A stretch of 64,000 nt of DNA from NCBI GenBank assembly GCA_947503625.1, contig CANNEK010000001.1, positions 800,152-864,151 on the forward strand. The letters are read 5' to 3'. The translations under genes were made by a program, and so were the position numbers. The notes under the pieces are model-generated. The model saw only the letters and a list, made by a program, of their open reading frames with translations, searched no databases and had not been told where the DNA came from. This document shows positions 1 through 64,000 of this stretch, one piece after another (the first letter of the stretch is position 1; each line of letters opens with the position of its first letter). The DNA is from an uncultured Kordiimonas sp. (GTDB lineage Bacteria; Pseudomonadota; Alphaproteobacteria; Sphingomonadales; Kordiimonadaceae).

Positions 1-396
1 CTGAGCACCAACGTTGGTTTCCTGGCCTACACATACCCCGGCGCTTCAGACAATTCAGATTACTATGAAGTATATGGGTCCGTTGGTGGCTCGCTTGACA
101 CCGTGAGCTGGTCACTGGGGGCAAACTATGCCTTCGAACAAGACGGCACCGGCGACCAGGACAATATCTATCTCTATCTGAGCACCAGCACACCCATTGG
201 CAAAACACCCTTCTACGTGACAGGCAATATTGCCTACGAGGACGGTGCATTTGGAACCGACAAATGGGATTGGCTACTGGGGCTCAATTATTCGTTCAAA
301 CAACTCTCTCTCTCAGTCAATTACATCGACACAGCCAATTCACAAACCAGCTCTGGTAACGCTGGGGTGATTGGCATGCTGTCCGCAAGTTTTTAA
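1..396 (+). CDS. TorF-family putative porin, C-terminal part (5' end outside window)
   Basis: The open frame runs from base 1 to a TAA at 394-396, so only the last 131 residues are present. The sequence alternates polar and aromatic residues in short strands, for example SLGANYAF, LYLSTSTPIG, FYVTGNIAYE and LLGLNYSF. It ends in Phe (MLSASF), the usual terminal signal of outer-membrane beta-barrels. The pattern agrees with the TorF/TIGR02001 family of proteobacterial putative porins, a family of unknown substrate. Within this fragment GTG at 103 could be mistaken for a start, but the frame is open upstream. The gene is followed after 47 bases by a tandem structured RNA element that may be made from its 3' untranslated region. 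The family call is moderately sure. Confidence 0.75.
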   Translation: MSTNVGFLAYTYPGASDNSDYYEVYGSVGGSLDTVSWSLGANYAFEQDGTGDQDNIYLYLSTSTPIGKTPFYVTGNIAYEDGAFGTDKWDWLLGLNYSFKQLSLSVNYIDTANSQTSSGNAGVIGMLSASF

Positions 397-443
397 GGAG
401 GCGCTATACGAAACATAACGACTGATTTTAAGTATCTTCCCTG

Positions 444-612
444 GCCCGACTTTCCCATTGTCGGGCTGCACAGATGGCAAACCGGCACCGAGGTTCTCTC
501 TCCCCGACGTGCTGGCGAGCCAATAGCAAGCCCGCACTTCCCATGTTAAGGGCTGCACAGATGGCATGCTGACGTAACGGATCTCTCTCCCCAGACCGTC
601 AGCATGCCTTTT
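444..612 (+). ncRNA. Tandem pair of structured RNA units with anti-Shine-Dalgarno loops
   Basis: Two units about 87 bases apart share one plan. Unit 1 has hairpin A (GCCCGAC 444-450 with GTCGGGC 460-466, loop containing TTCCCAT), the linker GGGCTGCACAGATGGCA (463-479), and hairpin B (CCGGCAC 482-488 with GTGCTGG 509-515, extended by TGGC 475-478 with GCCA 519-522). Unit 2 has AGCCC 529-533 with GGGCT 550-554, the same 17-base linker at 550-566, and a perfect 12-bp stem (563-574 with 597-608) followed by TTTT. The B-stems differ in sequence yet both pair, while both B-loops keep TCTCTCTCCCC (495-505 and 582-592). This loop is complementary to GGGGAGAGA-type ribosome-binding sites. Unit 2 also looks like the transcription terminator of the porin gene. 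It is probably a 3'UTR-derived or independent small RNA; no known family was recognised. Confidence 0.6.
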
Positions 613-699
613 CCATGGCGCTCATTCCCCAAAACACCATTCTTCGATCGTGTTGGCCCATAAAAAAGCGAAAACCCTCTATAAATCCTCAACTATTGA

Positions 700-1980
<1,281 letters not shown>

Positions 1981-1981
1981 G

Positions 1982-2836
1982 ATGGAAATAACGGATACAG
2001 CAGCGGCAACGCTGCTTATCCTGGCCTCAGCTGTATTGCACGCCGTTTGGAACGCTGTACTTAAATCAAGTACAGACAGAACCGCGATGATTGGCATTCT
2101 CAATCTGGCCGCGGCCGGGGTATCCCTTCCCCTCCTAATGCTTGTACCGGCTCCGTCAGGGATGGACTGGTGGTGGATTGCTGTGTCCGTCGTCATTCAT
2201 CTGGCTTATCAACTCAGCCTGGCACGCATGATGGCAACTGCTGACTATTCCTTGGTTTATCCGCTTTCCAGAGGGCTTGGCCCCTTGGTTGTTGTTCTGG
2301 TATCGCTTGGTTTTCTTGGCGAACAATTGAACGGCGTGGAAACACTTGCAATCGTTGTTCTGATCACAGGCGCCGTGCTTGCTGGTCTGGCTGGCGCACA
2401 GAAACTACAATTACCGCCAGCGTCTGCCTTGTTTTGGGCAGGCCTTGTCGGGCTGCTTATCGGCTCTTACACGCTCGTCGATGGCAGCGCAGTGAAAACA
2501 ATGAGCCCTCTGACTTTCATTTTTTGGTCCAATATATTGATCATGCCCCCGATGATGCTCTTTCTTTTTCAGACGAACGGGCCAGCACTGGCAGGACGAT
2601 TAGAAGCTTCCTGGCTGAGGGGCTTACTGATGACCGTGATCGCCTACACCGGCTACACAATGGCATTATTTGCCTTCAGATTGGGTAACCTGGCCGAAAT
2701 AGCCGCGCTGCGAGAAACCAGTATCTTTTTTGCTGCTTTGATCGGGGCATTCTGGTTGCGCGAATCCCCCACCCAACTCAGGCTATTGGGTATCACGCTC
2801 ATTGCCATAGGTGCAATTGCACTCAAATTATTCTAG
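1982..2836 (+). CDS. EamA/DMT-superfamily transporter
   Basis: The 284-residue protein is almost entirely hydrophobic with about ten predicted membrane segments in two repeats. This is the layout of EamA-domain drug/metabolite transporters, which commonly export amino acids or metabolites. Typical pieces are the N-terminal SAVLHAVWNAVLKSS, YSLVYPLSRGLGPLVV near the end of the first repeat, and LAEIAALRETSIFFAALIG in the second. The start ATG 1982 lies one base after the stop of the aminotransferase gene, indicating translational coupling. An amino-acid-related substrate is a guess from that neighbour. No terminator is obvious after it; the next gene has its own promoter-like region. Confidence 0.8.
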   Translation: MEITDTAAATLLILASAVLHAVWNAVLKSSTDRTAMIGILNLAAAGVSLPLLMLVPAPSGMDWWWIAVSVVIHLAYQLSLARMMATADYSLVYPLSRGLGPLVVVLVSLGFLGEQLNGVETLAIVVLITGAVLAGLAGAQKLQLPPASALFWAGLVGLLIGSYTLVDGSAVKTMSPLTFIFWSNILIMPPMMLFLFQTNGPALAGRLEASWLRGLLMTVIAYTGYTMALFAFRLGNLAEIAALRETSIFFAALIGAFWLRESPTQLRLLGITLIAIGAIALKLF

Positions 2837-2846
2837 ATCCACATGC

Positions 2847-2890
2847 TTGACATTGTGAGTTTCAGTCATTATTTCGGTAATTAGCGAAAT
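2847..2890 (+). promoter_or_regulatory. Promoter region with 20-bp near-palindrome before the ArsR-type regulator
   Basis: A TTGACA box lies at 2847-2852. A near-perfect palindrome at 2871-2890 has arms ATTTCG and CGAAAT around GTAATTAG, 18 of 20 positions symmetrical, and would overlap the -10 region and start site. It ends 20 bases before the regulator ATG at 2911. This is where an ArsR-family autorepressor would bind; the assignment is inference. Confidence 0.5.
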
Positions 2891-2910
2891 ACAGAAATAA
2901 GAAAAAAAAA

Positions 2911-3195
2911 ATGTCAGACGTATTTAATGCAATGTCATCACCCGTCCGGAGAGAAATTCTCTCGCTCCTGAAAGCCCGGGACATGACAGCAGGAGAAATA
3001 GCGGACCAGCTGTCGGTTGGTCGGTCAACACTTTCAGGACATTTCAATGTTCTGAAAGCCGCTGATCTTGTAACAACAACCCGGCAGGGAACAACGATCA
3101 CCTATCACCTTAACCTGAGTGTTGTGGAAGAGTTGCTTGGTCTTGTTGCCGCAATGTTTTCAACGGATGCGGCGGAACCAAAGGAAACACAATGA
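2911..3195 (+). CDS. ArsR-family winged-helix regulator (SdpR-like autorepressor)
   Basis: This 94-residue protein is a single winged-helix domain: AMSSPVRREILSLLK (first helix), AGEIADQLSVGRSTLSGHFNVLKAADLV (helix-turn-helix) and TTRQGTTITYHLNLSVVEELL (wing and last helix). It lacks the CxC metal site of ArsR proper. The size and the neighbouring gene match SdpR, the autorepressor of sdpRI in Bacillus, whose activity is relieved when SdpI sequesters it at the membrane. The stop overlaps the start of the SdpI-like gene (ATGA at 3192-3195), so the two are translationally coupled. It probably represses its own promoter through the palindrome at 2871-2890. Whether toxin sensing occurs here is unknown. 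Confidence 0.8.
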   Translation: MSDVFNAMSSPVRREILSLLKARDMTAGEIADQLSVGRSTLSGHFNVLKAADLVTTTRQGTTITYHLNLSVVEELLGLVAAMFSTDAAEPKETQ

Positions 3196-3851
3196 TAAAA
3201 AAATTCAAAGCAGCGAGCTGGCTTACAGGTCTATCGATCCTGATTGGCTTATTTGCGATCACTCAGTTTGGTCCTGGCGAACAGATTGCCACTCATTGGG
3301 ATTCCAACGGCGAAGCCGATGGATATATATCGCCTATACCCGCCTTCTTTTTCATGCCGGCAATCCAGATTGTCATGTTGTTGGTGTTTTCCAACCTCCA
3401 TTTTCTCGAGCCAAGAGGCGAAAATCTGCAAAAGTCCTGGAAAGCGGTCGTTGCCATAATAACCGCAGTATTCGCCTTGCTGACCGCAGTCCAGTTTGTC
3501 ATCTACGGTACTGCAAAAGAGTTTTTCAGCATGAGCCCCAACCTCGTGTTTGGCATGGTGGGTGTAATGTTCATGGTCATCGGAAACTACTTCGGCAAAC
3601 TACATTCAACGTTTCTGATCGGCCTGAGAACGCCCTGGACACTGTCGAGTGACGCGGTGTGGCGAAAAACGCATCGTCTGGGTGGCAAACTTTTCGTCGG
3701 CACCGGTTTGATCATGTTGGTTACCAGCAGCCTCATCCCGGGCAACCTTGCGACTAGCGTTGCTGTTGGTGTTATCGCAATCGCTGCACTGGCCCCCCTT
3801 GGTTATTCCTGGGTCTTGTGGCTCAAGGAAAAAAACACAACTTCCAATTAA
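3192..3851 (+). CDS. SdpI/DUF1648-family membrane protein
   Basis: The 219-residue membrane protein has about six hydrophobic segments. The first part carries the DUF1648-like signature TQFGPGEQIATHWDSNGEAD after the first membrane helix. The second part has the SdpI-family block NYFGKLHSTFLIGLRTPWTL followed by DAVWRKTHRLGG. In Bacillus, SdpI gives immunity to the SdpC toxin and titrates SdpR. No toxin gene is visible next to this pair, so a role as envelope-stress or bacteriocin immunity protein is inference only. It overlaps the upstream regulator gene by four bases. A perfect inverted repeat spans its stop codon (3847-3869). Confidence 0.8.
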   Translation: MIKKFKAASWLTGLSILIGLFAITQFGPGEQIATHWDSNGEADGYISPIPAFFFMPAIQIVMLLVFSNLHFLEPRGENLQKSWKAVVAIITAVFALLTAVQFVIYGTAKEFFSMSPNLVFGMVGVMFMVIGNYFGKLHSTFLIGLRTPWTLSSDAVWRKTHRLGGKLFVGTGLIMLVTSSLIPGNLATSVAVGVIAIAALAPLGYSWVLWLKEKNTTSN

Positions 3852-3869
3852 TCGGCATAATCGATTAAT
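3847..3869. promoter_or_regulatory. Perfect 8-bp inverted repeat between the SdpI-like gene and dps
   Basis: ATTAATCG (3847-3854) and CGATTAAT (3862-3869) form a perfect inverted repeat with a 7-base spacer. It overlaps the stop codon of the SdpI-like gene and lies about 80 bases before the dps start. No T-run follows, so a protein-binding site for dps control is more likely than a terminator. The binding protein is unknown. Confidence 0.4.
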
Positions 3870-3947
3870 CAAACAATTTAATGTCGTTTCACAATGTAAC
3901 AATGCCCTCCTATATTGGTTGCAAGACACAAATATGGAGGACACAAG

Positions 3948-4412
3948 ATGCCTAACGATTTCAACCAACAAGAGCGTGACCAGATAGCAGATTCTCTGAA
4001 ACCGATCCTTGCAGAAACTTTTCAGCTGTATGTTGCAACACAAAATGTACACTGGAATGTAACCGGCCCCCTCTTTCAGCCAGTTCACGCACTGACGGAA
4101 GAGCAGTATCTGGAGCTTGCTCCGGCCATCGACGAAATAGCCGAGCGCATCCGCGCCCTTGGACACAAAGCTCCTGCAACAATGCAAAAATATATGGACC
4201 TGGGTTCAATTGAGGATGGTGATGAAAATGCCTCAGCTGAACAAATGGTTGCAGCATTGAAAAAAGGGCACGAAACGCTTGCCAGACGTATTCGCCCTGT
4301 CATAGCTGCAGCGGCGGATATTGCTGACGATGTTACCGCTGGACTGCTGACTGACAGGTTGACGGTGCACGAGAAAGCCCAATGGATGCTCGGCGCAATG
4401 CTGGGCCGCTAA
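3948..4412 (+). CDS. dps: Dps-family DNA-protection ferritin-like protein
   Basis: The 154-residue product is the normal Dps size. It carries the ferroxidase signature of the family: NVHWNVTGPLF, then H in QPVHALTEEQY, and DEIAERIRALG, supplying the His, Asp and Glu ligands at the subunit interface. Dps forms dodecamers that oxidise and store iron using hydrogen peroxide and bind DNA during stress and stationary phase. ATG 3948 is preferred because GGAGGA lies at 3936-3941; the frame is open to 3915 but without a ribosome site. The feoAB iron-uptake genes follow, separated by a terminator-like hairpin. OxyR or iron-responsive control is likely from the family but no site was proved. Confidence 0.92.
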   Translation: MPNDFNQQERDQIADSLKPILAETFQLYVATQNVHWNVTGPLFQPVHALTEEQYLELAPAIDEIAERIRALGHKAPATMQKYMDLGSIEDGDENASAEQMVAALKKGHETLARRIRPVIAAAADIADDVTAGLLTDRLTVHEKAQWMLGAMLGR

Positions 4413-4431
4413 GCCACTACTGAAAACACAT

Positions 4432-4461
4432 ACAGGACACGGTAACAGAACCGTGTCCTGT
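4432..4461 (+). terminator. Hairpin terminator after dps
   Basis: ACAGGACACGGT (4432-4443) pairs perfectly with ACCGTGTCCTGT (4450-4461) around a six-base loop, 20 bases after the dps stop. The following bases (TTCTGCTTAA) are only weakly T-rich. Confidence 0.6.
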
Positions 4462-4515
4462 TCTGCTTAAATTAGCTGTTACTGGTCTTGCTGGTGAGCA
4501 ATCAACGTGCTACTA

Positions 4516-4551
4516 CCCGCCTATTAAGAATTATTATCAAGTACTGGCGGG
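4516..4551 (+). promoter_or_regulatory. feoA upstream region: inverted repeat enclosing an AT-rich, Fur-box-like tract
   Basis: CCCGCC (4516-4521) and GGCGGG (4546-4551) flank an AT-rich core containing AAGAATTATTATCAAG, which loosely resembles an iron-regulator (Fur-type) binding site. It lies directly before the feoA ATG at 4559. The match is visual and weak. Confidence 0.3.
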
Positions 4552-4558
4552 TTCGCTT

Positions 4559-4822
4559 ATGTCGTCAACGATACAAACTGTCTCTCTGGGAAACTGTAAA
4601 CCCGGATTCTCTGGCACCATCGAAGGTTTCACAACCAGCACTGACCGTGAAACCAATGGCCGAATTGATCAAATGCGGGAAATGGGGTTTGCTGAGGGTC
4701 TGAGCGTTGAAGTTCTTCACCAAAACCCGTTTGGAAAAGACCCTATCGCTGTTCGCGTTGGCGTTATGACCATTGCACTGAGACGCAAGGAAGCCACTCT
4801 GGTACAGGTGCAGGCCACATGA
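4559..4822 (+). CDS. feoA: FeoA-domain protein
   Basis: The 87-residue cytoplasmic protein has the SH3-like FeoA fold. Typical features are the start VSLGNCKPGFSGTI, the central RIDQMREMGFAEGLSVEV, and the end PIAVRVGVMTIALRRKEA. FeoA is the small partner of the ferrous-iron transporter FeoB and is needed for its full activity. Its stop codon overlaps the FeoB start (ATGA at 4819-4822), the classic feoAB arrangement. No feoC was seen after feoB. Anaerobic or iron-dependent control is usual for the family; only a weak operator candidate is visible upstream. Confidence 0.93.
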   Translation: MSSTIQTVSLGNCKPGFSGTIEGFTTSTDRETNGRIDQMREMGFAEGLSVEVLHQNPFGKDPIAVRVGVMTIALRRKEATLVQVQAT

Positions 4823-6687
4823 ACGAGCGGCAGTCGCCAGCAGGCGTTTCCAGCCAGCCAGTCGTCGCAGTTGTTGGCAATCCCAATTGCGGCAAGTCCG
4901 CGTTGTTCAATGCCCTCACCGGTCTTCGTCAAAAAGTAGCCAATTATCCGGGCGCAACAGTGGAACGCCGGTCAGGCGAACTATCCAGCTCAACCAATCT
5001 GACACTTGTTGACCTCCCCGGCGCATATAGCCTCACTGCAAGAAGTATGGACGAGGAAGTAACCCGTCAGGTTGTCACCGGCACCCATGATATCGAGGCG
5101 AAACCAGAGGTCATTCTAAGTGTTCTAGACGCAACCAACCTGGCACAGCACCTGCGGTTTGTCCTTGAACTGCGTGAATTGGGCACCCCCATGGTTGTCG
5201 CCCTCAATATGTCGGATCTCGCAGCGCGGGAGCGGATTACAATCGATGTGGACCTGTTGTCCAGAAAGTTAGGCCTGCCCGTTGTTGAAACGGTAGCTGT
5301 CAGGAAAAAAGGGCTCGACACGCTCAAGGAAGAACTCGTCAAAGCCATTCTTGCGCCGCCGCCCGCCAAAATGGATTTCGGAACCAATGTCAAGGATCGC
5401 CAAAAGGCTGCGCGAAAAATTGCAACTGCGGCAACAATTAGCGAGGGTATCGGCCACAGAACGACCCGCCAGCTTGATGCTGTTTTGCTGAACGCCATTG
5501 CCGGGCCAATAATATTGTTCGGAATTCTCTTCCTGATGTTTCAGGCGGTTTTTTCCTGGGCAGAAACACCGACAGGCCTGCTCGAGGCAGGAATTGGTTT
5601 GACGCAAAGCTTTTTTGTGGATGCACTGCCATCCGGTTTACTGCTCAGCTTCCTGAACGATGGCATTCTCGCAGGTGTTGGCGCAGTCGTCGTGTTCCTG
5701 CCGCAGATATTGATTCTGTTCCTGTTTATTCTTGTGCTTGAAAGTACGGGTTACATGGCACGAGCCGCGTTTATCATGGACAGGCTGATGGCGTCTGTTG
5801 GCCTCAACGGCCGTGCCTTCATTCCTCTCCTGTCCAGTTTTGCCTGCGCTGTGCCAGGGATAATGGCCGCACGTTCAATTGCCAACGAACGCGACCGTCT
5901 GACCACAATCCTGATCGCGCCTTTAATGACATGCTCGGCCCGCTTGCCTGTTTACACAGTGATCATCAGCGCATTCATTCCCAATCAGGTTGTTACCGGG
6001 GGCATAGGATTACAGGGGTTGGTGATGTTCACCCTTTATATCGCAGGCATCCTGGCGGCGCTGGTTGTCGCTGCCGTTCTAAAGAGAACCGTCGCCAAGG
6101 GCCAGGCAGACACCTTTCTGCTGGAGCTACCGAAATACCAGTCTCCAAACATTCGCTTTGTCCTGATAGGCCTTTACGAACGGGCAAGAGTTTTTCTGCG
6201 CCGGGCAGGTACAATCATTCTTGTTTCAACCGTTATTTTGTGGCTACTGGCCATATACCCCACAGCCCCTATTGGGGCGACTGAGCCAGACATCGCCTAT
6301 AGTTTTGTTGGAATCATTGGAAGCGCCCTTGAAGTCGTGTTCGCGCCGATCGGATTTAATTGGGAGATATCTGTCGCGCTAGTGCCGGGCATGGCGGCCC
6401 GCGAAGTAGCTGTGGCAGCGCTCGGGACAGTTTATTCGCTTTCAGGTAGCGAGGAAATGATTGAAGCCGGGCTGGTTAGCGTCCTGAACTCTGCCTGGTC
6501 ATTACCAACTGCACTTTCCTTCCTTGCCTGGTTCATATTTGCGCCCCAATGTTTGTCCACCATAGCGGTTACGCGCCGTGAAACCGGCGGCTGGAAATGG
6601 CCTGCCTTTATGGTTGCGTACCTGTTTGTGCTTGCTTACGGTGCTTCATTCGTAACGTACCAGGTTGCCAGCTATCTTTTGAGCTAG
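4819..6687 (+). CDS. feoB: Ferrous iron transport protein B
   Basis: FeoB is an inner-membrane Fe(II) transporter with an N-terminal GTPase. The G1 motif GNPNCGKS is at residues 20-27, followed by the G2 region NYPGATVE, G3 DLPG and G4 NMSD. After a helical linker come two gate-type membrane cores; FVLIGLYERARVFLRRAGTIIL and MAAREVAVAALGTVY are characteristic, as are the Cys residues in SSFACAVPGIMA and LMTCSARLPVY. At 622 residues it is shorter than the E. coli protein (773) but within the range of compact FeoB proteins. It overlaps feoA by four bases and forms a two-gene operon with it. The next gene, a dipeptidase, starts 70 bases later with its own ribosome site. Confidence 0.95.
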   Translation: MNERQSPAGVSSQPVVAVVGNPNCGKSALFNALTGLRQKVANYPGATVERRSGELSSSTNLTLVDLPGAYSLTARSMDEEVTRQVVTGTHDIEAKPEVILSVLDATNLAQHLRFVLELRELGTPMVVALNMSDLAARERITIDVDLLSRKLGLPVVETVAVRKKGLDTLKEELVKAILAPPPAKMDFGTNVKDRQKAARKIATAATISEGIGHRTTRQLDAVLLNAIAGPIILFGILFLMFQAVFSWAETPTGLLEAGIGLTQSFFVDALPSGLLLSFLNDGILAGVGAVVVFLPQILILFLFILVLESTGYMARAAFIMDRLMASVGLNGRAFIPLLSSFACAVPGIMAARSIANERDRLTTILIAPLMTCSARLPVYTVIISAFIPNQVVTGGIGLQGLVMFTLYIAGILAALVVAAVLKRTVAKGQADTFLLELPKYQSPNIRFVLIGLYERARVFLRRAGTIILVSTVILWLLAIYPTAPIGATEPDIAYSFVGIIGSALEVVFAPIGFNWEISVALVPGMAAREVAVAALGTVYSLSGSEEMIEAGLVSVLNSAWSLPTALSFLAWFIFAPQCLSTIAVTRRETGGWKWPAFMVAYLFVLAYGASFVTYQVASYLLS

Positions 6688-6757
6688 CCTCAACCTGATC
6701 AATGGAACTGAGCCCGGCTTCAAAGTCTGGACAGTGACTACTAATGGGGGAACACTC

Positions 6758-7960
6758 GTGAAAAATATTCTGACTGGCATCTCGTTTATTGCACTTGCAG
6801 CATGCGCTGAGCAACCGGAACAGGCACAAGACTATGCATCGATGGCAAATCGTATTGCAGCTGAAACAATTATTGTCGATGGTCACATTGACGTACCGTA
6901 TCGTCTGGCTGATGAGTGGGAGGACGTTTCAGGCCCAACTGAAACGGGTGACTTCGATTATCCCCGGGCTGTTTCGGGCGGATTGAATGCACCCTTCATG
7001 TCAATCTATACACCCGCGAATCTGGATGGCACGCCAGAGGCTAAAGCGCATGCGGACCGGATGATCGATATCGTTGAACGCATTGTCGCAGAATCTCCCG
7101 ACAAGTTCGCAATCACTAAAACTGTTGATGAGGTTGAAACAGCTTTTAATACAGGGAAAATAGCCCTGCCTCTGGGCATGGAAAACGGTTCCCCACTTCT
7201 TGGAGACCTCGCCAATCTGGATCATTTCCACGAACGTGGCATTCGCTACATCACCCTGGCACACTCGAAGTCCAACAAGATTTCAGATTCGTCCTATGAC
7301 GAAACTCGCCAGTGGGATGGCCTTTCCGAGTTCGGCGAACAGGTTGTAAGACGAATGAACGAGCTTGGCATCATGGTAGACATCAGCCATGTCTCTGACG
7401 ATGCTTTCTGGGATGTTATGAAAATAACCGCAACGCCGGTAATTGCCTCGCATTCATCTGCACGTCACTTCACGCCAGGGTTCGAACGCAACATGAACGA
7501 CGACATGATCAGAGCGCTGGCAACCAATGGCAGTGTTGTCATGATCAACTATGGTTCTTCTTTTGTTACGGAAGCAGCAAACCAGTACCGGCCTAACCTT
7601 GCAGCAGCCTATACAGCGCACCGTGAGCAACAGGGACTTGAAGACACGGACGAGGTCAGAAACGCTTTTATGGAAAACTACCAGCAGACCAATCCATATC
7701 CATACGCAACACTGGACAATGTGCTGGACCATATTGACCGGGTCGTCGAGCTTGCCGGGATTGACCATGTTGGTCTCGGGTCAGATTACGACGGTGTTGG
7801 AGACAGCCTGCCTGTTGGCCTGAAAGATGTTTCAAGCTATCCCGCTCTTGTCGAAGGATTGTTGAAGCGCGGCTACGCTGAAGAAGACATTAAAAAGATT
7901 CTGTCTGGAAATGCCCTTCGGGTCTGGCGCACTGTAGAAGCTTACGCTGCATCACAATAA
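6758..7960 (+). CDS. M19-family membrane dipeptidase, lipoprotein
   Basis: The 400-residue product matches the renal dipeptidase family (M19), zinc enzymes that cleave dipeptides, often with D-residues. Family motifs are VDGHIDVPY (metal-binding HxD) near residue 44, the bridging glutamate in LGMENGSPL, DISHVSD, ASHSSARH and HVGLGSDYDGV. The N-terminus is a lipoprotein signal ending in the lipobox LAAC before AEQPEQ, so it should be membrane-anchored in the periplasm. GTG 6758 is chosen because the signal peptide begins there and GGGGGA lies at 6746-6751; the frame is open to 6734. A clear terminator follows. A role in peptide or peptidoglycan-fragment recycling is inferred from the family. 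Confidence 0.88.
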   Translation: MKNILTGISFIALAACAEQPEQAQDYASMANRIAAETIIVDGHIDVPYRLADEWEDVSGPTETGDFDYPRAVSGGLNAPFMSIYTPANLDGTPEAKAHADRMIDIVERIVAESPDKFAITKTVDEVETAFNTGKIALPLGMENGSPLLGDLANLDHFHERGIRYITLAHSKSNKISDSSYDETRQWDGLSEFGEQVVRRMNELGIMVDISHVSDDAFWDVMKITATPVIASHSSARHFTPGFERNMNDDMIRALATNGSVVMINYGSSFVTEAANQYRPNLAAAYTAHREQQGLEDTDEVRNAFMENYQQTNPYPYATLDNVLDHIDRVVELAGIDHVGLGSDYDGVGDSLPVGLKDVSSYPALVEGLLKRGYAEEDIKKILSGNALRVWRTVEAYAASQ

Positions 7961-7980
7961 ATTCAAAAAACTGACAAAAA

Positions 7981-8004
7981 GCCACCAGCCGGTGGCTTTT
8001 TTTT
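7981..8004 (+). terminator. Rho-independent terminator after the dipeptidase gene
   Basis: GCCACC (7981-7986) and GGTGGC (7991-7996) form the stem, followed by eight T residues. Confidence 0.9.
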
Positions 8005-8137
8005 GTCGTTATAATCCGGTTTATTGCATTGCAGTTCATCAAACCAGCAAATCTCTTGTATTTGCGCACGGCGGCACTATCGTCAGATAAAGGCCTCCGG
8101 GGAGAGGAGCGCCATTACGACAACACTGGGGAGACAT

Positions 8138-9445
8138 ATGAGCGATATCAGTAAGCCACAAAGCGCTGGCCACATGAGTCCGCGCGCCAAGAATTATGCG
8201 CTCTTTATTCTCACAATTGTCTATGCATTCAACTTCATTGATCGTCAGATACTGGTTATCCTGCAGCCGCTGATCAAGGCAGACCTTGACCTGAGCGATA
8301 CGCAACTTGGCCTGTTATCCGGTATCGCGTTTGCCTTCCTCTATACAGTGCTTGGTATCCCGATCGCGCGGTTGGCAGACCGAAGCAACCGACGGAACAT
8401 TATTGCGATTGCCCTGACGGTCTGGAGCGGCATGACAATCGTTTGTGGCTATGCCCAAAATTTTGCCCAGTTACTACTAGCGCGCATGGGCGTCGGAATC
8501 GGGGAAGCTGGCGGCAGCCCGCCCGCACACTCAATGATTTCGGATATGTTCAAAGCCCACAAACGGGCAACGGCGCTGGCAATTTACTCTGCCGGACTAT
8601 ACCTGGGCGTTGTTGTTGGATTTTCAGTCGGAGGCTTTTTCGGTGAAGTTTTCGGCTGGCGGACAACTTTCCTCATTGTTGGCGCACCTGGCATTTTACT
8701 TGCCTTGATTTTGGCGGCAACCGTCAGGGAACCTACCCGTACAGACGCCAAAATAGGCGGGGCAAATTCACCAACCTTCATGGAAACGATCCGTCACTTG
8801 AAAAGCCTGAAGTCTTTTCCATTGTTCGCAGTGGGCTGCGCGATGTCGGCGTTTGTAAGCTACGGCACCAGCAACTTTATGCCCAGCTACATGGTGCGCT
8901 ACCATGATGTTCCCCTGACAGAGATAGGATTTCTTCTTGCTATCACTGGCGGTGGGGGGGGGATTATCGGTACATTCCTGGGCGGTTATCTAACTGATAA
9001 ATACGGAAAAAAAGACGCACGATGGTATCTGTGGCTACCGGGAGTGACAGCCGTATCGGCCATTCCATTGGGTATCTTTGTATTCAACACCGATAACACC
9101 AGCCTCATGCTCATTGTTTACTTCTTTTTTGCTGTGCTCGGCACACTGTATCTGGCTCCCTCTATAGCTGTTGCACACAGACTTGTATCGCCCCGAATGC
9201 GTGCGATGACCTCTGCTATTCTGTTCTTTGTCCTCAATATGATCGGACTGGGCGGTGGCCCCGTGGTCGTCGGCATGATCAGTGACGGAATTGGGACGCT
9301 GACAGGTGCCGATGGATTACGGGCAGCACTCACAATAGGTGTATGCGTCGCTTTCGTTAAAGGGTATCTGTTTTGGGCTGCAGGCAAAAAATTGCCAGCA
9401 GATATAGAAGCAACGAAGGACTTTGCCGCAGAAACAGATTCTTAG
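8138..9445 (+). CDS. Spinster-like MFS transporter
   Basis: The 435-residue protein has twelve hydrophobic segments. It carries the MFS motif A region GIPIARLADRSNRRNI, a related loop GGYLTDKYGKKDARW in the second half, and the Spinster-type opening FNFIDRQILVILQPLIKADL plus GIGEAGGSPPAHSMISDMF. Such carriers are frequent in sphingomonads and related marine bacteria; substrates are mostly unknown organic acids or lipids. ATG 8138 is chosen because GGGGAGA lies at 8128-8134; the open frame begins at 8024. A second GGGGAGAGGAG at 8099-8109 lies further upstream in the leader. The next gene starts 22 bases after the stop and is probably cotranscribed. Confidence 0.85.
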   Translation: MSDISKPQSAGHMSPRAKNYALFILTIVYAFNFIDRQILVILQPLIKADLDLSDTQLGLLSGIAFAFLYTVLGIPIARLADRSNRRNIIAIALTVWSGMTIVCGYAQNFAQLLLARMGVGIGEAGGSPPAHSMISDMFKAHKRATALAIYSAGLYLGVVVGFSVGGFFGEVFGWRTTFLIVGAPGILLALILAATVREPTRTDAKIGGANSPTFMETIRHLKSLKSFPLFAVGCAMSAFVSYGTSNFMPSYMVRYHDVPLTEIGFLLAITGGGGGIIGTFLGGYLTDKYGKKDARWYLWLPGVTAVSAIPLGIFVFNTDNTSLMLIVYFFFAVLGTLYLAPSIAVAHRLVSPRMRAMTSAILFFVLNMIGLGGGPVVVGMISDGIGTLTGADGLRAALTIGVCVAFVKGYLFWAAGKKLPADIEATKDFAAETDS

Positions 9446-9467
9446 GCGCCCTTCATAATACAAGCGA

Positions 9468-11144
9468 ATGAAGCGTATGCGCGCGCATCTGGTTGAACAT
9501 GGCATCATTGTCGCTCTTGTGATTGCTGCGACAGCACGGGCTGCCTTTGGCGAAGCCGGGCTTATTGTTGCTATCCTTCATGCGTCTACCCTATTTCTTG
9601 TATTCGCTGTCGTGCGCGCTGTGTTTGGCAAGCTTCATTTCGCGCTTGGCCGCCTTGTTTTTTGCTTTTTTGCCACGATTCTGATCGCCGAAATCGCAAT
9701 CCAGTTTCTGACAGGCCTTCATGTAAACTGGTTCGTCATAAGCCTGTTCCTGGAGCCTCAGTCCGGGCTGCAGACCGGCGTATCTTTACCAAGTATAATC
9801 GTCATCACTTTGGCCCTAACAGCCGCCCTCTGGATAGTCAGCAGAAAAACCGTTGGACTGGAGCGCCCAGTCCCGTTCAGAAAGATCGCCATTTTGGCTG
9901 TCGCTGCGCTCGGGTTAACGCAGCTAACGTACGGGGTTTCATATTTTTTTGGCGCGTCAGAAATCATGTCCGCGCGGCGGGCCCTACCCTTCTTTTGGGC
10001 ACCGCATCCCTATCAAAGCAACAAGTTGCTCGCTGTCATCTTTGGGCCAAGGGGAACCAACCCCTTCGCCATTTCAGAAGTTGACACGCGGCCCGCCAAA
10101 AACAACCAATCACTCCCGGTGGTCCCCGCAGTAGCAGGCACAGTCGATCTCGCAACGGCGCCAAATATTATATTAATCGTAACGGACAGCTTGCGGTCGA
10201 AGGATATACAGGCGGCGCCCGAGTTGATGCCAAGCCTCTATTCAGCAGCTGAGAGCGGCTTCCTCAGCCTTGACCACTATAGTGTGTCAAACTGCACACA
10301 TTTTTCTATGTACAGCCTGTTAACCGGAAAACTGGCAACAAGCTTTGGCAAAGCAAGACGCAGCGGAAAAAAACACGGCATCCTGGCGACGCTTTCGCAA
10401 TCAGGGTATCGCATCAGTACAGCCGAGTCTGCGACATTGGACTGGTATGATGTATCAGACATCCTGCTTCCGGCAACAACAGAACGATGGATAGCCGAAG
10501 GTGAGGATGGCGCGAGCAACGACCTGGCAATCACCGAAAGAACAATCGCGATGATTAACTCATGGCAGGAGAACAACTTTCCCACAGCTCACTTGGCCTA
10601 TTTTGTCGGCACTCACTTTCCATACAGCTCGGCTTTTAGTGCGTCCGGGGCGTCAACACGAGATGCCTACATCGCGGCGACAAAGCAGTTCGATAAATTG
10701 CTTGGAAGCATCCTGAAAACCCTGTCAGCAATTGAAAATGAGAGAGAAACTCTTGTTATCGTTACCTCGGATCACGGAGAGGACTTTCTGGAAAACGGAC
10801 AAGTTGGTCACGCAAGCCAACTCAACGACGAACAGGTGAAAGTGCCGCTTTTAATATTAGGGACCGGAGACATGACCGCCTCTGTCAAGTCGCATCTGGA
10901 TATTGCGCCCTTGATTGCCGGTGCCACAGGGCTGTCGTCAAGCACCTCATTAAGTGACGAGACCATTGTGTTGGCTGGCTGTGACTATGACTATCCAAAC
11001 AGTTTTGCCGTTCTAGGCAAAGATACGCGTATCGATTTCCTGTATGATGATGGGTACCTGGTGCCCGTAGCGGGCGAAAACAGCCCCAGTGAAGCAGAGG
11101 TTAATGCTGCTGCGGCAAAACTACTGCGATTGATCAGAGAGTGA
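9468..11144 (+). CDS. Membrane sulfatase-fold hydrolase/transferase (LtaS/phosphoethanolamine-transferase-like)
   Basis: The 558-residue protein has about five membrane helices in the first 200 residues and a periplasmic alkaline-phosphatase-superfamily domain after residue 220. The domain shows NIILIVTDSLRS (metal-binding Asp), a nucleophile region SNCTHFSMYSLLTGK, FVGTHFPY, and VTSDHGEDF with GHAS for the other metal ligands. Enzymes of this kind move phosphoglycerol or phosphoethanolamine groups onto envelope lipids or glycans, or act as sulfatases. The nucleophile is probably the Thr or Ser of NCTHFS rather than the Cys/Ser of formylglycine sulfatases, which favours a transferase role. 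It follows the MFS gene at 22 bases and is convergent with the TetR-type gene. Confidence 0.7.
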   Translation: MKRMRAHLVEHGIIVALVIAATARAAFGEAGLIVAILHASTLFLVFAVVRAVFGKLHFALGRLVFCFFATILIAEIAIQFLTGLHVNWFVISLFLEPQSGLQTGVSLPSIIVITLALTAALWIVSRKTVGLERPVPFRKIAILAVAALGLTQLTYGVSYFFGASEIMSARRALPFFWAPHPYQSNKLLAVIFGPRGTNPFAISEVDTRPAKNNQSLPVVPAVAGTVDLATAPNIILIVTDSLRSKDIQAAPELMPSLYSAAESGFLSLDHYSVSNCTHFSMYSLLTGKLATSFGKARRSGKKHGILATLSQSGYRISTAESATLDWYDVSDILLPATTERWIAEGEDGASNDLAITERTIAMINSWQENNFPTAHLAYFVGTHFPYSSAFSASGASTRDAYIAATKQFDKLLGSILKTLSAIENERETLVIVTSDHGEDFLENGQVGHASQLNDEQVKVPLLILGTGDMTASVKSHLDIAPLIAGATGLSSSTSLSDETIVLAGCDYDYPNSFAVLGKDTRIDFLYDDGYLVPVAGENSPSEAEVNAAAAKLLRLIRE

Positions 11145-11166
11145 TTCAAAAAACAAAACGCTGCAG

Positions 11167-11805
11167 TCAGGAAATGCCCGCACTTTTCAAAACCATGTCC
11201 GTCACACTCTGTTTCGCCTCTTCAAACTGCTGATCAGACAAGGGCTTTCCGCCGTTCATGATATTAATCTGTGCCTCGAAGTCAGCATAGTTTTGAGTAG
11301 TGGCCCAGATCATGTAGAAAAAATAGCGTGTATTCAGGGGCTTCAATCGACCCTCATCCACCCATTTTTGCAGAACTGTTTCACGGCTGATTAACCAGGG
11401 CTTGACGGTATTTTCCAGATAATCCTGCAGAAACGGCGCGCCAGAAGCCATTTCGATTGCCCAAAGCCTGGATCCGTTGGGTCGCTTACGAGCCAGATCC
11501 ATTTTTGAGCTGACATACTTTTTAATAGCTGTCGCAGGGTCGTCCGTAGCGTCGAACGTATCAGCCGCATGTAGCCAAATAGAACACACGTCTTCAATGA
11601 CCCGTCTGTACAGTTCTTCTTTGTTGCCGAAATAGTAATAGACGTTTGGCTTTGGCACATTTGCTCTGTCGGCAATCAGGCCAACACTTGCGCCCTTAAA
11701 CCCCTTTTCTGCAAAGACGCTCTCTGCAGCCTCAAGAATTTTGGCAACATTCTCACGCCTGATGCCCGCCTTGTGGGCTGCTTCATTATCTGCCGGATGG
11801 TTCAT
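11167..11805 (-). CDS. TetR-family regulator, RutR-like
   Basis: The 212-residue protein has an N-terminal TetR DNA-binding domain (KILEAAESVFAEKGFKGASV, then ADRANVPKPNVYYYFGNKEELY). Its C-terminal part resembles E. coli RutR, the uracil/thymine-responsive regulator, closely: NGSRLWAIEMASGAPFLQDY, LQKWVDEGRLKPLNTRYFFY and MIWATTQNYADF have direct counterparts there. The position beside a nucleoside-scavenging locus fits a pyrimidine-sensing role. The start has GAGGAA at a good distance. RutR-like operator sequences are found at 24357-24372 and 30492-30507. An inverted repeat upstream (11875-11897) may serve autoregulation. The family call is strong; the ligand is inferred. Confidence 0.82.
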   Translation of the reverse strand: MNHPADNEAAHKAGIRRENVAKILEAAESVFAEKGFKGASVGLIADRANVPKPNVYYYFGNKEELYRRVIEDVCSIWLHAADTFDATDDPATAIKKYVSSKMDLARKRPNGSRLWAIEMASGAPFLQDYLENTVKPWLISRETVLQKWVDEGRLKPLNTRYFFYMIWATTQNYADFEAQINIMNGGKPLSDQQFEEAKQSVTDMVLKSAGIS

Positions 11806-11874
11806 TGCCTGGTTCCTCGGATGGGCCTCAATGCCCTGATTTCTCTAGTGCCATATTCGATCGCTCAAAGCTAC

Positions 11875-11897
11875 TGCCGCCATAAAATATTGCGGCA
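11875..11897. promoter_or_regulatory. Inverted repeat upstream of the RutR-like gene
   Basis: TGCCGC (11875-11880) and GCGGCA (11892-11897) flank the AT-rich spacer CATAAAATATT, 70-92 bases before the regulator start on the minus strand. It is a possible operator or promoter element; the evidence is symmetry and position only. Confidence 0.3.
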
Positions 11898-11920
11898 AAA
11901 ACATCTTCTTTAAAAAGGCA

Positions 11921-11948
11921 AAAAAAACGCCCGGGCAAAACCCGGGCG
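11921..11948 (-). terminator. Terminator of the Oar-like receptor gene
   Basis: Read on the minus strand, CGCCCGGG (from 11948) pairs perfectly with CCCGGGCG (to 11928) around a five-base loop, followed by seven T residues (11927-11921). It lies 25 bases after the receptor stop. Confidence 0.9.
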
Positions 11949-11972
11949 CTAATGCTTTTTTAGTCCAACACC

Positions 11973-14900
11973 CTAGAAACGGTATTTGATACCGAACTGA
12001 ACACGCCACAAGGTGTCGCCAGAGTCGATATCGATATTGACCGCATCAGGGTCAAAGTCACGATACACAAACTGACCATCAACGATATCCGCAGCAATTA
12101 CATCAATACCTTCAGCGTTGTTACTGGTATTAACAAAACGCTGAACGCCTGCACCGCTATCAATGAAGTTCAGTACGTTTTCGAAGTCGATGAACAGCAG
12201 GAACTGGTCTTTGTCGGTCAGGCCAAAACCTGGCAGTTCCTGTTGGAAGCGTAAATCAATATCAGCTGTCCACGGCTGTTCAAACGAGTTCCGAGGCACG
12301 ATACCACCAGCAAACTGGCTCAGGTTGTTTTCTTCAATGAAGTTGAAGAAAGCAGTCGTATCGATGTTGGTGAAGTCAACCAGCGGATCGTTCGGACCAG
12401 TTGGGATGTAAAGCAGGCTGTTTGCTTCATCATCTGAACTACCGAATGTATCCTCTGATGTATCTTCATCAAACACGAAGGACAGTGGACGACCGGAGCG
12501 AGCCCGGAAGAACACGCCAAGCGTTGTAGTCAGATCATCAAAGAAATCTTCCTTGAAGGTCGCTGCGACAACAATGTTGTGTTTGTTAGTGAATGAAGAG
12601 TTAGCAACAGCAATATTGTTGAAGTCACTCCTTGTCACTTCCTCAAAGTTGGAACCCGCGGTTGAGCTGTTGCCCGGGTTGCCCACATTTGCGTCCGCGA
12701 AAGCATAACCAGCACGGAAATTCAAGGATGCAGTATCCGAGAAGTCAAACGTCTTGGCAAACTGTGCTGACAACGAATAATTGTCACCATTTCTACCGTC
12801 AGCAGCATTGGTCATCAAAATATTCTGACCAAACCCGCGACCCGCAAAACATTCCGCCGTAGCACCATTGTAACTACGGAAGTCATCACTGAGCGTCGCA
12901 TTACAACCTGTAGCCAACGGGTCAATCGCAGCATAGATAGGCCGGCCATCAGGTGCCAGCTCACCAGTCTTGGCAATACTGAGATCAACGAAATCGACAG
13001 CATTACGGTTTTTGCCGTAGATGAAGTCAACGTTCACTTGCCAGTCGTCGAAGAAGTCAACTCCGGTATCAGCGGTGTAGTGTGAGATACCGATGCTGTA
13101 GCGATCCTGGCTTGGTGGTCTGAAGTTCGGGTCAGTTGCGGCAACATCACCCAGGTTTCCTTGGGCTTGAGCCTGTGCTTCTGCAAACACACATGCAGGA
13201 ATACCGTTAAATGTGCCACCCGGCAGCACCTGAAGGTCTGCATCCGTACAAATACCAGTATCGCCAGATGTTGCGTCGCCGAAACCGATCGCCCCACCGA
13301 AGTTCTGGAACGAGTTTGCGAACCATACGGTTGGGTCACCACCAGAGAAGCGGGCAAAGCCACCTGTCAGAGTTGTTTGACCAAAGCCTTCAGGCAGTTC
13401 CCATGTGAAGCCAATACGCGGCTGGAACACGTCCAGGCCATCGAAAGCTTGCTGGTTAGAGAAACCAAAACGGTTCTGGAACACAGGGTTAGCGTTCGGG
13501 GTATCACCAGATTTATAGAAGTCATAACGTAGGCCGCCAACGAGGTTGAACGTGTCCGTTACTTGCCATTCGTCCTGAATGTAAAGTGTATGAACATTAC
13601 GAGAGAACTCAGCAGCTGCATCACGTGGGTTGCCAGTAAACGAGCCGTTTGCGCGGATCGCGCGAGCTGTTCCTGCTTCCAATGCATCAATGTCGTCAAA
13701 CAGGATGGTTCCTGTCGCGTTAATGATGAACAGGTTGAACACGTCCAGGCTGTCAAGCTCGTAGCCTACAGTAATCAGGTGGTCACCCGTCACATAGTCA
13801 GCTTTGAATTTGAACTGGTCAATCTCTGTATCCAGCTGGTTGGCACTCCGGAAAACACCAGGGCCAGACGCAAAGTCCTGTCCGAAAAATTCGTTCCCGA
13901 ACGGACCAATTGCGATCCGTGGAATTGGATTGGCATCTTGCGCTTCACCACCCAATACCGGGCTCTGAACATCACCAATCGTGTTGCGGGATGCACGAAT
14001 TTCAGTCGAGAAATTCTCGGTCCAGTTCGAGAACAAACGGAAAGAGTATGTATCGGAAACAGAGCCACGATCCTGGAAGTTATCCTGGAAAGTGAACTCA
14101 CCGCGGCCACCAGAAATATCATCACCCAGAACCTGGTTTTCTTCCAGGCGGGTATATGTTGTTTCAAAACGGTGCTGATCATTGATCTGCCAGTCGATCC
14201 GCCCGAAGAAACGACGGCTGGTTTGTGGCAAAGAGCGCACAATACCGCCCGGGTCACGGCCATACTGGTTGATCAGGATGTTACGCACGCGCTCAGCTTC
14301 TTCAACGGTCAGTCCGCTTTCGTTCAGGAAGCCGCCACCAATTGGCCCTTCGTCCTGAACACCACCGGCGTCTGTTTCCTCGTAAGATCCATAGAAGAAG
14401 ATCTTGTCTTCAATCACGGGGCCGCCGAGTTCAACACCCCAGTTATAGTTGTCGAAATCTGCTGTGACCGGGTTTTGGCCCTCAATGTCTTCACCAGTGA
14501 AGTTGTCACCCGAGTAAAGCATGAATGCAGAACCGGTGAATTCATTGGTTCCTGACTTTGTAACAATGTTGATGTTACACCCGGTAAACTGACCGTATTC
14601 AACATCAACCGGAGAAAACTCAACCGACGTAGCGGAAACAGTATCAAACGGAATCGGGAAAGTGTTACGGGCGAGGTTGCCAGACGCATTCAATCCAAAC
14701 GGATCAGCGGCACGAACACCATCAATGGTGAAGGAGTTGACCCGGTTGCTGCCACCAAGACAGGAAATACCAAAGCCCTGGCCACCAGAACCACGGCCAA
14801 TATTTACACGCGGGTCAATCCGGATAACGTCACGGATTTGACGGCTAACTGAGGGAACGTTTTCAATGTCCGCCAGGTTAAACGCTGTACCAGGGCCGAT

Positions 14901-15308
14901 GGCGAGATTTGTTACCGATGCGGCCGACGCTACGACTACGATTTCCTCGATCCCGCCTTGCGACTCCGACAGAGCAAGGTTGAAGCTTGATATGTTACCC
15001 AGTTGGGTAAACACATCGGTCACCAGTACATCTTCATACTGCCCACCGGAAACGCGGATGGTGTATGGGCCACCTACAGTCAACGAGCGAACGCTGAAGG
15101 CGCCGTTGGAGTTGGTTGTTGTTGTTTGAGTAGAACCGGTTCGTGTATCGGTAATAACAACTGTATAACCCGCTGCTGCATTACCAGCTGGTGTTGTTAC
15201 CGTGCCACGAATCGACGAAGTAATTTCCTGCGAAATGGCTGGAACAGATGCTGCCATGGCAGCAAGTGCAACGCCACTACACAATGTAGTCTTAAATAGG
15301 CGATTCAT
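11973..15308 (-). CDS. Oar-like TonB-dependent outer-membrane receptor
   Basis: The 1111-residue protein begins with a signal peptide (start at ATG 15308 with AAGGGA just upstream, cleaved near ISQE). A carboxypeptidase-regulatory-like beta-sandwich follows (about residues 28-110: SSIRGTVTTPAGNAAAGYTV through GGPYTIRV). Then come a TonB-box-like EIVVVAS, a plug domain with NSFTIDGVRAADPFG and INIVTKSGTNEF, and a long barrel ending VQFGIKYRF. This is the Oar architecture used for large or polymeric substrates. The substrate is unknown. Its place between the RutR-like regulator and a secreted nuclease plus nucleoside operon suggests nucleic-acid-derived compounds. It is transcribed alone and has its own terminator; TGACC/GGTCA half-sites lie upstream at 15369-15446. 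Confidence 0.85.
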   Translation of the reverse strand: MNRLFKTTLCSGVALAAMAASVPAISQEITSSIRGTVTTPAGNAAAGYTVVITDTRTGSTQTTTTNSNGAFSVRSLTVGGPYTIRVSGGQYEDVLVTDVFTQLGNISSFNLALSESQGGIEEIVVVASAASVTNLAIGPGTAFNLADIENVPSVSRQIRDVIRIDPRVNIGRGSGGQGFGISCLGGSNRVNSFTIDGVRAADPFGLNASGNLARNTFPIPFDTVSATSVEFSPVDVEYGQFTGCNINIVTKSGTNEFTGSAFMLYSGDNFTGEDIEGQNPVTADFDNYNWGVELGGPVIEDKIFFYGSYEETDAGGVQDEGPIGGGFLNESGLTVEEAERVRNILINQYGRDPGGIVRSLPQTSRRFFGRIDWQINDQHRFETTYTRLEENQVLGDDISGGRGEFTFQDNFQDRGSVSDTYSFRLFSNWTENFSTEIRASRNTIGDVQSPVLGGEAQDANPIPRIAIGPFGNEFFGQDFASGPGVFRSANQLDTEIDQFKFKADYVTGDHLITVGYELDSLDVFNLFIINATGTILFDDIDALEAGTARAIRANGSFTGNPRDAAAEFSRNVHTLYIQDEWQVTDTFNLVGGLRYDFYKSGDTPNANPVFQNRFGFSNQQAFDGLDVFQPRIGFTWELPEGFGQTTLTGGFARFSGGDPTVWFANSFQNFGGAIGFGDATSGDTGICTDADLQVLPGGTFNGIPACVFAEAQAQAQGNLGDVAATDPNFRPPSQDRYSIGISHYTADTGVDFFDDWQVNVDFIYGKNRNAVDFVDLSIAKTGELAPDGRPIYAAIDPLATGCNATLSDDFRSYNGATAECFAGRGFGQNILMTNAADGRNGDNYSLSAQFAKTFDFSDTASLNFRAGYAFADANVGNPGNSSTAGSNFEEVTRSDFNNIAVANSSFTNKHNIVVAATFKEDFFDDLTTTLGVFFRARSGRPLSFVFDEDTSEDTFGSSDDEANSLLYIPTGPNDPLVDFTNIDTTAFFNFIEENNLSQFAGGIVPRNSFEQPWTADIDLRFQQELPGFGLTDKDQFLLFIDFENVLNFIDSGAGVQRFVNTSNNAEGIDVIAADIVDGQFVYRDFDPDAVNIDIDSGDTLWRVQFGIKYRF

Positions 15309-15778
15309 TCCCTTAGCTCCGTTAAATGGTTGCAGCCAGAACACAGGACGCCCTGACTTGCCCCAGAATTGACCTCATATAAAGAGGTTCACTTTAAGTT
15401 TCACACTAAACCCACCAATAAATGACCAAATCCTGACTGAAAGGTCAATACCGGCTGAAAACCCGCACAAATGCTTGCTTGCGGCATCGTTGTAGTGGGG
15501 TTTCTTTTCAGTTTTTTGACGAAACTGTCAAGAATCGTCAAAGCGCAATACTGATTTTGGAGCGGAACGTCATAACCTGTTGCTAAAATGCGACATCAAA
15601 TTCGCTTCAGGCAACCTGTTGGCCATGAGGCCTGCACAAGTGACCTCCCGTGCACTCAGGAAGCGCACACAAGAGACCCAGACCATAGTGAAATGGTATC
15701 CATTGCTATACCGAATACATAGCCAGCAACCACGCATTCTTCAGAATCGCAAAACTAGCGAATCTAGCCATTCGAGCA
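15309..15778. other. 470-base intergenic region between receptor and nuclease genes, with TGACC/GGTCA half-sites
   Basis: This should hold the receptor promoter. It contains TTGACCTC (15369-15376) facing GAGGTTCA (15384-15391), and TGACC (15423-15427) facing GGTCA (15442-15446). The half-sites resemble those of RutR but the spacings are wrong for the E. coli operator. Small open frames here look spurious. Nothing else recognisable was seen apart from the weak hairpin at 15751-15774. Confidence 0.3.
15751..15774 (-). terminator. Weak terminator-like hairpin after the nuclease gene
   Basis: On the minus strand CGAAT (from 15774) pairs with ATTCG (to 15759) around a six-base loop, followed shortly by TTTT (15754-15751). 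It lies a few bases after the nuclease stop and would end the long transport/deo operon. The stem is only five pairs. Confidence 0.35.
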
Positions 15779-16555
15779 CTATTTGAAGAGGCTGTTCAGA
15801 TATCCGCCAAGCCTGACCCCACCTTTTGAAAGCTGGCTTTTGATCAGTGGCATGTATTTGTATACGTAATCCCATGACAGGATTCCGGTGCTGTTGGCAT
15901 AAATATCATCTCTAAGCTCAAGGCCTTCATGAACCCAATCAATGGGCTGTGCCTTTTGCCAGTCGGTGATCATTTCCGGTTTTATCTTGCGTTCAAGGAA
16001 ACGAGTCCATTCTGTGTAAGACAAATCTCTATGATCTATAAGATGCTCATCCCAAAGCCGATGAAGGTTTGTAAGTTCTTCCATGAAAACGACATCAACC
16101 CAATTACCACCGCGGTCTCCGGGATAGCCAACATGAAGTGGCTGATGCAAGTCACCAACAATATGAACCACGAACCAAAGAGCTCGCTTCCTGTCTTCAA
16201 GTGATGCTGTATCGTCGGTCAATACGGCTGAATATTTTTCAAGGGCCGCAAAAGCGTCACCAGCGGGATTTTTCTCGCTTTCTTCATAAGTCTGGCCTGG
16301 CGGTACATTTATATAATGGTATGGATTGGCTTCAACTTGCCAAAACTCGTCGGGGTTTGAACGCATTTCGTCAGGAAGTGTTGCAACTTCAGCTAAAAAA
16401 TCATCTTCCAGAATACTGTCAACCGCAGCGCGTGCCTCAGGTGTCAGGTAACCATAGGCAAGTTCAGCAATAACCCGGTGGCCTGTTGGACCGTAAGCTT
16501 GTGCTGGCGCCCCGAAACAACTCAGCGCAAGCAACGCAATGATAATAAATCTCAC
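15779..16555 (-). CDS. Secreted S1/P1-family nuclease
   Basis: This family comprises zinc enzymes that cut single-stranded DNA/RNA and can remove 3'-phosphates. The GTG start at 16555 opens a signal peptide (RFIIIALLALSCFGAPAQA). Cleavage would leave YGPTGH, giving the N-terminal residue and His that bind zinc in the family. Further ligands are visible in LPDEM, HYINVP, HIVGDLHQPLHVG and LHRLWDEHLI. The length (258) fits bacterial members. The ribosome site GGGGAGAGAC (minus strand, 16567-16558) is an exact 9-base complement of the loop of the RNA at 444-612. The start lies 32 bases after the phosphopentomutase stop, so it is the likely last gene of the nucleoside operon and would supply nucleotides from outside nucleic acids. 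Confidence 0.88.
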   Translation of the reverse strand: MRFIIIALLALSCFGAPAQAYGPTGHRVIAELAYGYLTPEARAAVDSILEDDFLAEVATLPDEMRSNPDEFWQVEANPYHYINVPPGQTYEESEKNPAGDAFAALEKYSAVLTDDTASLEDRKRALWFVVHIVGDLHQPLHVGYPGDRGGNWVDVVFMEELTNLHRLWDEHLIDHRDLSYTEWTRFLERKIKPEMITDWQKAQPIDWVHEGLELRDDIYANSTGILSWDYVYKYMPLIKSQLSKGGVRLGGYLNSLFK

Positions 16556-16587
16556 AAGTCTCTCCCCATCATGGTGCTTTCGTGCAC

Positions 16588-17805
16588 TCATTGAGCGCTT
16601 TTTCCTTCGGAAAGCGGTTGAATTCCCAGGTGTTTGGCAATTGTCTGACCAATATCAGCGAAACTTTCGCGTTGACCGCCGCTGCCAGTGATGAAAGTTG
16701 GGCCGTAAGCCACAAATGGTACAAACTCTCTGGTGTGGTCCGAGCCCGGCCAGGTAGGGTCACAGCCATGATCTGCGGTCAACACCACCAGGTCGTCAGG
16801 CCTCATTTCGGACAAAAACTCAGGCAAACGATGGTCAAAATACTCCAGTGCCGCAGCATATCCGGCGACATTCCGCCTATGGCCAAAAGACTGGTCAAAA
16901 TCGACAAAATTCACAAATGTCAGAGACCCCTCGGCAGCCTGCTGTTGCATCACAAGGCTAAGGTCAAACAAACCCTCAAGTCCATTCGCTTTAACCTTTT
17001 TTGTCAAACCACGATGGGCGAAAATATCTGCAATTTTCCCGACAGAGATAACCTCCCGGCCTGCTTTCTCAAGGTAATCAAGGAGCGTAGCGGCATGCGG
17101 CGGCGTCGCAAGGTCTCTTCGGTTGCCTGTTCTTTCGTACGACCCGTATCCGCCAACAAACGGCCTCGCGATAACCCGACCAATGTTGTAATCGTCCACG
17201 AGGCGGCGGGCGACCTCGCACACTTCGTAGAGACGATCCAGGCCAAAAGTCTCCTCGTGAGCAGCAATCTGAAATACGCTATCAGCTGATGTGTAGACAA
17301 TCGGTTTGCCGGACGCCACGTGCTCGTCCCCGAGCTCTTCAATAATAACTGTGCCTGAGGCTGCTTTGTTGCCAAGCACGCCCGGTATCCCGGTTTCTTC
17401 AACCAGCGCGGAAATCAATTCATCCGGGAAACTCGGAAAATCCGGTTTAAAATATCCCCAGTCGAACTCCACCGGCAAACCTGCCATTTCCCAGTGACCC
17501 GAGGGCGTATCTTTCCCAAAAGAACGCTCCGCACATGCGGCATAAAAGCCTTCTGCCTCGCCGTCCAGCGCAGTGCCGGCGTGAACTTTACCGGTTGCCA
17601 GTTCGGCCGCTTTACCCAAACCTAGTTTCACCATATTCGGGATACTTATCGGCCCGGCCACAGGTCTGTCTTCAGCTATATTCCCCGCGGCGCACCATTC
17701 GGCGATATGGCCAAAAGTGTCTGCCCCAACGTCGCCAAATTTTTCAGCGTCTGGTGCGGCACCGATCCCAAAACTGTCCAAAACCAGAATGAACGCACGT
17801 GCCAT
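16588..17805 (-). CDS. deoB: Phosphopentomutase
   Basis: The 405-residue protein is full length for DeoB, which interconverts (deoxy)ribose-1-phosphate and (deoxy)ribose-5-phosphate. It belongs to the alkaline-phosphatase superfamily. Visible motifs are the N-terminal metal site [34 protein letters not shown] (phosphorylated Thr), [13 protein letters not shown], and [19 protein letters not shown] near the end. The start lies two bases after the thymidine phosphorylase stop, showing operon structure. It passes the sugar phosphate released by the phosphorylases to DeoC, which is encoded in the second minus-strand operon. Confidence 0.96.
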
Positions 17806-17807
17806 GA

Positions 17808-19148
17808 CTAATCCTCAATTATTTCGGATACAACGGGAGACCTCTCCACGGCAGTATCACCAATCTCTATTGCAGTTTTTACAGCGTATGCAGCTTGCGT
17901 CGCAGCCGCTTCATCATGTGCACAAACCGTCGCAAGTGGCTGGCCTTCTTCGATGCGATCGCCAAGCTGGCAAATTCCTGTCAGCCCCACGGCATGGTCA
18001 ATTGTCGCTTTCGGATCGGTTCGCCCGCCACCCATAGCAACAACAGCCATCCCGATTGCTCTTGTATCCTGCTTGGTAACGAACCCTGAACGATCACTTA
18101 AAATGGCGTGCTTAAAAGGGGCAACATCTACCCTGGACTGATATTCAGAGAGGATATTGTTGCCGCCGCCCTGTGCCGCAACCATTTTTTCAAACACTTC
18201 AGCCGCTTTACCATTTGCAAGCGAGTCCGCAGAAGCTTGTGTCGCCGCATCAATGCTGTCAAACACGCCGGCAAGCGCAAGCATGTGAGCCGCAAGGGCA
18301 ACAGTCACATCGTAGAGACGCAGGTCCGCCGCCGACGGGTCGCTCAGAAACTCGATTGCTTCATAAACTTCGACAGCATTACCGGCGGTGGTGCCCAAGA
18401 CCTGGTTCATGTCGGTTAAAAGCGCACGGGTCGGTGTACCTGCGGCACTTGCAACCCGAACAATGTTCTCCGCCAATTCTTTTGCCTGAGCGTATGACGG
18501 CATGAATGCCCCGGAACCGAACTTCACGTCCATCACAAGAGAATTCAAACCAGCCGACAATTTCTTTGAAAGAATTGACGCCGTGATCAAAGGAATGCTC
18601 TCGACCGTCGCGGTGACATCCCGCACTGAATAGAAACGCTTGTCCGCAGGTGCCAGCTCCCCGGTTTGGCCGATAATGGAACAGCCAACCGTTCGGACGA
18701 TCTCTGCAAACCGATCAATGCTGGGATACGGATCATAACCCGGTATCGCCTCAAATTTGTCCAGCGTGCCACCGGTGTGGCCAAGGCCGCGGCCCGAAAT
18801 CATGGGCACCAGACCGCCACATGCAGCGACAATCGGCGCCAACATCAGGCTGACCTTGTCACCCACGCCACCTGTGGAATGCTTGTCAACGATCGGAGCA
18901 CCAGCATCAAACCCGAGATTAACCCAGTTAATAACATCGCCGGAATCGCGCATGGAAAGGGTCAGTGCAGCCCCCTCCTCAGCGCTCATCCCATTAAAAA
19001 AGACTGCCATCGCAAAAGCAGAAATCTGGCTATCGGTCACCCGGCCATCAGTAATGCCTTCAACAAACCGACGAATATCGTCGTTACTGACGGTGAGCCC
19101 ATCGCGCTTTTGGCGAATGATCTCCTGGGGGATTAAAGAGCTAGTCAT
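17808..19148 (-). CDS. deoA: Thymidine phosphorylase
   Basis: DeoA splits thymidine (and deoxyuridine) with phosphate to the base and deoxyribose-1-phosphate. The 446 residues match the bacterial enzyme. Characteristic are [20 protein letters not shown] at the start, [20 protein letters not shown] with the phosphate-binding loop, [20 protein letters not shown] (family signature), [12 protein letters not shown] and [14 protein letters not shown]. The start overlaps the end of the cytidine deaminase gene by eight bases, and deoB follows directly. No uridine phosphorylase gene is present in the window, so this enzyme or one elsewhere must produce the uracil used by Upp. Confidence 0.96.
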
Positions 19149-19596
19149 GGTCAGGCTTCTCTATCTGTTCACGAACGCTATTAACGGTTTCAGGCCCGAA
19201 AGAATTTGGCAGCAAAGTAAATAATGTAGTTTCCATCAGAACGTTGCCGTCCACATCGCACACGGTAATCGGTAAATCATCGGCGCGTGTAAACTCCCGC
19301 AACTGCTGACGGCAACCACCGCACGGCGTGCATACATCTTCATTGGGGCCGGCAACAACAACATGCCTGATACTACGACCACCCGAGATAATCATGTTGC
19401 CAATGGCGTTGGCCTCCGCACAAAATCCAAGCGGATAAGCGGCATTCTCAACATTACACCCCGCGTGGATACAACCATCGTCGCTCAACAGTGCTGCACC
19501 CACAGCAAAGCCCGAATAAGGCGAGTAGGACTGACCGCGAGCCTTGATCGCTGCATCAATCATTTCCGTCAACAACGCTTTATCGATCTTTTTCAT
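19141..19596 (-). CDS. cdd: Cytidine deaminase
   Basis: The 151-residue size fits the small, tetrameric type of cytidine deaminase, which converts (deoxy)cytidine to (deoxy)uridine. Zinc-site motifs are FCAEANAIG (Cys and catalytic Glu) and CTPCGGCRQQL (two Cys). YSPYSGFAVGAAL and GCNVENAAYPLG are typical substrate-binding parts. ATG 19596 is chosen because KKIDKALLTEMIDAA is the normal N-terminus; it overlaps the end of the upstream permease gene by 17 bases. The frame is open to 19638. It sits in the middle of the transport-catabolism operon and feeds deaminated nucleosides to DeoA. Confidence 0.95.
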   Translation of the reverse strand: MKKIDKALLTEMIDAAIKARGQSYSPYSGFAVGAALLSDDGCIHAGCNVENAAYPLGFCAEANAIGNMIISGGRSIRHVVVAGPNEDVCTPCGGCRQQLREFTRADDLPITVCDVDGNVLMETTLFTLLPNSFGPETVNSVREQIEKPDHD

Positions 19597-20551
19597 ACGG
19601 TATACCGCTTGCTTTTGGAGCTTCCATTTTACCGACAAAACCAGCCAAAATGACGACTGTCAGTACGTAGGGCAGCATGATGGTGAATTGAACCGGGATT
19701 TCGCCGATAAGAGGCAGGCTAACGCCCTGAAGTCTGCCTTGCAGTGCATCAACGAAAGCAAACAGCAGGCAGGCGAGCAGGGTGGGAACAGGCTTCCACT
19801 TGCCGAATATCATGGCAGCCAACGCCAGAAAACCCTTGCCTGCAGACATGTCTCGAATAAACCCGGCCCCAAGCGCCGTCGACAACGCGCTGCCAGACAT
19901 ACCGCAGAGTATTCCAGCAATAATCATCGCCTGATACCTGAGCAGCGTAACGGAAATACCCGCTGTATCAACTGCTTCCGGGTTCTCTCCAACAGCGCGC
20001 AACCTAAGCCCGAAACGGGTTCGATAGAGTATCCAGCCAACCACCGGCACCATCAGGAACGCAAGATAGGTAAGGAAAGAATGGCCGGACAACAGATTGC
20101 TATAGACCGCACCCACAAGCGGCACGTCTTGCAGTAAGTCTGCAAGCGGCAGGGTGATCTCGTTGAAACGCGCCTCGCTATCAAGTAGCGGTGTCTGACC
20201 ACCACGTGAAAACCACGCATTTGCAAGTGTTGGCGCCAAACCCGCAACCATGATGTTAATGGCCATGCCCGAAACTATCTGGTTGCCGCGCTGGTTAATC
20301 GAAACGTACCCATGGAGAAGCGCGAGCATTACAGAGACCAGTATGCCGGACAACAATCCCGCCCAGGGTGACCCGGTTATAGCAGCCGCACTGGCAGCAG
20401 CGAAGGCCGCAGCCAGCATCTTGCCCTCAAGGCCGATATCCACGATACCGGCACGTTCCGCACACAAACCCGCAAGCGCGGCCAGTATAAGCGGCGCAGC
20501 AATGCGGATGGCGGAATCCGACAAGAGTAAAATATCAGTCAAAAATTCCAT
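19580..20551 (-). CDS. Nucleoside ABC transporter permease (second permease)
   Basis: The 323-residue membrane protein belongs to the BPD_transp_2 family found with BMP-type nucleoside binding proteins (NupC/YufQ type). It has about nine hydrophobic segments and the blocks SAIRIAAPLILAALAGLCAE, GLEGKMLAAAFAAA, YRTRFGLRLRAVGENPEAVD and GFLALAAMIFGKW. The stop of the first permease overlaps this start by one base. It contributes half of the membrane channel for nucleoside import. The neighbouring deo genes support (deoxy)nucleosides as the substrate. Confidence 0.9.
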   Translation of the reverse strand: MEFLTDILLLSDSAIRIAAPLILAALAGLCAERAGIVDIGLEGKMLAAAFAAASAAAITGSPWAGLLSGILVSVMLALLHGYVSINQRGNQIVSGMAINIMVAGLAPTLANAWFSRGGQTPLLDSEARFNEITLPLADLLQDVPLVGAVYSNLLSGHSFLTYLAFLMVPVVGWILYRTRFGLRLRAVGENPEAVDTAGISVTLLRYQAMIIAGILCGMSGSALSTALGAGFIRDMSAGKGFLALAAMIFGKWKPVPTLLACLLFAFVDALQGRLQGVSLPLIGEIPVQFTIMLPYVLTVVILAGFVGKMEAPKASGIPYEKDR

Positions 20552-21660
20552 CAGGCAGCCCCCCTGCCCGCAAACCTGCCGTAGAGGGCGGCAACCGGCC
20601 GCCGCAACAGATGGGGCATGGCGCCTGCAAACAGAATCACCAGCCCCTGAATGACGACAATAAGGTCGCGTGTCACAGTTGGCATCTCAAACGCCAATTC
20701 GGCACCACCCTGATAAAGCACACCGAACAATATGGCCGCCAGAACGATACCAAGTGGATGGTTGCGCCCCATAAATGCAACTGCAATCCCGACAAAACCA
20801 TAGCCAAGAGTAAAATTGCCAATCAGCCGCAATTGTTCGCCAAGCAATTCGTTGAGCCCCATCATCCCCGCCAAGGCACCAGACATCATCAGTGCGATGA
20901 TTGTCACCCGCGGCACTGAAACGCCGGCAAAAGCGGCAGCTGAAGCGTTTTTGCCAGCAACACGCATCTCATAACCAAATCGGGTACGGCTTAAAAGAAA
21001 CCACACTGCAAGTGCCGCCAGAAGCGCGATCAGAAAGGAAAGGTTGAGCGGGCTTTGCTCAAAGCTTACGCCGAAATAGGCCAGGACCTCATGAAACTGC
21101 ATCAAACCCGCGCCGTCGGGGAAGTCACTGCTTTCCGGCATTTGCCCGCCGGGGCGCTGCAGTGGACCAACAAGAAGATAGGCCAGCAAAGCGGAAGCAA
21201 TGAAGTTGAACATGATCGTTGTGATAACGATGTGGCTACCACGTCTCGCCTGTAGCCATGCCGGAACAAAAGCCCAGCCTGCGCCAAAAAGCGCAGCCCC
21301 TGCGACGGCGACAAATACTGACAACAGCGGTGCCGTGTCTCCAAGCCAGAATACCGCCAACGTGAGTCCGAGCCCACCAAGCATCGCCTGGCCTTCGCCG
21401 CCGATATTGAAATGACCCGCATGAAACGCAACTGAAACAGCGAGGCCGGTAAAGATGAAATTTGTCGCGTAATAAAATGTATAGCCGATGGCTTCTTCGT
21501 AACCGAACGCCCCTTCAATCAACAGGCCGAGCGCAAAAAACGGGTCCTCCCCAAGGCCCCAGACGACCAGACCGGAAACAAACAATGCCACAAGGATGTT
21601 TAAAAACGGCATCAACAGCGATTCCAGAACTGTCGGCAATTTTGCAGGTACTGCACTCAT
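20551..21660 (-). CDS. Nucleoside ABC transporter permease (first permease)
   Basis: This is a 369-residue permease of the same superfamily (NupB/YufP type), with about ten membrane segments and a longer N-terminus than its partner. Marks include YYATNFIFTGLAVSVAFHAG, NIGGEGQAMLGGLGL, SRTRFGYEMRVAGKNASAAA and FVGIAVAFMGRNHPLG. The start overlaps the ATPase stop (21657-21660) and the end overlaps the second permease start by one base, so the three are tightly coupled. Confidence 0.9.
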   Translation of the reverse strand: MSAVPAKLPTVLESLLMPFLNILVALFVSGLVVWGLGEDPFFALGLLIEGAFGYEEAIGYTFYYATNFIFTGLAVSVAFHAGHFNIGGEGQAMLGGLGLTLAVFWLGDTAPLLSVFVAVAGAALFGAGWAFVPAWLQARRGSHIVITTIMFNFIASALLAYLLVGPLQRPGGQMPESSDFPDGAGLMQFHEVLAYFGVSFEQSPLNLSFLIALLAALAVWFLLSRTRFGYEMRVAGKNASAAAFAGVSVPRVTIIALMMSGALAGMMGLNELLGEQLRLIGNFTLGYGFVGIAVAFMGRNHPLGIVLAAILFGVLYQGGAELAFEMPTVTRDLIVVIQGLVILFAGAMPHLLRRPVAALYGRFAGRGAA

Positions 21661-23198
21661 GGCGTTGCAAGCTCCCCTGACGATCCTGCCATCATCAGTC
21701 CTATCGAACGTTCGTCCGCATCTTCAATGGCAACAACGCCTTCAAGCACACCGCAACACATCACCGCAATTCTATCACTGATGGTCATCAACTCATCAAG
21801 GTCCGCCGAGACAACCAACAGAGCTTTTCCTGCATTTCTGAGCTCGGTTATCTGATCATGAATTTTTGTGACTGCGCCAATATCGACCCCGCGGGTCGGC
21901 TGGCCAACAATCAAGGTCTGTGGGTCGCGGGCGAGTTCACGGGCGATAACCAGTTTCTGCTGATTGCCGCCCGAAAATGCAGCAACTGGCAGCTCCGGAT
22001 TTCTTGGCCTGACATCCTGGCTTTCAAAATAGCGAGCCGCAGCTGCGGCAATAGCCTTCAGCCTGAGCAAGCCGTTGCGACAAAAATCAGCGCTACGCTG
22101 ATAACCGAGAATGGCGTTTTCAGTCGCGGTCATCGTCTCGACCACCCCCGTTTTAAGCCTGTCTTCCGCCACATGAGCAAGCCCGGAATCCCGCAGTTCT
22201 ATCGGGCCTGTGAAAGTGTTGGGAGAGTTTGTCACATTACCTGAAAGACTCACAGTACCGTTAGTCACCTGCCGCAAACCTGTCAGAACTTCCAGAAGCT
22301 CTGTCTGGCCATTGCCCGCCACACCGGCAACCCCCAGAACTTCACCATCATATATTTCCAGCGAAACGTTCTTCAGCGCTTCATGCCCGTGATCAGACTG
22401 CGCACACACACTTTCAAGCTTCATGCGCGGCATGCCTTTGCTGCCATCGCGGCGCTCTACTGCACGACTGATTTTTGCGCCTACCATGGCTTCCGCCAGC
22501 GCATCAGGTGTTGTTTCAGCGGTTGCAGTTCTGACAATCACTTTGCCTGCACGTATCACCGTCACTGTGTCTGTTACCGCCATAATTTCTTGGAGCTTGT
22601 GGGTAACGAACAAGATCGTTTTACCTCGGCTTTTCAATAGTCTGACCAGATCAAACAACTGATCGCATTCCTGTGGCGTCAAAACCGCTGTAGGTTCGTC
22701 CAGGATCAACACGTCTGCGCCGCGGAAAAGGGCCTTCAAAATTTCCACGCGCTGCCGTTCCCCCACCGAAAGCTGGCTCACAGGCGCGTCCAGCGGCAAG
22801 TCAAATCCAAACTGCTGCTCCAGGCCTTTGAGTTTTGCTTTTGCGTCAGCAGCAGCATGCCTTAACAGCCCCTGGCCCTCAGCGCCGAGGATAATATTTT
22901 CCAGTACGGTAAAGGGCTCGACCAGCATGAAGTGCTGGTGCACCATCGCAATGCCTGCTGCCATCGCTTCGGAAGGACTATCCAGAGACAGTTTTTCGCC
23001 GTTTACGATCAGGTCTCCGCTATTGGGTTGATAAAACCCGAACAGCATCTTCAGGAGTGTGGACTTGCCAGCGCCGTTTTCCCCCACAATGCCATGCACT
23101 GTGCCCTGCTCGACAACAAGCGATATGTTGTCGTTCGCCTGCACATTGCCAAAGCGCTTGCAAAGGTCTTTTGTTTCAATGGCTGGTGCCAGACTCAT
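21657..23198 (-). CDS. Nucleoside ABC transporter ATP-binding protein
   Basis: The 513-residue protein contains two fused nucleotide-binding domains, as in simple-sugar and BMP-type nucleoside transporters (NupA/YufO). Domain 1 has Walker A GENGAGKSTL, signature LSVGERQRVEILKAL and Walker B VLILDEPTAVL. Domain 2 has a degenerate first loop (GVAGNGQTELLEV), signature FSGGNQQKLVIAREL and LIVGQPTRGVD. Loss of catalytic features in one half is normal for this group. It lies between the binding-protein gene and the two permease genes and energises nucleoside import. Confidence 0.93.
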   Translation of the reverse strand: MSLAPAIETKDLCKRFGNVQANDNISLVVEQGTVHGIVGENGAGKSTLLKMLFGFYQPNSGDLIVNGEKLSLDSPSEAMAAGIAMVHQHFMLVEPFTVLENIILGAEGQGLLRHAAADAKAKLKGLEQQFGFDLPLDAPVSQLSVGERQRVEILKALFRGADVLILDEPTAVLTPQECDQLFDLVRLLKSRGKTILFVTHKLQEIMAVTDTVTVIRAGKVIVRTATAETTPDALAEAMVGAKISRAVERRDGSKGMPRMKLESVCAQSDHGHEALKNVSLEIYDGEVLGVAGVAGNGQTELLEVLTGLRQVTNGTVSLSGNVTNSPNTFTGPIELRDSGLAHVAEDRLKTGVVETMTATENAILGYQRSADFCRNGLLRLKAIAAAAARYFESQDVRPRNPELPVAAFSGGNQQKLVIARELARDPQTLIVGQPTRGVDIGAVTKIHDQITELRNAGKALLVVSADLDELMTISDRIAVMCCGVLEGVVAIEDADERSIGLMMAGSSGELATP

Positions 23199-23250
23199 TC
23201 ATTTGTTCCTTGCAACCAAACCATAGTCAGGAGATCCCGGCCACACGCGT

Positions 23251-24252
23251 TTAATGGCCCGAGTTGCCACCGTCCACGTCATCAACGGTTATCTCGCCTG
23301 CAATGATTTTCGCACGGGCGTCTTCAAGGCGCTCACGCATCTCTGCGGTAATCAGGGTCGCATTATGTTCATCCATCGCATAGTCAACACCGCCCTCCGG
23401 CAAGCCCAATACCTGATGCCCCGATTTCCAGGTACCGGCATTCGCCTGCTGCATCGCCTGCGACACGGCAAGATCAACCCGTTTCAGCATACTGGTCAGT
23501 ACAAAGCCAGGCTGCACATGGTTTTGATTGCTGTCGACACCGATGGCAAGCGCGCCACTGTCTTTGGCTGCATTGATGACCCCAAGCCCGGAAGGGCCCG
23601 CGGCTGAGAAAATAACGTCTACACCGCGTGCGTATTGGCTTTTCGCCATTTCAGATGCCTTGATCGGGTCGTTCCACGCGGACGGCGTTGTACCCACATA
23701 GTTCTCGATAAAGTCCAAATCATCTCTTACGAACTGAGCGCCCTGTACGTAACCAACCTGAAACCTGCGGATCAGGGGGATATCCATGCCACCAATAAAA
23801 CCGACCTTACCACTTTTTGTCGCCATGGCTGCCGCCATGCCGACGAGAAAAGATCCTTCGTTTTCCTTAAAGGTGATTGATTGCACGTTCGGCAGATCAA
23901 TGATTGCGTCAATCACGGTGAACTTCACGTTGGGGTATTGCTCCGCAACGTTTCTCACAGCGACGGAATACCCTACACCCACTGCTACAATCAAATCTGC
24001 CTTGCGGCGCGCGAATCGCTTCAGAGCCTGTTCATACTGAGTTTCACTGTTCGGCTCGAAATCCCGGAAATCGATGCCGCTTTCGGTGGCAAACTTCTCG
24101 GCGCCTCGAAACGCAGCTTCGTTAAATGATTTATCAAATTTGCCGCCAATATCATACAAGAGGACCGGCTTGAAATCCTGTGCAAACGCCAATGTAGACG
24201 GCGTGCTGGCCAGAACCAAAAGTGCCACCACTCTCACGAATAAATATTTCAC
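23251..24252 (-). CDS. BMP-family nucleoside-binding protein
   Basis: The 333-residue extracytoplasmic solute-binding protein belongs to the BMP/PnrA family, which delivers nucleosides to ABC transporters. GTG 24252 is chosen because GGGAGC lies just before it and a signal peptide (KYLFVRVVALLVLASTPS, cleaved near AFAQ) begins there; the frame stays open to 24336. Family blocks are LLYDIGGKFDKSFNEAAF, NEGSFLVGMAAAMATKSGKV, GFIGGMDIPLIRRFQ, ARGVDVIFSAAGPSGLGV and GVDSNQN. It is the first gene of the minus-strand transport/deo operon. A RutR-like site lies between it and the divergent upp gene. Confidence 0.92.
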   Translation of the reverse strand: MKYLFVRVVALLVLASTPSTLAFAQDFKPVLLYDIGGKFDKSFNEAAFRGAEKFATESGIDFRDFEPNSETQYEQALKRFARRKADLIVAVGVGYSVAVRNVAEQYPNVKFTVIDAIIDLPNVQSITFKENEGSFLVGMAAAMATKSGKVGFIGGMDIPLIRRFQVGYVQGAQFVRDDLDFIENYVGTTPSAWNDPIKASEMAKSQYARGVDVIFSAAGPSGLGVINAAKDSGALAIGVDSNQNHVQPGFVLTSMLKRVDLAVSQAMQQANAGTWKSGHQVLGLPEGGVDYAMDEHNATLITAEMRERLEDARAKIIAGEITVDDVDGGNSGH

Positions 24253-24356
24253 GAATTTTCGCTCCCTATTGGCGGAAAAATGCATATGATCCCTTATGCA
24301 TCGAACACATGCGCGGGCGCAAGGGAACCAGAGCATTTAGGGGAGGTCAACCATTT

Positions 24357-24372
24357 TTGACAAATAGGTCAG
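24357..24372. promoter_or_regulatory. RutR-like operator between bmp/deo operon and upp
   Basis: TTGACAAATAGGTCAG agrees at 11 of 14 defined positions with the palindromic E. coli RutR consensus TTGACCANNTGGTCAA. It lies in the divergent region between the nucleoside-transport operon (minus) and upp (plus). A further GGTCAA occurs at 24346-24351. Caution: TTGACA is also a -35 sequence. Confidence 0.5.
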
Positions 24373-24457
24373 GATTGGGTCGACAGCCGCTGTCAAAATG
24401 ACTATTGAAGGCCATCGCATTGCACAAGGATGTGCATTCTTGAGGGGGAGCGTTTAG

Positions 24458-25096
24458 ATGACGAAATCGGTAACTGTTGTTGACCACCCTTTGGTGCAGC
24501 ACAAGCTGACGTTGCTGCGCCGCAAAGAGGCCAGCACGGCGGAATTTCGCAAACTGCTGCGGGAAATCGGCCTTTTTCTCGGATATGAGGCGCTTAGGGA
24601 CCTGCCAATCGGCAAGATTCAGATTGAAACGCCTGTGTGCGCAACGGAGGCACCCGTGCTCGCTGGCAAGAAACTCACTTTCATTTCCGTGCTTCGCGCG
24701 GGTGACGGCTTGCTGGGCCCGATGCTTGAGCTGGTGCCATCTGCGCGCGTGGGGCAAATTGGCCTCGCTCGGGACGAGGAAACCCTTCAACCGACCAAGT
24801 ATTTTTTCAAGGTGCCGAAAGATATATCGAGTCGCCTGAATGTTGTCCTCGACCCCATGCTTGCAACAGGCCACTCGGCAGTGCGGGCGGTACAGGAAAT
24901 GAAGGATGCGGGTGCAAACGACCTGAGGTTCGTTTGCTTGCTGGCTGCACCCGAAGGTGTGGAAACTTTTACCAAGGCGCACCCAGATGTTCCGGTAGTG
25001 ACCGCCTCAATCGACGATCATTTGAATGACAAGGCCTATATTGTTCCCGGTTTGGGGGATGCGGGCGATAGACTATTTGGAACCAAGGGGGCCTAA
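24458..25096 (+). CDS. upp: Uracil phosphoribosyltransferase
   Basis: Upp joins uracil and PRPP to UMP. The 212-residue length fits. It shows the family start [18 protein letters not shown], the uracil-enzyme blocks [19 protein letters not shown] and [16 protein letters not shown], the PRPP loop [13 protein letters not shown], and the uracil-binding end [16 protein letters not shown]. The ribosome site GAGGGGGAG precedes ATG 24458. A small stem (TGCAC 24421-24425 with GTGCA 24432-24436) lies in the leader. The phosphoribosyltransferase and nucleoside phosphorylase genes follow closely, giving a divergent salvage operon. Confidence 0.96.
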
Positions 25097-25101
25097 GCTT
25101 T

Positions 25102-25656
25102 ATGTCTGTAACAAAAAAATATGTAACTGCTCAGGAATTACTGGACGATTCGTTTGATCTGGGCGTGAAAATTCTGAAAAGCGGCTTCAGGCCGAAATTC
25201 ATTGTTGGCGTTTGGCGCGGTGGAACACCAACTGGAATCGCTGTTCAGGAAATCCTGGATTATTACGGTGTGGATACCGATCATATTGCGATCAGGACAT
25301 CAAGCTACATCGGCATGCAGCAACAAAAAGAAGTGAAGGTTCACGGCCTCGAATACATCGTAAACAACATCAATGCTGAAGACAGTCTTCTGATTGTTGA
25401 CGACGTATTTGACAGCGGACGCTCTATTGCGGCGACCATTGACCATCTAAAAGAAAAGTGCCGCCGCAACACGCCTGATGTGATTAAAATCGCAACGGTA
25501 TATTTCAAACCAACACGCAATGTAACGAACCTTGAGCCTGATTTCTATTGTCACGAAACAGACGACTGGCTGGTATTCCCACACGAGCTTTCTGACATGA
25601 CAAAAGATGAAATCCGTGAACACAAAGGACTGAATTTGCCGGAAATCGAGATTTAA
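25102..25656 (+). CDS. Hypoxanthine-type phosphoribosyltransferase
   Basis: The 184-residue type I phosphoribosyltransferase has PRPP loop LLIVDDVFDSGRSIAAT and the flexible-loop/PPi region IVGVWRGGTPTGIAVQEIL. It resembles the hypoxanthine/guanine branch; it starts five bases after upp. The C-terminal DDWLVFPHELSD fits purine phosphoribosyltransferases of this kind. It would make IMP/GMP from bases released by the following nucleoside phosphorylase. Xanthine or another 6-oxopurine as main substrate cannot be excluded. Confidence 0.82.
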   Translation: MSVTKKYVTAQELLDDSFDLGVKILKSGFRPKFIVGVWRGGTPTGIAVQEILDYYGVDTDHIAIRTSSYIGMQQQKEVKVHGLEYIVNNINAEDSLLIVDDVFDSGRSIAATIDHLKEKCRRNTPDVIKIATVYFKPTRNVTNLEPDFYCHETDDWLVFPHELSDMTKDEIREHKGLNLPEIEI

Positions 25657-25677
25657 TCTCAAAGGTAGGGGACAATC

Positions 25678-26499
25678 ATGAGCTACGAAGACGTTCAAAA
25701 TTGCGCAAGCTACATTCGCGAGCGTTTCAACGGCGAGATGCCAAAGATGGCATTGGTGTTGGGTAGCGGGCTCAACAGCATGGCTGATGCAATCGAGGAC
25801 GCCACCGTTTTCTCCTACCTTGACCTGCCCGGTTTTCCGGAACCAACTGTCGAAGGGCATGCGGGTCACATGCATATCGGAAAACTCGAGGGCAAACCTG
25901 TTATCTGCATGCAGGGGCGCGCTCATGCCTACGAGGGCCATGCGCCGGAAAAACTGGCTTATGCAACACGTGTTCTCTGGGCACTCGGAGTGGAAATTCT
26001 GGTCCTGACCAACGCTGCGGGCAGTTTGATGGAAAAAGCAGGCCCCGGAAGTCTGGTTGCAATTACAGACCACATCAACTTTTCAGGCATCAATCCACTG
26101 GTCGGTGTCAATGATGACCGGTTCGGGCCGCGCTTCCCCGATATGACCAGTGCCTGGGACAAAGGCCTTACAAAAGACCTGCAGCAATGCGCTACAGCTC
26201 TGGACATCACGCTTCATGAAGGCACCTATTTGATGGCAAAAGGCCCGAATTTCGAAACACCCGCAGAGATCGGTGCGTTTCGGGTTATGGGGGCTGACGC
26301 TGTTGGCATGTCTACGGTGCCGGAGTGTCTGGCAGCCCGCCATGTGGGAATGCGCGTATGTGGCATCAGCTCGATCACCAACTATGCCGCCGGCATGACA
26401 GGTGAAGAACTGACCCATGATGAAACCATGGAGTTCGGGGCAATTGCAGCGGTCAATCTGGAAAAGCTCCTGCGCGCCTTCATCGAACGTGTCGCATAA
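25678..26499 (+). CDS. Purine nucleoside phosphorylase (trimeric type)
   Basis: The 273-residue protein matches the trimeric PNP family (PunA/XapA-like), which splits inosine and guanosine nucleosides with phosphate. Motifs are ALVLGSGLNSMADAI (phosphate loop), GRAHAYEGHAPEKLAY, LTNAAGSL, MAKGPNFETPAEIGAFRVMG and AVGMSTVPE, then CGISSITNYAAGM. GTAGGGGAC gives a clear ribosome site before ATG 25678. It works with the neighbouring phosphoribosyltransferase for base salvage and with DeoB/DeoC for sugar catabolism. The exported adenosine deaminase at 32204-33748 would produce its inosine substrates. Confidence 0.92.
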   Translation: MSYEDVQNCASYIRERFNGEMPKMALVLGSGLNSMADAIEDATVFSYLDLPGFPEPTVEGHAGHMHIGKLEGKPVICMQGRAHAYEGHAPEKLAYATRVLWALGVEILVLTNAAGSLMEKAGPGSLVAITDHINFSGINPLVGVNDDRFGPRFPDMTSAWDKGLTKDLQQCATALDITLHEGTYLMAKGPNFETPAEIGAFRVMGADAVGMSTVPECLAARHVGMRVCGISSITNYAAGMTGEELTHDETMEFGAIAAVNLEKLLRAFIERVA

Positions 26500-26582
26500 G
26501 GGTTTTGGGTCAAATCGACTTTCTGCTCTGATTGCGATAGGCTGCTTGAAATAAACACCTACCGACAGCAGAGGAGCACACC

Positions 26583-27047
26583 ATGATTTCCCGCACCAAA
26601 ACGCTCGGTTTCGGCTTGGCCCTGTTGCTGGCTTCCGCCCCAGCATATGCCCAGTCCAGCGAGGACACGGCCTCGATTGAGGCTACCGCCATGGACTATA
26701 TCCTTGGCTTTTATCAGGGTAAGCCCGAGCGCCTTGAGCGGGCACTTTCGCCAGAACTCAAAAAACTGGGCTGGGGCCGCCGTGCACCGGAAGGAGCATA
26801 CAACGGCCCATGGTATATGACCAAAGACAGCGCCAAAGAGTTTGCTCCCGGCTATGCCGAAGGCGAGAAACTACCTGCGGATGCATATCGAAAAGTCGAA
26901 ATTCTGGATCAGCTCGACAAGATAGCCAGCGTGCGCATCGAGGCTGTCTGGGGCATCGACTATATTCATATGGCAAAAATCGACGGCGACTGGAAAATCT
27001 ACAATGTCATCTGGCAAACCTGGCCTGACGGCAATGAACGCAAATAG
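26583..27047 (+). CDS. Exported NTF2-like (putative lumazine-binding family) protein
   Basis: The 154-residue protein has a signal peptide (SRTKTLGFGLALLLASAPAYA) and then a single NTF2-fold domain. It resembles the lumazine-binding-2/DUF4440 group: SIEATAMDYILGFYQGKPER at the start and ASVRIEAVWGIDYIHMAKID with DGDWKIYNVIWQTWP at the end. Family members are often annotated without function. GAGGAGC precedes the ATG. It follows the nucleoside phosphorylase by 83 bases and is convergent with the aldehyde dehydrogenase gene. A role in the salvage pathway is not evident. Confidence 0.65.
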   Translation: MISRTKTLGFGLALLLASAPAYAQSSEDTASIEATAMDYILGFYQGKPERLERALSPELKKLGWGRRAPEGAYNGPWYMTKDSAKEFAPGYAEGEKLPADAYRKVEILDQLDKIASVRIEAVWGIDYIHMAKIDGDWKIYNVIWQTWPDGNERK

Positions 27048-27074
27048 TTCGAAACTTTTGGTTTCCGGAGGTGA

Positions 27075-29480
27075 CTAATAGCTCTTGCCGCCTTCGTTGG
27101 CATCACCGTATGGCACCCATATGTTTTTCACTTCAGATGCACGTTCCATCATCGTGCGTGCTCCAAACTGCTGGTTACTGGTGAAGTCATAGGCTTTACC
27201 ATAGTTGACCCAGGTGCGTTTCATGTTTTCCGCAGCCTCGCGTTCAATCGCGGCAGAACCGTCACGGCTGCCGAAGTACCACAGCGCATCAACGCCGTAA
27301 TGCCTGGCCATCGGGGCCGCCATTTCATCGCGGCTGCCTGTCACAATGTTAACGACACCGCCGGGCACGTCCGACGTTTCCAGTATCTGGTAAAAATCTG
27401 TTGCCAACAATGGATAGCGCACTGAGGGTATCACCACAGTCGTGTTGCCTGCCGCAATTGCAAAAGCGACAAGCGTTACAAACGCCAACAAGGGCGCTTC
27501 ATCAGGACACACAATGCCAACAGTACCAATCGCTTCATTCATCGCCAGCGCCACGCCGCGCATCGGAGGGCTGTGCACTAGGCCATCATGTTTGTCCGCC
27601 ATCGCCGCCGCCGCAAACAGTCGCTCAATCGAAAGCTCAACTTCGCGCGATGCAGCCTTCGCCGACGCGCCGGTTAGCTCCATCAGGCGTTTTTCAAACT
27701 CGCCAGACCGATAGCCAAGATTTTCGGCGATAAAATACAGGATCTGCGCTTTTGAGTGACTGGCAGTTTTAGCCCAAGCAGCCGCCTTGCCCGCAGCTTC
27801 TACAGCGTTCCTGATATCCTTGTAATTGCCTGCGCCAACAAGGCCCGCATATGCGCCTTTGCTTGAGAGAACAGTAGTCGAGTCTCCACCATCCGGGCGC
27901 GCCTGCTTGCCGCCAATATACATCTTCGCCGTCTGATCAACGCCGGGCAGACCGGTCTTCGCTTTTGCGGCTTTTGCCTCCGGCACCAATAGCGGAGACC
28001 ATTCCTTTAGTGTTTTCTCGAACTTTGGTTTCAGGTACGCCAGCATCCCCTCGCGGCCACCCTCGCGGCCAAAACCGCTTTCCCGGTAGCCGCCAAATCC
28101 TACCGCAGCATCAAACATGTTGGTGCCATTAATCCAGATAACACCTGCCTTCAATGCCGGGGCAACCTCAAGCGCCCGGCTGATGCTTTCGCTCCAGATA
28201 CTGCCCGCAAGGCCATACCGGGTGTTGTTCGCTAATCCTACCGCCTCGCTTTGCGTTCGGAAGGTAATGGCCGTTAGTACCGGCCCGAACACTTCTTCTT
28301 TGAACAATGTGTTGTCAGTGCCCACACCCGTTACCAGCGTAGGCGGGTAGAAAGAGCCCTTGTCTGGCATGGGGCAGCTGGCCTGAAAAATCTCTGCGCC
28401 TTCGTCGGCACCTTTTTTAACCAGGGCTTCAATGCGATCCTTTTGAACCGTATCGACCACGGCGCCAATATCAATGCACTTGTCAAGGCTATCACCAATC
28501 CGAAGCTTGCCCATTCGCGCCTTCAGCTTGGCAAAAAAGGCGTCTGCAATGCCTTCCTGAACCAGCAGGCGCGACCCGGCACAGCATACTTCGCCCTGAT
28601 TAAACCAGATTGCGTCAACAATGCCTTCCACCGCACCGTCCAGATCCGCGTCTTCAAACACAATAAACGGTGACTTGCCACCCAACTCAAGGGTCAGTTT
28701 TTTCCCTGAACCAGCGATAGAGCGGCGGATTGTTTTGCCGACACCCGTCGATCCGGTGAAGGCAACCTTATCCACGTCAGCGTCCACCACCATGGCCCCG
28801 ACATCGCCCTTGCCCGTGATGATATTCACCACACCGTTCGGCAGCCCGGCTTCAACACAAAGCTCGGCGAACATCAGTGCTGTCAGCGACGTGAACTCAG
28901 CTGGCTTCATCACAACTGTATTGCCTGCCGCAAGCGCAGGAGCGATCTTCCACGCCATCATCAGCAGCGGGAAATTCCACGGGATTACCTGCCCTGCAAC
29001 GCCTACTGCTTCATGTTCAGGGAATTCATCTTCCAGCAATTGTGCCCAGCCAGCGTGATGATAAAAGTGGCGCGCAACCAGGGGGATATCAATGTCCCGG
29101 CTTTCCCGGATCGGTTTGCCGTTATCGAGCGATTCGACAACAGACAGGATACGGGAATGTTTCTGAACCAGCCGCGCCAGCGCATAGAGGTACCGGGCCC
29201 GCGCATGCCCGCCAATTTTCTCCCAAGCCCCCTGAGCCTTTCGAGCTGCCACAACCGCATCATCAACATCTTCCTGACGGGCTGACGTTAATGATGCCAA
29301 CTTCTCGCCAGAAGACGGCGAAAAGGTATCAAAATTTTCTGCCTCGGGCGGCTTTACCCACTCTCCGCCAATAAACAAACCAAAACTGTGGCCGTGGTTT
29401 GACAGCCACTCGTCAGCTTTTGCACGGCTCTCAACGGCAGGCCCATAATCCATGGTTTCAAACTTTTCGCTAACGCTCAT
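27075..29480 (-). CDS. Two-domain aldehyde dehydrogenase, ALDH16-like
   Basis: At 801 residues it is far longer than an ordinary aldehyde dehydrogenase (about 480). Residues about 30-490 form a complete catalytic unit: VIPWNFPLLMMAWKIAPALA, FTGSTGVGKTI, LELGGKSPFIVF (catalytic Glu) and NQGEVCCAGSRLL (catalytic Cys). Residues about 510-801 are a second, shorter ALDH-like unit (GGKQARPDGGDSTTV, TVGIVCPDEAPLLAFVTLV, GVVNIVTGSRDE) with no Cys/Glu active-site motifs. That plan matches the ALDH16 family, whose second domain is inactive and structural. It lies nine bases after deoC, so the probable job is oxidising the acetaldehyde made by DeoC to acetate. Confidence 0.85.
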   Translation of the reverse strand: MSVSEKFETMDYGPAVESRAKADEWLSNHGHSFGLFIGGEWVKPPEAENFDTFSPSSGEKLASLTSARQEDVDDAVVAARKAQGAWEKIGGHARARYLYALARLVQKHSRILSVVESLDNGKPIRESRDIDIPLVARHFYHHAGWAQLLEDEFPEHEAVGVAGQVIPWNFPLLMMAWKIAPALAAGNTVVMKPAEFTSLTALMFAELCVEAGLPNGVVNIITGKGDVGAMVVDADVDKVAFTGSTGVGKTIRRSIAGSGKKLTLELGGKSPFIVFEDADLDGAVEGIVDAIWFNQGEVCCAGSRLLVQEGIADAFFAKLKARMGKLRIGDSLDKCIDIGAVVDTVQKDRIEALVKKGADEGAEIFQASCPMPDKGSFYPPTLVTGVGTDNTLFKEEVFGPVLTAITFRTQSEAVGLANNTRYGLAGSIWSESISRALEVAPALKAGVIWINGTNMFDAAVGFGGYRESGFGREGGREGMLAYLKPKFEKTLKEWSPLLVPEAKAAKAKTGLPGVDQTAKMYIGGKQARPDGGDSTTVLSSKGAYAGLVGAGNYKDIRNAVEAAGKAAAWAKTASHSKAQILYFIAENLGYRSGEFEKRLMELTGASAKAASREVELSIERLFAAAAMADKHDGLVHSPPMRGVALAMNEAIGTVGIVCPDEAPLLAFVTLVAFAIAAGNTTVVIPSVRYPLLATDFYQILETSDVPGGVVNIVTGSRDEMAAPMARHYGVDALWYFGSRDGSAAIEREAAENMKRTWVNYGKAYDFTSNQQFGARTMMERASEVKNIWVPYGDANEGGKSY

Positions 29481-29489
29481 GATAGCCCC

Positions 29490-30446
29490 CTAACCCATCG
29501 GATGCCGATAAGCGACAGAATAGGCACCTGTCGCATGATACTCTAATTGCCGCTCGAGGTCACCGAGCAGGCTGGACGCACCAAACCGGAACAGTTCCGG
29601 CTCAAGCCAGTCGCGACCAAGCTCTTCCTTGACAAGCGCCAGATACAGCACTGCGTCTTTTGCCGTTTTGATGCCGCCTGCTGGTTTATACCCGACTTTC
29701 TGGCCGGTTTTCTCATGGAAATCCCTTATCTGGCGCATCATCACCAACGATACCGGCAAGGTTGCGTTCACACCTTCCATGCCAGTTGAAGTTTTGATGA
29801 AATCAGAACCTGCCATCATGGCTACCATGGATGCTTTGCCGACTTGCGTCAGATTGCCGTGCTCTCCGGTCGCCAGGATGGACTTCATCAATGCAGGGCC
29901 ACATGCTTCCTTGAAAGTCTTCACCTCATCATAGAGTGCCTGCCAGTTGCCGGTTAGTACATGCGCCCGCGTAACAACAATGTCGATCTCGCCTGCCCCG
30001 GCTGCGACTGATCGTTTGATTTCTTCAAGGCGTGTTTCCATGGGCGCAAGGCCAGCCGGGAAGCCAGTTGAAACAGCAGCCACTGGTACGCCGGAGCCAT
30101 CAAGGGCTGCAACCGCTTCTTCGACCATTTCGTGATAAACGCAAACCGCACCGGTGGTCAGCTGCATGTCGGCAAGACCAAAGGCTTCAAGAATATCAGC
30201 CCGAACCGGACGGCGGGCTTTACCGCACAACCGGCGCACGCGCCCGGGCGTATCATCACCAGCGAGGGTCGTCAGATCAATGCAGCTGATCGCCTTGAGC
30301 ATAAAAGCGATCTGGCTGTCTTTCTTCACGGCGCGCCTGCCACCCAACGACGACGTGCGGCGCTCGACGGCGCTTTTATTTACGCGAATGCCTTCAAGCC
30401 AGTCAGCATGAAAAGCAGTGCCCTGATTTATCAACATATCGCTCAC
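29490..30446 (-). CDS. deoC: Deoxyribose-phosphate aldolase
   Basis: DeoC cleaves deoxyribose-5-phosphate to glyceraldehyde-3-phosphate and acetaldehyde. The 318-residue protein is of the longer form also found in eukaryotes. Active-site parts are AISCIDLTTLAGDDT, EIDIVVTRAHVLTGNW, MKSILATGEHG, DFIKTSTGMEGVNA and VGYKPAGGIKTAKDA, the last carrying the Schiff-base lysine. The start is GTG 30446 with GAGGACGGGA upstream. A RutR-like operator lies 46-61 bases upstream, overlapping the end of the permease gene. The ALDH16-like gene follows directly. Confidence 0.94.
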   Translation of the reverse strand: MSDMLINQGTAFHADWLEGIRVNKSAVERRTSSLGGRRAVKKDSQIAFMLKAISCIDLTTLAGDDTPGRVRRLCGKARRPVRADILEAFGLADMQLTTGAVCVYHEMVEEAVAALDGSGVPVAAVSTGFPAGLAPMETRLEEIKRSVAAGAGEIDIVVTRAHVLTGNWQALYDEVKTFKEACGPALMKSILATGEHGNLTQVGKASMVAMMAGSDFIKTSTGMEGVNATLPVSLVMMRQIRDFHEKTGQKVGYKPAGGIKTAKDAVLYLALVKEELGRDWLEPELFRFGASSLLGDLERQLEYHATGAYSVAYRHPMG

Positions 30447-30491
30447 GATATCCCGTCCTCATTCAGCGTTTGAGCTGGTTAAACCTCAATA

Positions 30492-30507
30492 CTGACCCTT
30501 TGGTCAA
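30492..30507 (-). promoter_or_regulatory. RutR-like operator upstream of deoC
   Basis: Read on the minus strand, TTGACCAAAGGGTCAG matches 12 of 14 defined positions of the E. coli RutR consensus TTGACCANNTGGTCAA. It lies 46-61 bases before the deoC GTG and overlaps the last codons of the permease gene. TTGACC here could also be the -35 box of a deoC promoter with TTTAAC as -10 after 18 bases, so binding would block transcription. Confidence 0.55.
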
Positions 30508-32123
30508 GATTTGTCTGCTTCTACCGGGCTGTTTTTGCTCAGATTGAAGCCAAAAAGCATCAGCCCCGCGATCAGATACCCGGCAGCAAGACGATGAGGC
30601 AACAGCTCAAGGCCGCCAAGATCACCGATTGCCCAAGGCAGATACATGCCACCTGTCGGTGCAACGGAATGAATAATACCGACTTCGGTGCAAAGCGCCG
30701 CCACCAAGGCCGCCATTGCCGCCCGGACAAGCCTGTTGTCAATGATCCAGACTATCATGGCACCCCAGAGAATGCTTGTGAGGATATACCCTTTGGACAT
30801 AGCACCGAGCAGATTGTATCCGGCGATCCATTCGGCCCCCAGTGTTTGCTGAACCGCAACACCCAATTTGCCATAAAGCTCGGACACCTTGGTGAACGTG
30901 TAGTTCAGGATACCCGGCACAATCGCAAATAAAAGGGCTGGCGCATGGCGAACATCACCGCCTGTGAAAGCCAATCTCATGATATCACAGGCAACCACAA
31001 CCAGAATCGGTTTGAGTACAGCCGCCGGAATCATCTGAGATGCCAGCGCAATAACCCCAAGAAAACCGCCCACTGTAATGACACTCACGGCTCCGATAGC
31101 GTAGTTTGTGCGTGCGCCCATCCGCTTGTAGGTCGCATGACCAAAATAGGGCGTCGTCTGTACAACGCCGCCAAAAAGCGCACTAACGGCTGTTGCCACC
31201 GAATCGATGCGCACCACTTTGCTTGCGTCATACGTGTCACCGATTACCCGGGCACCCGCCACGACATTCACGCTGCTTGCAGCAATCAGCAAAGCGAAGG
31301 GCAGGATAATGCCAAGGTAGTTGGTAACATCACCGAACATGGCGAAAAGCCCGAGGACGCTGGGCTTGGGAACAGCAGCGACCAGTTCCGGGGCTTCCTT
31401 CACCACAAAACTCTCTCCGGCACCTGCAAACGCCAGTATGTAATAGAGGGTCGTGCCGCCAAGAATGGCGATAACAGCGCCCGGCATATTGAAAGGCAGT
31501 TTGTGCCCTGCAATGAGGGCATAGGCCATGATGATCAGCGACACTATGCCCACTTCAGGCAGTTCAAAAACACCGTATATTGCTTCAGCACCCAGCCAGA
31601 CTGTCGCGATTGCTGCCATTGCGCCAATCAGGGCCATCTGCGGTAATTCATGCTGCATGGCGCGCGCAAAGTATGAGAGGCCCATTTTTATAACAGCCAT
31701 CCACAGAGTGCTCGCCATCCCGATAACCCAGGCTTTTTCAGCAGCCTCGACGGCGCCGAGTGTCTCCAGGTTCGCGAGGTAAACCGGCCCCAAAATAAAG
31801 AAACACATGCCAAACACAGTTGGCAGATCAATCCCAAGAGGGATAGAGGTAATGGCTTCGTTCCCGGTTTCGCGTGCCGTTTTTCTGGCAAACCAGATGC
31901 AGACTACGTTACCAAACAGGATGCCTGCAATGGCCCCCGGAATAATGCGCCCGAAAACAATTTCTACCGGGAAACTGAAGGCCCCCAACAGAATGCCCGC
32001 CAATACGAACATGTTGACAACAACATCGAGAAAGAAGGCGAAGCCCGCATTAATATCTGCAGACATCTGCGATTCCGGCGGTGTTGCATCGGCAAACGCG
32101 TTCACGGATGGCTGATCTGACAT
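30504..32123 (-). CDS. NCS2/AzgA-like permease, probably for purines or related bases
   Basis: The 539-residue protein has about 12-13 membrane segments. It resembles the nucleobase-cation symporter-2 family in an AzgA-like arrangement: AITSIPLGIDLPTVFGMCFF early, FALLIAASSVNVVAGARVIG in the middle, and RIDSVATAVSALFGGVVQTT with YFGHATYKRMGARTNYAIGA, the region equivalent to the substrate-binding loop. Such carriers import xanthine, uracil, hypoxanthine or adenine with protons. GGGGGAGAAG precedes the ATG 32123. It stands between the exported adenosine deaminase and deoC, which favours a purine or nucleoside substrate; this is inference. Confidence 0.7.
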   Translation of the reverse strand: MSDQPSVNAFADATPPESQMSADINAGFAFFLDVVVNMFVLAGILLGAFSFPVEIVFGRIIPGAIAGILFGNVVCIWFARKTARETGNEAITSIPLGIDLPTVFGMCFFILGPVYLANLETLGAVEAAEKAWVIGMASTLWMAVIKMGLSYFARAMQHELPQMALIGAMAAIATVWLGAEAIYGVFELPEVGIVSLIIMAYALIAGHKLPFNMPGAVIAILGGTTLYYILAFAGAGESFVVKEAPELVAAVPKPSVLGLFAMFGDVTNYLGIILPFALLIAASSVNVVAGARVIGDTYDASKVVRIDSVATAVSALFGGVVQTTPYFGHATYKRMGARTNYAIGAVSVITVGGFLGVIALASQMIPAAVLKPILVVVACDIMRLAFTGGDVRHAPALLFAIVPGILNYTFTKVSELYGKLGVAVQQTLGAEWIAGYNLLGAMSKGYILTSILWGAMIVWIIDNRLVRAAMAALVAALCTEVGIIHSVAPTGGMYLPWAIGDLGGLELLPHRLAAGYLIAGLMLFGFNLSKNSPVEADKS

Positions 32124-32203
32124 TGACTTCTCCCCCGCCCGGTATTGGGCTTATCCCCTTTGCGCCTATCGCACACGCGGGGTTATTTTTCTATCAAATA
32201 TAT

Positions 32204-33748
32204 TTAGTTAAACGAATTACGGCGCTGCTCGGGTATTTTGAGCGTTGCTTCAAAATCCTTGAATTTCTGTTCCAGTTTCCACTGAAGAGTAGCCTTTTCG
32301 CTTTCGGTCAGAAACGCCTCACAAGCAGCAGATGCCCCGGTTGTTCCTTCAAGGTCACTCACACATACATCAGACTCCCAAAGGCTTTCGCCATCAAGGA
32401 AACTATAGGTCAGTGAATTTCTGGATACATGTCGAAGCTCGAAGTATGGCACATCATATGTTTGCGCGAGCCTTATGTATTCGTGGGTCAGGTCTATGCG
32501 TGAAACACCTTCATCATCCGTACTGATTGTATAGGGCACTTCCATGTCCCGGTAGAGCGTGATCGGATGGTTGGCACCCGCAACGCCGAGGATAACATCG
32601 TTACTGGTGAGGTTGATTTCGACGAGGATGCCATCCTCAACCATCTTTTCAAGGAGTTGCAGGTGATTGTCCTCATAGTCGATCGCAACGCCGTGACCGA
32701 TGCGTTTCGCGTGACCGATTTCGATGGCTTCTCGTATATGAAACCGCAGTTGCCGGGGCCTTACGATCCCGAGCGTTAACTCGCCGGCATGCAAGCTGAT
32801 GTTCTGGTGGCTGCGATTTGTATAAAGCTGGTCAAGCATACGCATATGCAGGCTGTAGTCCCTAAGCGCGATATAACCATCTTCTGGCGCAACCAGATTA
32901 AGCCCAACCACCTCAGGCGTTGTTTCCATTACAGACCAGCCCAGAATCATCTGCGCGTACACAACGGCAGGCTCGAATTCCCGCACGACCTGGTGCAGGA
33001 ATCGGATTGTCACATCGCAACCAACCTTCGGTCGGTCAGTGTCACAATTGAGTATGGCTCGCTTGCGAACTTCGGCCTCCCGGAGTTGCGTTTGGACATA
33101 CTCTGTCAGCGTATCGAGTTGCTGGCCAAAAGGACTATTAAGAAGAGCCTGATAATCCTTGATCGGATCGCCGGTCATTTCAACATCGTTAACAAGAGGG
33201 AAAAGTTGCGGCAGCACCACTGTTTCCATCAGTTCAAGATACAGAATATTCTGCTTGCCCGCGCGCTGCGCCACAGCAGCCAACTGATCACCCAGACGTT
33301 CTGCCTTGGCATTGATGCGGGCAAAAGTCGCGAAAAACTGATTGTGACCAGACCAGCCGTTAGTCGGAACATAGCTTCGAGTACTCAGCGCATTGATCAG
33401 CGCACGCCGACTGCCCTCGTCGCGCAAGGCATCTGCAGCGGTAATCCAGCCGTTGGCATCACAACCGCGGCCATCATCGAAACGAAGTGCCGGGACATAC
33501 ATGTCCGCGCACAGTCCATCCTCTGCAGCCCATTCAAGCCAGGTTTCCGCGTAAATAGCGCCCCGAAGATGGTTGTGGATATCACCGCCCTTTGGCAGGG
33601 CCTCAAATACAGGGCGGGTGCGGCCATTGTTCATGTGCCAATAAAGTGCGTCGCCAGCAACACGCGCCAGCCTGTCCGGGTCCTGCATCGCAGAAGCCGG
33701 AAACACCAAATATCCAAGCACAAGCAGTGTGCCTAAAAGTCTATGCAT
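32204..33748 (-). CDS. Exported adenosine deaminase (ADGF/ADA-like)
   Basis: The 514-residue protein belongs to the adenosine/AMP deaminase superfamily and has an N-terminal signal peptide (HRLLGTLLVLGYLVFPASA), so it should act in the periplasm or outside. Metal and substrate motifs are GDIHNHLRGAIYAETW (HxH), SLHAGELTLG, RIGHGVAID, INLTSNDVILGV and TISTDDEGVSR (Asp pair). The length and export signal resemble the adenosine deaminase growth factor type more than the cytoplasmic 330-residue Add. ATG 33748 is chosen because GAGGAT lies upstream and the signal peptide begins there; the frame is open to 33841. It would turn outside adenosine and deoxyadenosine into inosine forms. Confidence 0.85.
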   Translation of the reverse strand: MHRLLGTLLVLGYLVFPASAMQDPDRLARVAGDALYWHMNNGRTRPVFEALPKGGDIHNHLRGAIYAETWLEWAAEDGLCADMYVPALRFDDGRGCDANGWITAADALRDEGSRRALINALSTRSYVPTNGWSGHNQFFATFARINAKAERLGDQLAAVAQRAGKQNILYLELMETVVLPQLFPLVNDVEMTGDPIKDYQALLNSPFGQQLDTLTEYVQTQLREAEVRKRAILNCDTDRPKVGCDVTIRFLHQVVREFEPAVVYAQMILGWSVMETTPEVVGLNLVAPEDGYIALRDYSLHMRMLDQLYTNRSHQNISLHAGELTLGIVRPRQLRFHIREAIEIGHAKRIGHGVAIDYEDNHLQLLEKMVEDGILVEINLTSNDVILGVAGANHPITLYRDMEVPYTISTDDEGVSRIDLTHEYIRLAQTYDVPYFELRHVSRNSLTYSFLDGESLWESDVCVSDLEGTTGASAACEAFLTESEKATLQWKLEQKFKDFEATLKIPEQRRNSFN

Positions 33749-33787
33749 TAATTTATCCTCACATTTCCTACCGACACACTTGCCAAC

Positions 33788-33799
33788 AAGACCGGTCTT
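33788..33799. promoter_or_regulatory. 12-bp palindrome between adenosine deaminase and thymidine kinase genes
   Basis: AAGACCGGTCTT is a perfect palindrome about 40 bases before the adenosine deaminase start in a divergent promoter region. T residues follow on the plus strand. It may be an operator; the evidence is only symmetry and position. Confidence 0.25.
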
Positions 33800-33906
33800 T
33801 TTTAGGGTCCCGGTCAACAACGCCGGATAGCGCCTGAACATGAGCTCGCCTCACCCTTCGGCAGCCTAACCGAGCCAAATAAAAAAGAACATAGGGCAAT
33901 TCCATT

Positions 33907-34491
33907 ATGGCCAAGCTGTATTTCTATTATTCCGCCATGAATGCGGGCAAGTCGACAACCCTGCTGCAGTCCAGTTTCAACTATGAAGAACGCGGCATGC
34001 AAACCATGCTGTTCACCGCCGCAATCGACAATCGTTATGAAACCGGCAACATTTCGTCGCGCCTAGGCATCAAAAATGATGCGCACTTGTTCGAAAAAGG
34101 CAAAAATCTGCGAGAAAAAGTGGGAAAAGAGCTCGAAAAAAGAAAAGTCGACTGCATCCTGATCGATGAAGCCCAGTTTTTGACGCGTGACCATGTTTTT
34201 GAGCTGGCGTCGGTTGCGGACGAATTGTCTATCCCTGTACTTTGTTACGGGCTCAGAACGGATTTTCAGGCAAACCTCTTCGAAGGCAGCCAATGGCTTC
34301 TGGCAATCGCCGACGAAATCCAGGAGCTGAAAACCATTTGCCGCTGCGGCAGCAAGGCAACCATGAACCTTCGCATTGATGAAGAGGGCAACGCCGTGAA
34401 GGTTGGCGCCTCCATCGAGATCGGTGGCAACGACCGCTATATCGCGCTGTGCCGCAAACACTTCATGGAAAAACTGCGCGCGGCCGGTTGA
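33907..34491 (+). CDS. tdk: Thymidine kinase
   Basis: The 194-residue type II thymidine kinase phosphorylates thymidine and deoxyuridine. It has the P-loop [15 protein letters not shown] near the start, the lasso-domain base [17 protein letters not shown] with the catalytic Glu, [19 protein letters not shown], and zinc Cys in ICRCGSKA and ALCRKHF. It is divergent from the exported adenosine deaminase gene and completes salvage of thymidine, in competition with breakdown by DeoA. The stop lies three bases from the end of the convergent PepSY gene. Confidence 0.95.
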
Positions 34492-34494
34492 GGA

Positions 34495-35220
34495 TCATGC
34501 CGCCCCGCGCTTTTTTCGCTGCGGCCAAAACCTGAAATATAACAATATGATACCTGTTAGCACAAACAGAGTTGACGTGATAGTTGTGACGATCAGAAGC
34601 GGGTTGTTGAAATCCTCGCGTTCATCATAATCCATGATGTGAAGCATCCAGAAAAAGTCGAATACCCGCCAATAGTCGTTGCGGCGCGCAAGCACACGGC
34701 CTGTGTCCGGCGACACATAGAGACGCGTGCCGTCCGGGTCATCAAGCGTCACCTGCCACACAGGCAGTGTGCGGCGAAAGTCCCCCGGTTCTTCCGTGAG
34801 CCACTCGGTTGCAAGCACCGCGACATCTGCATCGGCCACCCTGTAGGAAAAGTCGTTCAGCGCAACTTTAGCGGCGAGCCCCGCGTCAATCGGCGAGAGG
34901 AGAGCCGCGGTTTCAGCATGATAGATCAGGGTTTTAGCCTTCAAATCAGTGACTTGCAGCACAGGGATGCCGGCAACCTGACGCGCAGTGATCGAGCGCA
35001 CACTATTGAGCTCTTGCCGACTACCCAGCAATGCGACCTGCTCCAAAGTGGCAGATGCCGGGGCCTGCTCCGCCATGCTGCGTTCACCGCGCACCAGATC
35101 AAGCGGCAGCACGGTCATCACCAGCCCGCCAACGAACCAGAATACAATCTGGATACCAACCAAAAGCCCCATCCAGTTGTGCAGCGAGAGCGCAACCCGC
35201 CTGACCTTCATTCCATTCAT
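34495..35220 (-). CDS. PepSY-domain membrane protein
   Basis: The 241-residue protein has one membrane helix near the start (HNWMGLLVGIQIVFWFVGGL), a periplasmic part with two PepSY-like segments (SITARQVAGIPVLQVTDLK and WQVTLDDPDGTRLYVSPDTG), and a second helix near the end (LLIVTTITSTLFVLTGIILL). PepSY membrane proteins often stand next to TonB-dependent metal or siderophore receptors, some as reductases. ATG 35220 is chosen because GGAGAT lies upstream; the frame is open to 35280. It begins the proposed metal-uptake island. Its exact job is unknown. Confidence 0.75.
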   Translation of the reverse strand: MNGMKVRRVALSLHNWMGLLVGIQIVFWFVGGLVMTVLPLDLVRGERSMAEQAPASATLEQVALLGSRQELNSVRSITARQVAGIPVLQVTDLKAKTLIYHAETAALLSPIDAGLAAKVALNDFSYRVADADVAVLATEWLTEEPGDFRRTLPVWQVTLDDPDGTRLYVSPDTGRVLARRNDYWRVFDFFWMLHIMDYDEREDFNNPLLIVTTITSTLFVLTGIILLYFRFWPQRKKRGAA

Positions 35221-35536
35221 GATTTCATCTCCACTGACCGGCTGCAGCCCTATCACAAAATAATTTCCTTGTGAGCGCAATAATTTGTCGCACCATCCGG
35301 GAGGTTTGCCAATTCAGCCTGTTGAGCACACTTGTCCATGTGACCTGAGCAGCCCTTTGCCGCACATCTGATCGAAACAACTCACCGCAGCCAAAAATGC
35401 GATGAACCGTTTGGTAATGTAGACAGTTTAATGTGGTGGGTCTGGCGTGCGCCAGTTTTCTCGGGTAGCATGACGGTGTTGGGCTAACAGGCTTTGATAC
35501 GTCTGCAGGCCTTGGGGCAAGGGCATTTTGAAGACA
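35221..35536. other. 316-base divergent region between the PepSY and DUF2946-like genes
   Basis: The region should hold two divergent promoters. One short terminator-like hairpin is visible on the plus strand: CTGGC (35442-35446) and GCCAG (35451-35455) followed by TTTT. It lies in what would be the leader of the DUF2946-like gene and might be an attenuator. No convincing metal-regulator box was found. Confidence 0.3.
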
Positions 35537-35836
35537 ATGGGAACAAGGCAAAACAGCGGTTACAAAGTCGCCCGTGCGGTCACGTTGCTGGCTTGGCTGA
35601 TGCTGCTTGGCCAAACGGTTGCACACGCTGGCGACCTTAGCCATGCTAATGTGCCTTCCCATCACTGTGTAGTCTGTTCCGCGGGCGCGTTTGATGACGA
35701 TATCGACACACCAACCTCGGCTCCCGTACTCGCTGCGCCAGCAACAACAGCAACTGCTGCGCTGCCCCAAAGCACACCATTTACGTCTGGCATTCCAGCC
35801 AAAAGCACGTCCGCCCGGGCGCCTCCACGCAATTGA
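35537..35836 (+). CDS. Small exported DUF2946-like protein
   Basis: This 99-residue protein has a signal sequence (ARAVTLLAWLMLLGQTVAHA) followed by a short mature part with PSHHCVVCSAGAFDDD and a C-terminal SARAPPRN. The HCxxC motif with a terminal R-A-P-P tract is typical of DUF2946-type small proteins, often found beside metal-related TonB receptors. A paralogue with the same plan (CDICTVSSGIFD and ARAPPQTH) lies at 44218-44538. The cysteines and histidines could bind a metal, but no function is established. ATG 35537 is chosen; TTG 35528 with AAGGG upstream is an alternative. A strong hairpin follows the gene. Confidence 0.6.
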   Translation: MGTRQNSGYKVARAVTLLAWLMLLGQTVAHAGDLSHANVPSHHCVVCSAGAFDDDIDTPTSAPVLAAPATTATAALPQSTPFTSGIPAKSTSARAPPRN

Positions 35837-35877
35837 GCAGCCGCGCTCATCAGGTGAAAACTGTATCTGACAATCCT

Positions 35878-35909
35878 TGAAGACCATCCGCCAGGCGCGG
35901 AGGTCTTCA
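35878..35909 (+). terminator. Strong hairpin after the DUF2946-like gene
   Basis: TGAAGACC (35878-35885) plus TCCGC (35887-35891) pair with GCGGA (35897-35901) plus GGTCTTCA (35902-35909), with one bulged A and a five-base loop. The following bases are moderately T-rich. Confidence 0.6.
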
Positions 35910-36033
35910 TTAAGTCGTCATTTCATTTTCGTCACTTATGCCCGAGCGCGCTTAGGCGGGTCCTGCATGCCCTGACGCGGGCGAGCACTGCCTGTCTTCC
36001 CCCAGCTAAACTTGTCTAAAAGTGGAGGACATC

Positions 36034-36810
36034 ATGTCATCAACCAATTCCAACGAAAATGGCCGCATGGCCATATTGCAAACCATTAACCTGCGTAAAA
36101 CCTTCGGTGAGGTTGTGGCCCTCGAAGGACTTAACATTGCCGTAAAGCCAGGAGAAACCCTGTGTTTGCTGGGTGCGAATGGCGCTGGCAAAACAACAAC
36201 CATTAATCTGTTTCTTGGTTTCCTTGAACCCACGTCCGGCGAAGCACTGGTAAATGGCAGAAACGTCGCGATGGCACCGGTGGAAACCAAACAGGACATT
36301 GCTTATATTCCGGAACAGGTGGCCCTGTATCCGTCGCTAACCGGACTTGAAAACCTGAGGTTTTTTGCAGCACTTGCCGGACACGACAAATATTCAGACG
36401 CGGAACTATACACCTGTATCGATCGTGCCGGTCTTGGCAAAGCGCAAGCAGACCGCCCGGTTGCGGGCTATTCAAAAGGCATGCGCCAGAAAATCGGCAT
36501 TGCCATCGCCCTTGCCAAACAGGCGAAAGCCTTTTTGCTCGACGAGCCACTTTCGGGTCTCGACCCAAGTGCCGCCAACGAGTTTGCCGTTCTGGCGAAC
36601 CAACTGCGGGAGGACGGTGCTGCGATCCTGATTGCGACCCACGATATTTTCCGGGCGACCGAGCTTGCCTCTACAATCGGCATCATGAAAGCGGGGCGTC
36701 TGGTTGAAGAACTCGACCCCAAGTCCGTGCACAGTATCGAAATCGAGGCCATTTATCTCAATCACATGCGGGACAATCATGTGCGCGTCAGCGCAGGAGA
36801 GGCGGCATGA
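36034..36810 (+). CDS. ABC transporter ATP-binding protein
   Basis: The 258-residue single nucleotide-binding domain has Walker A LLGANGAGKTTTINL, signature YSKGMRQKIGIAIAL, Walker B AFLLDEPLSGLDP and the switch His in LIATHDIFRATE. It is of the ABC-2 exporter or CcmA/NosF-like type. GGAGGAC precedes ATG 36034; the frame starts at 36022. Its end overlaps the first permease start (ATGA, 36807-36810). It drives the two large membrane proteins encoded next. The transported material is unknown; the surrounding genes suggest a link to metal uptake or outer-membrane receptor function. Confidence 0.9.
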   Translation: MSSTNSNENGRMAILQTINLRKTFGEVVALEGLNIAVKPGETLCLLGANGAGKTTTINLFLGFLEPTSGEALVNGRNVAMAPVETKQDIAYIPEQVALYPSLTGLENLRFFAALAGHDKYSDAELYTCIDRAGLGKAQADRPVAGYSKGMRQKIGIAIALAKQAKAFLLDEPLSGLDPSAANEFAVLANQLREDGAAILIATHDIFRATELASTIGIMKAGRLVEELDPKSVHSIEIEAIYLNHMRDNHVRVSAGEAA

Positions 36811-38240
36811 TCAAAGCCATCATATGGAAAGAATTGTTGCAGTACCGACGCGACGGACGCGTCATGTCGGTTCTGCTGATCACGCTCGCACTTGGTTTCG
36901 CGGCGGCCGTCAATGGCTGGTCAACCGTCGAAACCCTGCAACGCGAACGGCAATCGGCCGTGCAGAGCGACCGGGACACGTGGGACAATCAAGGCAAGAA
37001 AAACCCGCACACTGCGGCGCACTTTTCACGCTATGCGTTTCAGCCCACATCCAATCTTGCTGTATTCGACCCCGGCCTGAAGGACTTCATGGGCAGTGCC
37101 ATCTGGCTCGAAGCTCACTACAGGGACCCGGCAACTCTGCGCGCAGTTGAAGACGCTGTTGAAATTCAACGGTTCGCCCGGCTGACACCTGCCTGGATCC
37201 TGCAGGTTTTTGCGCCGCTTCTAGCCATTCTGCTTGCTTTTGCAGGCATCGCGGCAGAGCGGGAGCGCGGCACCCTGCGACAGGTGATGAGTTCCGGCGT
37301 TTCGCCGCAACATCTGTTTGTTGGCAAGGCAATAGCTGCGCTGTGCATCATCGCCCTTTTGGCGCCCAGCGTTATTGCTGCGGTTGCACTGGCAGCCAAC
37401 ACTCAGGATGAAATGGGTTTACCTGGCGCGGGGCTGCGGCTTGCTGGCATCGTGCTGGCGTATGCAATTTACATTGGTGCATTCACGTTTGCAGCCATCG
37501 GCATATCGGCGCGTGTCGCAAAGTCCAAAACGGCCCTTGTGATACTGGTTGGTTTTTGGGCTGCGTCTGTGGTGTTTATCCCTCGCCTCGCGACCGACGT
37601 GGGTTCCACGCTGTCACCAGCACCAGAAGCCACGGATTTTGAAGCACGCCTGTCATCCGAATCGTCATCCCCGTTCTGGGGCAGTTCAGAAGCTGCACAG
37701 CAACGGCGCGCCGACATTGAAACAGAAGTATTGGCACAGTATGGCGTCGACAATATTGCAGACCTGCCGATCAACTATGACGGCTATCTCCTGCAGGAAA
37801 GCGAAGAATTCGCAAACGGCGTCTTTGACCGTATGTATGACGAACTTTGGGGAGCCTATGAAGACCAGGCCGACATCGTACGACTGTTTTCGCTCGTATC
37901 GCCAACGCTTGCGCTCAGCAATATTTCAAGCGCCCTGGCTGGAAGCGACATGCAGGCACATCGGCATTTTGCCGACAGTGCAGAGTTGTTCCGTAGGGAT
38001 TTCGTCCGCATTTTGAATGAAGAAATGATCGAAAACGGCGGAGAGGACGGCTACGGCTATATGTCCGACAATGATTTCTGGCAGCAGAATCCGGACTTTG
38101 ACTATCAACCACCGACCGCTGGAGATGTTCTGTCGAATGTCTGGGCTGACATTCTTATATTGCTGGCCTGGGCCTTCCTTGCCTACCAGCTCGCCTCGCG
38201 CAGTGTCCGCTTCAGCTTCAAGCAGGAGGCCATGGCATGA
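36807..38240 (+). CDS. ABC-2-type permease with large extracytoplasmic domain (first)
   Basis: The 477-residue protein has one membrane helix at residues about 18-36 and then an extracytoplasmic stretch of about 110 residues. A core of five hydrophobic segments follows (LTPAWILQVFAPLLAILLAF through LVILVGFWAASVVFI). A second extracytoplasmic stretch of about 180 residues and a last helix near LILLAWAFLAYQLA complete it. GIAAERERGTLRQVMSSGVS is the typical coupling motif of ABC-2 permeases. It is coupled by overlaps to the ATPase before and the second permease after. It resembles its neighbour in length and plan, so the two probably form a heterodimer. Confidence 0.8.
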   Translation: MIKAIIWKELLQYRRDGRVMSVLLITLALGFAAAVNGWSTVETLQRERQSAVQSDRDTWDNQGKKNPHTAAHFSRYAFQPTSNLAVFDPGLKDFMGSAIWLEAHYRDPATLRAVEDAVEIQRFARLTPAWILQVFAPLLAILLAFAGIAAERERGTLRQVMSSGVSPQHLFVGKAIAALCIIALLAPSVIAAVALAANTQDEMGLPGAGLRLAGIVLAYAIYIGAFTFAAIGISARVAKSKTALVILVGFWAASVVFIPRLATDVGSTLSPAPEATDFEARLSSESSSPFWGSSEAAQQRRADIETEVLAQYGVDNIADLPINYDGYLLQESEEFANGVFDRMYDELWGAYEDQADIVRLFSLVSPTLALSNISSALAGSDMQAHRHFADSAELFRRDFVRILNEEMIENGGEDGYGYMSDNDFWQQNPDFDYQPPTAGDVLSNVWADILILLAWAFLAYQLASRSVRFSFKQEAMA

Positions 38241-39670
38241 GCATTCAGGCAATTACCGCGCAGGAAAAACGCGCACTGAAAACAGATCCCACGCAACTTG
38301 TATTACTGGTCGCCTTTCTTTTGGCGTGCCTGTATGCCGTCCTGCAAGGGGGCGCTTATCGGCAGACACAGGTGGAGATGACAACCAGTTTCACCGAAGC
38401 GCAAATCGAGCGCAACACAGCCTGGCGAGACAGACTGGTGGCTGTGGAAACCGGCACAACCGCGCCTGAAGATGATCGGTGGGCCGGATTGGCGATGGAC
38501 GTATCCTTCCCGGCCACCATCACGCCCGGCCCCCTGTCTGACCTGTCGCAAGGCGTTTCAGACGTTAAACCGGCTGCGTCCCGTGTTTCCCTGTGGCGCA
38601 GTGTTGATCGGCTGTTTGGCAACTATCAGATCCAGAGCCCGATCGATACCGCGGCCGGGGCTTTCGACCTCGCATTTGTCGTGATTTTCATCATGCCGCT
38701 TATGATGATTGCGCTTTCATACGACGTGCTCTCTGAAGATCGAGAACTTGGGCGGCTGGGGCTCATACTGTCGCAACCCATCTCGGTTCGGCAACTGGTA
38801 ACAACCCGGTTGAAGGTAAGGTTTGGCGCGGTGGCTACCATTTTGCTGCTCTCATTGCTTGTCAGCCTGTTACCGGGCTTGGGCGGAGATGACTTTGCAA
38901 CACGCGTGCCCTTTTTGGCTGTTTGGCTGCTGGTGGCAGGTGCCTATTTTCTGTTATGGGCGGCGGTGATTGTTTGGGCCATCAGCCTGAACCTCAAAGG
39001 TGAAACTACCGCTCTGTTGCTTGCAGGCCTCTGGATCGTTAACGGCCTTGTAGGACCAGCGAGCCTGTCGGCTGCCGCGGAAAGCCTTTATCCTACACCG
39101 TCCCGTCTGGCATTCCTCAGTGAAGCCCGGGAAGCATCGGCTGAAGCCTACAAATCACAGGCTGACATCATGCAGGGCATGCTTCTTGATCATCCGGACC
39201 TGACGGCGGAAAACTATTCAATTCCAGAATATATCCGGACCTCCTTCCTCGTAACACGCACCGTCGACGAGGCTGTGGTGCCTGTTTTGCAACGATTTGA
39301 CGACGTTCAGGCGGAAAGAAGGCAGTTCCTTTCGGCGCTACAGTATGCGTCCCCGGCAGTGCTTACGCTTCAGTCGCTTAATCTGGCTGCCGGCACTGAC
39401 CTTAATCGCCACGTGGCGTTCGAGCGTTCGGTCCGGAACTTCAAACAGGCTGTTGCAGAGGCCGTTGAAGTCAAGGTGTTGGCGGGTGAAAGGTTATCTC
39501 TGGCTGACTATGACGGTTTACCCAGATTCCGGCATCAAGAACCGTCGATAGGCGGCATTCTCGGGCAGGTCGGCTTGCCGGTTGGTTTCCTGATCGTCGT
39601 CGCAATCCTTTTGGGTGCCATCGCTCTCAATAATTTGGGCAGACTCCAGAATCGTATTCGGGAGTCTTGA
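38237..39670 (+). CDS. ABC-2-type permease, DUF3526-like (second)
   Basis: This is a 477-residue partner of the preceding permease, with the same arrangement: first helix near residues 20-35, extracytoplasmic region, a five-helix core (AFDLAFVVIFIMPLMMIALS onward), a second extracytoplasmic region and a last helix (VGLPVGFLIVVAILLGAIAL). SEDRELGRLGLILSQPISVR is the coupling loop. It resembles the DUF3526 group of ABC permeases, which are often encoded near TonB-dependent receptors. The start overlaps the first permease stop. A perfect hairpin follows the stop. Confidence 0.75.
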   Translation: MSIQAITAQEKRALKTDPTQLVLLVAFLLACLYAVLQGGAYRQTQVEMTTSFTEAQIERNTAWRDRLVAVETGTTAPEDDRWAGLAMDVSFPATITPGPLSDLSQGVSDVKPAASRVSLWRSVDRLFGNYQIQSPIDTAAGAFDLAFVVIFIMPLMMIALSYDVLSEDRELGRLGLILSQPISVRQLVTTRLKVRFGAVATILLLSLLVSLLPGLGGDDFATRVPFLAVWLLVAGAYFLLWAAVIVWAISLNLKGETTALLLAGLWIVNGLVGPASLSAAAESLYPTPSRLAFLSEAREASAEAYKSQADIMQGMLLDHPDLTAENYSIPEYIRTSFLVTRTVDEAVVPVLQRFDDVQAERRQFLSALQYASPAVLTLQSLNLAAGTDLNRHVAFERSVRNFKQAVAEAVEVKVLAGERLSLADYDGLPRFRHQEPSIGGILGQVGLPVGFLIVVAILLGAIALNNLGRLQNRIRES

Positions 39671-39690
39671 GCGCGTCCCCTGGTACCCGC

Positions 39691-39724
39691 TCCGGGCATT
39701 CCCAGATTTAAGGGAATGCCCGGA
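39691..39724 (+). terminator. Perfect 13-bp hairpin after the ABC transporter operon
   Basis: TCCGGGCATTCCC (39691-39703) pairs perfectly with GGGAATGCCCGGA (39712-39724) around an eight-base loop, 20 bases after the permease stop. There is no T-run, so it may stabilise the mRNA end or act as a rho-dependent or bidirectional terminator. Confidence 0.5.
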
Positions 39725-39783
39725 TTCGTGAAGCCATCACTCCAACACTGACGCACAACATTTTTTAACAAATGGAAACGCAC

Positions 39784-40983
39784 ATGACTAACACAGCTCC
39801 CGGGCGAAAAGAGCGTATACAGTCTTTGGATTTCATTCGTGGTGTCGCAGTTTTAGGCATGCTTGTAGCCAACATCCCGTGGCATGCAGGTAATTCAATG
39901 TCGAGAATATACGATGCGGATTTTTCGAGCACTGTTGCATGGCTTGGCCAGTACCTGATCTTTGACCAGCGGTTTATGCCGCTTTTCTGCATGCTTTTTG
40001 GAGCGAGCATTTACCTTCTTGCAGGAAAGGGAGGGGCAAACCGGGAATTCAATCGTTACTTCCTTCACCGCATGAGTATTCTGCTGCTGTTTGGGATCGC
40101 ACACACTTATCTGTTGTGGCCGGGCGATATACTTATAACCTATGCAGTTTGCGGCCCTCTGCTGCTCTTGTTTTTTAGATCGCCCATCTGGTTATTGCTG
40201 AGTGTTGGCACTCTTTTAAAGGGAGTGGATTTAGCCTTTGGCGAATGGCCACAATTATATACCGCCTCCATTGAACGCCTGCTGTTCTCATGGTGGGTGG
40301 ACTATGGCGAAGCACCATCAAATGCGGTGGCAGCTTATGCAGGTAGTTACGCCGACCTATTCACATACAACGCCTGGCGAAATCAATTTCTGCAATGGAC
40401 AGCTCTGCCATATTTCAGGATATGGAACGCACTTGGTTTCATGCTTATCGGCATGGCCCTTTTCCGCTCGCAGGTTTTGCAGGGAAATCGCAGCAGGAAT
40501 TTTTACAAAAGGATGGCGCTGGTTAGCTTCTCAATTGGGTTACCTTTGTTGGCATATGGTATTTTCGCTCGAATAGGTGCAAACCCCTCTGTCGGTCCGT
40601 TCCTCGGTTTCACAGCAGACCTGCCATTACAAAACATCACTTTCCGAACGGGAACTGCTATCACAAGCTTCACAGTGCTTGCAGTGTTGCATCTCGTTTA
40701 TCCAACCGTATCCGAACGTATGAAGAATATGATTGAACCCGTTGGAAAAATGGCTCTGTCAAATTACATATTTCATTCAGTTTTCTTCCTGATTCTATTT
40801 CACGTAGCCCTGCCTGGCCGCTTTGACACTCTGGATCATGACGTCCTGTTTATGCTGGTTGTCATAGTGTGGGTGATCCAACTAGTTGGCAGCGGTTTGT
40901 GGTTAAAGCGCTATAAACAAGGCCCGCTTGAGGCAGCCTGGCGCCGCCTAGCAAGCAGGAAAACTAGCCGGCAACTCCCTTAA
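39784..40983 (+). CDS. DUF418-domain membrane protein
   Basis: The 399-residue protein has about nine to ten membrane segments. The N-terminus RIQSLDFIRGVAVLGMLVAN is typical of DUF418 and related acyltransferase-3-like membrane proteins. The C-terminal DUF418 part includes VGKMALSNYIFHSVFFLILF and ends with basic residues. Function is unknown; members have been linked to membrane-associated acyl transfer or transport only by similarity. ATG 39784 is preferred over 39772 because GGAA lies at a suitable distance. It follows the ABC operon on the same strand after a hairpin. It is convergent with the receptor gene downstream. Confidence 0.75.
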   Translation: MTNTAPGRKERIQSLDFIRGVAVLGMLVANIPWHAGNSMSRIYDADFSSTVAWLGQYLIFDQRFMPLFCMLFGASIYLLAGKGGANREFNRYFLHRMSILLLFGIAHTYLLWPGDILITYAVCGPLLLLFFRSPIWLLLSVGTLLKGVDLAFGEWPQLYTASIERLLFSWWVDYGEAPSNAVAAYAGSYADLFTYNAWRNQFLQWTALPYFRIWNALGFMLIGMALFRSQVLQGNRSRNFYKRMALVSFSIGLPLLAYGIFARIGANPSVGPFLGFTADLPLQNITFRTGTAITSFTVLAVLHLVYPTVSERMKNMIEPVGKMALSNYIFHSVFFLILFHVALPGRFDTLDHDVLFMLVVIVWVIQLVGSGLWLKRYKQGPLEAAWRRLASRKTSRQLP

Positions 40984-41081
40984 CCAAGGCTTATGATACA
41001 AGCGGTTGTGCTCCATATACAATGTGGGGCACTTTTTCTTGTTCCTGAAGTCCTGACGACCACAGTAATGAGGGCATTGCC

Positions 41082-43202
41082 TTAAAACTGGCCCGCGATT
41101 GTCAGTGAAACGAAAGCGCCTCTGTCCCGGTCAATGACTTCGGAGCCTGAGAGAGCACCCGCGCGACTCGGTTCAAAAAACGTGCGCTCGCGGAAGAAAT
41201 TACGGCCTCCCACACTGCGGAATTCAAGCGTGGTTCTCCAGCCCTTAAGGTGTGCGGACTGGATGAACATGCGCCATTGTTCTCCTGTTCGGGTGAAGCT
41301 TTCTTCATTGGCAAAGAAAAAGCGCCGCTTCAAAGGTGCCCTGTAGGAAAATCCCCATGCCAGCTTCTTTTCAGGCAGGTCCTGCCGAAATTCAGCGAGT
41401 AGAGTTGGTGACGATACGTCCGAGATATCCCTGTTCGTTCCAGACAGAGGGTCGGCGAAATTGGATTCACGAATGTCGAGCTCCAGTTCAAGAAGGCCGC
41501 CCGGAATAACCGGGCCGAGCGGCGCGCTTGCGTTGGCGGTCACCCCCCAAAGTCTGCCGTTTCCTGCGTTGGCGGCACCAAAACCTCCCGATGGCAACCT
41601 CACCTGCTCGATCAGGTCATCCCGCCATTCATGAAACAGTTCGACATTAAGCGCACCCCGTTTCCGGGATCGTAGATCGACCGTAAAGGAAGCGCGCGTC
41701 GTCTGGTCAGGGCCCAAATCCGGATTGCCTGCCAGCAACCTGTCATCTTCAGCCGAGGCAGAAGCGGCAAACTCGCTAAAATCCAGCTGACCAACGGTCC
41801 GGCGCAGGCCCAGCCTGAATTGAAGTCCCGGGCGGAAATCATAAATTGCCGTAGCAAATGGTTTGACAAAGAAAAAGGACTGTCTGCTTTCAGCATCACC
41901 AGAAACAGTAATCTGGGAAATCTCGGCGGCAATTCCCGTCTCTACAGACAACCCGTTTCCAGCCTGCCAGATAAGGTTGGAGTAAGCTTCTCCGCGCAGT
42001 TCTTCCACCAGTACATCTGCCGCTGGCAGGTCGATAACATTGACGCCGTTCGCATCTCGGGTTTCGAGTGATAACTGGCTATCGAGACTGTTATAGGCAA
42101 TCTCGGCGCCCAGTTCCGGACGGAACCTGCCAGCGCCTGCCTTGGCGAGTGACCCGCGAAAAACGGTCTCAAATGTATCCTGCTTGCGTGTGAAGGTTGA
42201 ACCGGAGACCGTTGTACCCACCGGCCGCTCGGTTGACACCAGTTGATCCTGCCCCCAATCCTGGAATGAAGACAGGGATAGCAGTTTCAGAACCCAGGCA
42301 TTGTCCAGTCTGCGGCTCCAGTCGACACCAAATTCACCCTCATAAAACACACTGTTCAGGTCGATAAAAAAGCGGTCATCAGGGTTTTGGTCAGGCAAGC
42401 GTCCGTCAAACCCAAGCCTTTCGGTTTCCGGCAGGAAAGCACTGCGCCCGAACCGGCCCGTCAAGGTTAAAATGCCCTCGCCAACAGGGCGCTCCGCTTC
42501 AGACGAGATAAAGGCTTCGGTAAGAGTGCTTGGCCGGTCCTCAAGCTGGGAAGACAATAAATCACCATTGGCATCAAATTGAGTGCGAGGACCTTTGAGC
42601 GGAAATCTCTCCCAAAACCCGTTTATTTTCGTGGATGTCTTCCAGCCGGAAACCTGCCTTACGACGGTGAGTTCACCACTGGGATAGAGAATGCCGTCTG
42701 CAGCACGTTCCAGCTTCACTTCCCAGCTGCCGGCTGCACCCTGTTTTACCCTGATAACATTGACAACAACTGCCTGACCCGCCGCTTCACCGGACCCTGC
42801 CGACCCCCGGATTACTTCGATCCGTGCTACCTGATTTGCCGGAATACGCCCGAGAGCATCTTCGATACCGCCCACCTTGGACGACGGACGCTCGCCGTCA
42901 ATCAGGACATTACCCGCTGCCCCGCCAAAGCCGCGCAGGTCATCACCTGCATCCAGCGTAAAACCGGGCACACGGTCAATCATGTCCTGTGCCGTTTGAG
43001 GTGTAAACTGATCGAAAAACGACCGCTGATAAACCTGAGCGTTTTCACGCCCGGCAACCAGTGCAGGCTGGCCTGCGTCAGATTGGCCTGCATCCGATTG
43101 ACCTGCATCCGATTGACCGCTTTCCTGCGCCTTTGCTGTCGCCAATGGCAAAACAGCAAGGCAAATGGCTATCGCAAAATGCGATACTGTGTGAGTTCCC
43201 AT
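41082..43202 (-). CDS. TonB-dependent receptor
   Basis: The 706-residue outer-membrane protein has a signal peptide (SHFAIAICLAVLPLATAKA), a short repeat GQSDA x3 (residues 29-43), and a plug domain with QDMIDRVPGFTLDAGDDLRG, NVLIDGERPSSK and ARIEVIRGSAGSGEAAGQAV. A beta-barrel follows, ending FVSLTIAGQF. The ribosome site GGGGAGAGGA is complementary to the RNA loop at 444-612. It is encoded beside a MerC-like protein, a Fur/Zur regulator, two DUF2946-like proteins and a PepSY protein, so a metal or metal-chelate ligand is likely. It was annotated by domain only; the ligand is inferred. Confidence 0.88.
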   Translation of the reverse strand: MGTHTVSHFAIAICLAVLPLATAKAQESGQSDAGQSDAGQSDAGQPALVAGRENAQVYQRSFFDQFTPQTAQDMIDRVPGFTLDAGDDLRGFGGAAGNVLIDGERPSSKVGGIEDALGRIPANQVARIEVIRGSAGSGEAAGQAVVVNVIRVKQGAAGSWEVKLERAADGILYPSGELTVVRQVSGWKTSTKINGFWERFPLKGPRTQFDANGDLLSSQLEDRPSTLTEAFISSEAERPVGEGILTLTGRFGRSAFLPETERLGFDGRLPDQNPDDRFFIDLNSVFYEGEFGVDWSRRLDNAWVLKLLSLSSFQDWGQDQLVSTERPVGTTVSGSTFTRKQDTFETVFRGSLAKAGAGRFRPELGAEIAYNSLDSQLSLETRDANGVNVIDLPAADVLVEELRGEAYSNLIWQAGNGLSVETGIAAEISQITVSGDAESRQSFFFVKPFATAIYDFRPGLQFRLGLRRTVGQLDFSEFAASASAEDDRLLAGNPDLGPDQTTRASFTVDLRSRKRGALNVELFHEWRDDLIEQVRLPSGGFGAANAGNGRLWGVTANASAPLGPVIPGGLLELELDIRESNFADPLSGTNRDISDVSSPTLLAEFRQDLPEKKLAWGFSYRAPLKRRFFFANEESFTRTGEQWRMFIQSAHLKGWRTTLEFRSVGGRNFFRERTFFEPSRAGALSGSEVIDRDRGAFVSLTIAGQF
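43068..43118 (-). repeat. 15-bp tandem repeat in the receptor gene
   Basis: Three copies of a 15-base unit encode GQSDA three times, followed by a partial GQ, right after the signal peptide and before the plug. Units differ at only a few bases. Copy number may vary between strains. Confidence 0.8.
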
Positions 43203-43263
43203 AAATATCCTCTCCCCGTGGATAAAATGACCTGTTCCAGCGACATGCGCTGTCAGGCCTTTT

Positions 43264-43665
43264 CTAATTTAAAGTCGAGCACGGGCAGCACTCGCAAGCT
43301 GCCCGCATGTTTTTGATGTGCCCATAGGCCAGAATGATTGCACCGATGACGGCCAGATATTCCGACCATTCACCCATCTGTTTTTCCGCAAGTGATGCCA
43401 ACAACAACAGCACGCCAATGGCGGCTATTATCGCGGGCAGCTTCTGGTGATGACGGACAACCCCTGCAGACATGGCATAACCGCCGATAAAAACGGCAAC
43501 GAGGACGAGCGGTAAATGCAACCACTCCCCGTCAGGAAAATATAAGCCCACTGCGGGCGCCGCCATCACCGCGAACGGGGTGAGAGCGCAATGCAGCAAG
43601 CAAACAGACGCAGCGACAATGCCGCAGCGATCCAGTTCCGGAAGGTAGCGCACCTGCACGGTCAA
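43264..43665 (-). CDS. MerC-domain membrane protein
   Basis: The 133-residue protein has four hydrophobic segments and the MerC-type motif VCLLHCALTP in the first helix, with two more cysteines near the end (ECCPCS). MerC was described as a mercury transporter, but many chromosomal relatives lie beside Zur/Fur genes and receptors and are thought to serve other metals. Its start overlaps the regulator stop by four bases, so the two are cotranscribed. Metal specificity cannot be told from sequence. Confidence 0.8.
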   Translation of the reverse strand: MTVQVRYLPELDRCGIVAASVCLLHCALTPFAVMAAPAVGLYFPDGEWLHLPLVLVAVFIGGYAMSAGVVRHHQKLPAIIAAIGVLLLLASLAEKQMGEWSEYLAVIGAIILAYGHIKNMRAACECCPCSTLN

Positions 43666-44132
43666 GAGACCTCCCGATTACAACGGTTGCATATGCCGCA
43701 ACTCGTCGATATCTCAAGATGACTGGACCGCACCGAGAAGCCTCTATTGCTCGCATTCGCGGCAACTGCAGTCAAAAGTGGCTTACTCTCAATCGACCGC
43801 GTTTTACCGCAGTCATCGCACACCAGCATGACCCTTTGGCCAGACGTTGACTGCGGCTCGGAAAGCGCGACAAACGTACGCGAGGATACGATATGCTGCA
43901 CCAGGCCCTTGCTTTCAAGCTCATGGAGCGCCCGGTAAATGGTGGGCGCAGCTTTCACCCCATTGGGTCGCAAATCATCAAGCAGTTCATAGGCCTTGGC
44001 AGAGCGCCCCAGGCCTATGAGCGCGCTATAGATCATCTTCTGGTTTTTGGTGAGCGGTGGCAGTGCGGACTGCGCCGCCGTATTCGTAACGGGTATCTGG
44101 CGGCCTGACAGCCGCCCTGTTTCAATATTCAT
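43662..44132 (-). CDS. Fur-family regulator, probably Zur
   Basis: The 156-residue protein has an N-terminal winged helix (MIYSALIGLGRSAKAYELLD, TIYRALHELESKGLVQHI) and a C-terminal dimerisation part. The structural zinc Cys pairs appear in VCDDCGKTR and CGICNRC. Lack of the long His-rich run of Fur and the presence of AYELLDDLR near the start suggest Zur, the zinc-uptake repressor, but Fur cannot be excluded. ATG 44132 is chosen; the frame is open to 44195. It overlaps the MerC-like gene. It is the natural candidate to bind the inverted repeat at 44558-44579 before the DUF2946-like gene. Confidence 0.78.
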   Translation of the reverse strand: MNIETGRLSGRQIPVTNTAAQSALPPLTKNQKMIYSALIGLGRSAKAYELLDDLRPNGVKAAPTIYRALHELESKGLVQHIVSSRTFVALSEPQSTSGQRVMLVCDDCGKTRSIESKPLLTAVAANASNRGFSVRSSHLEISTSCGICNRCNREVS

Positions 44133-44217
44133 GGGTAATTCCAAACACAGGCTCGCTGCCCTAAACAGGCAGGAGACACTTAAACAGGCCAGCAACTGCT
44201 GACAGCTCTTTCAGTGA

Positions 44218-44538
44218 TTAGTGTGTTTGAGGCGGCGCTCGCGCTTCGCCGGAATGCGTGCGAACGCCCGTGGGTCTGGCGTCAACAACCGGAGAAACTC
44301 TGATTTCCCCAACGATCCGCGCTTCAGGCGTGGCTGTTTTTTCCGGTGCATCGAAAATGCCGGACGAGACTGTGCAGATATCACACTCAACAACAACAGC
44401 ATCATCGCCGGCTGCGTGTGCATCGCTCACATGATGGAAATTGATCAGCAGTTGCGCCGAAACAAACAACGCAACCAGCAAAAGGCGGTACACGCCTTTT
44501 TTGCCATTCGTCAGCGATGTTATACCAAGGCGCGTCAC
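44218..44538 (-). CDS. Small exported DUF2946-like protein, paralogue of the one at 35537-35836
   Basis: The 106-residue protein has a hydrophobic N-terminal segment (VYRLLLVALFVSAQLLINF) acting as signal or anchor. It continues with a His-containing stretch (FHHVSDAHAAG), the cysteine motif VECDICTVSSGIFDAPEK and a C-terminal EARAPPQTH. The order of features matches the protein at 35537-35836. The start is GTG 44538 with GGGAGGG upstream. Its promoter carries an overlapping inverted repeat that looks like a Fur/Zur-type operator. The neighbouring regulator, MerC-like and receptor genes support a metal role. Function is otherwise unknown. Confidence 0.6.
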   Translation of the reverse strand: MTRLGITSLTNGKKGVYRLLLVALFVSAQLLINFHHVSDAHAAGDDAVVVECDICTVSSGIFDAPEKTATPEARIVGEIRVSPVVDARPTGVRTHSGEARAPPQTH

Positions 44539-44557
44539 GCGATCCCTCCCAGAACCG

Positions 44558-44589
44558 GAAGTTATACAATAGCAACTTCAATGAGGCAA
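44558..44589 (-). promoter_or_regulatory. Promoter with overlapping Fur/Zur-type inverted repeat
   Basis: On the minus strand TTGCCT (44589-44584) and TATAAC (44566-44561) are separated by exactly 17 bases, a good sigma-70 promoter. GAAGTT (44558-44563) and AACTTC (44574-44579) form a 22-base inverted repeat over the -10 box and spacer, with GTTATACAATA in the core. It lies 20 bases before the DUF2946-like start. Binding by the adjacent Fur/Zur protein is inferred. Confidence 0.6.
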
Positions 44590-44662
44590 TATTGTATGCG
44601 CCGAGCGGAAAGTAACTGCACCGCTGTGTCGAAGCATGAGTGCCCTTACCCGCCATAAAAAA

Positions 44663-44685
44663 GGCGCTCAATCGAGCGCCTTTTT
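44663..44685. terminator. Bidirectional terminator between DUF2946-like promoter region and aldehyde dehydrogenase gene
   Basis: GGCGCTC (44663-44669) and GAGCGCC (44674-44680) form a stem flanked by A residues on the left and five T residues on the right, so it can end the minus-strand aldehyde dehydrogenase transcript (stop at 44707). Confidence 0.85.
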
Positions 44686-44706
44686 GTATCGGATAATCAG
44701 AGAGAT

Positions 44707-46140
44707 CTACTCAGCAGCGTGGTAACCCAGCACAGACTTCAGCTCGAGGAAGTCATGGAAGGCATGTGCGCCCCATTCCCGGCCGTTGCCAGACTGTTTG
44801 TACCCGCCAAACGGTGCGCTCAGGTCACCGGCAGCGCCGTTGATATAAACCATACCTGTGCGCATTTTTGAAGCGACCCGCCGTGCGCGGTCAACGTCTG
44901 CGGATTGCACAGCACCCGACAAGCCATATGGACTGTCATTGGCAATACGGATGGCTTCGTCCTCGTCCTTGTAGCCAATGATCGACAGCACCGGACCGAA
45001 GATTTCCTCGTGCGCGATGGTCATTTCGGGTGTCACGTCCGCAAACACAGTTGGTTTCACAAAATACCCCTTGTCGATGCCGTCTGGCCGACCGGGCCCG
45101 CCCGCAACAGCACGCGCGCCTTCTGCTATGCCTTTTTCAATCAGCACACCAACTTTTTCAAATTGCTGGGCGTTTGAGATCGGGCCCATGGTGGTGTCGG
45201 CAGACGTCGGGTCACCGGTGATTACTGTCTCTGCTGCTTTTGCCGCAATCGCAGCGGCTTCATCCATGCGGCCCACGGGCACCAGCATGCGCGTGAGCGC
45301 GGTGCAGGTCTGGCCGGTGTTCCGCATCACAGAGAGTGTTTCGCGTGTCACCACTTCCTCAAAATCCGCGTCATCAAGGATGATGTTGGCCGACTTGCCG
45401 CCCAGCTCCTGCGTGACCCGTTTGATGGTTTTGGCTGCATTGGCCTGCACTGCAGCGCCCATGCGCGTAGAGCCCGTGACCGACACCATATCCACGTCGG
45501 GATGGCCCGAGATGGCTTCGCCAACGGTCGATCCTTCGCCGTACACGACATTATAAACGCCTGCCGGCACGTCTGCCGCTTCCATTATTTCCGTGAAGAG
45601 CTGGCAGCTGTAGGGCGCTACCTCGCTTGGCTTCAGCACCATGGTGCAGCCTGTTGCTATTGCAGGCGCGACCTTGCAGGCGATCTGGTTGATTGGCCAG
45701 TTCCAGGGCGTGATCATGCCAACGACGCCGATGGGTTCCCTGGCAACCCGCGTCGGGCCGCTGTCTTCCTCGAAGGCGAATGTTTCCAGCACCTTGCGGG
45801 CGGTCATCAGGTGCCCGATGCCGGACGGCGCATGCGCCTTGTTGGCAAGAAACGCGGGCGCGCCCATTTCCAGAGTAATGACGTCCGCCATTTCAGGCAT
45901 CCGTTTTTTGTATTCCTCGATGATACGATCAAGGATTGCCAGCCGCTCGTCGCGGGTGGTTTGTGAAAATGTCTCAAACGCTTCCCTGGCGGCTGCAACC
46001 GCTGCATCCACATCGGCTGAGGTGCCGAGTATCATTTTACCGGAAACGTCTTCCGTCGCCGGATTGACCACATCCCGAAAGTTGGCACTTGCCGGTTTCA
46101 CCCATGCGCCGTTGATATAATGCTGATCGAGAATTTTCAT
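44707..46140 (-). CDS. Aldehyde dehydrogenase family protein
   Basis: The 477-residue NAD(P)-dependent enzyme oxidises an aldehyde to the acid. All core parts are present: VVGMITPWNWPINQIACKVA, VSVTGSTRMGAAV (cofactor loop), QELGGKSANIIL with the catalytic Glu, NTGQTCTALTRML with the catalytic Cys, and EEIFGPVLSI. The closest plan is the broad-substrate class resembling plant and bacterial betaine/aryl aldehyde dehydrogenases. Substrate is unknown. It lies downstream of an SDR and an alpha/beta hydrolase on the same strand, which suggests a route ester to alcohol to aldehyde to acid. A strong terminator follows. Confidence 0.88.
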   Translation of the reverse strand: MKILDQHYINGAWVKPASANFRDVVNPATEDVSGKMILGTSADVDAAVAAAREAFETFSQTTRDERLAILDRIIEEYKKRMPEMADVITLEMGAPAFLANKAHAPSGIGHLMTARKVLETFAFEEDSGPTRVAREPIGVVGMITPWNWPINQIACKVAPAIATGCTMVLKPSEVAPYSCQLFTEIMEAADVPAGVYNVVYGEGSTVGEAISGHPDVDMVSVTGSTRMGAAVQANAAKTIKRVTQELGGKSANIILDDADFEEVVTRETLSVMRNTGQTCTALTRMLVPVGRMDEAAAIAAKAAETVITGDPTSADTTMGPISNAQQFEKVGVLIEKGIAEGARAVAGGPGRPDGIDKGYFVKPTVFADVTPEMTIAHEEIFGPVLSIIGYKDEDEAIRIANDSPYGLSGAVQSADVDRARRVASKMRTGMVYINGAAGDLSAPFGGYKQSGNGREWGAHAFHDFLELKSVLGYHAAE

Positions 46141-46223
46141 GATGCGTGCTCCAAACTGCCCATTAATCAGGATCGGGAATTTACCTCAGGCGCATGGTGC
46201 GCGCCAACATAGATTATCTATTG

Positions 46224-47045
46224 TCAGGGGTTATCTTCGCCAAACGCGCTTTTCATCAAACGCGGAAACAAACTGCGCCAGCCGTTGGGGAACCAACGCT
46301 GCAGGCGATCAATAAACCGCGCATCACCACCGACGAGAATCCGGTATTTCGAAGAGGCAATACCTTTGAGAATGATTTTCGCCGCATCATCAGGTGTTGT
46401 GCGGGCATTTTCTTTAAACCGCTGCTCCATCTCGTCTTTATCGATAGTACCGGAGATGGATGCCTTATGAACACCATGCTTGACGATGCCGGTATCAACA
46501 CCGCCGGGATGAACACTGTGAACCTGAACACCGGTGTCTTTCAACTCGTAAAACAACGACTCGTTAAAGCCTTTGACAGCATGTTTGGCCGCGCAATATG
46601 CCGACTGGCTTGGCACACCAATGATGCCAAAAATACTGGAGACATTTATGATGTGGCCGGTGCCGCGTTCCAGCATTTTAGGAAGCACAGCCTTTGTGCC
46701 ATGGACCACACCCCAAAAGTCCACATCCATGACTTTTTCGAAGTCTGCATAGTCGTGGCTGGCAACCATATCAGAGAAAGAAATGCCCGCATTATTGAAC
46801 ATTCCATCTATCGGACCAAGCTTTTCGGTCGCGTCCTCAACGGCTGCAAAAACATCTTCGCGGTTGGAAACATCCAGAACACGTGCATGCACATTGATCT
46901 GCTTTGATCGTAATTCCTGCTCAACGCTGGCAAGGTTTTCAGCGTTGATATCCGTGATGTAAACGGCGCACCCCTGGGCAGCAAGCGCGTGAGCCAGTGA
47001 TCTGCCAATGCCTGAACCTGCGCCCGTAATGAATGCTGTTTGCAT
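46224..47045 (-). CDS. Short-chain dehydrogenase/reductase
   Basis: The 273-residue classical SDR has the cofactor loop FITGAGSGIGRSLAHAL, NNAGISFSD, catalytic Ser in INVSSIFGIIG and the YxxxK motif in SAYCAAKHAVKGF. The Asp after the second strand (YITDINAENL) favours NAD(H). It lies 21 bases downstream of the hydrolase gene. A lipid or alcohol substrate is likely from the neighbours but not shown. Confidence 0.9.
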   Translation of the reverse strand: MQTAFITGAGSGIGRSLAHALAAQGCAVYITDINAENLASVEQELRSKQINVHARVLDVSNREDVFAAVEDATEKLGPIDGMFNNAGISFSDMVASHDYADFEKVMDVDFWGVVHGTKAVLPKMLERGTGHIINVSSIFGIIGVPSQSAYCAAKHAVKGFNESLFYELKDTGVQVHSVHPGGVDTGIVKHGVHKASISGTIDKDEMEQRFKENARTTPDDAAKIILKGIASSKYRILVGGDARFIDRLQRWFPNGWRSLFPRLMKSAFGEDNP

Positions 47046-47066
47046 AAGTGTCCTCTCGTTCGTTTG

Positions 47067-47981
47067 TTACCAGTACCGCTCAAAAAAGGCGGCAATTTCC
47101 TTGATCGCCTTGCGGCCTTCAGGGACAAGCTTGGCACTCATATGCCAAACGTGATGCATCTTCGGCCAGACACGCAGTGTTACATCGCCGCCCGCTTTGG
47201 ACATACTGGCTTGAAAACGTTTTGAATCGTCGAGCAATATCTCTTCGCTGCCAACTTGCAGCAAAGTCGGTGGCAAACCGGCGTGACTGGCAAAAAGCGG
47301 AGAGCAACGAGGGTCGTTTGCATCCATATCGCCGTGATAAAGGTGCGCCACCTCTTTAACCCCGTCAGGGCGCAGCATCACGTCCTTGTCGCCATTGTAT
47401 CGCAGGCTATCACCCGAGCCGGTTAAATCCAGCCAGGGCGATATCAGCGCCAGAGCCGCGGGCGCCGCACGCCCACTGTCCCGAATTGCCAGTGCGAGAG
47501 ATGCGGTTAGCCCACCACCCGCACTGTCCCCTGACATCGTGATTGAAGCGCCCGGATTTTGTGACAGCACATAATCGTAGGCAGCCAGACCTTCGTCGAT
47601 TTGAGTGGGGCACTGAGCAACTGGTGCCAGCGTATAGTCAAACAGAAAGACGCGTGCATCGCAGGCTTTTGACAGACGCCACGCAAGGTCACGGTAAAAC
47701 CGGGGCGCACCCCAGATATAGGCACCGCCATGAGAATAGAAAATAATCCGGTCATTCCGTACACCGGGTTCTGCAACCCATTCACCGCGGACGGTATGCC
47801 CGCCGTATTCGACTTCCACTGCCTGGATCTCGGTTGATTTTGGCGGCTGCGGCAAACCGGCTTCTGCCGCCTTCATGACCCTTGCAAAGTCGGCCTGCTT
47901 GGGTGCACCGGCACCACCGGACAGGTCCGGACGAAAAACTTTGCGGATTTGCCGGCGCACCAGCCATGCTCTGATGGACAT
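47067..47981 (-). CDS. Alpha/beta hydrolase, hormone-sensitive-lipase-like
   Basis: The 304-residue cytoplasmic hydrolase of the HSL/esterase family IV has the oxyanion motif FYSHGGAYIWG, nucleophile elbow MSGDSAGGGLTA, the acid in the LLQVGSEEILLDDS region and the catalytic His in MHHVWHMS. Such enzymes cleave short-chain esters. ATG 47981 is chosen because GGGGAAG lies upstream and SIRAWLVRRQIRKVF is the natural start; the frame is open to 48074. It is divergent from the GST-like gene across a palindromic site at 48064-48082 and begins the three-gene minus-strand run. Confidence 0.88.
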   Translation of the reverse strand: MSIRAWLVRRQIRKVFRPDLSGGAGAPKQADFARVMKAAEAGLPQPPKSTEIQAVEVEYGGHTVRGEWVAEPGVRNDRIIFYSHGGAYIWGAPRFYRDLAWRLSKACDARVFLFDYTLAPVAQCPTQIDEGLAAYDYVLSQNPGASITMSGDSAGGGLTASLALAIRDSGRAAPAALALISPWLDLTGSGDSLRYNGDKDVMLRPDGVKEVAHLYHGDMDANDPRCSPLFASHAGLPPTLLQVGSEEILLDDSKRFQASMSKAGGDVTLRVWPKMHHVWHMSAKLVPEGRKAIKEIAAFFERYW

Positions 47982-48063
47982 TATATCGCTTCCCCTATTC
48001 CCGATCACACAGGCTTGATCTTGTTGCCGTACCGTATCCCTTGACAGTACAACGCCGCGCAAT

Positions 48064-48082
48064 AGTAATGGCATTCATTACT
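48064..48082. promoter_or_regulatory. 19-bp palindrome in the hydrolase/GST divergent promoter region
   Basis: AGTAATG (48064-48070) and CATTACT (48076-48082) form a perfect inverted repeat around GCATT. Size and position between divergent genes suit a TetR-type operator; the TetR gene at 49363-49986 is the nearest candidate regulator. Confidence 0.5.
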
Positions 48083-48105
48083 TAGTCAATTGATCGGACC
48101 ATAAA

Positions 48106-49257
48106 ATGTCAGCCCAGATGCCTGTAACCCTCTATGCCTGCCCGCCCAGCCTGTTTTCAGGCAAGGTTCGCAGCTATCTTCGCAAAGCAGGCATTCCCTT
48201 TGAAGAACGGCTGCAAAGCCACCCTGACTATGCGGGACGTATTCTGCCAAAGGTTGGACGCTTCGTTATCCCGGTACTGGAAACCGGGGATGACATTGTA
48301 CAGGATACAACCGAGATCATCGACTATCTGGAAGATCAGCACCCGGCACCCCTGCTTGTGTATCCGGAAGGCCCCCGGCAAAAAGTCATATCGCTTATTC
48401 TGGAGATGTTTGGTGACGAGGGGATGCTGCGCCCTGCCATGCACTACCGATGGAATTTCCCGGAAGAAAACGACTATTTTATTTCCATGGAATTTGGCCG
48501 CTTTATGAAAGCTGACGCAAGTGACGAAGAAGCGTACCAGCTTGCAGCCATGCCAAAAGCCGCCATGCAAAAATACCTGCCCGGTCTGGGCATCACCGAT
48601 GAAACCATTCCGGCAATTGAGCATGACTATGAAGCCTTGCTGGCAGCGCTGAACGCACATTTCCTGAAGTATCCATATCTGCTGGGCGGCAAACCAACCA
48701 TGGCGGATTTTGGTCTGTACGGGCCAATGTATGCTCATCTGGCGCGCGACCCCGCGCCAGAAATGCTGATGAAACAAACCGCCAATCGGGTGTGGCGCTG
48801 GGTGGAACGAATGACCGCACCAGGGCCCGACATGCCCGAGTTTCCAGATATGGAACGCCGTACACTACCAGACGACGCCATAGCAGAGACACTTGTGCCA
48901 GTATTGAAACTGGTCGGTGGAAGCTACGGCCCGGAGGTTGCCGCTCTCGTGGGTTTCGTCAATCAGTATCTGGATCAAAATCCTGATATCGAATCCGGTG
49001 ACCCCGTTATTACCGACACCAACCGCCGCGTGCTGGGGCGGATCACCATACCAGTTGGAGATACGGAAATCCCTGTGGGTGCACGGCACTATTCTCTGTG
49101 GATGCTGCAAAGAGTACACGACTGTTATGACGCGCTATCGGGTGAAGCACGTAATGCAGTTGACAGTATTTTGCAGGAAAATGGGCTTTCAGCCTTTGTC
49201 AGTCATCGGATGAAGCGCCGAATAAACCGCATCAACTATACCGAAGTGTGGGCATAG
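48106..49257 (+). CDS. Glutathione S-transferase-like protein with long C-terminal part
   Basis: The 383-residue protein has an N-terminal thioredoxin-fold GST domain (LYACPPSLFSGKVRSYLRKA, FVIPVLETGDDIVQDTTEII). A helical GST C-domain follows (YLLGGKPTMADFGLYGPMYA), then an extra stretch of about 130 residues (from RRTLPDDAIAETLVP) not found in ordinary 210-residue GSTs. Function is unknown; relatives occur near lipid and xenobiotic genes. It is divergent from the hydrolase-SDR-aldehyde dehydrogenase run and followed by a TetR gene, so it may be controlled with them. Confidence 0.8.
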   Translation: MSAQMPVTLYACPPSLFSGKVRSYLRKAGIPFEERLQSHPDYAGRILPKVGRFVIPVLETGDDIVQDTTEIIDYLEDQHPAPLLVYPEGPRQKVISLILEMFGDEGMLRPAMHYRWNFPEENDYFISMEFGRFMKADASDEEAYQLAAMPKAAMQKYLPGLGITDETIPAIEHDYEALLAALNAHFLKYPYLLGGKPTMADFGLYGPMYAHLARDPAPEMLMKQTANRVWRWVERMTAPGPDMPEFPDMERRTLPDDAIAETLVPVLKLVGGSYGPEVAALVGFVNQYLDQNPDIESGDPVITDTNRRVLGRITIPVGDTEIPVGARHYSLWMLQRVHDCYDALSGEARNAVDSILQENGLSAFVSHRMKRRINRINYTEVWA

Positions 49258-49362
49258 CCACTTTGCAATGCATGGCTACAGGAACACAACTTTACTAATC
49301 GGTGCGATAAATGCTTAACTATCAGACTTGGGGAGAGCAGTAATAAGTTCAGGGGGGAAAAC

Positions 49363-49986
49363 TTGAACGTTCAAAGCAGTGGCAAAGTTAAAAGAGCAGA
49401 TGCAACACGAACCGCGCTAATTGAAGCCGCGGAGCGGCTTATTGCGGAAAAAGGTCTGGCCGACGTATCAACCCGGGAGATCCTTCAGGAGGCCGGACAG
49501 AGAAACCAGTCAGCTCTGCAGTACCATTTCGGTTCCAAGAAGGGTCTGATCAGCGCAACCATCAACGAGCGCACAACGCAGATTGATGTCGAACGGCAAA
49601 AGATGCTTGCTGAGGTCGGCGATGACCCCACCTTGCGGCAACTGTTTGAAATGCTGATTTTGCCTCTTGGCGCGCTGATGAAGGAAAAAGCAGCAGGTGC
49701 GAACTACCTGAATTTCCTCAGTCAGGCCATCACTCAGCCCAACTGGGAGCTGAGACGCGTTATCGAAGAATTCAACGTTGTTGGCATGCTGAAAACCTAT
49801 GATCTTCTGGACGCAAAATTTGCCAACATGTCAGAGAAGGAAAGACTAACACGTCAGTATGTGCTTTTCGACTTTGCAATCATGGCACTGAAACGCTGGT
49901 GTCTTGACGAAAAACCGGTCCGGTCTCTTGACGATATTCTGAATTTTGTGATCGAAGGTTCCATAGCGCTATCCAAACTCGACTGA
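49363..49986 (+). CDS. TetR-family transcriptional regulator
   Basis: The 207-residue regulator has the TetR helix-turn-helix (ALIEAAERLIAEKGLADVST, REILQEAGQRNQSALQYHFG, SKKGLISA) and a variable ligand-binding C-terminal domain with IMALKRWCLDEKPVRSL. The start is TTG 49363, supported by GGGGGG at 49352-49357; GGGGAGAG also occurs at 49330-49337. Candidate operators are the palindromes at 48064-48082 and 50065-50077. It stands between GST genes and probably controls this detoxification cluster. The ligand is unknown. Confidence 0.85.
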   Translation: MNVQSSGKVKRADATRTALIEAAERLIAEKGLADVSTREILQEAGQRNQSALQYHFGSKKGLISATINERTTQIDVERQKMLAEVGDDPTLRQLFEMLILPLGALMKEKAAGANYLNFLSQAITQPNWELRRVIEEFNVVGMLKTYDLLDAKFANMSEKERLTRQYVLFDFAIMALKRWCLDEKPVRSLDDILNFVIEGSIALSKLD

Positions 49987-50064
49987 CCATTGCAGGGTTT
50001 GTGTCCTGACCGCGCATAATTTCGCCAGAACTGTGATTGAAAAACACGTAAACGCTCCACTTTA

Positions 50065-50077
50065 TTCAGTAACTGAA
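50065..50077. promoter_or_regulatory. 13-bp palindrome before the second GST gene
   Basis: TTCAGT (50065-50070) and ACTGAA (50072-50077) flank a single A, 26 bases before the GST start. It may be the operator of the TetR protein encoded just upstream, but it differs in sequence from the palindrome at 48064. Confidence 0.35.
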
Positions 50078-50102
50078 AATTTCTACAACCAGGGACACCG
50101 CT

Positions 50103-50795
50103 ATGACACTGACCGTGTGCGGCCTGATAGGGTCACCTTTCTTTCGCAAAATACTCACGCAGCTTAATGAAAAAGACGTGGACTACGATGTTGAGCAACT
50201 CAGCCCGTTTGGTGCAGGTGAGGAGTTCACCAAAATCAACCCGGTGCGGCGCATTCCCGTCCTGAAAGACAGCGACAATGGTGACGATTGGGTGCTGCCG
50301 GATTCGACCGCTATTTTTCACTATCTGGAAAAGAAAATACCGGAACCCGCTCTCGTGCCTGAAGACCTTGCAGATTATGGTCGCGCCCTGTGGTTTGAAG
50401 AATACGCAGATACCGAAATGGCTTCAACCTTTGGCCTCGGCGTTTTCCGGCGCATCGTTTTCCCGCAGATGCAGGGTAACGAGCCTGAAACAGAAAAAGC
50501 GCTGGAAGTCGTGCGCACAAAGCTGCCAGCGATTAACGACTATCTGGAACAAGCACTTGAGGGTCGCGAGTGGCTGGCAGGCCCCGGGTTTTCTGTCGCT
50601 GATATATCGGTGGCTGTCCAATATGCGAACCTGTCGTTCGCCGGATATATTCCATCGGCTGATCGCTGGCCCAACCTTGCCGCCTTTATGGCGCGCGTGG
50701 GTACCCGTGACAGCTTTGCCGCACCGCATGTCAAAGCTGTGGCCGCATTTGCCAATATGAAAAAACTGACTGTTGACCCCAAGGAGAACCTCTGA
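50103..50795 (+). CDS. Glutathione S-transferase
   Basis: The 230-residue GST has an N-terminal thioredoxin-like domain ([50 protein letters not shown]) and a helical C-domain with the capping motif [15 protein letters not shown]. GSTs conjugate glutathione to electrophiles or act as isomerases and dehalogenases. The stop overlaps the next GST start (TGATG at 50793-50797), so two GSTs are coupled. Substrate is unknown. Confidence 0.88.
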
Positions 50796-51478
50796 TGATC
50801 GAGCTTTATACATCGCCGACCCCGAATGGCTGGAAGGCCTCTGTCGCGCTTGAAGAAATGGGCTTGCCTTATGAGGTGAAAGCGATTGATCTCTCGTCCG
50901 GTGATCAGAAAAAGCCGGAGTTTCTCGTTCTCAACCCTAATGGGCGCATTCCGGCAATAGTCGACCGGGATGCCAACAATCTGACTGTTTTTGAAAGCGG
51001 TGCAATCCTGATTTATCTCGCGGAAAAGTCAGGGAAACTGATGCCGTCTGACATAGCAGGCCGGATGAATGTTATCCAGTGGGTCATGTTCCAGATGGGT
51101 GGTGTTGGCCCGATGATGGGGCAAGCCAACGTGTTTTTCCGCTATATGGAAGAGAAAATCCCGACGGCGATCAGCCGATACCAAAACGAAGGGCGCCGAC
51201 TGTTTGAAGTCCTTGATGGGCATCTGGCCAAGAACGAGTATCTTGCTGGCGACTATTCAATTGCCGACATAGCGAACTGGTGCTGGGTGCGCACGCATTC
51301 CTGGTCCGGAATTTCAATTGACGGGCTCGATAACCTGAGCCGCTGGATGGGTGCGATTGCAGAACGCCCGGCCGCACAGAAAGGCATCGTTGTTCCCTAT
51401 GACATCACCGCTGTGCTGAAAGGTGAAAAAGACGAAGACGAGTTCAAGAAAAGCGCACGCAAGATGGTGACCAAATGA
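50795..51478 (+). CDS. Glutathione S-transferase, Nu/YfcG-like
   Basis: The 227-residue GST has [20 protein letters not shown] at the start, close to the Nu-class/YfcG pattern (TxPNGxK). Further marks are [32 protein letters not shown], and [18 protein letters not shown] in the C-domain. Nu-class members bind glutathione disulfide and can reduce disulfides. It overlaps the upstream GST and the downstream reductase gene by one and four bases. Confidence 0.9.
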
Positions 51479-52533
51479 CCGCGAACAACAAATGGATGAT
51501 CTATGGCGCCACCGGCTACACCGGCAAACTGATTGCTGCGAAAGCGCTTCAACTGGGCCAGCGTCCAACGCTTGCGGGTCGCAACCCGGATAAGGTTCGA
51601 AAGCTGGCGGAAGAACTCGACCTTCCTTGGGCGGCCTTTTCTGTGGATGACGAAAACGCAGCGAAGGCAGCTCTTAAAAACCACGCCCTCGTCCTTTCGG
51701 TTGCCGGTCCTTTTTCAGCAACCGCCAGAGAAATGATGAACGCCTGCATCACCACCGGCACGCACTATCTGGACGTAACCGGTGAAATTGCGGTTTTTGA
51801 ACTTGCGGCGTCCATTGGCGAACAGGCGAAAGCGGCAGGTGTGACCTTGCTGCCGGGTGTTGGGTTTGATGTTGTACCCAGCGACTGTCTGGCAGCACAT
51901 ACTGCCAAAAGGGCGAAAAAACCTGTATCGCTCAGGATCGCGATCAAAGGTCTGGGCGGCCCGTCCCAGGGTACGGCAAAAACAGCAGTAGAAGCGCTGG
52001 GAACCGGAACAATGGCCCGCAAGGACGGCGTGATCATGCCGTTTCGCGCCGGGAAACTTCAGCGCAATTTCAACCTCGGCGCAGGGGACGAACCTTTCCT
52101 CGGCGTTTCATGGGGTGATGTCTCCACCGCCTACTACAGCACCGGCATCAATGACATTGAGGTCTATTTCCCCAACGCCGGCCCTATCAAATCCATGACA
52201 ACAGCCAGCCGTTTTTTCGGACCGATCATGGGCACCAATACAGTGAAAAATTTCCTGAAAAGGCAAATTGACAAGATGCCCGCAGGCCCGACAGAAAAGG
52301 AACGCGAGCGAGACACATCGGTATTGCTTGCCGAAGTAGTCGATGAGGACGGCACGCTTTATCGCAGCCTCCTTGAAACGCCAAACGGCTACACTCTTAC
52401 AGCGGAATCTGCGGTTAAAAGCGCCATGCTGAAGATGGACGGAAAAGGTGATGCAGGGTTTCAGACGCCATCACTTGCTTTTGGTCAGGACTTTGCAACA
52501 ACACTTGGCGGCACCAAGCTGACTGACCTTTAG
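51475..52533 (+). CDS. Saccharopine dehydrogenase-like / trans-acting enoyl reductase family protein
   Basis: The 352-residue protein has an N-terminal Rossmann domain ([20 protein letters not shown]) followed by [36 protein letters not shown] and [20 protein letters not shown]. These are typical of the family containing saccharopine dehydrogenase-like oxidoreductases and mycobacterial trans-acting enoyl reductase. The reaction here is unknown. It is translationally coupled to the preceding GST (ATGA, 51475-51478) and ends the four-gene plus-strand cluster. A reductive detoxification or lipid step is an inference from context. Confidence 0.82.
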
Positions 52534-52552
52534 ATCACGAAAGTATTTGGGT

Positions 52553-54142
52553 TTACGCGCTCATCGCCACACGGGCAGACATCAGGCCATTGGTCGGCTT
52601 GCCATAGAAATAGCCTTGCCCATAGTCAACACCGATGTCTTTCAAGAGTTCAGCGTGCTCTTTTGTTTCAATCCATTCACCAACCGTGGTGATGCCGAGG
52701 TCCTTGCATAGCATCACCATGGAACGCAAGAAAGCACGGTCTTCAGCAGATTCCACCGCGTCCTTGATGTAGGCGCCGTCTATCTTGACAGCATCCACTT
52801 TCAAACTTTTCAGATACTGGAAACCGGCGGCACCGGCACCAAAGTCATCCAGATAGACCTTAAAGCCGATCCCGCGGATTTGCTGAACCACTTCACCAAG
52901 AGACTTCAAATCCAGTATTCTGGCGCTTTCCGTAATTTCCAGTGACAGATATCCGGCGATATCCACATTGGCCTCCAGCGTCTTTATCAGGTCGTTGATG
53001 AACTCCGGATCAGAGAGAGACCTGCCGGATACATTGACCGCAATGCCCGGCGCGCGCCCCTGACCCATCAGATCCCGAATTTTCCGAATAACCCGGTTTA
53101 TAACGGCGCGATCAAAGTCGTCGATCAACCCAACATCCTCGGCAAACCTGATCATCTCCCACTGGCTCTTCATAATCTCAGGCAAATCAAATCTGGTCAG
53201 GGCTTCAAAATGATGTGTCGTCATGTTTTTCATGTCGACAATCGGTTGATACACCAGTGAAAAAGCCCCATCATTCAGTACCTGCCTGAAAGCGCGCACG
53301 CGTTCCGCTGTTTCACCGATCAGATGGCCACAGTTTTCTTCAATACTATCGACATCAAACCCGTCGCTTTCATCAGCGAACTGCTGAAGGCTAAACACCA
53401 TCGCCTTCATGCTGTCCTTGTCACTCAGATTATTGGCTGCTGCGTCTATCGTGGCTGTGCTGATGCTAACGCCGGTTGTTTTGCTGATGGCCGTCCGAAG
53501 GACTTCAGCTGAAGCATTTTCATTGGTTTTATCATGCACGAGTGCAAATTTGTCTTCACCAACCCGGGACGCATTTTGCCCGCCATAGGAAACTGAATTG
53601 AGATATTGCTCGATATTACTTTGCTGTGCCGGATCCAGATGTTCATCGGTCGCTGCTTCGATGACGGTAACCTGCACTTTTTCTTCAATCCCCGGCTCAT
53701 CTTCAAAAAGCTGCTCTAGTGAACTAAAAAACTGCTGCTTCTTTTCTTCCACCAACATGGTGGCCGTTGGTGATGTTTCATCAAGTCCAAGTCGGGAGGG
53801 GCGGGACAAGACCACATAAATCATATTCTCTTCAGACGGTAACTTCGCAATAAATGCACCGAACAGTTCTTTGTCGTCGGGATCACTCCCCAGGTTCAGT
53901 TTGATCGGGCCGCGCCTGTTTGCGCCGGTCAAGGCTGCCACGTTCTTTTTGAACAGGCCCCGGCCTTTCAGATCCAATAATTCGAGAAAGTTGGTTTCAC
54001 CATCAGCGCCGGAAAGAATACCCAGCGTATTTTTTACCGCACCATCAGCATTCCTGATGTTGAAGTCGCTATCCAGCTCAAGCAACAGGTCGCCTACACA
54101 AAAGGCGTATCCTAAAAACCTGTTTGGTACCTTGACTGCCAT
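52553..54142 (-). CDS. EAL-domain protein with degenerate GGDEF-like region (cyclic-di-GMP phosphodiesterase)
   Basis: The last 250 residues form a complete EAL domain: HHFEALTRFD (EAL), VNVSGRSLSD, LSLEITESARIL, VYLDDFGAGAAG (DDFG), VDAVKIDGAYI, TTVGEWIETKEHAELL and YGQGYFYGKP. All catalytic acids appear present, so hydrolysis of cyclic di-GMP is likely. Upstream, SRVGEDKFALVHD occupies the position of a GGDEF motif in degenerate form, and the N-terminal 100 residues look like a PAS-type sensory part. No membrane helix is seen. ATG 54142 is preferred; GTG 54160 is possible. It should influence motility or surface growth. The neighbours give no further hint. Confidence 0.87.
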   Translation of the reverse strand: MAVKVPNRFLGYAFCVGDLLLELDSDFNIRNADGAVKNTLGILSGADGETNFLELLDLKGRGLFKKNVAALTGANRRGPIKLNLGSDPDDKELFGAFIAKLPSEENMIYVVLSRPSRLGLDETSPTATMLVEEKKQQFFSSLEQLFEDEPGIEEKVQVTVIEAATDEHLDPAQQSNIEQYLNSVSYGGQNASRVGEDKFALVHDKTNENASAEVLRTAISKTTGVSISTATIDAAANNLSDKDSMKAMVFSLQQFADESDGFDVDSIEENCGHLIGETAERVRAFRQVLNDGAFSLVYQPIVDMKNMTTHHFEALTRFDLPEIMKSQWEMIRFAEDVGLIDDFDRAVINRVIRKIRDLMGQGRAPGIAVNVSGRSLSDPEFINDLIKTLEANVDIAGYLSLEITESARILDLKSLGEVVQQIRGIGFKVYLDDFGAGAAGFQYLKSLKVDAVKIDGAYIKDAVESAEDRAFLRSMVMLCKDLGITTVGEWIETKEHAELLKDIGVDYGQGYFYGKPTNGLMSARVAMSA

Positions 54143-54371
54143 TATTTGCAGTGCCCCCACGTGCCATCAAGAGCCAACACGCTGGATCACCCCCCCATCG
54201 TCTCAGGTCAAAGTTTGCTTCACTGTCATATTCTTGTGCCTTTAGGTTATTAAATGGTAAATCACGGCGAGATTTGACTGGATTCTGGTAGATTTAAGTT
54301 AGATTCAACCCGTGAAGGTATAATTAAACCCGGAATGGTATTTTACCTGAAACAGTTTTGGCACTGCCAAA

Positions 54372-56306
54372 ATGAACAGGCCACAGATTGACAGATTGGA
54401 TAGTGATGTGACGAAAACTACTCCCAGAAACGGTACTGCCGCAATATCAAGGCGAGCTGTTCTTCACGGATCAACGGGCGCTCTAAGCCTTGGCCTCCTT
54501 AGGGGGTTCAAGCCAGCCTCGGCCCAACAGGACACTTCCGGGACTATTTTTACGCACGGCATCGCCAGTGGAGACCCATTGCAGGACCGCGTCATCATCT
54601 GGACTAGAGCAGTTCCCGCGGACGGTCGCGCGCGAAAGGTCAGTGTAACATGGCAGGTATCAACCTCCCCTGATTTCGAGTACATCACGTCAACCGAGGA
54701 AGCGCGCACAGGTCCGAAGTCTGACTATACCGTCAAAGTGGACGCAGGTGGTCTTGAACCGGACCAAACCTACTACTACAGGTTCTTTGCCGAGGGCGTG
54801 GACAGCGCGACTGGGCGCACACACACGTTACCCGCCGCGGGCCTGGACCCGGTGAAACTGGCTGTTGTGTCTTGTTCCAATTACCCGCAAGGGTTTTTCC
54901 ATGTGTATGCTGAACTCGCCAAACGAGACTATGCAGCCGTTCTTCATTTGGGCGATTATATCTATGAGTATCCCGAAGGTGTTTACAGTAACGACCTGAT
55001 GACAAAAGAGTTTGGCCGTAGCGTTGCCCCCAAGGGGGAAGTCATTGCGCTTGAGGATTATCGCATGCGTTACGGGCTGTACCGGTCAGACCCTGATTTG
55101 CAGGCAGTACATGCTGCACATCCCTTTATCTGCGTTTGGGACGATCACGAAATAGCAAACGACACCTGGAAAACCGGCGCCGAAAACCACAACAGTGACG
55201 AAGGCCCGTTTGAAACCAGACGGCAGGCAGCACTGCAGGCTTATCATGAATGGCTACCAATTCGCGACAACACGGCAGGTGACCAAAGCATCATCTATCG
55301 AAGCTTCCAGATAGGTGACCTGGCATCAATTATCATGCTCGACACACGCCTGGTTGGGCGAGATCAACCACTCACATACGGCAAGGACCTGCCGCTCAGA
55401 ACGCTACCATTCAGGATGCTTCCGGACACGCAACCCCTAGCGATAACCGATCCTGCCGAACTTAAGAAGTTGCGCGCGTCGGAAGAAACACGAGATCAGA
55501 TACAGGACATTCCTGTGCCTTTCAGGCTGACCTCGACAGGTGCAGATCCAATTCTGGATTGGTCTGAAATCCAGGCACTGGACCCAAAGAAGTTGCCGAA
55601 GGGCATCAGTTACCTGCCTGACCTTGAGAAGTTCAAAACAGATATCCTGCCAGCCAAAGGCCGCAGCATGCTGGGCGCAAAGCAGCAAAACTGGTTCGGA
55701 CAGGAACTTTCAAAATCTGCACAAGACGGGAAACCCTGGCAGATAGTCGGGCAACAGGTGCTGACGGGCAAAGTCGGTATCCCGGTGATCTCGGACGAGG
55801 ACATTGATCAGGACAGTAGCAGCTACGTCACCCCTCGTCAGCTAGCGGAGTTCCGCGCGCTTGCAGCAATGGATCTGCCGCTAAACCTTGATGCATGGGA
55901 TGGGTACCCGCTGGCCCGCGAAGCGCTGTTCGACAGTATCCAAACCGAGGCTAACAACGCTGTCCTGCTTGCCGGGGACACCCACAATGCATGGGCATTC
56001 AATTTGGCGGACGATAACGGGAATGCTGTAGCTGTCGAGTTTGCAACAGCCGGTGTTTCTTCCCCTGGCATGGAAGAATATTTGCCGGTGAAACCGGAAA
56101 TAGTCGCAAATGCTATCAAGGCCAAAAGTCCGGAACTCAGGTTTCTGAATAGCCATCGACGTGGCTGGGTGGAATTGCACATCTCTGAAACAGAAGTCGA
56201 AGCAAGCTTTGAATTTGTCTCAACTGTCAGAGACGAGAACTACCTGCTGGAACCGCCGGTAAAAAAACGAGTAAAGGTCGGGGCCCACAAAATGGAAGAA
56301 AGCTGA
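54372..56306 (+). CDS. PhoD-family alkaline phosphatase/phosphodiesterase, Tat-exported
   Basis: The 644-residue protein has a twin-arginine signal around residue 28 (ISRRAVLHGSTGALSLGLL) with cleavage near PASAQ. The mature part opens with an N-terminal beta-sandwich (TGIASGDP-like segment THGIASGDPLQDRVIIWTRA). The metallophosphoesterase domain follows with VVSCSNYPQGFFHVY, LHLGDYIYEYP, CVWDDHEIANDTW and LLAGDTHNAWAF, supplying iron and calcium ligands in PhoD. It releases phosphate from phosphodiesters such as teichoic acids or nucleic-acid fragments in the periplasm. The usual control is by phosphate; no Pho box was identified. Confidence 0.9.
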   Translation: MNRPQIDRLDSDVTKTTPRNGTAAISRRAVLHGSTGALSLGLLRGFKPASAQQDTSGTIFTHGIASGDPLQDRVIIWTRAVPADGRARKVSVTWQVSTSPDFEYITSTEEARTGPKSDYTVKVDAGGLEPDQTYYYRFFAEGVDSATGRTHTLPAAGLDPVKLAVVSCSNYPQGFFHVYAELAKRDYAAVLHLGDYIYEYPEGVYSNDLMTKEFGRSVAPKGEVIALEDYRMRYGLYRSDPDLQAVHAAHPFICVWDDHEIANDTWKTGAENHNSDEGPFETRRQAALQAYHEWLPIRDNTAGDQSIIYRSFQIGDLASIIMLDTRLVGRDQPLTYGKDLPLRTLPFRMLPDTQPLAITDPAELKKLRASEETRDQIQDIPVPFRLTSTGADPILDWSEIQALDPKKLPKGISYLPDLEKFKTDILPAKGRSMLGAKQQNWFGQELSKSAQDGKPWQIVGQQVLTGKVGIPVISDEDIDQDSSSYVTPRQLAEFRALAAMDLPLNLDAWDGYPLAREALFDSIQTEANNAVLLAGDTHNAWAFNLADDNGNAVAVEFATAGVSSPGMEEYLPVKPEIVANAIKAKSPELRFLNSHRRGWVELHISETEVEASFEFVSTVRDENYLLEPPVKKRVKVGAHKMEES

Positions 56307-56316
56307 GGGTGTTGAA

Positions 56317-57276
56317 TTAGTTGGACTTGGAACGATCCCGTCCGTAGCTTTTTAAAAGCCACTCTTCGTCAATTCGTTCCAGTGTAAACTTCATGCCGCT
56401 ACCCATCATGGCAGCCATCCCCAGATTGCGCCTCATGACCGGGTTGCCAGCGCTTGCCTGAATAACCAGCTCGGAATTCTCGTCGATGTAATCCGACGAA
56501 ACGAATTGCCAGTTTCGTGGCTGCAGTTGTGAGAAGGTCATCATTGCCTTTGACAAAGACGCCGTAGCGTCTTCGGTTGGCAGCCACATGGGCGACAGTT
56601 TCTCTTGAACCTGCGGGGCTAACTGCATGCTTTCCCTCGCCTTTTTAGGTGTATAAAATTGTTCAATTTTATCCATGTAAGCTGCAAACACGGCCTCGGG
56701 GCTTTTTTCATCACCTGACACGATCAAATCATGCCAACCGTCGTGGTTTCCCGCTAAAGAACGCAAATCGATATAGCCACCGATCTTCCATCTTGATCCG
56801 ACCTTCCAGAACTTGAAACCAAACGGAATCGGGTCTGGTCTGGTTTCGTCAACTGACCGAAAATAGACTTTGGCAAACGCGAAATCATCCACCATATCCA
56901 GTTCGGTAATGGTCCAGGACTTGGGGCCATGCATCCAGAGTTTCGATATCAGACCAGCAGCTGAATTGCCGACACGAGAACCGGTATTAATGGCGGGGCT
57001 GCGCTCGTAGCCTGCCCTGGCGTGACGCAAAAGCGGAATCATTGCACGTTTATTGGTTCCAGCGCGCCGAGTTTGGGAAAGTTGTGAAAAGCGATCAAAG
57101 AAACCATCGAGATAGAGCTCTATGTCTTTGGCCGGCCCATCCAGCACAATAGCCACAGGGCTTTCCTGCGCCACAACACCAGCAGGCATCATGAAGCCAC
57201 CAATAACGATCGTCATAACTGCAGGTATAAGTTTGCGTCTGCTGCCAGTGTTTCTAAAAATCACGCGTTTCCCCAT
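56317..57276 (-). CDS. Exported protein of unknown function
   Basis: I do not recognise this 319-residue protein. It has a signal peptide (KLIPAVMTIVIGGFMMPAGV, cleaved near VVAQE) and then an all-soluble part. The middle contains WTITELDMVDDFAFAKVYFR and FWKVGSRWKIGGYIDLRS, reminiscent of NTF2-like or toluene-tolerance-type beta folds. No cysteines or metal motifs were seen. It is convergent with the PhoD gene (10 bases between stops) and lies 81 bases downstream of the exported deaminase gene on the same strand, so it may be cotranscribed with it. Confidence 0.7.
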   Translation of the reverse strand: MGKRVIFRNTGSRRKLIPAVMTIVIGGFMMPAGVVAQESPVAIVLDGPAKDIELYLDGFFDRFSQLSQTRRAGTNKRAMIPLLRHARAGYERSPAINTGSRVGNSAAGLISKLWMHGPKSWTITELDMVDDFAFAKVYFRSVDETRPDPIPFGFKFWKVGSRWKIGGYIDLRSLAGNHDGWHDLIVSGDEKSPEAVFAAYMDKIEQFYTPKKARESMQLAPQVQEKLSPMWLPTEDATASLSKAMMTFSQLQPRNWQFVSSDYIDENSELVIQASAGNPVMRRNLGMAAMMGSGMKFTLERIDEEWLLKSYGRDRSKSN

Positions 57277-57357
57277 CTTCGCGTTGGCACAGTATTTTAA
57301 ATTCGTTAATTATACTATAATAAGATTTGTCTGACTTGCCCAGAAATACCCCCGATA

Positions 57358-58764
57358 TCACCGCTTTTCCAGGCCCGCTCTAATCTTTTGGGCGATGGCT
57401 GCAACCCTGCGGCGAGTGTCTTTTATATCTATCGTTGATACCTTGCCTTCTTCCATAAGGATATCGCCCTCTACTATCGAGGTCACCACGTCAGATGCAG
57501 TTGCAACGTAAACCAGGTGCGATATCACATTGTACATGGGGTCGAAGCGTGGGCTGGACAGTGATACCTGTATCATATCTGCCCGGCGGCCTTCTTCGAG
57601 AGCACCAACACTATTGCCAAACCCGGCAGCACGCGCGCCCATTCGCGTTGCCATATCAAGAGCTTCAACAGCAGTAACAACCGTTGGATCTTGAGCTATT
57701 CCCTTGTGAATAAGAGCTGCAAACCTCATTTCCTGCCATAGATTGAGATCATTGTTGGACGCCGCGCCGTCTGTGCCCAGGCCAACGGTGACTCCTGCCG
57801 CCAGCATTCTGGCAACTGGTGACACCCCCGCACCGGTTTTCATGTTTGATGTCGGATTGTGAATGGCACCAACCTGCGAACCGGCCAACTTGATGATGTC
57901 CTTGTCTGTTGGCCAAACCATATGGGCCGCGACAGTGGGCTGATCCAGCATGCCAATCTGGGCCAATAGTTCGACAGACGACATAGCATAACGATCTGTA
58001 ATCGTTTTCACCTCGGCCCGGTCTTCTGCCACATGGATAGATACCGGCACTTCAAGTGCACGTGCCGCTGCAAAGGCTGCTTTCAGATGATCTTTGGATA
58101 CGGTGTAGGGTGCGTGCGGTGCCAGCGCAGGAGTGATGCGCGGGTGTTTGTTTTTCCATCGGCGGGCATAATCAAGCCCGGCATCGAAACTGTCTTCCCA
58201 GCCTTCAAATCCCGGGCTGGGGAAGTCAATCATCGGTGCGGCAACAACAGCACGAAGGCCACATTCCGCAACCACCTCGGAAATCACATCAGGATAAAAA
58301 TACATGTCCACGAAACTGGTCGTGCCACTCTTGATCATTTCCCAACAAGCCAGACGCGTGCCGGCTTCGACCAGCTGCTCGTCAACATATTGACCTTCCA
58401 TGGGGAAGATATAGTCCTGCAACCATGTCATTAGCGGCAGATCATCAGCCATACCCCGAAACAAGACCATCGAAGAATGGGTGTGGCCATTGACAAGGCC
58501 CGGCATGAGAACCTTGCCGCTTCCATCAACCGCGCGAGCGCCACTGAACCTGCCATTGATGTCTTCAGCGCCGCCCACAGCCAAGATTGCACCATCCCTG
58601 ACCGCGACTGCCCCATTTTCAATCACCAGATTATTCTCTTGCATCGTCAGCACATAATCGCCGTAAACAATCAGATCGACGGTTTGCCGGTTTTCTCGTG
58701 CTCCTACGCTGAAAGCTGTAAAAAGGGCCGCAAGGAAAACTGATATGAAGATGGGCTTGCGCAT
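57358..58764 (-). CDS. Exported amidohydrolase, methylthioadenosine/S-adenosylhomocysteine deaminase-like
   Basis: The 468-residue metal-dependent amidohydrolase has an N-terminal signal peptide (KPIFISVFLAALFTAFSVGA). Motifs are LMPGLVNGHTHSSMVLFRG (HxH), ITPALAPHAPYTVS, SIHVAEDRAEVK, VAAHMVWPTDKDI, NPTSNMKTGAGV and VGLGTDGAASNNDLNLWQEM, which match the MtaD/SsnA-type aminohydrolases acting on methylthioadenosine, S-adenosylhomocysteine or adenosine. Relatives are usually cytoplasmic, so the export signal is notable and parallels the exported adenosine deaminase at 32204-33748. ATG 58764 is chosen with GAGGT upstream; the frame is open to 58794. Chlorohydrolase-type activity on other ring amines is an alternative. 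Confidence 0.82.
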   Translation of the reverse strand: MRKPIFISVFLAALFTAFSVGARENRQTVDLIVYGDYVLTMQENNLVIENGAVAVRDGAILAVGGAEDINGRFSGARAVDGSGKVLMPGLVNGHTHSSMVLFRGMADDLPLMTWLQDYIFPMEGQYVDEQLVEAGTRLACWEMIKSGTTSFVDMYFYPDVISEVVAECGLRAVVAAPMIDFPSPGFEGWEDSFDAGLDYARRWKNKHPRITPALAPHAPYTVSKDHLKAAFAAARALEVPVSIHVAEDRAEVKTITDRYAMSSVELLAQIGMLDQPTVAAHMVWPTDKDIIKLAGSQVGAIHNPTSNMKTGAGVSPVARMLAAGVTVGLGTDGAASNNDLNLWQEMRFAALIHKGIAQDPTVVTAVEALDMATRMGARAAGFGNSVGALEEGRRADMIQVSLSSPRFDPMYNVISHLVYVATASDVVTSIVEGDILMEEGKVSTIDIKDTRRRVAAIAQKIRAGLEKR

Positions 58765-58935
58765 GGCCAATGACCTCAAAATGGGGCGATACAAATATAA
58801 CAGTCATCCGACATAGCCGGACCTGGTTCACTAGTCTATGAAGCATGGCCTATTTGCTCGCAAGCTTCAAATATAGCCAACTGCCCACTTCTAATGAAGA
58901 TCATTATCGCCTATTCTGTAATCGGGGAGAATAGA

Positions 58936-59874
58936 ATGTCCGATGCGGCAACTGCTGCCAGCGCAGCTTCAATCGCGGTTGATCCAGCCACGCAGCTATT
59001 ATTGTCGGCGTCTCTCGCCTTCACCATGCTAACGGTTGCGCTGGGGATCAGGCCAAATGATTTCAGGTTTGTTCGTACCCATCCGACATCAATCTTTGTT
59101 GGTTTTTGTGCACAGGTCATCGCCCTTCCGATCATTACACTGTTGATGATCAAGTCTCTGGCAGTTCCGGCGGGCATGTCGCTCGGCATGATTATTGTTG
59201 CCTGCTGCCCCGGCGGCGCCATGTCGAATCTGATTACCAAGATTGGCGGTGGGGATGCAGCCTACTCTGTCTCGCTGACGATGGTCTCCTCTGTTTTTTC
59301 GGCCGTGATGCTGCCAATTGCCATACTATTCTGGGTTTCGATGCATGGCCCGGCGAGCGCGCTGATTGATGATATCGATATCGACCGTGCTGATTTCATC
59401 AGAAACACGACCATCATTCTGGTGATACCACTTGCAGTAGGCCTTTGGTTTTCATGGTCTCGTCCCGCACTGGCCACAGTTTTACACGCGCGGTTTATGC
59501 CGGTGTCGCTTCTGATATTATTGGCTCTTATTGTTGCTGGCCTGATGACCAATTCGGACGTCATTGCGACCCACAGCACACGCATACTGCCGCTGGTGGT
59601 TCTGCATAACGGCGTGGCCTTCCTAACGGGCGGGCTCGTTGGATACCTGCTTTTAAAAGACCGCAAAAAATCCAGAGCACTTGTGTTCGAAGTCGGTATA
59701 CAAAATGCCGGGCTTGGGTTGATCATCGTCATGGCAGAACTTGGCGGCAACGGAGAAGCTGCCTTGATGGTCGGCACCTGGAGCATCTGGCACCTGATCG
59801 GCGGTTTTGGGCTTGCCACTTTCTTCAGATTTTTTGACAAACGCCGTCGTATCGCTACGGCAACTGCAGATTAA
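58936..59874 (+). CDS. Bile acid:sodium symporter-family (BASS) transporter
   Basis: The 312-residue protein has about nine to ten membrane segments. It shows the BASS features ASLAFTMLTVALGIRPNDF, IIVACCPGGAMSNLITKIGG (the conserved substrate/sodium region) and EVGIQNAGLGLIIVMAELGG. Family members carry organic anions with sodium. ATG 58936 has GGGGAGA at 58924-58930; the frame starts at 58894. The D-aminoacylase gene begins 12 bases after the stop, so import and hydrolysis of an N-acyl or amide compound may be linked. Confidence 0.85.
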   Translation: MSDAATAASAASIAVDPATQLLLSASLAFTMLTVALGIRPNDFRFVRTHPTSIFVGFCAQVIALPIITLLMIKSLAVPAGMSLGMIIVACCPGGAMSNLITKIGGGDAAYSVSLTMVSSVFSAVMLPIAILFWVSMHGPASALIDDIDIDRADFIRNTTIILVIPLAVGLWFSWSRPALATVLHARFMPVSLLILLALIVAGLMTNSDVIATHSTRILPLVVLHNGVAFLTGGLVGYLLLKDRKKSRALVFEVGIQNAGLGLIIVMAELGGNGEAALMVGTWSIWHLIGGFGLATFFRFFDKRRRIATATAD

Positions 59875-59885
59875 AGGATACCGAG

Positions 59886-61655
59886 ATGACGTATGATCTT
59901 GTAATCAGAAACGGACTGGTCTTCGACGGAGACGGAGGAGAACCTTTTCAGGCAGATGTTGCTGTCAAAGACGGTGAGATTGCCGAAATTGGTGCCTGCC
60001 ACGGCGAAGCAGCGGAAACCATTGACGCATCTGGCAAGATTGTCACGCCCGGCTTCATCGATCTGCACACACATTATGATGGCCAGGTCTCCTGGGATGC
60101 CAACTTCGAACCGAGTGTTTATCACGGTGTAACCACCGTTGTCATGGGCAGCTGCGGCGTTGGCTTTGCGCCGGTTCATGCGGGAGACCGCGACAAGCTG
60201 GTGCGGCTGATGGAAGGGGTTGAAGACATCCCCGGCACCGCCCTGTCAGAAGGCATTACCTGGCAGTGGGAAAGCTTCGAAGACTATATGGATGCAATTG
60301 ATTTCCCACACACAGTCGATTTCGCAGCGCAAGTGGTTCACGATCCCTTGCGGGTTTATGTCATGGGCGACCGCGCAGTTTTTGATGAAACCGCAACAGA
60401 TGACGATATCCGGCAAATGCGGGATCTTACCCGCAGCGCACTCGAAGCCGGTGCTGTTGGTTTCTCAACAGGTCGCTCTGACGTGCACCGCTCGGCAGAC
60501 GGTGAGTGGACACCATCATCTGAAGCAACCGCAGAGGAATTGTCCGGCATTGCAGAGGCGTTCGAGGGTCTGGATCACGGAATCCTGCAGGCCGTCAACG
60601 ATTTTGACCTGGAACGCGGCGACCCTAAGGCATTTGACCGCGAGTGGAACCTTCTTGAGAAGTTTGCCGGTGCAGCAGGTGATCGACCGTTTTCCCTGTC
60701 CCTGATGCAACGTGACTTTGCCCCCAAACAATGGCGTGAAATATTGGCCCGCAGTGAAGACGCGAAAAAGCGTGGCCTTAATATAAGCCTGCAGGTTGCC
60801 CCGCGTGGTATCGGCGTGATCCTTGGACTGCAATGCACATTTCATCCATTCATTGGCTTTCCTAGCTACAAAAAAATCAGCCACCTGCCACTTCAGGAAC
60901 GCGTGAAGCTTATGCGGGCCCCCGGGTTTAAAGAACAACTTCTCGGTGAGACCACCGAAAAACTTGCGGGCGACGGCACCCCTATTCCACCAATTGCAGA
61001 TATGCTTTTGGCGCAGATTGACTTCATTTCATGCAAGATGTTCAGGTTGGGTGAAAACCCTGACTATGAACAATCGGTTGAGCAGTCTGTTTACAAGGCC
61101 GCGGAATCGGAGGGCATTAAACCGCTGGAGAAAATTTACGACATTCTGCTCGAAAAAAATGGCGAAGAATTTCTCTATTTCCCGATCTATAATTACACTG
61201 ACCTGAACTACGATGCCGTGTATGAGATGATGAAGCATCCTCAGGCGATCATGGGGCTCTCTGATGGCGGGGCCCATGTCGGCACAATCTGTGATGCAAG
61301 TTTCCCCAGTTATCTGTTGCTTCACTGGGCGCGCGATCGAAAGGAACGGGGTTCAATTCCACTTGCAACCGCTATCAAAAAACTGACCGCAGAACTGGCA
61401 GATTTCGCTGGCTTCAGCGACCGAGGCCGCCTGAAAAAAGGGCTGAAGGCTAATATCAATGTTATTGATCACAATAATCTGCGTCTGACACCACCAAAAA
61501 TGGTTCAGGACCTGCCCGCGGGAGGGCAGCGTCTATTGCAGGCAGCCCGCGGATACGCGGCTACCATCGTAAACGGGGCCGTGGTGGTGCGGGATGACCA
61601 ACTCACCGGGGCATTGCCCGGACGACTGGTGCGGGTCGGGCAGCGGAGTGCTTAA
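59886..61655 (+). CDS. N-acyl-D-amino-acid deacylase-like amidohydrolase
   Basis: The 589-residue protein of the D-aminoacylase/amidohydrolase-3 group has the opening YDLVIRNGLVFDGDGGEPF and metal motif GFIDLHTHYDGQVSWDANF. The Cys of MGSCGVGFAP is the metal-bridging residue of the family. Other marks are EAGAVGFSTGR and LSDGGAHVGTICDASFP (Asp). Such enzymes remove acyl groups from N-acyl-D-amino acids; many relatives have other, unknown substrates. It is coupled to the BASS carrier gene upstream. The end overlaps the convergent S26-like gene by four bases. Confidence 0.85.
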   Translation: MTYDLVIRNGLVFDGDGGEPFQADVAVKDGEIAEIGACHGEAAETIDASGKIVTPGFIDLHTHYDGQVSWDANFEPSVYHGVTTVVMGSCGVGFAPVHAGDRDKLVRLMEGVEDIPGTALSEGITWQWESFEDYMDAIDFPHTVDFAAQVVHDPLRVYVMGDRAVFDETATDDDIRQMRDLTRSALEAGAVGFSTGRSDVHRSADGEWTPSSEATAEELSGIAEAFEGLDHGILQAVNDFDLERGDPKAFDREWNLLEKFAGAAGDRPFSLSLMQRDFAPKQWREILARSEDAKKRGLNISLQVAPRGIGVILGLQCTFHPFIGFPSYKKISHLPLQERVKLMRAPGFKEQLLGETTEKLAGDGTPIPPIADMLLAQIDFISCKMFRLGENPDYEQSVEQSVYKAAESEGIKPLEKIYDILLEKNGEEFLYFPIYNYTDLNYDAVYEMMKHPQAIMGLSDGGAHVGTICDASFPSYLLLHWARDRKERGSIPLATAIKKLTAELADFAGFSDRGRLKKGLKANINVIDHNNLRLTPPKMVQDLPAGGQRLLQAARGYAATIVNGAVVVRDDQLTGALPGRLVRVGQRSA

Positions 61656-62176
61656 TTCGACTGGCTTTGGGGAACGTATCCGAGAATATTACGCCTTTGG
61701 ATCAACCCGACTCTGGCTGAATCGACGCTGCCGGGATGCCCGAGCGCAACAAAACCATCGATCTGTCCTTCCAGTTTTTTCAAACGCGTTTTGGCGGAAC
61801 CTAGCAAAACATAGGGTTTCCCAAACGGCGTCCTGGCTTCAACGCCGTTCAACTGGAACTTTCCATTCTCCTGCACTATCAGTGTGTCGCCCGGCATACC
61901 CCAAAGCTGTTTGATGACCTGTGGCTGGGCATCATCCACCCGGAACACTATATAGTCATACCTTGCCGGCACCCCACACCCCAAACCAAGCACCGTGATC
62001 TCCTGGCCAGGCCATAGCTTGCCTTCGAGGGAACTACCCGCCACAGTGGTTTCGATTTTCACACAGTCTTCAGCGCCGCTTTGGCCGTAAAAAAGCATTA
62101 GAAACGCTACTATCCCGGACAATGCACGCGCTCCCGCAACCCTTTGACTTCTATTAGTTTGTAATCGTTCGGTCAT
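61652..62176 (-). CDS. S26-type (signal-peptidase-I/TraF-like) serine protease homologue
   Basis: The 174-residue protein has one N-terminal hydrophobic segment (ALSGIVAFLMLFYGQSGAE). The region SSLEGKLWPGQEITV resembles the serine box (SMxPTL..GD.V), VIKQLWGMPGDTLIV the lysine box (VKRVVGLPGD), and HPGSVDSARVGLIQRRNILG the last box (DSR..G.V....I.G). It is therefore a small S26-fold protease, similar to TraF or minimal signal peptidases, but the general Asn/Asp surroundings are reduced. No conjugation genes are nearby. It could process a particular exported protein, perhaps one encoded next door; activity is unproven. Confidence 0.6.
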   Translation of the reverse strand: MTERLQTNRSQRVAGARALSGIVAFLMLFYGQSGAEDCVKIETTVAGSSLEGKLWPGQEITVLGLGCGVPARYDYIVFRVDDAQPQVIKQLWGMPGDTLIVQENGKFQLNGVEARTPFGKPYVLLGSAKTRLKKLEGQIDGFVALGHPGSVDSARVGLIQRRNILGYVPQSQSN

Positions 62177-62251
62177 TACCTCATCTTATATTGACAAACA
62201 TGCCTTATAAATAAAAAGTTCCGCTTCCAGTTTTTTCAGGTGATTGTGGCT

Positions 62252-62851
62252 ATGACACTGCGTGTGCTGATTTTGTTTGCTCTCTACTCCCTCTCAGGGG
62301 CTTCTTATGTCTTTGCTCAGGATGCAACAGGGCAAAGTGACGAAGCCGCCCGTGAAAGAGAACGAGACCCCCGGTTTGTTCAAAACACACGGGGTAACAT
62401 CCCCATACCGACCAATCCGGAAGAATTACGCCTGGTCTCTCTTGACCTCTGGCTCAAGTTTCGTCGTACTAACCAGCGATTGTATAGTTACATCAATGAA
62501 GCGGCAGAGTTCCGTGCCTATTCCTATTTGTGCAAGAGACATGATTTAAATGTAAATCTCGAACCGATAAACCAACTGGTAGATCGCCACCTTCAGCAGA
62601 TTATTATAGCTCACTATGATGAACCGGATTACGCCGTTCTGGAAAAGCTTTCCAAAGCGGAACAAGCGGAACTGATGACGGACATATCCGGCGATCTGTA
62701 TGCCTTTGAATATGGTTATCGCGTAGCACAACAAAATTCTGTCATCGAAACCGCTGGCAGCACAACGAACAACTACTGCTCCCAGGCCGAGAAAACATAT
62801 TATCAAAAGTATATTGCTTTACTTGCAACAGCGCGTCGTCAGACAAACTGA
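62252..62851 (+). CDS. Exported protein of unknown function
   Basis: I do not recognise this 199-residue protein. It has a signal peptide (TLRVLILFALYSLSGASYVF, cleaved near AQDAT) and a charged, mostly helical mature part. Notable segments are NIPIPTNPEELRLVSLDLWL, EAAEFRAYSYLCKRHDLNV and SGDLYAFEYGYRVAQQNS. Two cysteines (YLCKR and NYCSQ) could form a disulfide. ATG 62252 is chosen; GTG 62240 is in frame upstream. It is divergent from the S26-like protease gene, with only about 75 bases between the starts. Confidence 0.65.
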   Translation: MTLRVLILFALYSLSGASYVFAQDATGQSDEAARERERDPRFVQNTRGNIPIPTNPEELRLVSLDLWLKFRRTNQRLYSYINEAAEFRAYSYLCKRHDLNVNLEPINQLVDRHLQQIIIAHYDEPDYAVLEKLSKAEQAELMTDISGDLYAFEYGYRVAQQNSVIETAGSTTNNYCSQAEKTYYQKYIALLATARRQTN

Positions 62852-62914
62852 CTGCAACGATAGGTAACGCTTTATTCCACCAGCAATAGTTACTTCGCGC
62901 TGAACAAAAAAAAA

Positions 62915-62948
62915 TTGGCAATAAGTGTACTAATACAATAAGATTGCC
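62915..62948 (+). promoter_or_regulatory. Possible promoter/operator upstream of the Nudix gene leader
   Basis: GGCAAT (62918-62923) and ATTGCC (62943-62948) form a 6-bp inverted repeat with a 19-base spacer. TTGGCA (62915-62920) and TACAAT (62934-62939) resemble promoter boxes but are only 13 bases apart. The region precedes the structured leader, so a start site near here is likely. Confidence 0.3.
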
Positions 62949-62950
62949 TC

Positions 62951-63008
62951 TGCTGAAATCCCGTGCGAGAGACGCTATCGTGTCTCAGGGGGCGCCATGA
63001 TTTCAGCA
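62951..63008 (+). ncRNA. Structured leader RNA before a terminator (riboswitch- or attenuator-like)
   Basis: TGCTGAAATC (62951-62960) pairs perfectly with GATTTCAGCA (62999-63008). Inside, GAGAC (62969-62973) pairs with GTCTC (62982-62986), and a G-rich GGGGGCGCC segment follows at 62988-62996. The outer stem is followed after four bases by an intrinsic terminator that ends 22 bases before the Nudix ATG. No room remains for a promoter after the terminator, so the gene must be read through it. The fold was not matched to any riboswitch class I know. Confidence 0.5.
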
Positions 63009-63012
63009 AAAT

Positions 63013-63041
63013 AAGCCTTCATGTTTACGAAGGCTTTTTTT
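63013..63041 (+). terminator. Intrinsic terminator in the Nudix gene leader
   Basis: AAGCCTTC (63013-63020) and GAAGGCTT (63029-63036) form a perfect eight-pair stem followed by a run of seven T residues. It lies 22 bases before the Nudix start and directly after the structured leader. Confidence 0.85.
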
Positions 63042-63062
63042 GGGGGGTATTAGGTAAAATTT

Positions 63063-63731
63063 ATGGCTTATACATATGAATACCCTCATCCTGCCGTAAC
63101 AACAGATATTGTGATTCTGACGGTGTTGGATGGGGCATTAAAGGTACTATTAATAAAGCGTGGTATGGAGCCCTTTAAAGGGCAATGGGCATTACCAGGC
63201 GGGTTTCTCAAAATGGATGAGAGCATCGACACCTGCGCCATGCGGGAGCTTGAAGAAGAAGCAGGCATTTCTGATGTTTATCTCGAACAACTCTACACCT
63301 TTGGTAGCGTGGATCGTGATCCGCGTGAACGTGTTATCAGTGTTGCCTATTATGCGTTGATACCGGGTGAGAATGTTGAACTGAAAGCCGGGACCGACGC
63401 CGTTGAGGCAAAATGGTTTGCCGTGAAGGATCTGCCAGAGTTGTCATTTGATCATTTGAACATTATCGATATCGCAAAAAGCCGTCTTGCGGCCAAAATG
63501 GACTATTCAACCATCGGTCTTAAACTGATGCCGGAAGAGTTCACACTGTCCTATCTTCAGGATGTGTACGAAAAAGCAACCGATAAACCGCGAGACAAGC
63601 GCAATTTCAGAAAATGGATATTCTCACTGGATGTGATTGAGGCGACGGGTAAGAAATACTCGAATGGCCCGCATCGCCCGGCGATGCTGTACCGGGTTAT
63701 AAATCCTGAAGAAGTTAAAAACATACGATAA
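63063..63731 (+). CDS. Nudix hydrolase with C-terminal winged helix (NrtR-like)
   Basis: The 222-residue protein has a Nudix domain in residues 1-145 with an intact Nudix box: GFLKMDE, seven residues, then RELEEEAGI. The region after residue 150 (PEEFTLSYLQDVYEKATD, KRNFRKWIFSLDVIE) is a winged-helix-like tail. This combination is that of NrtR, regulators of NAD metabolism that sense ADP-ribose, although an intact box means hydrolase activity is possible. No NAD genes are adjacent. Expression probably depends on read-through of the leader terminator at 63013-63041. ATG 63063 follows TAGG at 63051-63054. Confidence 0.8.
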   Translation: MAYTYEYPHPAVTTDIVILTVLDGALKVLLIKRGMEPFKGQWALPGGFLKMDESIDTCAMRELEEEAGISDVYLEQLYTFGSVDRDPRERVISVAYYALIPGENVELKAGTDAVEAKWFAVKDLPELSFDHLNIIDIAKSRLAAKMDYSTIGLKLMPEEFTLSYLQDVYEKATDKPRDKRNFRKWIFSLDVIEATGKKYSNGPHRPAMLYRVINPEEVKNIR

Positions 63732-63771
63732 GGATTCCCGCACTGAGACGCCTGCGAGCGAGCATCAGATA

Positions 63772-63804
63772 CAAAAAAGGGCACCTGATCGGTGCCCTTT
63801 TTTT
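63772..63804. terminator. Bidirectional terminator between the Nudix and receptor genes
   Basis: GGGCACC (63779-63785) and GGTGCCC (63791-63797) form the stem, with A residues on the left and seven T residues on the right. It serves both convergent genes. Confidence 0.92.
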
Positions 63805-63820
63805 CAGTCTTTTTCGTTGA

Positions 63821-64000
63821 TCAGAACCTGAAGCCCAGTTCAACACCATAAGAACGACGGGCACCCGGAGCATTAAACGAGCCACCAAATTCCGGCGCTG
63901 GAATAACCTCTTCAAGATACCGCGTGTTGGTCAGATTGCGGGCAAACCCAATCAAGGACCAGTTCTCACCCTGAATACCCGCACGCACGTCCAGCGTGGT
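63821..64000 (-). CDS. TonB-dependent receptor, C-terminal end (rest outside window)
   Basis: On the minus strand the frame is open from base 64000 to a TGA at 63823-63821, giving the last 59 residues. They include LDVRAGIQGENWSLIGFARN, then LTNTRYLEEV and a final RRSYGVELGFRF. The phrase NLTNTRYLEE and the terminal aromatic residue are characteristic of the last strands of TonB-dependent receptor barrels. The substrate cannot be judged from this fragment. Confidence 0.85.
   Translation of the reverse strand, partial: TTLDVRAGIQGENWSLIGFARNLTNTRYLEEVIPAPEFGGSFNAPGARRSYGVELGFRF

Follow-up and report, generated by a model that had tools for sequence, protein, structure and literature searches.

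Between a porin gene and an aspC-like aminotransferase gene of Kordiimonas lie two repeated hairpin units with C-rich loops, which raises the question whether they merely form the tail of the porin messenger or make up a regulatory RNA in its own right. The window that we analysed is a stretch of 64,000 nucleotides (contig CANNEK010000001.1, positions 800,152 to 864,151, forward strand). Its genome (G000) is a Kordiimonas, the aspC product being 86% identical to the K. gwangyangensis counterpart, and a genome search assigned 18 further genomes to the genus, 19 in total. At 443-612 of the window, 3' of the TorF-family porin, we found two tandem units, each with hairpin A, a linker and hairpin B in this order, just as a sequence-only reading had described them. 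The repeat copies at 463-505 and 550-592 are 43 nt long, 77% identical and spaced by 87, with the 17-mer GGGCTGCACAGATGGCA identical in both; the window has just two occurrences of TCTCTCTCCCC, at 495-505 and 582-592, and the starts of the two A hairpins (444-458 and 530-544) are 80% alike. On the plus strand, hairpin A of unit 1 spans 443-467 (stem 443-450/460-467, loop TTTCCCATT), its 17-nt linker 463-479 and its hairpin B 476-521, the latter formed by stems 476-478/519-521 and 482-488/509-515 and carrying TCTCTCTCCCC in its C-rich loop. On the same strand, unit 2 consists of hairpin A at 529-554 (stem 529-533/550-554, weak inner pairs, loop TTCCCAT at 538-544), the linker at 550-566 and hairpin B at 563-612, in which a perfect 12-bp inverted repeat (563-574/597-608) closes a loop that holds TCTCTCTCCCC and is followed by TTTT. 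When up to three mismatches were allowed, the genome had 21 matches to the linker: the two in the window at zero mismatches, one at a single mismatch and 18 at three. The one-mismatch site sits within an open reading frame, nitroreductase-like by eye, and was taken as a chance occurrence.

Folding of the region 397-640 gave z = -4.75, with none of 200 shuffles as good, and the whole unit at 441-516 folds at z = -2.12. Two of the four are weak when taken by themselves: in unit 2, hairpin A consists of 5 bp and a further 2 bp inside (z = -1.27), and in unit 1, hairpin B, folded over 484-520, did not surpass its shuffles, 179 of 200 of which did as well (z = +1.11). The two A stems, moreover, have their outer GCCC/GGGC in common, and their changes are confined to the upper parts. 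These points qualify the earlier claim that the stems of the two units have changed in sequence while still pairing, a claim that the covariation described below otherwise bears out. The array lies 3' of an open reading frame on the same strand, as 3'-UTR-derived small RNAs do. Its last hairpin, B of unit 2, is followed by TTTT and is likely the transcript end, but a terminator scan, whose loop limit is 8 bases, reported none at the array. Rfam gave no match in the window at the gathering score, and a lax Rfam scan of 390-690 returned two weak minus-strand matches, both to other families.

In front of the array, the window begins with the 3' portion of a porin gene of the TorF (Gcw_chp) family (1-396, plus strand; PF09694, TIGR02001), whose ATG is upstream of the window at L001:721. 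A stretch at 394-441 leads from the porin stop codon to the first hairpin; in it, the block TTTTAAGTATCTTCCC at 426-441 is a possible candidate for an RNase E entry site. Directly after the stop codon stands GGAGG (397-401, within TAAGGAGG at 394-401) without a start codon behind it, and something similar is seen by eye in several relatives; it could pair in cis with the C-rich loops. On the other side, the aspC-like gene (778-1980, plus strand) is a conserved neighbour and served as the synteny anchor. The sigma54 consensus of the -24/-12 type is TGGCAC-N5-TTGCT, and a promoter of this type precedes the porin at about G000:C1:799760-799775 (L001:647-662), outside the window. Upstream of all 21 porins or porin relics assigned to the aspC locus, the site agrees with the consensus in 10 or 11 of its 11 positions; the set of 21 includes G015 despite a contig break between its parts. 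None of ten other TorF copies examined had it, their best matches reaching 7-8 of 11 positions, while 14 further distant copies lay outside the comparison. Behind the second TorF copy of G024 (L172) stands an extended inverted repeat (GGGCACGGTTTTGGGCA...) that has nothing to do with the C-rich array. Position, synteny and the common sigma54 promoter support the earlier proposal that the RNA originates in the porin 3' region, as far as an origin can be read from sequence. As for NtrC, the best sites in the 21 upstream regions did not exceed those of base-shuffled sequence (P 0.14-0.99), judged by an enterobacterial consensus. A degenerate inverted repeat, TTAATCA-n-TGATTA, lies upstream of the porin promoter at G000:C1 ~799640-799690 (L001 ~530-575) and recurs in relatives by eye; it bears no resemblance to an NtrC site. 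In the related genus represented by G006 (L144), a frame that by eye resembles P-II (GlnK) stands upstream of aspC, in the place of the Kordiimonas porin.

An aspC match was available in 27 of the 29 family genomes, and for the comparison among relatives we took the porin-aspC gap from these loci; two genomes (G018 and G020) were added via their porins. One or two A-B units are present in eight genomes (G000, G009, G016, G021, G022, G023, G025 and G026), which an AspC tree grouped with moderate support (90/92). When the 12 units of these genomes were aligned by sequence only, 195 of 210 cells were paired and 12 of the 18 pairs had changed on both sides; none of 500 shuffles was as high, and slid structures were paired in 25-40%. 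RNAalifold recovered the same two helices from the unit alignment, and of the 11 columns that do not vary, the B loop holds 6. Counted by hand over the 18 pairs, the plus strand shows 16 G.U cells versus 6 A.C cells, and the plus strand is thus favoured as the transcript. The covariance-model search of related genomes that the earlier reading had proposed turned out in its favour, since with paired stems and loops conserved the unit model matched the porin locus in 9 of the 19 genus genomes at E <= 0.011, namely the eight training genomes and G018 (E 0.010). All strong matches (E below 1e-10) were at the porin locus; the others were weaker and scattered, for example one in G003 at E 0.03 and a minus-strand match over the G022 array. 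Under strict filters, the search of 240 genomes of the class returned the own genome and one match at E 0.003, about chance level, with nothing credible in the other 239. Given the covariation, the RNAalifold helices and the covariance-model matches, which strongly support the conserved structured RNA proposed before, we regard a structured, conserved, plus-strand RNA in the 3' region of the sigma54 porin as very likely.

The design reaches beyond the A-B units proper. Nine other genus genomes (G010, G011, G012, G013, G015, G017, G018, G020 and G024, of which G011 and G024 are nearly identical at the locus and not independent) carry different C-rich-loop hairpins at the locus, situated behind the porin or, in G015, before aspC. 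In G010, whose porin-aspC gap is identical to a K. gwangyangensis record over 457 nt, there are five hairpins with CCTTC-type loops (ACCTTCCC, GACCTTCA). To put a number on this, we counted in the folded 3' regions those hairpins that have 6 or more pairs and a C-rich motif in the loop: the 19 genus genomes have 33 against about 3.1 expected, the expectation being the sum of shuffle means from 60 shuffles each, and at least one such hairpin occurs in 15 of the 19. Two of the remaining genomes, G022 and G023, scored zero in this fold count, yet have two units each by the covariance model. The other two, G019 and G014, scored zero as well; the G014 porin lies away from the aspC locus, its 3' flank being the region counted, and the G019 porin is at the aspC locus with a sigma54 site and without an array. 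For G015 the region counted was the stretch before aspC to the contig end, without a sigma54 site, its porin ending another contig. In four genomes from outside the genus, the same fold count gave no C-rich-loop hairpin. Within it, at least 17 of the 19 genomes have covarying stems with kept loops.

Does the RNA matter apart from the porin? Two genomes with a listed completeness of 100%, G021 and G026, gave no TorF match at E <= 1e-15; what separates the sigma54 site from the RNA there is a stretch with only short open frames, recognisably similar in their DNA to the last part of the porin (L123 and L122, respectively). The RNA block is nevertheless 82-83% alike among these two genomes and G025. 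In G016, the porin (L165/L174) is split over two frames, possibly by a sequencing error, and the RNA is intact. Since the porin body has been lost in two genomes while promoter and RNA were kept, the RNA is probably selected for itself, and this retention is the best evidence, drawn from comparison of sequences, that it probably has a function of its own.

We consider it fairly probable that the array is a sigma54-dependent, 3'-UTR-derived small RNA that acts as a multi-seed base-pairing regulator at ribosome sites, with computed support from the covariation of its structure, the conservation of its loops and of the promoter, and the persistence of promoter and RNA after loss of the porin body. 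According to this model, the porin gene would be transcribed from the sigma54 promoter, and its 3' UTR would be a modular structured RNA of repeated hairpins presenting pyrimidine-rich loops (CTCTCTCCCC, TTCCCAT). The RNA may accumulate as a small RNA of ~170-215 nt, either released from the porin mRNA by cleavage or produced together with it. Its loops, as possibly redundant seeds, would then pair with the G-rich Shine-Dalgarno regions of other mRNAs and block their translation, so that switching on the porin, or its remnant promoter, would turn down other uptake or envelope genes. If true, one transcript would link an outer-membrane porin with an alternative sigma factor and with the translational control of other uptake genes. 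A wider reading, which we advance tentatively and with somewhat more doubt than belief, is that of an RNA family which spans the genus and evolves fast: in it, the tail of a sigma54-controlled porin mRNA would have become a modular multi-seed regulator, with anti-Shine-Dalgarno loops changeable in number and letters, and would have outlived the porin, leaving in two species little more of the former porin gene than promoter and leader. The genomes would then form a natural series from mRNA tail to free-standing regulatory RNA, with one A-B unit, two or longer chains, and the porin kept, broken or lost, and their covarying stems with kept loops would offer a clean case for tests of co-evolution with targets.

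A simpler view of the locus is that the hairpins do no more than terminate transcription and keep 3' exonucleases off the porin mRNA, which would make the loops incidental. The last hairpin does close the array and is followed by TTTT, and G004 and G005 have at this place, by eye, just a G+C-rich hairpin and then T's without C-rich loops. However, termination or protection as such would not call for the excess of C-rich-loop hairpins counted above, for a B loop that holds more than half of the invariant columns, or for an RNA kept despite loss of the porin, and we judge this view improbable. Still less can be said for a cis element of the downstream aspC, such as a leader, an attenuator or a riboswitch: the array does lie upstream of aspC on the same strand, but aspC is kept without upstream C-rich-loop hairpins in G001, G002, G003, G014, G006, G007, G008 and G028, and likewise in G019, G027, G004 and G005, which makes such a role very unlikely. 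Finally, units in tandem with a labile copy number are also what a scattered palindromic repeat of the REP/BIME kind, landed here by chance, would look like; against this, the strong matches to the unit model are restricted to the porin locus, and the terminal hairpin shared by G012 and G015 is confined to aspC or porin places, with 5 matches in 29 genomes, so that a repeat of this kind deserves hardly any credence.

The regulator that we favour would act through its loops, and these are complementary to G-rich Shine-Dalgarno stretches. All four targets named in the sequence-only reading have GGGGAGA before their start codons, namely an MFS gene (8138), the S1/P1 nuclease (GTG, 16555), a TonB-dependent receptor (43202) and an SBF/BASS gene (58936). 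On the minus strand, the candidate sites are GGGGAGAGG at 43200-43217, before the ATG of the receptor, and GGGGAGAGA at 16553-16567, before the GTG of the nuclease, both predicted to pair with the loops. A fifth GGGGAGA ribosome site is at 32123; it belongs to a 539-codon frame (30507-32123, ribosome site GGGGGAGAA) for which no Pfam match was obtained at 1e-5. Apart from the loops' own complement, the window has seven GGGGAGA sites, of which five precede a frame of at least 258 codons. Yet the motif is not enriched in the window (nine sites, two of them complements of the loops, versus 5.8 expected; 18 of 100 shuffles had as many), and GGGGAGA is a common ribosome site. In the whole genome, the pattern GGGGAGAG-N2-14-ATG gave 17 rows, or 16 distinct places, and the reversed pattern seven matches as a raw count. 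In 14 of the 16, an open frame of at least 98 codons follows at a spacing of 2-7 nt; two of these fourteen were discarded as lying inside longer genes (plsX-like and DnaJ-like) and not at starts, leaving 12 likely true gene starts. Among them are those of three TonB-dependent receptors recognised by their Plug matches, of two peptidases of the M20 type, of an MFS transporter and an AMP-binding enzyme, and of ribosomal protein L23. However, 45 of 322 sampled genes (14%) have at least 6 bases complementary to the loops, so that specificity is unexplained.

Receptor ribosome sites were compared with background ones in four genomes, using for each its own loops and the Plug matches taken (30 of 48 in G000, 30 of 55 in G010, 15 of 30 in G026 and 15 of 83 in G013). 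The background came from a simple gene caller run on 400 kb of sequence per genome for G000 and G010 and on 200 kb for G026 and G013; from it, 3, 0, 0 and 3 TonB-like genes were removed for G000, G010, G026 and G013, respectively. The choice of starts favours 16S pairing by one rule for both sets, and a few receptor starts are doubtful. The comparison gave p values of 0.0009 (G000), 0.007 (G010), 0.19 (G026) and 0.014 (G013), G000 not being an independent test because the idea of receptors arose from the GGGGAGAG matches in that very genome. Reversed loops matched receptor sites too in G013 (p 0.0067), and an energy-based comparison was likewise mixed, own loops giving p 0.002 for G000 (reversed 0.11) and 0.0017 for G010 (reversed 0.0035). 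Letter-shuffled loops yielded an excess of 0.188 versus 0.260 observed in G000, 0.186 versus 0.189 in G010, 0.064 versus 0.120 in G026 and 0.072 versus 0.272 in G013, and reached the observed difference in 64, 99, 65 and 21 of 200 shuffles, respectively. Preferred targeting of TonB receptors thus found no support: p is below 0.05 in three of the four genomes, but shuffled loops match as well, with an excess that is similar in G000 and G010 and smaller, though not clearly different, in G026 and G013. The apparent preference is not loop-specific, and what the comparison shows is that receptors have G-rich ribosome sites. Of the anti-Shine-Dalgarno role ascribed to the loops earlier, the complementarity stands and pairing with ribosome sites of mRNAs is plausible, whereas loop-specific pairing found no support. 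This last result would also suit loops that serve as landing sites for an RNA-binding protein or as a sponge for a G-rich small RNA and not for ribosome sites, as would identical loops repeated on variable stems, which fit a titration platform; in Caulobacter, the sponge CrfA is described as acting on small RNAs of the anti-Shine-Dalgarno type. No candidate partner is known, however, and the loops vary by species (CTCTCTCCCC, ACCTTCCC, ACCCTCCCC) while all remain complementary to G/A tracts resembling ribosome sites, which leaves the landing-site explanation unlikely.

How does the proposed regulator at ribosome sites relate to known RNAs? A limited literature search on Kordiimonas small RNAs found no description of a porin-tail RNA, which is weak evidence of novelty. 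The loop motif of CcsR is CCUCCUCCC, and the NfeR1/alpha-r14 family is present in Rfam. With CcsR/cuckoo the Kordiimonas RNA has in common the design of tandem hairpins with conserved C-rich loops and divergent stems. It differs in its loops (TCTCTCTCCCC and TTCCCAT in the window versus CCUCCUCCC), in the linked gene (the Gcw_chp/TorF porin PF09694 versus DUF1127) and in the promoter (a conserved sigma54-type site versus RpoH, that is RpoHI/RpoHII), and the paired motif CCTCCTCCC-N20-50-CCTCCTCCC was absent from all 29 family genomes. In the accessible text on the CcsR/CIN1 locus, a protein gene is followed by tandem RNAs and a terminator on the same transcript, with processing by RNase E (PMC10253847), and R. 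sphaeroides RS0680a is described as two stem-loops with an anti-Shine-Dalgarno motif in each (PMC3927594). The kinship to CcsR/cuckoo suggested earlier does not, on loop motif and linked gene, amount to membership: we rejected assignment to CcsR/cuckoo (CIN1), and, as loop motif and linked gene differ, did not file the RNA under NfeR1 either. By analogy, it most likely works like the anti-Shine-Dalgarno RNAs of the cuckoo/CcsR/NfeR1 kind without being one of them.

The likeness to NfeR1/alpha-r14 again consists in a multi-hairpin design with repeated C-rich loops on divergent stems; there, CCUCCUCCC is identical in every hairpin, whereas the window loops lack it, and NfeR1 is a separate transcript. 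The rhizobial RNAs NfeR1/alpha-r14, SmelA075 and SmelA099 are reported to have three or four hairpins with one repeated anti-Shine-Dalgarno loop motif on highly differing stems (PMC10746234, PMC3927594), and NfeR1 itself to have three hairpins with functionally redundant seeds and to be transcribed separately, activated by LsrB and repressed by NtrC (PMC10746234). The small RNAs SisA-D/MmgR of the alpha-R8 family contain a 10-mer of anti-Shine-Dalgarno type, and SisA of Caulobacter represses many targets, direct repression being described for a TonB-receptor reporter; their genomic setting is another one, and the available part of that report mentions no tandem repeat structure (PMC12559287). 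No Rfam match to this family was found in the Kordiimonas window. Enterobacterial GlnZ is freed by RNase E from the glnA 3' UTR of an mRNA with a sigma54 promoter (PMC9731577). The Kordiimonas RNA would likewise be a 3'-UTR RNA of a sigma54 transcript, its promoter being without an NtrC site above chance; the repeated C-rich hairpins of the Kordiimonas RNA have no mention in the available portion of the GlnZ paper (PMC9731577). NrsZ of Pseudomonas aeruginosa, finally, is described as RpoN-dependent and processed into short transcripts, its first 60 nt with one stem-loop being a functional unit, and its conserved motif ACAGGCAG, its activation of rhlA and its gene setting set it apart from the loops and the locus of the Kordiimonas RNA (PMC9308961).
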